DNA of 20,900 bases from a virus. Positions 1 through 20,900 of this stretch are shown in pieces. The stretch covers positions 1 through 20,900 of IMG/VR virus record IMGVR_UViG_3300035698_008573; one strand, given 5' to 3'. A program made the translations under genes and the position numbers. Numbering within the stretch: the stretch's first letter is position 1; every line of letters begins with the position of its first letter. The notes beneath the pieces were generated by a model, which was not told where the DNA came from, did not search any database, and saw only the letters and a program-made list of their open reading frames with translations.

Positions 1-1
1 T

Positions 2-250
2 AGGTGGTTCGGAGAATCCACTATATTGCATCACATAAAAGAGGATGGCAGCCATATTTCAGCTAGAGCAAATTACCTAGCTCAACAAGCGTGGAGTCAT
101 GCCCTCCAGTCTCCAGTACAAGGGGTAGAAAGCAGTCTCGCGGAAATGGCAATTAGAACAATCGAAAAGCTATTGGAGACAGCGCCTATCGAGGAAAAGC
201 TATTCGCTAATAGCGTCGTTAAATTACTCACAGATTCGCCTCAAGGGTAG
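2..250 (+). CDS. 3' end of an unrecognised gene (partial, start outside the window)
   Basis: The frame is open from the left edge and stops at TAG 248-250, giving at least 83 codons. A TTG at 26 is the first start-like codon but has no ribosome binding site, so the gene most likely begins upstream. The visible part is soluble-looking, with an Ala/Gln-rich helical stretch (around AQQAWSHALQ) and a second helix near the C-terminus (IEKLLETAPIEEKL). I do not recognise it. Base composition is unlike the neighbours: about 45% GC by hand count of 1-240, against roughly 32% just downstream. It may be a host gene bordering a prophage, or a gene acquired by the phage. Coding status rests on the open frame and composition only. 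Confidence 0.45.
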   Translation, partial: RWFGESTILHHIKEDGSHISARANYLAQQAWSHALQSPVQGVESSLAEMAIRTIEKLLETAPIEEKLFANSVVKLLTDSPQG

Positions 251-363
251 AGTGTCCCTATCCGTGCGGGTGGAGTAATTTAAAATCACTAATAATCAAG
301 GATTTTGCCGCCTTTGTGAAAATAATACCTGACTTCGAGAAATTTCCAGAAGGAAAGATTCTA

Positions 364-699
364 ATGCAAATACCAACTGAATTCCAAAAGAAATATGCAC
401 ACTTTAAAAAACTTTTTAAACCTGTTTATCAGGGAGTCAAAGAAGAAAAAGAAAAGGAACTGGAAAGATTTATTGATGCTTGTGATCATCGGTTTCATTT
501 TGTTTATAACATTGAAAAGGAAATAGAATTTAAAACTTCTTGTTTGCATGTAGACCCTGTTCAAAAAACTATGACGGTTATTCAAATTGGCCTTTGCGAA
601 CTTTGTGCAACTGATATGGCTAGAGATATAGAAGAAGGGGTCGAACACTTTAGAAAAAGAAACGGTGAAGAAGGTAATCGCAAACGTAAATTTAAATAG
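364..699 (+). CDS. hypothetical protein, 111 aa
   Basis: First gene of the AT-rich accessory block. I chose ATG 364 because AGAAGGAAAG (348-357) sits about 9 nt upstream; a GTG at 316 in the same frame would add 16 residues (MKIIPDFEKF...) but its nearest SD-like AAGGA is 13 nt away. The protein is charged: a Lys/Glu-rich helix near the N-terminus (VKEEKEKELERF), a central part with aromatic residues and two Cys pairs (C-x-H and CELC near residue 83), and a basic tail (KRNGEEGNRKRKFK). CELC could hold half a metal site. No family is recognised. A predicted soluble nucleic-acid-binding protein would fit the composition, but this is inference. Confidence 0.7.
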   Translation: MQIPTEFQKKYAHFKKLFKPVYQGVKEEKEKELERFIDACDHRFHFVYNIEKEIEFKTSCLHVDPVQKTMTVIQIGLCELCATDMARDIEEGVEHFRKRNGEEGNRKRKFK

Positions 700-713
700 A
701 AAGGAATAAGATC

Positions 714-770
714 ATGAGAGGTTTCAAAAATTGTAGGACACTTAGAAAAATAAATTGGTCTTTAAAATGA
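714..770 (+). CDS. possible 18-aa leader peptide
   Basis: ATG 714 follows an AAAGGAATAAG SD (700-710) with good spacing, and the 18-codon frame ends in TGA 768-770, overlapping the ATG of the next gene as ATGA. It encodes a basic peptide (MRGFKNCRTLRKINWSLK). The next gene has no convincing SD of its own, so this mini-frame may exist to couple translation into it. It is too short for composition to prove coding. Confidence 0.35.
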   Translation: MRGFKNCRTLRKINWSLK

Positions 771-973
771 AACCTAAATACAGATGGAGTTGGGTAAAAA
801 ATAAACCTGTTGAATTAATTAGAATTGATTGCAGACCTCCTGCTTATGCTTGGCCTTATCAGAACTTGCATAAAGCTATTCACTTTTTAGGTAATGGAAG
901 TGTTGAAAGTTGGGATTACAAAGTTTTAATGCAGGAAACAAAAGCTTCTATAGGGTATTGCCAATATGAGTAA
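767..973 (+). CDS. hypothetical protein, 68 aa
   Basis: The start is set at ATG 767, which overlaps the TGA of the upstream 18-codon frame (ATGA), rather than at an in-frame TTG at 755 that lacks an SD. The product is rich in Trp, Tyr and Pro (KYRWSWVKNKP, PPAYAWPYQN) and probably forms a small beta or mixed domain. No family, signal peptide or membrane segment is seen. It ends 8 nt inside the next small gene, so translational coupling is likely. Confidence 0.6.
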   Translation: MKPKYRWSWVKNKPVELIRIDCRPPAYAWPYQNLHKAIHFLGNGSVESWDYKVLMQETKASIGYCQYE

Positions 974-1073
974 GAATAAAGCAACAAAGAAAAAGAAGCA
1001 TCGGTTTACTAAAAAATCATTCAAGAAACATATTAAGAAATTAAAAAGAAAACTATTTGGGAAATCAAAATGA
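966..1073 (+). CDS. 35-aa polycationic mini-protein
   Basis: ATG 966 overlaps the stop of the preceding gene and is preceded by TAGGG (951-955) at about 10 nt. The 35 codons end in TGA 1071-1073, which overlaps the ATG of the next gene. The product holds 16 Lys, 2 Arg and 2 His (over half of all residues), ordered as SKNKATKKKKHRF then a repeating KKxxKK pattern and LKRKLFGKSK. Such a charge can only sensibly bind nucleic acid or acidic protein surfaces; ribosomal L34/L36-like and protamine-like proteins have similar composition, but no homology is claimed. The double overlap with neighbours supports that it is translated. Confidence 0.55.
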   Translation: MSKNKATKKKKHRFTKKSFKKHIKKLKRKLFGKSK

Positions 1074-1417
1074 ATCCGATTGAAAAAGAAAAATGCATGG
1101 TATGCAAAGGTGAAGGTTTTAGAAAAATTCATTTATTTGAAAACGATTATATCTATGCTGTTTGCGGTTGTGGTATTGGAGTTTCAAGAATGGTTGAACT
1201 AATAACTTTCAATAAAAAGAAATTAGCTATTACTCCCAGCTGGCAACCAACAACACAGGCTATTAACTTCCTTCCTGAACCTCTTAGGCTTTATATAACC
1301 GAATTGGAAACTAAATGTTATCGGCAATATCATATTCAAAAGATTGCACGCTTAGAGCAGCAGGTTAGAGAATTGGAACATAAACTAAAGGTGATGAAAA
1401 ATGATCAATCAACCTGA
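1070..1417 (+). CDS. small protein with DnaJ-like Cys motif and C-terminal coiled coil, 115 aa
   Basis: ATG 1070 overlaps the upstream TGA, with GGGA about 8 nt before it. Residues 9-17 read CMVCKGEGF, matching the CxxCxGxG repeat of DnaJ-type zinc domains, followed about 20 residues later by CGCG; together these could form one zinc site. The C-terminal third (about residues 75-110) is a heptad-like helix with LEQQVRELEHKL, a likely coiled coil giving dimers. A zinc knuckle plus coiled coil is common in small phage and host regulatory or adaptor proteins; the function is unknown. It overlaps the next gene by 17 nt. Confidence 0.75.
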   Translation: MNPIEKEKCMVCKGEGFRKIHLFENDYIYAVCGCGIGVSRMVELITFNKKKLAITPSWQPTTQAINFLPEPLRLYITELETKCYRQYHIQKIARLEQQVRELEHKLKVMKNDQST

Positions 1418-1730
1418 AAGCACAGAGAATTGTGAATTTTGTAAATTTAATAAAAATGATCGGTTCCCATGTGAAAAAGGATTTTATGGGCTTTATGTTC
1501 TAGGAATAAAAGAAGGGAAGTTTACATGCCCACAATTTTCTATTCTCGAAAGCATCACTTCTATTACGGTTATTGATTTAAAGAATGTTGAAATAACTGA
1601 AGCTGACTATGATCGTGAAATCGAGTTAGCAAAAGAAAGAGGAGCTACCGATACGGTTAATCACTGGAAATCAGAAAAGTTTGGTTTAGCTTGTGAAGGA
1701 ATCCCATTTACAGATTCTCTAGAAGGGTAA
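1401..1730 (+). CDS. Cys-cluster hypothetical protein, 109 aa
   Basis: ATG 1401 lies inside the end of the previous gene. AAAGGTGATG at 1387-1396 gives an SD a few bases upstream. The N-terminus carries CEFC (residues 11-14), a third Cys about 10 residues on (RFPCEKG) and a fourth in FTCPQF, a C-x2-C-x9-C-x18-C layout compatible with one zinc or iron-sulfur site. The second half is acidic and helical (EITEADYDREIELAKERG). The spacing recalls small cysteine-cluster proteins but I cannot assign a family. Confidence 0.7.
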   Translation: MINQPESTENCEFCKFNKNDRFPCEKGFYGLYVLGIKEGKFTCPQFSILESITSITVIDLKNVEITEADYDREIELAKERGATDTVNHWKSEKFGLACEGIPFTDSLEG

Positions 1731-1738
1731 TTTTACTA

Positions 1739-1849
1739 ATGACAATAAAAACACAATTGGAAATAAAGTTTCAAAAGATGAAAAGTAAGAAAGTTAGTAA
1801 AAGAAGAAAGAGTGAAAAAAAACGCGGTAAAAAACGAAACAGAAGATAA
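1739..1849 (+). CDS. 36-aa polycationic mini-protein
   Basis: ATG 1739 lies 11 nt after an AGAAGGG SD-like run (1721-1727) formed by the end of the previous gene, and the frame closes at TAA 1847-1849. Of 36 residues 18 are Lys or Arg; the second half is almost purely basic (SKRRKSEKKRGKKRNRR). It is the second such mini-gene in this block, unrelated in sequence to the one at 966 but of the same size and charge. A likely nucleic-acid-binding peptide; an alternative internal start ATG 1778 would leave 23 residues. Coding is inferred from SD, position in a gap that is otherwise gene-free, and the parallel with 966. Confidence 0.5.
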   Translation: MTIKTQLEIKFQKMKSKKVSKRRKSEKKRGKKRNRR

Positions 1850-1866
1850 TTAAAAGGTTAAAGAAA

Positions 1867-2118
1867 ATGAAACCAATAAATTTTGTACAGGTTAATAAGA
1901 TTCTTGCAGAAGATCAGGATGAATATCAAAATCTTCCTGTTTATATGTCACCACAAGAAACAATTTCATGTTGGCAATTAACTTGGAAAGAAGTTTTTAA
2001 AATCATTTGCACTAGAAAATTGTGGTTAAGGCAAAAGAATTTTTATTCACCATTACAACCACAACTTCCAACTGTAGATACACCATTTATAAGAGCGGAT
2101 GAAGAAGAGGCTAAATAA
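1867..2118 (+). CDS. small conserved phage protein ('SCWxLTWKE' type), 83 aa
   Basis: ATG 1867 follows AAAGGTTAAAG. Residues 33-45 (TISCWQLTWKEVF) and the following KIICTRKLWLRQ...PLQPQLPTVDTPF resemble a widespread family of small phage proteins and their bacterial relatives that share S-C-W-x-L-[ST]-W-x-E, an R/K-x-L-W-L block and a closing PLQPQ...PF. That resemblance is from memory of the pattern. The family has no assigned role that I know of. The preceding ENLPVYM segment also fits it (E..YxPLPVY). It ends just before the membrane protein gene, whose SD lies within its last codons. Confidence 0.75.
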   Translation: MKPINFVQVNKILAEDQDEYQNLPVYMSPQETISCWQLTWKEVFKIICTRKLWLRQKNFYSPLQPQLPTVDTPFIRADEEEAK

Positions 2119-2119
2119 A

Positions 2120-2599
2120 ATGTTTAATAAATTAATAGAAAATTTAATGTGGTGTATTTTTTCAATAGCTTTAGCTATTGGTTGTGTATCAATTGGGACA
2201 ATAATACTAGAGCATCAAAGTTCAACAGCTTTTGAATTTGCTTTATTGTTTTTCGCTTTAGCTGCTGTTTGTGGGTATTTTATGATTATTGTCATAAAAG
2301 ATACTTTTGAACTGTTTAAACGAGATAAGGAAATTCCCCCTATTCAAGCTATTATTGAAGAGTGCTATATAAAAGGAGCAACTTTTGAAGACACTTCAAA
2401 TATGTGCAGGGTTATGGGCCATGAAATTACAGATAAATATGTTTTTGATATGCTCAAACAAATTGAAAAAGGAAATTATCTTGGAGATTTAGAAGGGCCT
2501 CCTAATCACGATTTTAAACCTTTTTCTAATTATAGTAATATTTGCAGAATTTGTAGTTTAGATGTTACTCATTCATGCCATGTTGGAGAGGATAAATAA
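2120..2599 (+). CDS. membrane protein with two TM segments and Cys-rich tail, 159 aa
   Basis: ATG 2120 is preferred because GAAGAAGAGG (2101-2110) is 9 nt upstream; ATG 2099 would add seven residues (MKKRLNK) and overlap the previous gene more. Residues about 9-30 and 38-60 are strongly hydrophobic and separated by a short polar turn, so an inner-membrane helical hairpin is expected. The remaining 100 residues are soluble and cytoplasmic by the positive-inside rule, ending in a conserved-looking CRICSLDVTHSC cluster that may bind zinc. Unrecognised. A membrane hairpin plus metal-binding domain in an accessory block could serve in superinfection exclusion or takeover of a membrane process; this is speculation. 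Confidence 0.7.
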   Translation: MFNKLIENLMWCIFSIALAIGCVSIGTIILEHQSSTAFEFALLFFALAAVCGYFMIIVIKDTFELFKRDKEIPPIQAIIEECYIKGATFEDTSNMCRVMGHEITDKYVFDMLKQIEKGNYLGDLEGPPNHDFKPFSNYSNICRICSLDVTHSCHVGEDK

Positions 2600-2600
2600 A

Positions 2601-2885
2601 GTGGAAATTCACCCAATTGAAATATTATCAATAATTCTTACTATTATTGTTTACGCTCTAGTAATAATAGAATTAAGAAAATACAGAAAACTTAAAAAAG
2701 AAGTAGAGGTTTTAAAACTAAAAAGAATCCTAGATATTCCTGAACTGGAAACTATAAGAGTTTATTTAGAAAGGCTTCTATCTATTGATAAAAGAACTTA
2801 TTCATCTAGGGCGATGCATTTAGTTAGGCTTAAAAATCATCTTTATTTGTTGGGATTAGAGATAAAAGCTAGAAAAATAGAATAA
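2601..2885 (+). CDS. small single-pass membrane protein, 94 aa
   Basis: GTG 2601 is chosen since GGAGAGG (2585-2591) stands 9 nt before it and it follows the upstream stop by one base; ATG 2562 or 2580 in the same frame would start inside the previous gene without an SD. The N-terminus is one hydrophobic helix (about residues 7-24, ILSIILTIIVYALVII), then a Lys/Glu heptad stretch (RKYRKLKKEVEVLKLKRIL) that should be a cytoplasmic coiled coil, then a basic helical C-terminus. The overall plan resembles anchored coiled-coil proteins such as i-spanins, but the gene is not near lysis genes and the proof is lacking. Confidence 0.65.
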   Translation: MEIHPIEILSIILTIIVYALVIIELRKYRKLKKEVEVLKLKRILDIPELETIRVYLERLLSIDKRTYSSRAMHLVRLKNHLYLLGLEIKARKIE

Positions 2886-3128
2886 ACGTTTTAAACCGAT
2901 CAGGTTAGAAACATCACTATTGGTATCGTTTGGAATGCAAAGCATTTGAAAAACATTACATAACCATTACTCTGTAGGCCACGTATTCTCTACGTTCCAA
3001 TTGGTTTAGAGTGTTTTGTAATGCGATCCTCGCACCCCCATTCACACACTAGCCCAAAAACCATTTCATATAGTTATTTAAAGATAGATTTTTGCTTAGA
3101 ACACACTAACCACGGGGCCTGTAGTCAA

Positions 3129-3157
3129 ATGCTTTTGTAATGCTTTTGTAATGCTTT
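3129..3157. repeat. tandem 11-bp repeat (ATGCTTTTGTA)
   Basis: ATGCTTTTGTA occurs at 3129-3139 and 3140-3150, followed by a partial third copy ATGCTTT (3151-3157). The period of 11 bp places each copy on the same face of the helix. Another copy of the shared core TTTTGTAATGC lies at 3014-3024. Could be iteron-like sites for a phage protein. Confidence 0.6.
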
Positions 3158-3183
3158 CTGTCTCATTAAAAATACCCTGTTTC

Positions 3184-3210
3184 CCTATATACATTCCGCT
3201 CAGTATATGG
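3184..3210. promoter_or_regulatory. inverted repeat, possible operator
   Basis: CC-t-ATATAC (3184-3192) and GTATATGG (3203-3210) form an 8-bp dyad with one extra T and a 10-nt spacer, about 45 nt before the gene at 3256. The size suits a dimeric regulator site; the dyad could also form a weak RNA hairpin. Confidence 0.3.
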
Positions 3211-3255
3211 AAAATTTGCATTTAGCAAAGAGGTTAACAACAGGCATTTATAGTA

Positions 3256-3723
3256 ATGATTACTTGTACCGATCAATTCCCTACAGAGTTAGCAAACCAA
3301 ATTGGGGTTGCTTGTAAACTCTTAAAAAAAGAAAAAGTGGGAATGAATCATGAAAAGGCGCAAGCCCTAAAACAGAGAATGATTTATTTTCAACAAACTT
3401 CTATTACTGCAAATTTTGAAGATTGCGTTTCTGTTTACTACGGAATAGATTTAGATAAGCATCAATTATCATGTTTAAAGTTTATTCATAGAAATACAAA
3501 AACTTGGATGCTTGGAAGTTTAATTGGAATTTGCATGAAACGTGCAAGTGATTCGAGAACAGAAAATAAAGACTATGCACAAAGTGTGCAGGTTTTAATA
3601 GAACAACTAAATGTTGTGAAAGATGGAAGTGATAAAGTTGGAAAGAAGTTACAGGGCATTTTAGTAAAATCAACATTAACTGATAAAGCCAAAGAAAAGG
3701 CTAAAAGGAAAAGAAATGAGTAA
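3256..3723 (+). CDS. hypothetical protein, 155 aa
   Basis: ATG 3256 follows CAGG (3241-3244) at 11 nt, a weak SD; an internal ATG 3343 has GTGGGA directly before it and would remove 29 residues. The protein looks globular and helical, with Cys residues scattered (C4, C19, C57, C72, C92) and a very basic C-terminus (KAKEKAKRKRNE) that may contact nucleic acid. No family recognised. It is the first gene after the structured gap, so it is the probable lead gene of the second accessory cluster. It overlaps the next gene by 8 nt. Confidence 0.65.
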   Translation: MITCTDQFPTELANQIGVACKLLKKEKVGMNHEKAQALKQRMIYFQQTSITANFEDCVSVYYGIDLDKHQLSCLKFIHRNTKTWMLGSLIGICMKRASDSRTENKDYAQSVQVLIEQLNVVKDGSDKVGKKLQGILVKSTLTDKAKEKAKRKRNE

Positions 3724-3883
3724 AAATGATACGGATCCAGTTCTTATTTCTGTTAAAAACCAGAAACAAAAGAAAAATAATACAAAGCTTTCAGATATTG
3801 TCGCTATACTCGAAAAGAATGGAGTATACGGTTCCAATGAAGGAAGGCGAGTAAAACTAGCAAAAGAAATTATTGCTATCTAA
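3716..3883 (+). CDS. hypothetical protein, 55 aa
   Basis: ATG 3716 overlaps the stop of the previous gene and is preceded by AAAAGGAAAAG, a strong SD. The frame runs to TAA 3881-3883. The first half is polar and Lys/Gln/Asn-rich (KNQKQKKNNTK); the second half (LSDIVAILEKNGVYGSNEG then RRVKLAKEIIAI) looks like two helices separated by a turn, the shape of a small helix-turn-helix or an adaptor domain. Function unknown. It fills what would otherwise be a gene-free gap between 3723 and 3912. Confidence 0.6.
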   Translation: MSKNDTDPVLISVKNQKQKKNNTKLSDIVAILEKNGVYGSNEGRRVKLAKEIIAI

Positions 3884-3911
3884 TAACTTTGTTTACATCA
3901 GGCATAAACAA

Positions 3912-4178
3912 ATGAATAAATTAATTAGTGATGGAACAGAAGAAGGAACAGCTTTATTTTGTGATGGTAATAAAATTTCAGGAATCACAAAATTAGAAGT
4001 TGGTGAAATAACCGTTAGTCATTTTCCAATAACAGTAGTTGCAACAATAATGTTAGATAAAATTGATGCAGTTGTTAATGTGGAAAAAGTTGATAAAACT
4101 GTATTTTGTAAATGTATAAAAGGGTTTGGAAATACAAAAACTGGAACCTGCACTTTATGCAAAAAGATTGTCAAATGA
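3912..4178 (+). CDS. zinc-binding-like hypothetical protein, 88 aa
   Basis: ATG 3912 is preferred, with ATCAGGCA (3897-3904) as SD; a TTG at 3873 in frame lies inside the preceding gene. The body is beta-rich (residues 15-60, with KLEVGEITVSHFPITVV). The C-terminus carries CKC, then CTLC ten residues later (FCKCIKGFGN...CTLCKK), a four-Cys knuckle that resembles the C-x-C-x-G-x-G arrangement of the protein at 1070. Its stop overlaps the start of the nuclease gene as ATGA, so the two are likely translated together. Confidence 0.6.
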   Translation: MNKLISDGTEEGTALFCDGNKISGITKLEVGEITVSHFPITVVATIMLDKIDAVVNVEKVDKTVFCKCIKGFGNTKTGTCTLCKKIVK

Positions 4179-4549
4179 CACTTCATGCACAAAAGAAAGG
4201 AAAGAGAGGGGAAGTTGAATTTTGTGAATGGTTACTAAAACATTTAGAAATTGAAACTGAAAGAAATTATAATCAAGCAGATGGATCGAGTGCAGACATT
4301 ATAATTGACGATTTTATCATTGAAGTAAAAAGGCAAGAAACTTTGCATTTAGCAGATTGGTGGTATCAAGTGAATATTGCCAAACAAAACCATAAACAAA
4401 AAGGTTTAATTCCAATTGTTGCTTTTCGACAAAATCATAAACCTTGGAGTTTTCTTTTACCTGCTAAACTTATTGTTAGAAAGCATAAAGGTTTTATAAG
4501 ACTAGAAGAAAACGTGTTTATCCCTTTTACAACAAACTTAATAGGCTAA
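4175..4549 (+). CDS. PD-(D/E)XK-like nuclease (Holliday junction resolvase/VRR-NUC type), 124 aa
   Basis: ATG 4175 overlaps the upstream TGA; an in-frame ATG 4112 would lie wholly inside the previous gene. Residues 7-16 (KKGKRGEVEF) match the Lys/Arg-Gly-...-Glu start helix of archaeal-Hjc-like nucleases, with E13 or E15 as first acid, followed by D41 in SSADIII and the E50-V-K52 pair in FIIEVKRQ. This E...D...ExK order is the core of the PD-(D/E)XK fold; 124 aa fits the small resolvase/recombination nuclease size. It probably cleaves branched or replicating DNA using Mg2+, for resolution before packaging or for host DNA breakdown. The exact substrate cannot be told. Confidence 0.7.
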   Translation: MTLHAQKKGKRGEVEFCEWLLKHLEIETERNYNQADGSSADIIIDDFIIEVKRQETLHLADWWYQVNIAKQNHKQKGLIPIVAFRQNHKPWSFLLPAKLIVRKHKGFIRLEENVFIPFTTNLIG

Positions 4550-4554
4550 TTATT

Positions 4555-5001
4555 ATGAAAAGTTATACAGCATTTAGAATATCTCTTTTGTTTTTCGCTT
4601 TTTATGCAATCTTTAATTTCGCAAGTAAAGTAAATGCAATCGAATCAGAAGCCCCTCCATTTATAGAGTCTAAAGCAGCATTAACTTGGAGCTTTGCAGA
4701 ATTCACCCACAACGATTTAACTTTTAATGCAATTGATATTGTTGCAACCGCCATAAGTGAAACATACATAACCTATTCCGGTTCACTAATTAATTCAGAA
4801 TCGAAAATAGGAAACCCAATTGCAGGAACTTGTTTTACTTCAAATGATGGGTTCTTTTGTGATGGTCGAATGATTGGCCTAGAGTTTCTTTTTGTAATTG
4901 ATGCATTCGATGATGGAGTTTTTCAAGTGCAATATTATGATGGAACCATTTCTAGTACGAATGGAAGAATTCTAACTTTAACTAAAAAGGGTTTTATCTA
5001 A
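4555..5001 (+). CDS. exported protein with signal peptide, 148 aa
   Basis: ATG 4555 starts five bases after the nuclease stop; SD is weak (AGGCTAATT). Residues 1-28 form a textbook Sec signal: K2/R8, a hydrophobic core ISLLFFAFYAIFNF and an A-x-A-like cleavage site VNA just before IESEA. The mature part (about 120 aa) is beta-rich and acidic with two Cys (GTCF and FFCDG, about 10 residues apart) that could form a disulfide in the periplasm. Not recognised. Phage-encoded periplasmic proteins expressed outside the lysis cassette often act on the envelope, for instance to block DNA entry of other phages; this is inference. Confidence 0.65.
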   Translation: MKSYTAFRISLLFFAFYAIFNFASKVNAIESEAPPFIESKAALTWSFAEFTHNDLTFNAIDIVATAISETYITYSGSLINSESKIGNPIAGTCFTSNDGFFCDGRMIGLEFLFVIDAFDDGVFQVQYYDGTISSTNGRILTLTKKGFI

Positions 5002-5297
5002 TGAGGAATTCAAATAATCCTTTCTGCTTAACTTATTGTGATTGTAAAGTTGGCGAATGCCTAAGTAAAAACCCTGCTAGATGTGTTCATGCATTAAATA
5101 CAACTACTGCTAATGAAATAGAACGTTTGCAGAAAATTGAAGAACAGGTAAAACTTTTATTTAGTTGTGCTGACCCTGTAGATGGTGGAACACAAGAAGA
5201 CGCTTATACAATCTTCTGCAATCTAATGGTTCTTTCACCGGAACTAGAAAAATATAGAAACAAACTAGAAGCAGAACATTCAGGTAATCAATCATGA
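5001..5297 (+). CDS. Cys-rich hypothetical protein, 98 aa
   Basis: ATG 5001 shares one base with the upstream stop (TAATG). The N-terminal 30 residues hold five Cys (CLTYCDCKVGECL and ARCVH), enough for one or two metal sites; the remainder is helical with Glu/Lys heptads (ANEIERLQKIEEQVKLLF) and an acidic tail. It belongs to the run of Cys-cluster small proteins of this block. No family recognised. Overlaps the following gene by 4 nt (ATGA). Confidence 0.65.
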   Translation: MRNSNNPFCLTYCDCKVGECLSKNPARCVHALNTTTANEIERLQKIEEQVKLLFSCADPVDGGTQEDAYTIFCNLMVLSPELEKYRNKLEAEHSGNQS

Positions 5298-5674
5298 ATA
5301 AATTATCTGAAGGTTTTGGGCCAACTAAAGAAGATATAGAAGATTCTTTATATCCTATGGAAAAAGGAACTGTTGAAGGTTTGCGAATTCATAAAAGTGT
5401 TGAACCTATTCAACAGGAGAGAAAAAATCTATCTGAATTTCCTGTTCAACCTTTATTAACAAAAGAAGAAATGGAAAACTTCAGAGTTTCTTTGCATGTT
5501 CTTTACCATCAGGATTCTTGCATGGATATTGTTCACACTCTTAATAAAAGAGGGCCAATGCAATTAAGGCCAATTGCTAAAGCTATAAAGATAAATATGC
5601 ATCGAATTATGGCTAACTTTCACATTGGGGAATTCAATCATAATTACCCAATTAGAGGAGTATTCACAAAGTGA
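5294..5674 (+). CDS. hypothetical protein, possible winged-helix C-terminus, 126 aa
   Basis: ATG 5294 overlaps the preceding TGA, SD CAGGTAA. The first 70 residues are polar and low in structure. From about residue 78, DIVHTLNKRGPMQLRPIAK then INMHRIMANFHIGEF has the spacing of helix, turn, recognition helix and a beta wing (HNYPIRGVF), so a winged-helix DNA-binding domain is plausible. If so, candidates are a phage regulator or an unrecognised small terminase subunit; the distance to the large terminase gene (more than 1 kb) makes the second less likely. Confidence 0.6.
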   Translation: MNKLSEGFGPTKEDIEDSLYPMEKGTVEGLRIHKSVEPIQQERKNLSEFPVQPLLTKEEMENFRVSLHVLYHQDSCMDIVHTLNKRGPMQLRPIAKAIKINMHRIMANFHIGEFNHNYPIRGVFTK

Positions 5675-5958
5675 GTGATTCTAATGAAAGAATTCAAAAA
5701 CGTTTAAATGCTATGAAAATAGAAATGGCTAATATTGCTGCTGGGAGAATAGTTCGATCTGTTTTTAACGTTCCTATTTTTGGTGCTACTGAATCTTTCT
5801 TTGATTTGGATCGAGAACCTAACTATATAGAAGCTGAATTAACAGGTGGGGAGAAAAGAAAAGTTCCTAACTTTTATTGGGCTTATGATGAAATTCATTC
5901 AATTGATCCTGTAGCTTGGGGAAAGTTAAAAGCTAAGTTGAGGTTTAACGATGGATGA
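5671..5958 (+). CDS. hypothetical protein, 95 aa
   Basis: GTG 5671 overlaps the previous TGA (GTGA) and is decided by the strong AGAGGAG (5654-5660) 10 nt upstream. The N-terminus is a basic amphipathic helix (NERIQKRLNAMKIEMANIA); the rest is mixed with aromatic-rich segments (KVPNFYWAYDEIH). No motif of known function and no membrane segment. Overlaps the next gene by 8 nt. Confidence 0.6.
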   Translation: MSDSNERIQKRLNAMKIEMANIAAGRIVRSVFNVPIFGATESFFDLDREPNYIEAELTGGEKRKVPNFYWAYDEIHSIDPVAWGKLKAKLRFNDG

Positions 5959-6208
5959 TAAAGTTGTAAAACTTCACAAAGTTTCCACTAATTCAAAATT
6001 AATTACTCCAAGAGAGTTGTTAACAGAAATTTTAGATAATGAACAACTGCATGAAGAAACTAATGGATTGTTAGTAATCCAATTTGTTAATGATGGTTCT
6101 GCATTTGGGATAAAAGAAATTCATGCTTCAAATTTGGATCATGTTGAAAGTGTCGCTCTTGCAGAATTGTTAAAAATTAAATCCTTAAAATGTTTATCAG
6201 GGGAATAA
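5951..6208 (+). CDS. hypothetical protein, 85 aa
   Basis: ATG 5951 lies in the last codons of the previous gene, with TTGAGG about 7 nt upstream. The protein is small and alpha/beta: an N-terminal basic start, helix TPRELLTEILDNEQL, strand LLVIQFVNDG, strand IKEIHASNL, helix HVESVALAELLKI. This pattern suggests a compact two-layer domain. Similar small alpha/beta proteins with a 'xVIxxxDDG' strand are common among phages, without a role I can name. Confidence 0.6.
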   Translation: MDDKVVKLHKVSTNSKLITPRELLTEILDNEQLHEETNGLLVIQFVNDGSAFGIKEIHASNLDHVESVALAELLKIKSLKCLSGE

Positions 6209-6209
6209 A

Positions 6210-6479
6210 ATGCACTTCAAAAAGAATAAACTATCTGTAGCAATCGCGTTAGCTTTGCTAACTCTACAAAGTTGTGCAAATGATACTGCTGCTTTATTAG
6301 AAGCAGTTTCATTAACTGAATGTGAAATTGGGGAAATTACCCTGAATGGTGAAATCGCAACAGGGGCCACATTGAATCCTTTCGCAACTGCAAGGCTTTA
6401 TGTAAATTTAAAAGAAGTTCACACAAAAGAAACCCTTCCTAAAAAATGTGATCAATCAGGAGAAACACAAGATGAATAA
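6210..6479 (+). CDS. probable lipoprotein, 89 aa
   Basis: ATG 6210 has CAGGGGAATAAA as SD. The N-terminus has Lys residues (FKKNK), a hydrophobic core (LSVAIALALLTL) and LQSC with C22, a fair lipobox (L-x-S-C) followed by A-N-D; the predicted mature protein is about 68 aa, acidic, with two more Cys. Asp at +3, not +2, gives no clear inner-membrane retention signal, so the outer membrane is possible. Small phage lipoproteins are known as receptor blockers (T5 Llp is the model) or as Rz1-type spanins; the lack of Pro-rich sequence and of an i-spanin overlap argues against Rz1. Function is inferred only. Confidence 0.65.
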   Translation: MHFKKNKLSVAIALALLTLQSCANDTAALLEAVSLTECEIGEITLNGEIATGATLNPFATARLYVNLKEVHTKETLPKKCDQSGETQDE

Positions 6480-6726
6480 AGTCACTATGCTTTGTGTAAA
6501 AGCAGGCAGAAGAGTTAAAGGTAAAGGAAAAAACAAATCTGTTGATTCAGATTTTAATGTTGAATTTAACTTTCCTTTAACTGGGTCCAAACATAACAAA
6601 AAATTCTTCAGGGAAAACCCTAGAGGAAAATTTGTGCTTCAAGGTTTATCTAAAGAAGCTGCTGAAGATTATCAAGTTGGCAAGCTTTATGAATTCTCTA
6701 TTACTTCTTCTAAAGGCGAGAAATAG
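6472..6726 (+). CDS. hypothetical basic protein, 84 aa
   Basis: ATG 6472 is set by CAGGAG (about 9 nt upstream); an in-frame GTG at 6448 has no SD. The product has a Lys-rich loop (GRRVKGKGKNKS) between short beta strands (FNVEFNFPLTG, KFVLQGLSK, YEFSITSS), suggestive of a small beta-barrel that binds RNA or DNA. It is the last gene before the packaging/head cluster. No family recognised. Confidence 0.6.
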   Translation: MNKVTMLCVKAGRRVKGKGKNKSVDSDFNVEFNFPLTGSKHNKKFFRENPRGKFVLQGLSKEAAEDYQVGKLYEFSITSSKGEK

Positions 6727-6833
6727 AAACAGAATTTCCCTGCTTCCCTGTTCCAACTTTTAATTAGCCTTTAAGTTGTAGCATTAGCGTTAGACTCCTA
6801 AAACGAAACGCTTTGGGGAGTAGGGAAACCTAA
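6727..6833. promoter_or_regulatory. intergenic control region before terminase
   Basis: This 107-nt gap has several complementary pieces: CAACTT (6753-6758) with AAGTTG (6773-6778); TTTCCCT (6735-6741) with AGGGAAA (6822-6828); and ACTCCT...GGGAGT (6794-6821, one mismatch inside) as a hairpin. A weak promoter-like pair TTGTAG (6776-6781) - 17 nt - TAAAAC (6799-6804) is present. It could start late transcription or hold the packaging recognition site, which often lies near terminase genes. Neither role is shown. Confidence 0.35.
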
Positions 6834-6839
6834 TTGATT

Positions 6840-8369
6840 ATGAATAACTATAATTTTGCAGAAATAGAAGAATTCGATCCACTTCCTTCGATCAGTGAAG
6901 CGTTGTGCGAATTCGATCACTCTTTAGATTCTGCAAATGATTCTCCTTTTGGTGAAGAAAGATTACTTCCTGAAAATGGAATGCATGAAATAGATTTAAC
7001 AATTCCACAAATGGAATTTTATAATCTTCAATGCAAATATCCTTTGTTTGTTGCAGGGTTTGGTTCAGGCAAATCTTCAACAATGGCTTTATGTGCAGTT
7101 TCAGATTTAATAAATTTTGCAGGTGCAGATGTTGCAGTTTATGCACCTACATTCGATCTATTAAAACTAATCATAATTCCAATGCTTGCAGAAATATTAT
7201 CTGATGGTGATTATCCTTTTAGCTACCACGGATCAGATCACATTTTTAAAGTTGCAGGTTATGGAAGAATAATTTGTAGAAGTTTAGATAATCCAACTCG
7301 AATTGTTGGCTATGAAACATTCAGGGCACATGCAGATGAATTAGATATTTTAACCGATGAAAAAGCAGAAGAAGCTTGGAATAAAATCATTGCCCGTAAT
7401 CGTCAAAAGGTTTATATCCGCAATGAAGATGGGAGAAAAATTCCTGTAACAAATAAAAAAGGAAATCCTAAAAGAGATAAGAATGGAAACATAAAATATA
7501 AGATGCATCTTAATAGGGTTTCAGCTTATACAACTCCTGAAGGATGGAAATTTGCCTATAAAAGATGGGTTAAATTAAAAGAAGATGGTGATGATTATGA
7601 AAAAGTTCATGCATCAACTTATTCAAATAAACATAACCTTCCAAGAGATTATATAAAGTCGTTAAAATCTTCTTATCCACCTGAATTATCAGATGCTTAT
7701 GTTTTAGGTTTATTCACTAACTTAACTTCAGGAAGAGTTTACAGAAATTTTGATAGAGTAAGAAACGCATCCCAAGAAACAGTTAATGGTAATGAAGAAT
7801 TGTTTGTTGGAATGGATTTTAATATTGAACATGGTGCCGCAGCTATTCATGTTAAAAGAAAGAATGAAGAAACAGGTAAAGAAGAATTACATGCTGTTGA
7901 TGAAATTTTTGATAGCTACGATACAGATGACACAATAAGAATTTTAAATGAAAGGTATCCTAGTAATCAGATAACAGTTTTTCCAGATGCTTCAGGAAGA
8001 AAAAGAACTTCAGGAGCATCAACAGGAGTTAATTCAAAAGGTGAAGCAACAGCCACGGATTTATTTAAATTAAATGAATCAGGATTTTATGTAGAAGTTA
8101 ATTTTACAAACCCATTAATTAAAGATCGAGTTGGGGCATTAGGTGGAAGAATTTGTAATGGAGAGCTAGAAAGATTTTATTTTATTAATATAGAAAAATG
8201 CCCTAACTTAACAGAAACATTTGAACAACAAGTTTGGTTAAATGGTGTTCCAGATAAATCAAAAGGTTTAGATCATTTAGGGGATGCTGCTGGATATTGT
8301 GTAGTTAAACTTTATCCACTTGCACATTCTTTATGTGGTTTCATTAACTCTAATAAAGTGAGTAATTAA
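6840..8369 (+). CDS. terL: phage terminase large subunit
   Basis: ATP-driven motor and nuclease that cuts concatemeric DNA and packs it into the prohead through the portal. From ATG 6840 the protein is 509 aa. Walker A is GFGSGKSS (73-80); the Walker B-like DELD (D166/E167) closes FRAHADELDIL; the RNase H-type nuclease acids are probably D326 (VGMDFN), D383 (FPDAS) and D478 or D482 (LDHLGDAAG). A Lys/Asn/Gly-rich insert of about 28 residues (195-222) interrupts the ATPase half, a loop seen in many phage enzymes of this class. AGGGA (6822-6826) is 13 nt from ATG 6840 but only 7 nt from an in-frame TTG 6834, so the start may be the TTG (+2 residues). No small subunit was recognised next to it. 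Confidence 0.92.
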   Translation: MNNYNFAEIEEFDPLPSISEALCEFDHSLDSANDSPFGEERLLPENGMHEIDLTIPQMEFYNLQCKYPLFVAGFGSGKSSTMALCAVSDLINFAGADVAVYAPTFDLLKLIIIPMLAEILSDGDYPFSYHGSDHIFKVAGYGRIICRSLDNPTRIVGYETFRAHADELDILTDEKAEEAWNKIIARNRQKVYIRNEDGRKIPVTNKKGNPKRDKNGNIKYKMHLNRVSAYTTPEGWKFAYKRWVKLKEDGDDYEKVHASTYSNKHNLPRDYIKSLKSSYPPELSDAYVLGLFTNLTSGRVYRNFDRVRNASQETVNGNEELFVGMDFNIEHGAAAIHVKRKNEETGKEELHAVDEIFDSYDTDDTIRILNERYPSNQITVFPDASGRKRTSGASTGVNSKGEATATDLFKLNESGFYVEVNFTNPLIKDRVGALGGRICNGELERFYFINIEKCPNLTETFEQQVWLNGVPDKSKGLDHLGDAAGYCVVKLYPLAHSLCGFINSNKVSN

Positions 8370-8370
8370 A

Positions 8371-9969
8371 ATGGCTAATCAAGTAACACAAGGTTCATCT
8401 TTAACAGAGCATCAGCTTTATGAAAGAAAAAAGTTTTCTAGAAGAGGAGTTAGGGATGCAATTGATGGAACTGATTCAGTAAAAAGGGCGCAAGAAGTTT
8501 ATCTTCCTATTCCTGCTGGAATGTTAATTGATTCAACTGCAACTAATGAATCAGATAAACCAACAAATTTTACAATGCAAGTTGGGGGCAAGGGTGGCAA
8601 TTCTGCATTCGATTCAACTTCTGTACCTTATTATCATCCCAATGCAGCTTACAGAGCATATTTGCAAAGAGCTAGATTCCCTGAAATTGCAATTCATACT
8701 TTACGAGGTTTGGTGGGAACTGCAATTCGTAAACCTATGACAATAAAACTTCCTTCAAGAATTAAATACATGGAAGAGAAAGCAACAAATGAAGGTTTAT
8801 CTATTTCAGAATTATTTGCACATTCGATTAGTGAAGTTTTGCAATCAGGAAATATTTCTTATGTTGTAGATATTAATCCTGTAACTAATCTTCCTTATAT
8901 ATCCGTTTATTCCGGTGAATCTGCAATTAATTGGTTGCAAGATCAAAACAGGGAAACACAAAGATCAGTTTTTAAATCTATGGAAGCTGAACAGGGTGAA
9001 TCTGAATTTGATATTAAAACTGTTTCTGCTTGCTATGTTTATTCTTGGGAACTCGATCCTGATGCTACAGGTAAAGGTTCAAAAACAGATAAACACATTA
9101 CACAAAGAAAATTTATTGATGATGAACTAAAAGAGCGGGTTATTCCAAATTTACAGGGAAAAGAGTTTGAAAAAATTCCTGTTGTTTATGTTGGAGCAAT
9201 TGAAAATATTCCTGATCCACAAACAGCACCTTTATCAGGTATTGCTGAAATTGCTTATTCTATTTATAGAAAAGATGCAGATATTTCCCAAGCTGAATAC
9301 ATGACTTGTAATCCAATTTTTGTAATTACAGGCAGTGACGCTAAAAGTGGAATTCCTGTTGCACATGGTTCAACTGTTGCTCTAATACTTCCCCATCCTG
9401 ATGCAAAAGCTTTTTACCCTAATACAGATACATCTGCTTTAGATCACATGGACAACAAACTTGAATCTTTATTTGCTGAAGCAGTTATTTATGGCGCATC
9501 AATAGTCGGTGCAGATAAAAAGGGTGTTGAAAAAGTGGAGACTGCAAAGCTTAGGCAGAATTCACAAGGTGCAACTTTAATAACTATTGTTACAAATGTT
9601 TTATCAGGTATAACTGATGCTCTAGAAATTTGTGCAGAAATAAAAGGTGCTTCACCTGATCAAATAGAAGTAACTTCACCAACTGATTTTTCAGAAAGAA
9701 CTTTATCCCCTCAAATGCTGCAAGCTCTTAATCAAATTGCTATGGCTGGAAATATGAGCGGTGAACAACTGTTTAACAATTTGCAGGAAGCAGGTTTTTA
9801 TTCTGATGAAACTACATGGGCGATTGAGAAAACAAAGATTGAAGCAGAAGGGCCAACAGGACAAGAATTAGCTGTTGATCTAGAACCGGACAAGAAAGAA
9901 AAGAAACCTAAGAAAGAAAAGAAAGAAAAGAAAGAAGTGAAGCCTTTCAAGCATAACGCGGATCAATAA
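8371..9969 (+). CDS. portal protein (DUF4055-like)
   Basis: The dodecameric ring at the capsid vertex through which DNA enters and leaves. It starts one base after the terminase stop, in the expected order, and at 532 aa has the usual length. Residues 28-46 (RDAIDGTDSVKRAQEVYLP) match the start of the DUF4055 portal family (RD-x-x-x-G-x-x-x-VK-x-A-x-x-YLP), then a core with beta-rich stem-clip features (IPVVYVGAIENIPD) and a helical crown region. The last about 25 residues are almost only Lys/Glu/Pro (KKEKKPKKEKKEKKEVK), encoded by a nearly pure purine tract; such a tail is unusual for a portal and may touch DNA or scaffold. Family call is from remembered pattern, not a search. Confidence 0.85.
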   Translation: MANQVTQGSSLTEHQLYERKKFSRRGVRDAIDGTDSVKRAQEVYLPIPAGMLIDSTATNESDKPTNFTMQVGGKGGNSAFDSTSVPYYHPNAAYRAYLQRARFPEIAIHTLRGLVGTAIRKPMTIKLPSRIKYMEEKATNEGLSISELFAHSISEVLQSGNISYVVDINPVTNLPYISVYSGESAINWLQDQNRETQRSVFKSMEAEQGESEFDIKTVSACYVYSWELDPDATGKGSKTDKHITQRKFIDDELKERVIPNLQGKEFEKIPVVYVGAIENIPDPQTAPLSGIAEIAYSIYRKDADISQAEYMTCNPIFVITGSDAKSGIPVAHGSTVALILPHPDAKAFYPNTDTSALDHMDNKLESLFAEAVIYGASIVGADKKGVEKVETAKLRQNSQGATLITIVTNVLSGITDALEICAEIKGASPDQIEVTSPTDFSERTLSPQMLQALNQIAMAGNMSGEQLFNNLQEAGFYSDETTWAIEKTKIEAEGPTGQELAVDLEPDKKEKKPKKEKKEKKEVKPFKHNADQ

Positions 9970-10104
9970 ATGCCTTGTTTTATTTATGCTAAAGACCAAA
10001 AAGCTTTTTATGAAAGAAGGAAAGCTTTTTATCAAAAGTATAAAGCTAAAGGATTAACTTCAAGAAAAATAGATTCTTTGTGGTATAGAAAAAATGGCTA
10101 TTAA
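9970..10104 (+). CDS. 44-aa basic protein between portal and minor head gene
   Basis: ATG 9970 directly follows the portal stop (TAA-ATG) and the frame ends at TAA 10102-10104, overlapping the next gene by 11 nt. GGATC just upstream is a poor SD, so re-initiation after the portal is likely. The peptide is Lys/Tyr-rich, with an internal duplication AFYERRK / AFYQKYK and a C-terminal ILxxWYRKNGY-like end (SRKIDSLWYRKNGY). It fills the only gap between portal and minor head gene. Unknown; could be a small virion or DNA-binding protein. Confidence 0.55.
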   Translation: MPCFIYAKDQKAFYERRKAFYQKYKAKGLTSRKIDSLWYRKNGY

Positions 10105-11203
10105 AAAGAACGTTACTGATTTTTACATCAGAAGAACACAAACGTTATTAAGAGCAGCAGAAGGTGAAGCTCTTGAAATGTCTAAAGTGTTTGATGAAGT
10201 AAATGTAAGAATCATTAATTACATAAAGACTCTGAAAATTAACCCTAACACCAAAACAGGAAGGGCAACTGTTAGGGCTAGAGTTAGAAGAGAATTGAAA
10301 AAATTCTATGGTGAAGAATTCCCTGCTGAATTAAAAGAAATGTCTGCTTTACTGGTAGAAAAAGAAATTACTTGGAATCAAAAACTTCTAACTGATATTG
10401 ATGAAGCAAAAAGAATTTCTATCCCTAAGAAAACTAAAGTTGTAAAAAGAGCAGCTAATAAAACTTATCAAGGTGCAAAGTTTTCAACACACATTAAAAA
10501 AGAATTCGCTACACATGCAAAGAAAGCAGAAAAGATTTTAAGAACTGGTTTTGTTCAGAGTGAAAGCATAGCAACAATTGAAAAGAATTTAATGCAAGCA
10601 ACTGGAAAAACTAGAGCTAATGTAAAAACAATTACACGATCTTATTTTATGCATAATGCACAAGAAGCAAAATCAGAAGTATTTCAATTGAATCCTGATG
10701 TTGTTAATGGTGTAATTTGGATGTCAACTCTTGATAACAGAACCACACCTTTGTTATGTGGTATCAGGGATGGGAAAGAATACGATTTAGAGCGGAACCC
10801 GATAGGGCATGAAATACCTTGGGATGCTGGCCCTGCTCGTCTTCACTGGAATTGCAGGAGTGATTCTGTACCTTCCATTGTAGGAGTCTCTGATACAGGC
10901 AGGAGGGCTTCTGTAGACGCTGGAGAGAACTATAAGAGGGGAGACAACACAACCAGAACAGGGAAGGTTAGAAAGCCCTTAAAAGCCGATAGAGATAAAG
11001 GTTTATTTTCGATTAAGCAGCACACAACGGGCACAAAATATGAAGGTTGGTTAAAAGAGCAATCAAGAACAAATATTAATTATGTTTCAGATGTTTTAGG
11101 AAACAAAACGAATGCAAAACTTTTCAGGGATGGAAAAGTTTCTTTGCAGCAACTAGCAATGGAAAATCCTGTTGCTAGACCTTTAACCGTTAGATCAATT
11201 TAA
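10094..11203 (+). CDS. minor head protein, Mu gpF / SPP1 gp7 type
   Basis: Head morphogenesis protein normally encoded just after the portal; it binds the portal vertex and in some phages is ejected with DNA. The family signature is clear: TLDNRTTPLLCGIRDGKEY (212-230) with C222, then H251-W-N-C254-RS, the paired Cys/His motif of the family's C-terminal domain. The first 200 residues are helical and basic. ATG 10094 has no strong SD and lies inside the 44-aa gene, so coupling is likely. Odd: about 10790-10980, which encodes this conserved domain, has about 50% GC by hand count, compared with about 33% on both sides, hinting at recombination. Confidence 0.85.
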   Translation: MAIKKNVTDFYIRRTQTLLRAAEGEALEMSKVFDEVNVRIINYIKTLKINPNTKTGRATVRARVRRELKKFYGEEFPAELKEMSALLVEKEITWNQKLLTDIDEAKRISIPKKTKVVKRAANKTYQGAKFSTHIKKEFATHAKKAEKILRTGFVQSESIATIEKNLMQATGKTRANVKTITRSYFMHNAQEAKSEVFQLNPDVVNGVIWMSTLDNRTTPLLCGIRDGKEYDLERNPIGHEIPWDAGPARLHWNCRSDSVPSIVGVSDTGRRASVDAGENYKRGDNTTRTGKVRKPLKADRDKGLFSIKQHTTGTKYEGWLKEQSRTNINYVSDVLGNKTNAKLFRDGKVSLQQLAMENPVARPLTVRSI

Positions 11204-11226
11204 TTTAAATCAGGTGGAAAAATATT

Positions 11227-12096
11227 ATGTTTGATAAATATGGGAATTTTATTTTAACAGCCCCAAGAACAAGTTCTTTTAATCGTGAATCAAAACTTGA
11301 AAGAATGTTTTCAATGGGGATGATTCAATGTGAAGGTGAAGATGCTGATGAAGGTTTATCTTTTGCAACAAAAGAAGCTTTTGAAGAAGCTGTTTCAAAA
11401 GCTTCTGCACCTTTAGTTGAATCTGCTGTTGAAAAAGCAACTAAAGGCTTATCTGGTAAGAATAAAGAATTGCTTGGAATTATTGCAGGGAATAAAGAAA
11501 CTCTTTCAAAAATTGATGGTGTCGATATTGACGGTTTAATAAAGTTTGCTGCTGAAGTAGATCAGAATGAAATTCTAAAACTTGCAAAAGAAGGTAAGCA
11601 TGAAGAAGCAATTGCAAAAGCTTTAGAAATTTCTAATGTTGAACATTCAACAGAATTAAAATCTATTCAGGATGAACTAACAAAATCCAGTGAAAGTAAT
11701 TCTTCATTAACAACACACCTTTCTGAGCTTCTAATTGATAATGCAGTTTCATCAGCTTTTGCAAAAGCTCTAGGGCATGTTGAAGCATCTTCTGATGCTG
11801 TTCTATTTGCACAAACTGTTTTTACTGTTGAAGATGGAAAAGTTGTTGCAAGAGATTCAGAAGGTGAACTTTTAGCAGGTGAAAAAGGTGTTCTAACTAT
11901 TGCTGAATGGGTAGAACAAAGAAAAGAAGATAAACCACACTGGTTTCCTACTTCTAGTGGTGGAATTTTTAAAGGTGGAGCCGATCAGTCTAATTTAGAA
12001 GGTGGTGATGCAGCATTAGTTGCTGCTGCTGAAAAAGGCCCTAATGCATTACGAAAGCACAAAGCAGCAGTTAAAAAAGCTGCTTCAGGTGGGTAA
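11227..12096 (+). CDS. scaffold-like head protein, 289 aa
   Basis: ATG 11227 has ATCAGGTGG as SD. The protein is Ala/Glu/Lys/Ser-rich and strongly helical: EAFEEAVSKASAPLVESA, then a repeated pattern around residues 75-130, a coiled-coil-like part (TELKSIQDELTKSSE) and a Gly/Ala-rich end with ALRKHKAAVKKAASGG. The composition, position between minor head protein and coat gene, and the HWFPTSSGG-type tail before the basic end are those of internal scaffolding proteins that guide coat assembly and leave the prohead. No protease domain is seen. A perfect terminator follows. Confidence 0.6.
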   Translation: MFDKYGNFILTAPRTSSFNRESKLERMFSMGMIQCEGEDADEGLSFATKEAFEEAVSKASAPLVESAVEKATKGLSGKNKELLGIIAGNKETLSKIDGVDIDGLIKFAAEVDQNEILKLAKEGKHEEAIAKALEISNVEHSTELKSIQDELTKSSESNSSLTTHLSELLIDNAVSSAFAKALGHVEASSDAVLFAQTVFTVEDGKVVARDSEGELLAGEKGVLTIAEWVEQRKEDKPHWFPTSSGGIFKGGADQSNLEGGDAALVAAAEKGPNALRKHKAAVKKAASGG

Positions 12097-12106
12097 CTTT
12101 AACTGA

Positions 12107-12140
12107 AAATAAAGGGGTGTTTAAACGCACCCCTTTATTT
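12107..12140 (+). terminator. perfect 13-bp stem-loop, probably bidirectional terminator
   Basis: AAATAAAGGGGTG (12107-12119) pairs exactly with CACCCCTTTATTT (12128-12140) around an 8-nt loop TTTAAACG. The GC core flanked by A and T runs gives a T-rich 3' side on both strands. It sits directly after the scaffold-like gene and 11 nt before the next ATG, so read-through must be partial, or a promoter is hidden nearby. Confidence 0.75.
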
Positions 12141-12151
12141 AGGAATTTAAA

Positions 12152-12520
12152 ATGTCTGCAATAGCAATAACAGTAAGTATCGGACCGAATTCAGAAGGTT
12201 CCATTTCAATAGGAAAAATTAATTCTGTTGGGGAGTTTGGTCAACTTGCACAAGTTGGAAAAAATATTGCAGTTATTAATATTTCTGATTTTCCTTTTAC
12301 CCTTCAGGAAGCAAAAGAAGTTTTAACTGTTGGGGAATGGGAAGGAATTGAAACTTTAATTCACAAAAGGAAATGGAGATTCAAAAATGAAATATCAACA
12401 GCAGGAGATATTCAAGAATTAGTTGAACAAGGTGGAATTACAGTAACTTGGAATTATGCAAAAAATTATTTAGGAAGAACAATAAATGGAACATTAATTA
12501 CTGATGGTGATTTTATATAA
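12152..12520 (+). CDS. hypothetical virion-associated protein, 122 aa
   Basis: ATG 12152 follows the terminator with AGGAA (12141-12145) as SD. The protein is beta-rich with Gly at strand ends, ending in YAKNYLGRTINGTLITDGDFI. A repeat-like motif NSEGSISIGKINS / ...EVLTVGEWEG is seen but no family is recognised. Its stop overlaps the ATG of the beta-helix protein by one base, so the two probably make parts of the same structure. Confidence 0.6.
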   Translation: MSAIAITVSIGPNSEGSISIGKINSVGEFGQLAQVGKNIAVINISDFPFTLQEAKEVLTVGEWEGIETLIHKRKWRFKNEISTAGDIQELVEQGGITVTWNYAKNYLGRTINGTLITDGDFI

Positions 12521-14517
12521 TGGCAACTGTTAACTTTTATGTAGATACAGATACAGGAACCTCAGGGGGTGTTGGAACTATCGGTGATCCTTTTGATGAT
12601 TTACCTACAGCAGAAGCGTATTTAGACAGCACAACAGATTTTGTTGATGGTGTTGATCACATAATTATAAATTGTTCAGGAGCAACAGATTCGACAGTTG
12701 CAGGCCATCTTTATTTCAATGGTTGGACTAGAATACCTTTAAGCGTGACATTTATTGGTGATGCTGATGGTGTTTGGAATGATTCATGTTTTACTCATAG
12801 AGCAACAACTGCCTATTCAATAGGCTTCTGGTTTAATTTAGCTTGTGATTCATCTATTGAAAATCTGCAATTAGAAGTTGGAACAACTAATTGTAATGCT
12901 TTGCGTTGGGATAATGAAAACGTAAATGTTTCAAAAAACAACATTCTTAGAGGAAACAATCATTCAGGAGGAACAGGAATTTATTGTAATCAAACAGCTT
13001 CAACAGTTTGGATTCTTAATACTGTAATTTACGATTTTGCTTCTTATGGAATTAATCTTAGGATGGGGGGTTTCATGGGTTCAGGAGAAATTGCAGTTTA
13101 TAACAATACTGTTGTGGATTGTGGAACAGGAATTTATGATGCAAATTCTTTAGGTGGTGGAGTAAATTACGTTGTTAGAAATAATCTTGTTCAAGGTTGC
13201 ACCACCGACTACGGAATGCAAGATGCTAGAGATACTGAAACAAATAATATAGATGAAGATGGAACAGGACAAATAACAAAAGCAATAACTTTTGATGATG
13301 AATCTGGAAATGATTTCCAAACTTCAGATGTTTCTGCTGTAGAAGCAGGTGTTGATTTAAGTTCACAATTTGCTGCTGTTACTGTTGATGCAATGGGAGT
13401 TGCTAGAGGAACTGATTGGGATATTGGAGCTTTCCAGCATGTTGCATCTGGAATTTCTTATACTTTAGGAGCAACAATTTCTACAACTGGAAGTGTTGCA
13501 GGGGATTTAGCTGCTTCAATGGCTTTGCAATCTGATCTAAACACAATTACTAGCCTAACTGCTGATCTACTGTTAGGAATTAATTATTCTTTAGCTTCAG
13601 CAATAAATTCTTCTTCAACAATTTTAGCAAATATAAATTCTGAACATTCAGGTGAAACTAATATTTCTTCAACATCTTCTTTAGTTGCTAAATTAGATTC
13701 ATTACAAAAATTAGTTTCAACAATAGAAAGCGTTTCTTCTATTGATCCTAATTTAAAATTAGGGGTTTCAGTTTCAGGAACTTTAACAAGTGCTTCAACT
13801 GTTAGTGCAGAACTAGAAGTTTTAATCGGCTTAGAAACAGGAGTAGTTTCAAGCACGATAATCACCGCAGATTTGCAATTAGGAAATATGCTTTCCTTAA
13901 TTGTTTCAATCTCGACTTCTTCAACAATTAGCGCAAATGCAACAATGATTGAATCATTATCAGGAATAGTAAATTCAGTTTCTTCAATAATTCCTGAAAC
14001 AGAAATACTAAAAACTGTTCAAACTTCTATTCCCTCAGCAACCACGGTTAATTCTACTTTAGATGTTTTAGCACAATTAGAATCTGGAATTTCTTCAACA
14101 ACTTCAGTTGATGGAACTTCAGTTTTTACTTGGGGAATGAGTTCAACAATTTCTTCAGTAACTTCAATCACTGGAGAACTTAGAAAGAAATATGATTTAC
14201 AAACAAACATTGGAACAGTATCAACTGTTTCCGGTGAAGCAGAATTGAAGATGGAAGTGGAAACAAGTATTGAATCTAATTCAGATGTTAATGCTGAAGC
14301 TCAACTTCTATTATCAATATCAGGTAGCCTTTCAACAATTACAGAAATTATTTCTGATTTACAAATATTTGATGCTTCTCTTTTTGAAGTTCTAGATATT
14401 ACGTCAATTAGAATAGATTCTCATTTTGGGGGAAGTTCATTAATAGATGGAACATTTGATGCAACAGAAGTAAAAAGTGATCCAGTTTTAGAAAATTCAA
14501 GTTTTAAAATCAACTAG
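12520..14517 (+). CDS. large beta-helix virion protein with 20-residue repeats, 665 aa
   Basis: Residues 1-310 carry the right-handed parallel beta-helix pattern (alternating Asn/Gly/Ser, e.g. WILNTVIYD, EIAVYNNTVVDCGTGIYD, NYVVRNNLVQGC), as in phage tailspikes and pectate-lyase folds, ending with WDIGAFQHV, a usual closing motif of such domains. Residues about 313-617 are about fifteen degenerate 20-residue repeats of the form xLxSxISSxSxVxAxL. Phage virion proteins with similar Ser/Thr/Leu repeats are known to me by appearance. It is placed between scaffold and coat genes rather than with the tail fibers, which suggests a head decoration or fiber. No catalytic residues can be assigned. Confidence 0.7.
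   Translation: MATVNFYVDTDTGTSGGVGTIGDPFDDLPTAEAYLDSTTDFVDGVDHIIINCSGATDSTVAGHLYFNGWTRIPLSVTFIGDADGVWNDSCFTHRATTAYSIGFWFNLACDSSIENLQLEVGTTNCNALRWDNENVNVSKNNILRGNNHSGGTGIYCNQTASTVWILNTVIYDFASYGINLRMGGFMGSGEIAVYNNTVVDCGTGIYDANSLGGGVNYVVRNNLVQGCTTDYGMQDARDTETNNIDEDGTGQITKAITFDDESGNDFQTSDVSAVEAGVDLSSQFAAVTVDAMGVARGTDWDIGAFQHVASGISYTLGATISTTGSVAGDLAASMALQSDLNTITSLTADLLLGINYSLASAINSSSTILANINSEHSGETNISSTSSLVAKLDSLQKLVSTIESVSSIDPNLKLGVSVSGTLTSASTVSAELEVLIGLETGVVSSTIITADLQLGNMLSLIVSISTSSTISANATMIESLSGIVNSVSSIIPETEILKTVQTSIPSATTVNSTLDVLAQLESGISSTTSVDGTSVFTWGMSSTISSVTSITGELRKKYDLQTNIGTVSTVSGEAELKMEVETSIESNSDVNAEAQLLLSISGSLSTITEIISDLQIFDASLFEVLDITSIRIDSHFGGSSLIDGTFDATEVKSDPVLENSSFKIN
13456..14370 (+). 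repeat. about fifteen tandem degenerate repeats, ~60 bp each
   Basis: In the protein the units run, among others, SYTLGATISTTGSVAGDLAA, NYSLASAINSSSTILANI, GVSVSGTLTSASTVSAELEV, LAQLESGISSTTSVDG, YDLQTNIGTVSTVSGEAEL and LSISGSLSTITEIISDLQI. The shared pattern is hydrophobic-x-L-x-S/T-x-I-x-S-x-S/T-x-V/I-x-A/G-x-L. The DNA is not a close repeat, so the units are old or kept diverse by selection. The length of about 20 residues fits a solenoid or beta-roll turn. Confidence 0.65.
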
Positions 14518-14528
14518 GGGAATTTGTT

Positions 14529-14948
14529 ATGTCATTAGGAAATACATTTTTATTCGATCTTTTCACCCATGCTTGGGGAGGAACTGCATTTCCAGCAATG
14601 TCTAACGTATTTGTTGGCCTTTCTGAAGATGATCCACTAGAAACAGGTGCAAGTAACAATGAACCTTCAGCAGGTGATTATTCTGCACAAACTGTTGCTG
14701 TTGGCGCATGGGCTTTAACTAATGCTGATCCAATGAACATTGATAATACAGGTGTAATTACTTTTCCTGTATCAACTGCTTCATGGTCATCGAATGCATT
14801 GGCGTATTGCACATTGTGGAAGCATTTAACAACTAGAACAGAAGCTAATTATATCGGTTCTGGAGCGTTAACACTTTCACGTTTAGTAAACCAATCAGGA
14901 ATTACGGTTTCTTTTGCAATTGGCGAACTAAATATAGATGTGGATTAA
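14529..14948 (+). CDS. small phage virion protein (NTF...VGL...DP family), 139 aa
   Basis: ATG 14529 follows AGGGGAA. Features that I recognise from a widespread family of small phage virion proteins are: an N-terminal NTFLFDLFTH, VFVGLSEDDPLETG, the E-P-[ST]-A/G-G-x-Y block (EPSAGDYSAQTV), ITFPVSTASW and a closing strand segment (ITVSFAIGELNIDVD). The family is often annotated as tail fiber or decoration protein, without firm role. The position between beta-helix protein and coat gene suggests a head decoration or fiber piece. Confidence 0.7.
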   Translation: MSLGNTFLFDLFTHAWGGTAFPAMSNVFVGLSEDDPLETGASNNEPSAGDYSAQTVAVGAWALTNADPMNIDNTGVITFPVSTASWSSNALAYCTLWKHLTTRTEANYIGSGALTLSRLVNQSGITVSFAIGELNIDVD

Positions 14949-14953
14949 AAATC

Positions 14954-15274
14954 ATGGAATTAAATTTATATGCTGGAAAAAATTCACTAGATATTGAACT
15001 AATTGGTTTAGTAACTAGAAATACAGGAGTATCAATAAATGATGCAACTGTTTCTTGCACATTAAAAGATTCTAGTGATACTGATGTTGGTGGAGTCACT
15101 TGGCCTTTAACAATGGCCTTTACTGGAACAGATGGTAATTATTCTGCAATAATTCCAGAAGGTTCAGAAATAGTTTCAGGAACCGTTTATAAAGTTTTTG
15201 TTAATGTAACAAAAGGAATAAATAAAGGGGAATGGAAACTAGAAACTACTGCAAAAGATCGCCCTTTTTTCTGA
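14954..15274 (+). CDS. Ig-like-fold small virion protein, 106 aa
   Basis: ATG 14954 starts 5 nt after the previous stop. The sequence reads as a single immunoglobulin-like or Big-type domain: NDATVSCTLKDS, VTWPLTMAFTGTDGNYSAIIPEG and GTVYKVFVNVTKG, with a GxY/W before the last strand. Small proteins with this layout often sit next to the preceding family in phage head modules and are believed to decorate the capsid. The stop TGA 15272-15274 lies within the loop of the terminator hairpin at 15251-15291, so translation of this gene may open that hairpin. Confidence 0.65.
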   Translation: MELNLYAGKNSLDIELIGLVTRNTGVSINDATVSCTLKDSSDTDVGGVTWPLTMAFTGTDGNYSAIIPEGSEIVSGTVYKVFVNVTKGINKGEWKLETTAKDRPFF

Positions 15275-15291
15275 AAAGGGTAGTCTTTTGC
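15251..15291 (+). terminator. stem-loop terminator overlapping the gene end
   Basis: GCAAAAGA (15251-15258) pairs with TCTTTTGC (15284-15291), and inside CCCTTTT (15262-15268) pairs with AAAAGGG (15274-15280), with a 3x3 internal loop and a 5-nt loop. It immediately precedes a promoter. The T-rich segment that follows is interrupted (CACTTGCTTTT), so efficiency is uncertain. Confidence 0.55.
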
Positions 15292-15293
15292 AC

Positions 15294-15322
15294 TTGCTTT
15301 TAACTTATTTTTTTGATACAAT
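15294..15322 (+). promoter_or_regulatory. sigma70-like promoter with extended -10 for the major capsid gene
   Basis: TTGCTT (15294-15299), a 17-nt spacer and TACAAT (15317-15322), preceded by TGA (15314-15316), that is an extended -10 (TGnTAnnnT). The match to host consensus is 4/6 and 5/6 with ideal spacing. It follows a terminator directly, so it sets transcription of the coat gene apart from the upstream head genes. Start of RNA is expected at about 15329. Confidence 0.65.
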
Positions 15323-15339
15323 TCAGCAACTTAGAGAAG

Positions 15340-15359
15340 CGTTTAAACATCTTTAAACG
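15340..15359 (+). promoter_or_regulatory. 5'-end hairpin of the coat mRNA
   Basis: CGTTTAAA-catc-TTTAAACG is a perfect 8-bp stem with a four-base loop, about 10 nt after the expected RNA start. Hairpins at the very 5' end protect bacterial mRNAs from RNase E/pyrophosphatase entry, so this would fit a long-lived coat message. AT pairs make it fairly weak. Confidence 0.45.
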
Positions 15360-15409
15360 TTGGAAAATAGTAAAGCTAATTTCCTGAAGAGTTTTTTAAA
15401 ATAAACTAC

Positions 15410-15461
15410 AAAGTTTTTTATTTTTTAAAACTTTTCTAACTAATACTCCAATTCTAATTGG
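15410..15461 (+). promoter_or_regulatory. further hairpins in the coat leader
   Basis: AAAGTTTT (15410-15417) pairs with AAAACTTT (15427-15434) across an AT-only loop, and CCAATT-ct-AATTGG (15448-15461) forms a tight dyad. No ATG with SD occurs in the leader, so the 240 nt seem to be a real 5' untranslated region. Confidence 0.35.
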
Positions 15462-15517
15462 GGGCTATGGGAAGCAAAGCCAAACATAGTAAAAATTTAT
15501 TCAGTTTATTTTATAAC

Positions 15518-15549
15518 TGGATTCCTTTTTACTTTGTAACTGGAATCCA
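15518..15549 (+). promoter_or_regulatory. hairpin just before the coat ribosome binding site
   Basis: TGGATTCC (15518-15525) pairs with GGAATCCA (15542-15549) around a 16-nt loop; TAACTGGATTCC and TAACTGGAATCC also form an 11/12 direct repeat. The 3' arm contains AATCC (15544-15548), which could instead pair with GGATT of the SD segment (15558-15562). Confidence 0.4.
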
Positions 15550-15568
15550 AAATTTGAGGATTTTAGTT

Positions 15569-16711
15569 ATGACAAATGCATGGGAAAATGTTTCTTGGAT
15601 CGCAGCCGAAGCTCTTAATCATCTTGAAGACGCTTTGATTATTACTCAACTTGCAGGCAAAGACTGCACTTCTGAATTTAATTCTCGCCCTAACGGTTAT
15701 GCTGTCGGTTCACAAATCGACATTAGAACCAATCCTGTTTATTCAGCCGAAGACTTTACTTCTTCAATTGTTGTGCAAGATATTTTGCATGCCAAGCGAA
15801 ATATGCAAATCGAAAAACACTTCGATGTTTCCGCACAATTAACAGCAAAAGAAAAACGACTAAATTTTGAAGGTTTTTCTGAAACTGTAATTAAACCTGC
15901 TGCTTATGCACTCGCAAACAAAGCCGACATTTATGTTGGTACAAAAATCCTTGAAGGTGCAGGTCTTTATACTTCTGCTGCAACCTTTACGGATGCAAAT
16001 GATATGGCGCAAGCTAAAAAAGCTGCAACTTATCAGCAACTAAACCCAACTGGCCGTTTCTGCTTAATGAATGATACTTTGGAAGCGAATTTAATCGGGG
16101 CAACTTGGTTTAATACACATCAAAATCGTGGTTCAACAGGCGAACGTGTTTTGAATGAAGGCGAATTGGGCCGAACTATGGGAATGGAATTTTTTGCTTC
16201 CCTTAATTTCCCTGAAGGTTCTCATACAACAGGAAGTGGTGTTGGTGTTACTGATAATGGAAGTTCAACATTAAATGCTGTTGGAACTTCTGCATTGATA
16301 ACCGATTCAACAACTGGAACTTTTAATGTTGGTGATCGAATTAATATTGCAGGTGTTAGGCGACCGCTAATAGTTGCAACCGCAACTTCTGCAACTGCAA
16401 CATCAATTCCGCTTGTTGATCCGATTATGGAAATAATTCCTGATGGCGCTGCCATTACTACGATTTCTTCTGGAGCGGATTACACTGTAAATGCAGCAAT
16501 ATTTGATGATGCATCAATTGCAGTTGCTTCCCCTATGCTTGATCCTGCAAGTGATAAACCAACTCATACTGTAACTAATAACGGTTATTCAATCCGTGTT
16601 GTGATTGGTTATGATATGACTACAAAGAAAGAAACAATTTCTTTGGATATGCTATTAGGTGCAACTGCTTATGATCCACGCAGAATAACACTAATTGGCG
16701 ATGTAGACTAA
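15569..16711 (+). CDS. major capsid protein, P22 coat-like
   Basis: Builds the icosahedral shell. ATG 15569 follows GAGGA (15556-15560) by 8 nt; a TTG at 15458 in frame has no SD and would span the leader. The 380-aa product has features of the P22 gp5-like coat family: MTNAWENVSWIAAEALNHLED at the start, an N-arm ending in RTNPVYSAEDF, the E-loop-like VVQDILHAKRNMQIEKHFDVS, and ARPLxxxADIYVGTKI-type spine (AYALANKADIYVGTKI). Residues about 220-300 form a Gly/Thr-rich inserted barrel (TFNVGDRINIAGVRRP), comparable in place to the P22 I-domain. The gene has more C-ending codons and about 43% GC in the rows I counted, unlike its neighbours, as expected for high expression. Confidence 0.85.
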   Translation: MTNAWENVSWIAAEALNHLEDALIITQLAGKDCTSEFNSRPNGYAVGSQIDIRTNPVYSAEDFTSSIVVQDILHAKRNMQIEKHFDVSAQLTAKEKRLNFEGFSETVIKPAAYALANKADIYVGTKILEGAGLYTSAATFTDANDMAQAKKAATYQQLNPTGRFCLMNDTLEANLIGATWFNTHQNRGSTGERVLNEGELGRTMGMEFFASLNFPEGSHTTGSGVGVTDNGSSTLNAVGTSALITDSTTGTFNVGDRINIAGVRRPLIVATATSATATSIPLVDPIMEIIPDGAAITTISSGADYTVNAAIFDDASIAVASPMLDPASDKPTHTVTNNGYSIRVVIGYDMTTKKETISLDMLLGATAYDPRRITLIGDVD

Positions 16712-16730
16712 TCTCCAAAGATGCGCCATT

Positions 16731-16772
16731 AGTTCAAGCTTCTTCTTAAAAAAGGAAGCTTGAACTTTTTTT
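16731..16772 (+). terminator. classical Rho-independent terminator after the coat gene
   Basis: AGTTCAAGCTTC (16731-16742) and GAAGCTTGAACT (16755-16766) make a perfect 12-bp stem with a 12-nt loop, followed by six further T (16767-16772). It ends the coat transcript 19 nt after the stop. Confidence 0.9.
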
Positions 16773-16821
16773 AATGTAGTAAAAATGTAGTTCCTTTTAA
16801 TTTTAATTCAGGAGAATCAAA

Positions 16822-17106
16822 ATGCCAAAAATTTATAATAGAACAACAGGTAAAAAAGTAGTTGCAGACAAATTCCAAGTTCAGCAAATGCTTAATTCTG
16901 GAGCTTACCAGAAAAAAGAACCTTCAAAAGATGATTTAAAAGCAAATAAAGAAGCTGATGAAAAATCTGGAGCAGATGCGAAAGAAGCAAAAGCTAAAAA
17001 GAAATCTGAAAAGGCGGCAAAAAATAAAAGCCAAACAGAAGGCGAAAAACCTGCTGCAAAGAAAGGTTCAGTAAAGAAGAAAGCTAAGACTGAAGAAGAA
17101 AAGTAA
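16822..17106 (+). CDS. small head protein with Lys/Ala-rich tail, 94 aa
   Basis: ATG 16822 has CAGGAG as SD. The N-terminal 30 residues (PKIYNRTTGKKVVAD then QQMLNSGAYQKKE) match a small phage family beginning M-x-K-I-Y-N-R-x-T-G-K-x-V and ending in S-G-x-Y, often placed after the coat gene. The remaining 60 residues are nearly all Lys, Ala, Glu, Gly and Ser (KEAKAKKKSEKAAKNKS, AAKKGSVKKKAKTEEEK), like histone H1 tails, so binding to packaged DNA or to capsid is plausible. Role unproven. Confidence 0.65.
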   Translation: MPKIYNRTTGKKVVADKFQVQQMLNSGAYQKKEPSKDDLKANKEADEKSGADAKEAKAKKKSEKAAKNKSQTEGEKPAAKKGSVKKKAKTEEEK

Positions 17107-17109
17107 AAA

Positions 17110-17119
17110 CGTTTAAACG
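17110..17119. promoter_or_regulatory. 10-bp palindrome CGTTTAAACG in the gap before the connector gene
   Basis: The palindrome lies 4 nt after the stop of the preceding gene, with further partial symmetry around it (AAAA...CTTTT). GTTTAAACG also occurs at 12119-12127 and, as GTTTAAAC, in the coat leader at 15341-15348. Only one other copy was seen (about 2313, inside a gene). Confidence 0.3.
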
Positions 17120-17169
17120 CTTTTAAAGTTGAAGGTGGTTCAGCAATTTAAACTAGAGGATTTTATAAC

Positions 17170-17622
17170 ATGGCTTTCATTGCTGGATTACCAACCCCTT
17201 TTGCAACATTAGCAGAAGCAGAAGCACATTTTTTATTGGAACCTTCAACAGCATGGGCTGCTGCCACGGATCAAGTAAAAGAGATTGCATTGCAAAATGC
17301 GCGTTTATATATAGAAGAAATTTATACATGCAGTTTTGATTTAGATGATCCTAGTGCATACGTTAAATTAGGAAACATTTATTTAGCAGCAGAACATTTA
17401 GTTGCAAATGTTCATTCAACTGCAACTGCTGCACAACCACAAAAAGGTTTAACAAAAAATCTAGTTGATGCAGATGGTGTTAAATCAGAAAAGAATTATG
17501 ATGCAAGCCGAAGTAATAATTTTGTCGATCCTTTCCCACAAATAACTTCAATCCTAGTTTTCGATGGGCTTTGCAGTTTAGGGAAAGGTGGAATTCAAAC
17601 AGTTCCATTAATTAGAAGATAA
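17170..17622 (+). CDS. head-tail connector (DnaT-like adaptor), 150 aa
   Basis: ATG 17170 has TAGAGGA about 10 nt upstream. FATLAEAEAHFL..., AWAAATDQVKEIALQNARLYIEE and AYVKLGNIYLAAEHL match the helical pattern of the phage 'DnaT-like' connector family (gp6/gp15-like adaptors), in which a Tyr/Ala-rich first helix is followed by W-x-x-A-x-x-x-x-K-E-x-A-L-x-x-A-x-x-Y-I. These proteins form a 12-mer ring under the portal. The next gene starts 3 nt after its stop. Confidence 0.7.
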   Translation: MAFIAGLPTPFATLAEAEAHFLLEPSTAWAAATDQVKEIALQNARLYIEEIYTCSFDLDDPSAYVKLGNIYLAAEHLVANVHSTATAAQPQKGLTKNLVDADGVKSEKNYDASRSNNFVDPFPQITSILVFDGLCSLGKGGIQTVPLIRR

Positions 17623-17624
17623 TC

Positions 17625-18023
17625 ATGGGCCTTAGATCAGATATTCAAACAGCATTAACTGAAGCGATGAATGAAGATTTATCTGATGTTGTTGTTGATT
17701 TTAATTTTGTAGTTGCTACGGGCCAAACTAATTATGATTCTGATCAAGATAAATATAACAATAACTCGGTAAATAAAGCATCAAAAGGTATTTTTTCACC
17801 TGTTAAACAAAAGTTAGTTGATGGAAATGGTGGAACTTATAAACAAAATGATCAGATTGCTATTGTTAATGGAATAGATGTTCCTGTAGGGGTTGTTCCT
17901 GAAATAGATATGGAAGTAATAACTTCAGATGGTAAAAGATTTATTATTGTTGATCCTTCTCCAAAAATGGGAGGGGGTTCAACTCCAATTATTTATAAAA
18001 TGTTGGTAAGAAGAAATGGCTAG
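17625..18023 (+). CDS. probable head-closure (stopper) protein, 132 aa
   Basis: Position second after the coat module, right after the connector, and the beta-rich sequence (KGIFSPVKQKLVDGNGG, NGIDVPVGVVPEIDMEV, SDGKRFIIVDPSP) suggest the SPP1 gp16/HK97 gp7-like stopper ring that seals the head after packaging. PDPSP-like turns and the GKxFxIxD strand are typical of that fold. No diagnostic residue is present, so the call rests on size and order. It overlaps the following ATG by 8 nt. Confidence 0.55.
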   Translation: MGLRSDIQTALTEAMNEDLSDVVVDFNFVVATGQTNYDSDQDKYNNNSVNKASKGIFSPVKQKLVDGNGGTYKQNDQIAIVNGIDVPVGVVPEIDMEVITSDGKRFIIVDPSPKMGGGSTPIIYKMLVRRNG

Positions 18024-18405
18024 GGAATTTGATGAATCTTTTATTGCTGATGTTTTCGATTTTTTGGAAACAAAAACTGTAAACCGATTAACAACAGTTG
18101 CAATTCAAGCACACAAGAATTTAACAATTAGAACCCCTAGAGATACAGGTCAAGCTGGAGCAGGATGGAATTTTACTTTAAATGTTCCTGATAGTTCTTC
18201 ACCTGAAGCAACAGGAATTCCAAACAGTATTGCAGTTCAAAGTTCTGAACCTGATAAAGTTGCAAGTAGTTTTGCAGATGAATATTTTTTAGTTAATGCT
18301 GTTGAACACATTGTTTATTTGAATGAAGGAACTTCAGAAAAAGCAGGTGAAAACTTCATTGAAGAAGAAGTTAATTATGCAGTTGAAGCAGTAGGGAAAG
18401 GATAA
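18016..18405 (+). CDS. HK97 gp10-like neck/tail-completion protein, 129 aa
   Basis: ATG 18016 overlaps the previous gene, with AAGAAG upstream. The motif TPRDTGQAGAGWNFTLN (about 39-55) is the family's TPxxTGxxRxxW core, and the end YLNEGTSEKAGENFIEEEV corresponds to the Y-x-N-x-G-T-x-x-x-G...F block. This family joins head and tail in siphoviruses. The stop shares its last base with the next ATG. Confidence 0.75.
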   Translation: MAREFDESFIADVFDFLETKTVNRLTTVAIQAHKNLTIRTPRDTGQAGAGWNFTLNVPDSSSPEATGIPNSIAVQSSEPDKVASSFADEYFLVNAVEHIVYLNEGTSEKAGENFIEEEVNYAVEAVGKG

Positions 18406-18812
18406 TGGCATTCGATGCATTAAGAAAATCAATCTCTGATCGGTTAACCGAAAATTGGGGTTTAACGCGAATTCAAAAAGAACGTTTTCTTCATGGGGAT
18501 AATTTTAAACCATTAGATTCAGATGAAGGGGACTGGTTAAGAATTTATTTTACTGTTCTTAATTCTGGAAATGCAGAAGTTGGTACAGGATTTCAAAAAA
18601 GCAATGGCTTCATTACTGTTCAATGCTTTACATCACTTAATTCAGGCGAAAAAAGTGTTAATGAAATGGTGGATGAAATATCTAGAATATTTCAGAATCA
18701 AGATTTTGATGGGGTTGAATGTAAAGCATGCAGACCTATCAGAGTAGGTAGAAAAGCGAAAACTTTTCAAATTAATGCGCGAATAGAATTTTCCTATAGC
18801 GTTTTTTCCTGA
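18405..18812 (+). CDS. tail terminator protein (DUF4128-like), 135 aa
   Basis: ATG 18405 is preceded by GGGAAAGGAT. The protein follows the pattern of short alpha/beta tail terminators (lambda gpU-like): N-terminal helix (DALRKSISDRLTENWG), a two-stranded part (DWLRIYFTVLNSG), QVxCFTS (ITVQCFTSLNSG), a helix (VNEMVDEISRIFQ) and a closing strand (FQINARIEFSYSVF). Gene order just before the tail tube gene supports it. Confidence 0.7.
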   Translation: MAFDALRKSISDRLTENWGLTRIQKERFLHGDNFKPLDSDEGDWLRIYFTVLNSGNAEVGTGFQKSNGFITVQCFTSLNSGEKSVNEMVDEISRIFQNQDFDGVECKACRPIRVGRKAKTFQINARIEFSYSVFS

Positions 18813-18830
18813 TAAAAGAGGTTACACATT

Positions 18831-20006
18831 ATGAGTATTGGAACAGCTAACAGAACATCACTTTCTTTTATTAAGGAAGTTACAGCAGGCACAACACCTG
18901 CTGCCCCTGCTTTACAACTTTTACGTTTTACAAGTGAAACGCTAAACAGTTCAAACACAACTTCACAATCAGAAGAAATTGATGATGATCGTGGAGTTGC
19001 TGATTTAATTATTACTGATCAAAGTAATGCAGGTGATATTACTTGTGAAATGTCTGGAACTTCTTTTGATTCTTTTCTTGAATCAGTTTTAGCTTCTGAT
19101 GCTACATGGTCTGCTGAAGCTATGGCAGAAACAACTATTTCAGCAGATGCAACTGGATTTCTTGATTCAGGAAATGGTTTTGTAACAGAAGGTTTTGAAG
19201 TTGGGCAATTTATAGAAGTTTCAGGTTTTGTTGGAACAACAATTAACAGAATTTATCGCGCTGTTACTGTTGCTGCTGGAGAAATCACAACTTTTCCTGC
19301 ACCTGCAACAACTGAAGCTGCTGGAGCATCGGTAACAATAGATGGTTCAACTATTAAATCAGGAAAAACTGATCACTCTTATTCTGTACAGAAAAAGCAT
19401 GGTGATATTGCTACACCTCTTTATCAAAACTTTAGAGGGATTCGCATTAACACAATGAATTTAGATTTAAATATCGGTTCAATTGTTAAAATTGCTTTTG
19501 GTCTAAATGGAATGACTGTTGAAAACACAACAACAGCTATTGCAGGTCAAACTGAAGTTGCAAAAACTATTAGTGAACTAATGAATGCTGCAAGTAATGT
19601 TTCAAACATTTCTGCAAGTAATGGCTCAACAGTAACAACGGCAATTAAATTTACCAAGTTAACTTTGAACTATAACAATAACCATAGGGAACAAAAAGCA
19701 ATTGGAACCCTTGGGGCTTTTGATGTAAAACTTGGTTCAATAAATGCAACCGTGAACATTAACCCTTATTTTGAAGATAAAGAATTGTTAGACGCTTTCC
19801 TAGCCTCCGATAGTTTTGTTCTTTCTTGGCAAATGACTTCACCGGATGGCTACACTTATGTTTTTAGCTTGCCTAGAGTGAAGTTTACAAATCAGTCTTT
19901 AAATGCAGGTGCAAAAGATACTGATATGATTATTCAATCTGATGTTTTGGGATTGTTTGAATCAACACAAGGTGTAACTATGAGAATTGATCGCTTTGTT
20001 CCCTAA
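18831..20006 (+). CDS. major tail tube protein (Phage_tube_2-like), 391 aa
   Basis: Hexamer rings of this protein stack to form the non-contractile tail. ATG 18831 follows AAGAGGTT. The start (NRTSLSFIKEVTAGTTPAAP) and QLLRFTSETLNSSNTT...ID, then DDRGVADLIITDQSNAGDI and FDSFLESVL, match the Phage_tube_2 family pattern (NRTxLxYxxExTxGTTP, LRxTxESL, S-x-E-I-x-x-D-R-x-V-x-D). The middle (DATGFLDSGNGFVTEGFEVGQFIEVSGF) looks like an inserted Ig-like or barrel domain. The last strands (FSLPRVKFTNQSLNAGAKDTD) are typical too. No sheath gene follows, so the tail is siphovirus-like. Confidence 0.85.
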   Translation: MSIGTANRTSLSFIKEVTAGTTPAAPALQLLRFTSETLNSSNTTSQSEEIDDDRGVADLIITDQSNAGDITCEMSGTSFDSFLESVLASDATWSAEAMAETTISADATGFLDSGNGFVTEGFEVGQFIEVSGFVGTTINRIYRAVTVAAGEITTFPAPATTEAAGASVTIDGSTIKSGKTDHSYSVQKKHGDIATPLYQNFRGIRINTMNLDLNIGSIVKIAFGLNGMTVENTTTAIAGQTEVAKTISELMNAASNVSNISASNGSTVTTAIKFTKLTLNYNNNHREQKAIGTLGAFDVKLGSINATVNINPYFEDKELLDAFLASDSFVLSWQMTSPDGYTYVFSLPRVKFTNQSLNAGAKDTDMIIQSDVLGLFESTQGVTMRIDRFVP

Positions 20007-20037
20007 GAAATAATTAGATTACGAAAGTAGTAAACCC

Positions 20038-20142
20038 TTTTGGGGGAACAGCAAAAAATAAAGTTTATTATGCCTGATGGTGAACTTTAGCTGTTCCCCC
20101 AAATTCAAACATCAGGCACAACAAAAAATATTAATCAGGTGA
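20038..20142 (+). ncRNA. structured leader candidate with pseudoknot-capable loop
   Basis: TTTGGGGGAACAGC (20039-20052) pairs exactly with GCTGTTCCCCCAAA (20090-20103). Above it, after a six-A bulge, TAAAGTT (20059-20065) pairs with AACTTTA (20083-20089), leaving a 17-nt loop with TGCCTGATG (20071-20079). This nonamer is perfectly complementary to CATCAGGCA (20110-20118) and, over 6 Watson-Crick plus 2 wobble pairs, to the SD segment ATCAGGTG (20134-20141) of the next gene. No U-tract follows the stem, so it is not a normal terminator. A translation switch or T4 gene 32-like leader knot for the tail chaperone gene is suggested. Confidence 0.5.
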
Positions 20143-20147
20143 TTATT

Positions 20148-20597
20148 ATGGAATTGCAAAACGTAAAGTTAGATTTAAATGCTTGTGAAGATGGAATTTG
20201 GTTTGATTATGGTGATGATGCTGAAGTAAGAATTGCAGCTTGGGGCAATAAAGAACATGCAGCATTTTTAACAAAGATTTTAAAAACTTATGGAAAGCGT
20301 TTAAATAAACTTTCTGAAGTTGAACAACGTGAAATAATGGCAGGTCAATGGCCTCATATAGTTACAGGATTAAAAGGCTTTACTGATGAAGGTGAAGAAG
20401 TTCCTTACACTCCACAATTGATAATTGATCTAAATAAAAATCCTCAATTTGATAAATTCTTTAAAGACTGTATGAAACTCTCAAAAGATACAGAGCATTT
20501 TACAGTTGAGAGTATTAAAGAAGTGGAAAAGATCTTAGCTTCATCATCGAATGGTTCTATAGATGGGGTTCAACAGTTGGAGAACTTGAAAAGCTAA
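20148..20597 (+). CDS. tail assembly chaperone, gpG-like frame, 149 aa
   Basis: ATG 20148 has AGGTGA eight bases upstream; a GTG at 20139 in frame lies within that SD. The sequence (MELQNVKLDLNACEDGIWFDYGDDAEVRIAAWGNKEHAAFL with the conserved W-F-x-Y, A-E-x-x-I and A-x-x-x-x-x-N-x-x splits) resembles the chaperone that coats the tape measure protein during tail building. It lies between tail tube gene and tape measure gene, as in lambda G. The end is acidic/Ser-rich. The -1 frame is open under its last 79 nt and continues to 20863, see the extension entry. Confidence 0.7.
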   Translation: MELQNVKLDLNACEDGIWFDYGDDAEVRIAAWGNKEHAAFLTKILKTYGKRLNKLSEVEQREIMAGQWPHIVTGLKGFTDEGEEVPYTPQLIIDLNKNPQFDKFFKDCMKLSKDTEHFTVESIKEVEKILASSSNGSIDGVQQLENLKS

Positions 20598-20863
20598 GTG
20601 AAGCAACAGGAAAAATTCCGAAAGCTTTAAAAAGTAAACCTGAAATTCCTGAAGGCTTGGCTTCCTATATACGGGCCTTTAGGATTTTAAATAGAAGGAG
20701 AACAGCAGACAAAGAAAAACAGGAATTGGAACCTTTCACACTTTCACAACTAATAGAAGTTTCAAAAGTGATTGGTGAAAATGATCAACTTGGGTTCATA
20801 GAAATTATGCTTAATGTTGATGATCATTTTATTAGGCTAACGAAAGAAGATAGGAGCATTTAG
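20519..20863 (+). CDS. gpT-like extension of the tail chaperone, reached by -1 frameshift
   Basis: The -1 frame opens after TAA 20516-20518 and runs to TAG 20861-20863 without any ATG or GTG until a TTG at 20657 that has no SD. Its sequence reads as protein (VGELEKLSEATGKIPKALK, PEIPEGLASYIRAFRILN, TLSQLIEVSKVIGENDQ), in the place of the lambda GT extension. The overlap with the upstream gene is 20519-20597. Candidate slip sites are GGAAAAG (20525-20531, A-site AAG re-pairs as AAA) and AAAAGC near the stop (20589-20594); neither is an ideal X-XXY-YYZ heptamer. The coordinates show the open stretch; the true product would begin at 20148. Confidence 0.6.
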   Translation, partial: RSGKDLSFIIEWFYRWGSTVGELEKLSEATGKIPKALKSKPEIPEGLASYIRAFRILNRRRTADKEKQELEPFTLSQLIEVSKVIGENDQLGFIEIMLNVDDHFIRLTKEDRSI

Positions 20864-20865
20864 TT

Positions 20866-20900
20866 TTGGAATTAGAAAGCTTAGTTAGTGTAAAACTTGA
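20866..20900 (+). CDS. start of probable tape measure gene (cut by window edge)
   Basis: TTG 20866 follows TAGGAG (20851-20856) by 9 nt and begins ELESLVSVKLD, the usual opening of tape measure proteins (short strand segment 'xxLxVxLxLD' before a long coiled coil). It directly follows the chaperone frames, which is the invariant order in siphoviruses. Only 11 codons are seen. Confidence 0.5.
   Translation, partial: MELESLVSVKL

Follow-up and report, generated by a model that had tools for sequence, protein, structure and literature searches.

The E. coli rpsO (S15) translational operator is a pseudoknot that overlaps the initiation region. It is mentioned in PMC3014915, which also describes the gene 32 leader pseudoknot of T4, a structure with one pairing partner, placed 67 nt before the start codon, from which gp32 binding nucleates. 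Pseudoknots in the leaders of the plasmid genes repZ (IncI-alpha ColIb-P9) and repA (IncL/M) act as activators of translation and are governed by antisense RNA (PMC8383071; Asano and Mizobuchi 1998, as cited in PMC10724649).

We compare with these systems a conserved phage RNA element located between the gene for the major tail (tube) protein and that for the tail assembly chaperone. Tail length and assembly call for hundreds of tube subunits and little chaperone, and the known control at the chaperone is a ribosomal frameshift within its gene; to our knowledge, the setting of the tube-to-chaperone step has been little studied. Comparative sequence evidence suggests that the gap encodes a cis-acting RNA leader in which the choice of pairing partner tunes chaperone initiation, a reading to which we assign a probability of about 0.55. 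The element probably sets the amount of chaperone made, and its presence in cultured Caulobacter, Ruegeria, Dinoroseobacter and Sphingobium phages makes this step testable.

By analogy, the mechanism would resemble that of the T4 gene 32 pseudoknot and, even more, that of the plasmid repZ/repA pseudoknots. Like the gene 32 leaders of T4, T2 and RB69, the leader studied here is a phage mRNA leader with a putative hairpin-type pseudoknot upstream of the ribosome-binding site (RBS), indicated by loop/tail complementarity with covariation, and in the window an A/U-rich RBS region. Unlike them, it has two or three pairing partners adjoining or on the RBS, and the downstream gene encodes a tail assembly chaperone, not a single-strand-binding protein. 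With repZ and repA it shares an upstream hairpin whose loop is predicted to pair near a downstream RBS, after a translated frame and just upstream of the Shine-Dalgarno sequence (SD), but in the phage leader the loop also matches the SD itself or a copy 5' of the hairpin. The rpsO operator shares a pseudoknot over the initiation region and differs in its ribosomal-protein ligand and unrelated sequence. Intrinsic terminators after the major tail genes of related phages occupy the same position and likely serve the same purpose of lowering expression 3' of the tube gene, whereas the element lacks a U-tract and has a conserved loop with copies. The place before a tail gene and the competing copies set the element apart from these pseudoknots.

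The window analysed is a whole IMG/VR virus record of 20.9 kb. It carries a siphophage head-tail module with large terminase, portal, major head protein, tail completion, tail terminator, tube protein and chaperone genes. The parts of the locus are as follows.

18831 to 20006, + strand: major tail (tube) protein gene, the upstream partner (PHROG 290, E 4e-64; Pfam Phage_tube_2, E 1.2e-32)
20039 to 20052, + strand: lower stem S1a, 5' strand (sequence; compensatory changes in relatives)
20053 to 20058, + strand: six-A bulge on the 5' side, a possible hinge (sequence, relatives)
20059 to 20065, + strand: upper stem S1b, 5' strand (sequence, fold)
20066 to 20082, + strand: apical loop, with GCCTGA at 20072-20077 (invariant in the window clade)
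20083 to 20089, + strand: upper stem S1b, 3' strand (sequence, fold)
20090 to 20103, + strand: lower stem S1a, 3' strand (sequence, relatives)
20104 to 20109, + strand: short A/U linker (5-10 nt in relatives)
20110 to 20118, + strand: pairing target 1, the decoy or pre-SD copy CATCAGGCA (9 bp with the loop)
20134 to 20141, + strand: pairing target 2, AUCAGGUG, overlapping the chaperone SD (sequence, SD comparison, relatives)
20148 to 20597, + strand: tail assembly chaperone gene, ATG at 20148 (PHROG 313, E 2e-7; alignment of six homologues)

The gap measures 141 nt up to the chaperone ATG. A first-pass annotation made from the letters alone had placed a hairpin here, with a loop complementary to a decoy and to the SD, and reading of the sequence confirmed the coordinates and the complementarity. 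S1a is a perfect 14-bp stem (20039-20052 with 20090-20103) and S1b a 7-bp stem (20059-20065 with 20083-20089). The pairing segment TGCCTGATG at 20071-20079 in the apical loop can form nine Watson-Crick pairs with the decoy, which begins seven nucleotides past the stem end, and six Watson-Crick plus two G-U pairs with ATCAGGTG at 20134-20141, which contains the SD for the start at ATG 20148. This SD also includes an in-frame GTG, at 20139.

The region folds at -42.9 kcal/mol against -24.5 kcal/mol in dinucleotide shuffles (z -5.6, 0/200). By itself, the loop/decoy match in the window is only moderately improbable by chance (p about 0.02 in a strict test that shuffled the 3' tail and considered only the apical loop given by RNAfold). 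The annotation had called such matches unlikely by chance; the window alone falls short of proving this, and the matter was settled by conservation in relatives. Weak A-U and G-U pairs in the apical loop would cost about 8 kcal/mol to open, set against about -16 kcal/mol for loop:decoy and -10.3 kcal/mol for loop:SD (pseudoknot penalty not included). Loop:decoy pairing thus pays for apical opening clearly and loop:SD pairing only barely, so that the decoy state should dominate in the window and leave the SD free. Two relatives (L100 and L101) have an SD match stronger than the decoy match, so the set-point seems variable, as that of a tunable element would be. The first-pass annotation had described the pseudoknot as strained; a short linker together with a stem of about one helical turn is sterically possible, and in the window clade a bulge or side hairpin may let the upper stem fold back and ease the geometry.

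Relatives were gathered by tube-protein searches of IMG/VR and phage records, and their tube-chaperone gaps were then extracted. The same architecture occurs in the same gap of six further distinct relatives (L100, L101, L110, L002, L018 and L258); L102 is a near-twin of L101, and the gap of L003 is identical to that of L002. Tube proteins in this window clade are 46-61% identical over their full length and 41-60% over the C-terminal part. The lower stem starts near UUUGG, UUUGA or UUUAG, and the window, L100, L101 and L018 have an extra 5'-side segment of about 6-7 nt, in place of which L002, L110 and L258 have a side hairpin. Then come upper stem, GCCTGA loop, short linker, UCAGGC or a one-base variant, spacer and SD; the SDs contain AGG, and their flanking letters match the loop.

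We trimmed the anchored alignments around the loop ourselves (A5 and A10), which favours the stem counts given here and below. In the window clade S1a is 96% paired, with six of eight pairs changed on both sides while the stem sequences share little; the loop:decoy helix is 97.6% and the loop:SD helix 88% paired, compared with 17-46% for the whole structure in slid controls. L258 has decoy UCAGGU and SD UCAGGC, a C/U swap that is reversed in the window. The outlier L092 has loop UCGUUG with matching copies CAACG and CAACGA, the latter at the SD. Across an eight-locus set that includes this outlier, 6/8 loci have a pair of distinct 3' targets, each 5 bp or longer (shuffle mean 0.21, maximum 2 in 200 shuffles), and 7/8 have at least one target of 6 bp (0.63 expected). 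A per-locus shuffle test with automatic hairpin choice gave p 0.004-0.2 where the correct hairpin was taken; the wrong one was taken in several loci (L110, L002, L008, L157, L158, L162), and set-wise tests were used instead. Measured by energy, other SDs of the same contig match the loop as strongly in 0/14 cases for L101, 0/18 for L018, 1/7 for L100 and 3/27 for the window. In L110 and L002 the SD pairs only weakly with the loop and does not stand out from other SDs of the contig.

A second form of the element lies in the same gap at about 40 loci, with loop GTCGGG and CCCGAC before the SD. Its members are Nanhaivirus relatives (R5C, R26L, Pan1 and IMG/VR loci) and large alphaproteobacterial phages (DSS3P8, RcXuper, RpAliso, MD18, Cp1R7A-A1, Lacusarx, XM05, Bajun, Bambus, CcrColossus and CcrMagneto). 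The stem is 8-14 bp long and the loop is usually followed by ACC; a linker of 6-10 nt comes next, and CCCGAC stands a few nucleotides 5' of the SD. In an anchored alignment of 24 elements, covariation extends to every one of the ten stem pairs (score 0.70; 0.17 after shuffling), and the loop helix is 99% paired. Automatic detection yielded 42 elements; 33 of them have a 3' match of 6 bp or more where 6.2 would be expected, a count that none of 300 shuffles reached. When loops were exchanged between clades, the number of 6-bp matches fell to zero.

In this clade a further copy of the loop's complement usually stands 5' of the hairpin. We tabulated 37 elements having one, chosen by eye with every string verified in the sequence: the 5' copy matches the loop over all six pairs in 36; the 3' copy is a full match in 23, and in the others it contains a wobble or mismatch. 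Loop and copies change together: L028 has GTTGGG with CCCAAC, four loci of the Magneto type, including CcrMagneto, have ATCGGG (AUCGGG) with CCCGAT (CCCGAU) at both copies, and L215 has ACGGGG with CCCCGT at the 5' copy and CCCCGA at the 3' copy. The annotation had proposed, for the leader of a tail chaperone gene, a pseudoknot between loop and tail and a further loop target at the SD, and compensatory changes among relatives, found in the stems as well as in the loop and its targets, support this. Base-pairing of the loop with its targets is strongly supported by the comparisons as a whole.

Such covariation amounts to roughly five independent loop/copy changes, a small number because the loop core is nearly fixed within clades. 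A protein could also underlie this fixity. If the tube protein or the chaperone bound the loop and the CCCGA/UCAGG repeats, repression could be autogenous as for T4 gp32; the near-invariant loops of each clade beside freely diverging stems would fit such an operator, as would the repeats along the leader, which recall gene 32 (PMC3014915). The co-changes of loop and copy nonetheless indicate base pairing and not only protein reading of single strands, and we regard an operator of this kind as quite unlikely.

The proposed leader would work by partner choice. A strong hairpin would display a loop able to pair with alternative partners: pairing with the copy just 5' of the RBS would form a pseudoknot that leaves the SD free, and in the window clade pairing with the SD itself would mask it. 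In the GTCGGG clade the candidate partners are the copy 5' of the hairpin, the copy just before the SD and, often, a copy between SD and AUG. Many GTCGGG elements do carry CCCGA between SD and AUG, so that this clade also has a target on the ribosome-binding site. The choice of partner most likely tunes initiation such that chaperone is made as a small fraction of tube protein. From the sequence comparisons we infer that the pairings form and control translation, and likewise the active state and the trigger, candidates for the latter being ribosomes on the tube gene, a bound phage protein, or equilibrium only.

The pre-SD copy keeps a fixed position, ending 10-29 nt 5' of the AUG in most elements. 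This placement, with a hairpin loop facing a segment 5' of the SD and downstream of a translated frame, is the geometry of plasmid repZ/repA and would also suit a pseudoknot that favours initiation, perhaps linked to the exit of ribosomes from the tube gene. Purely activating pairing would, however, leave unexplained why the loop also matches the SD in the window clade or the SD-AUG spacer in many GTCGGG elements, and we consider it unlikely.

Nine GTCGGG elements have long linkers in the tube-chaperone gap (L129, L111, L113, L037, L116, L120, L123, L072 and L119). All nine contain promoter-like boxes (TTGnnn-N17/18-TAnnnT) between the hairpin and the pre-SD CCCGA copy, compared with about 1% in shuffles. 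Two kinds of chaperone message, one carrying the hairpin and one lacking it, may therefore occur side by side in these phages. These boxes, together with one long-linker hairpin that scans as terminator-like, could mean that the tube mRNA ends with the hairpin, whose loop would then pair in trans with the leader of a separate chaperone transcript. We think this improbable: short-linker elements, the window's included, are too short to hold a promoter, and the window hairpin lacks a U-tract and is not among the listed terminators.

An intrinsic terminator would need such a tract; in the window the stem end at 20103 is followed by UUCAAACAUC, without a U-tract, and the hairpin is absent from 15 terminator-like window sites. 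U-tract terminators do stand at this spot in several relatives (L024, L047, L061, L104), which could suggest a hairpin that does no more than stabilise or terminate the tube-gene mRNA, its loop matches being incidental. Such a hairpin is very improbable given that the window lacks the tract and that the loop matches exceed shuffles 5- to 30-fold and co-vary. Hairpin-bearing relatives have compensatory changes; many other related phages lack the element and have an ordinary terminator or no gap, and lambda has a 15-nt gap and no element. The occurrence of the element, a U-tract terminator or nothing at the same place is consistent with several solutions to one problem, making less chaperone than tube protein. 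In the preferred reading, partner choice in the leader would be one of them.

A frameshift stimulator acting on the tube gene was rejected. Such stimulators sit 5-9 nt from the slip site, and the stem starts 33 nt past the stop codon. A self-cleaving ribozyme was rejected on the lack of any Rfam ribozyme match, and other window hairpins with loop/tail matches are unsupported, being A/T-rich 6-mers or in coding sequence. Rfam 15 at its gathering cut-off gave no match in the window or in 19 relatives; a permissive scan gave only matches far below the cut-off in the window and none in CcrColossus. No DNA similarity of known phages to the window was found, chaperone-based and genome-contig searches yielded no new element, and no description of the element was found in the open-licence papers searched.

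Within 13 genomes, an element pattern not designed for the long linker of R5C or the variants of Cp1R7A-A1 and CcrColossus picks out the tail gap in 10; the remaining hits resemble background, and no second hairpin of the element type was recognised among them by eye. A candidate second copy in Bambus (191592) was rejected, its fold being no better than shuffles. Between the two clades, tube proteins share about 34% identity and the RNAs have only their plan in common, consistent both with shared ancestry and with convergence. The element spans isolates with genomes of about 72 to 348 kb plus the fragmentary window clade. We tentatively suggest, at slightly less than even odds, a widespread, uncatalogued class of phage RNA switch whose loop competes for two or three complement copies flanking or covering the chaperone RBS, kept by pairing and not by sequence across very distant phages, and fixing the tube:chaperone ratio.

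Several minor features accompany these loci. Perfect palindromes lie just 5' of the hairpin in large-phage and Nanhaivirus gaps (e.g., L159, L160, L162, L009 and L123); they differ yet remain palindromic (CACCGGTG, CACGCGTG, CAGCGCTG, CTCTGCGCAGAG, GATTGCGCGCGCAATC), which suggests a site for a dimeric protein or an RNA dimer contact. At two loci (L213 and L212) a reading frame that contains CxxC pairs and looks like an HNH homing endonuclease interrupts the leader just 3' of the hairpin, and CCCGAC copies are absent near that hairpin.

Elsewhere in the window, a strong U-tract terminator at 16731-16766 lies directly 3' of the major head protein gene; the tube-gene hairpin has no such tract. 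An open frame at 20519-20863 overlaps the end of the chaperone gene in a different frame and is probably the 'T' part of a G/GT programmed frameshift, a type annotated in the CcrColossus and CcrMagneto records. Three intergenic hairpins or palindromes (12107-12140, 15338-15361 and 17104-17125) are centred on GTTTAAAC, of which the window holds four copies against 0.7 expected. TTTAAA follows GTTTAAAC hairpins near the next start at about 12146 and 17151, and the motif is possibly a phage regulatory one.
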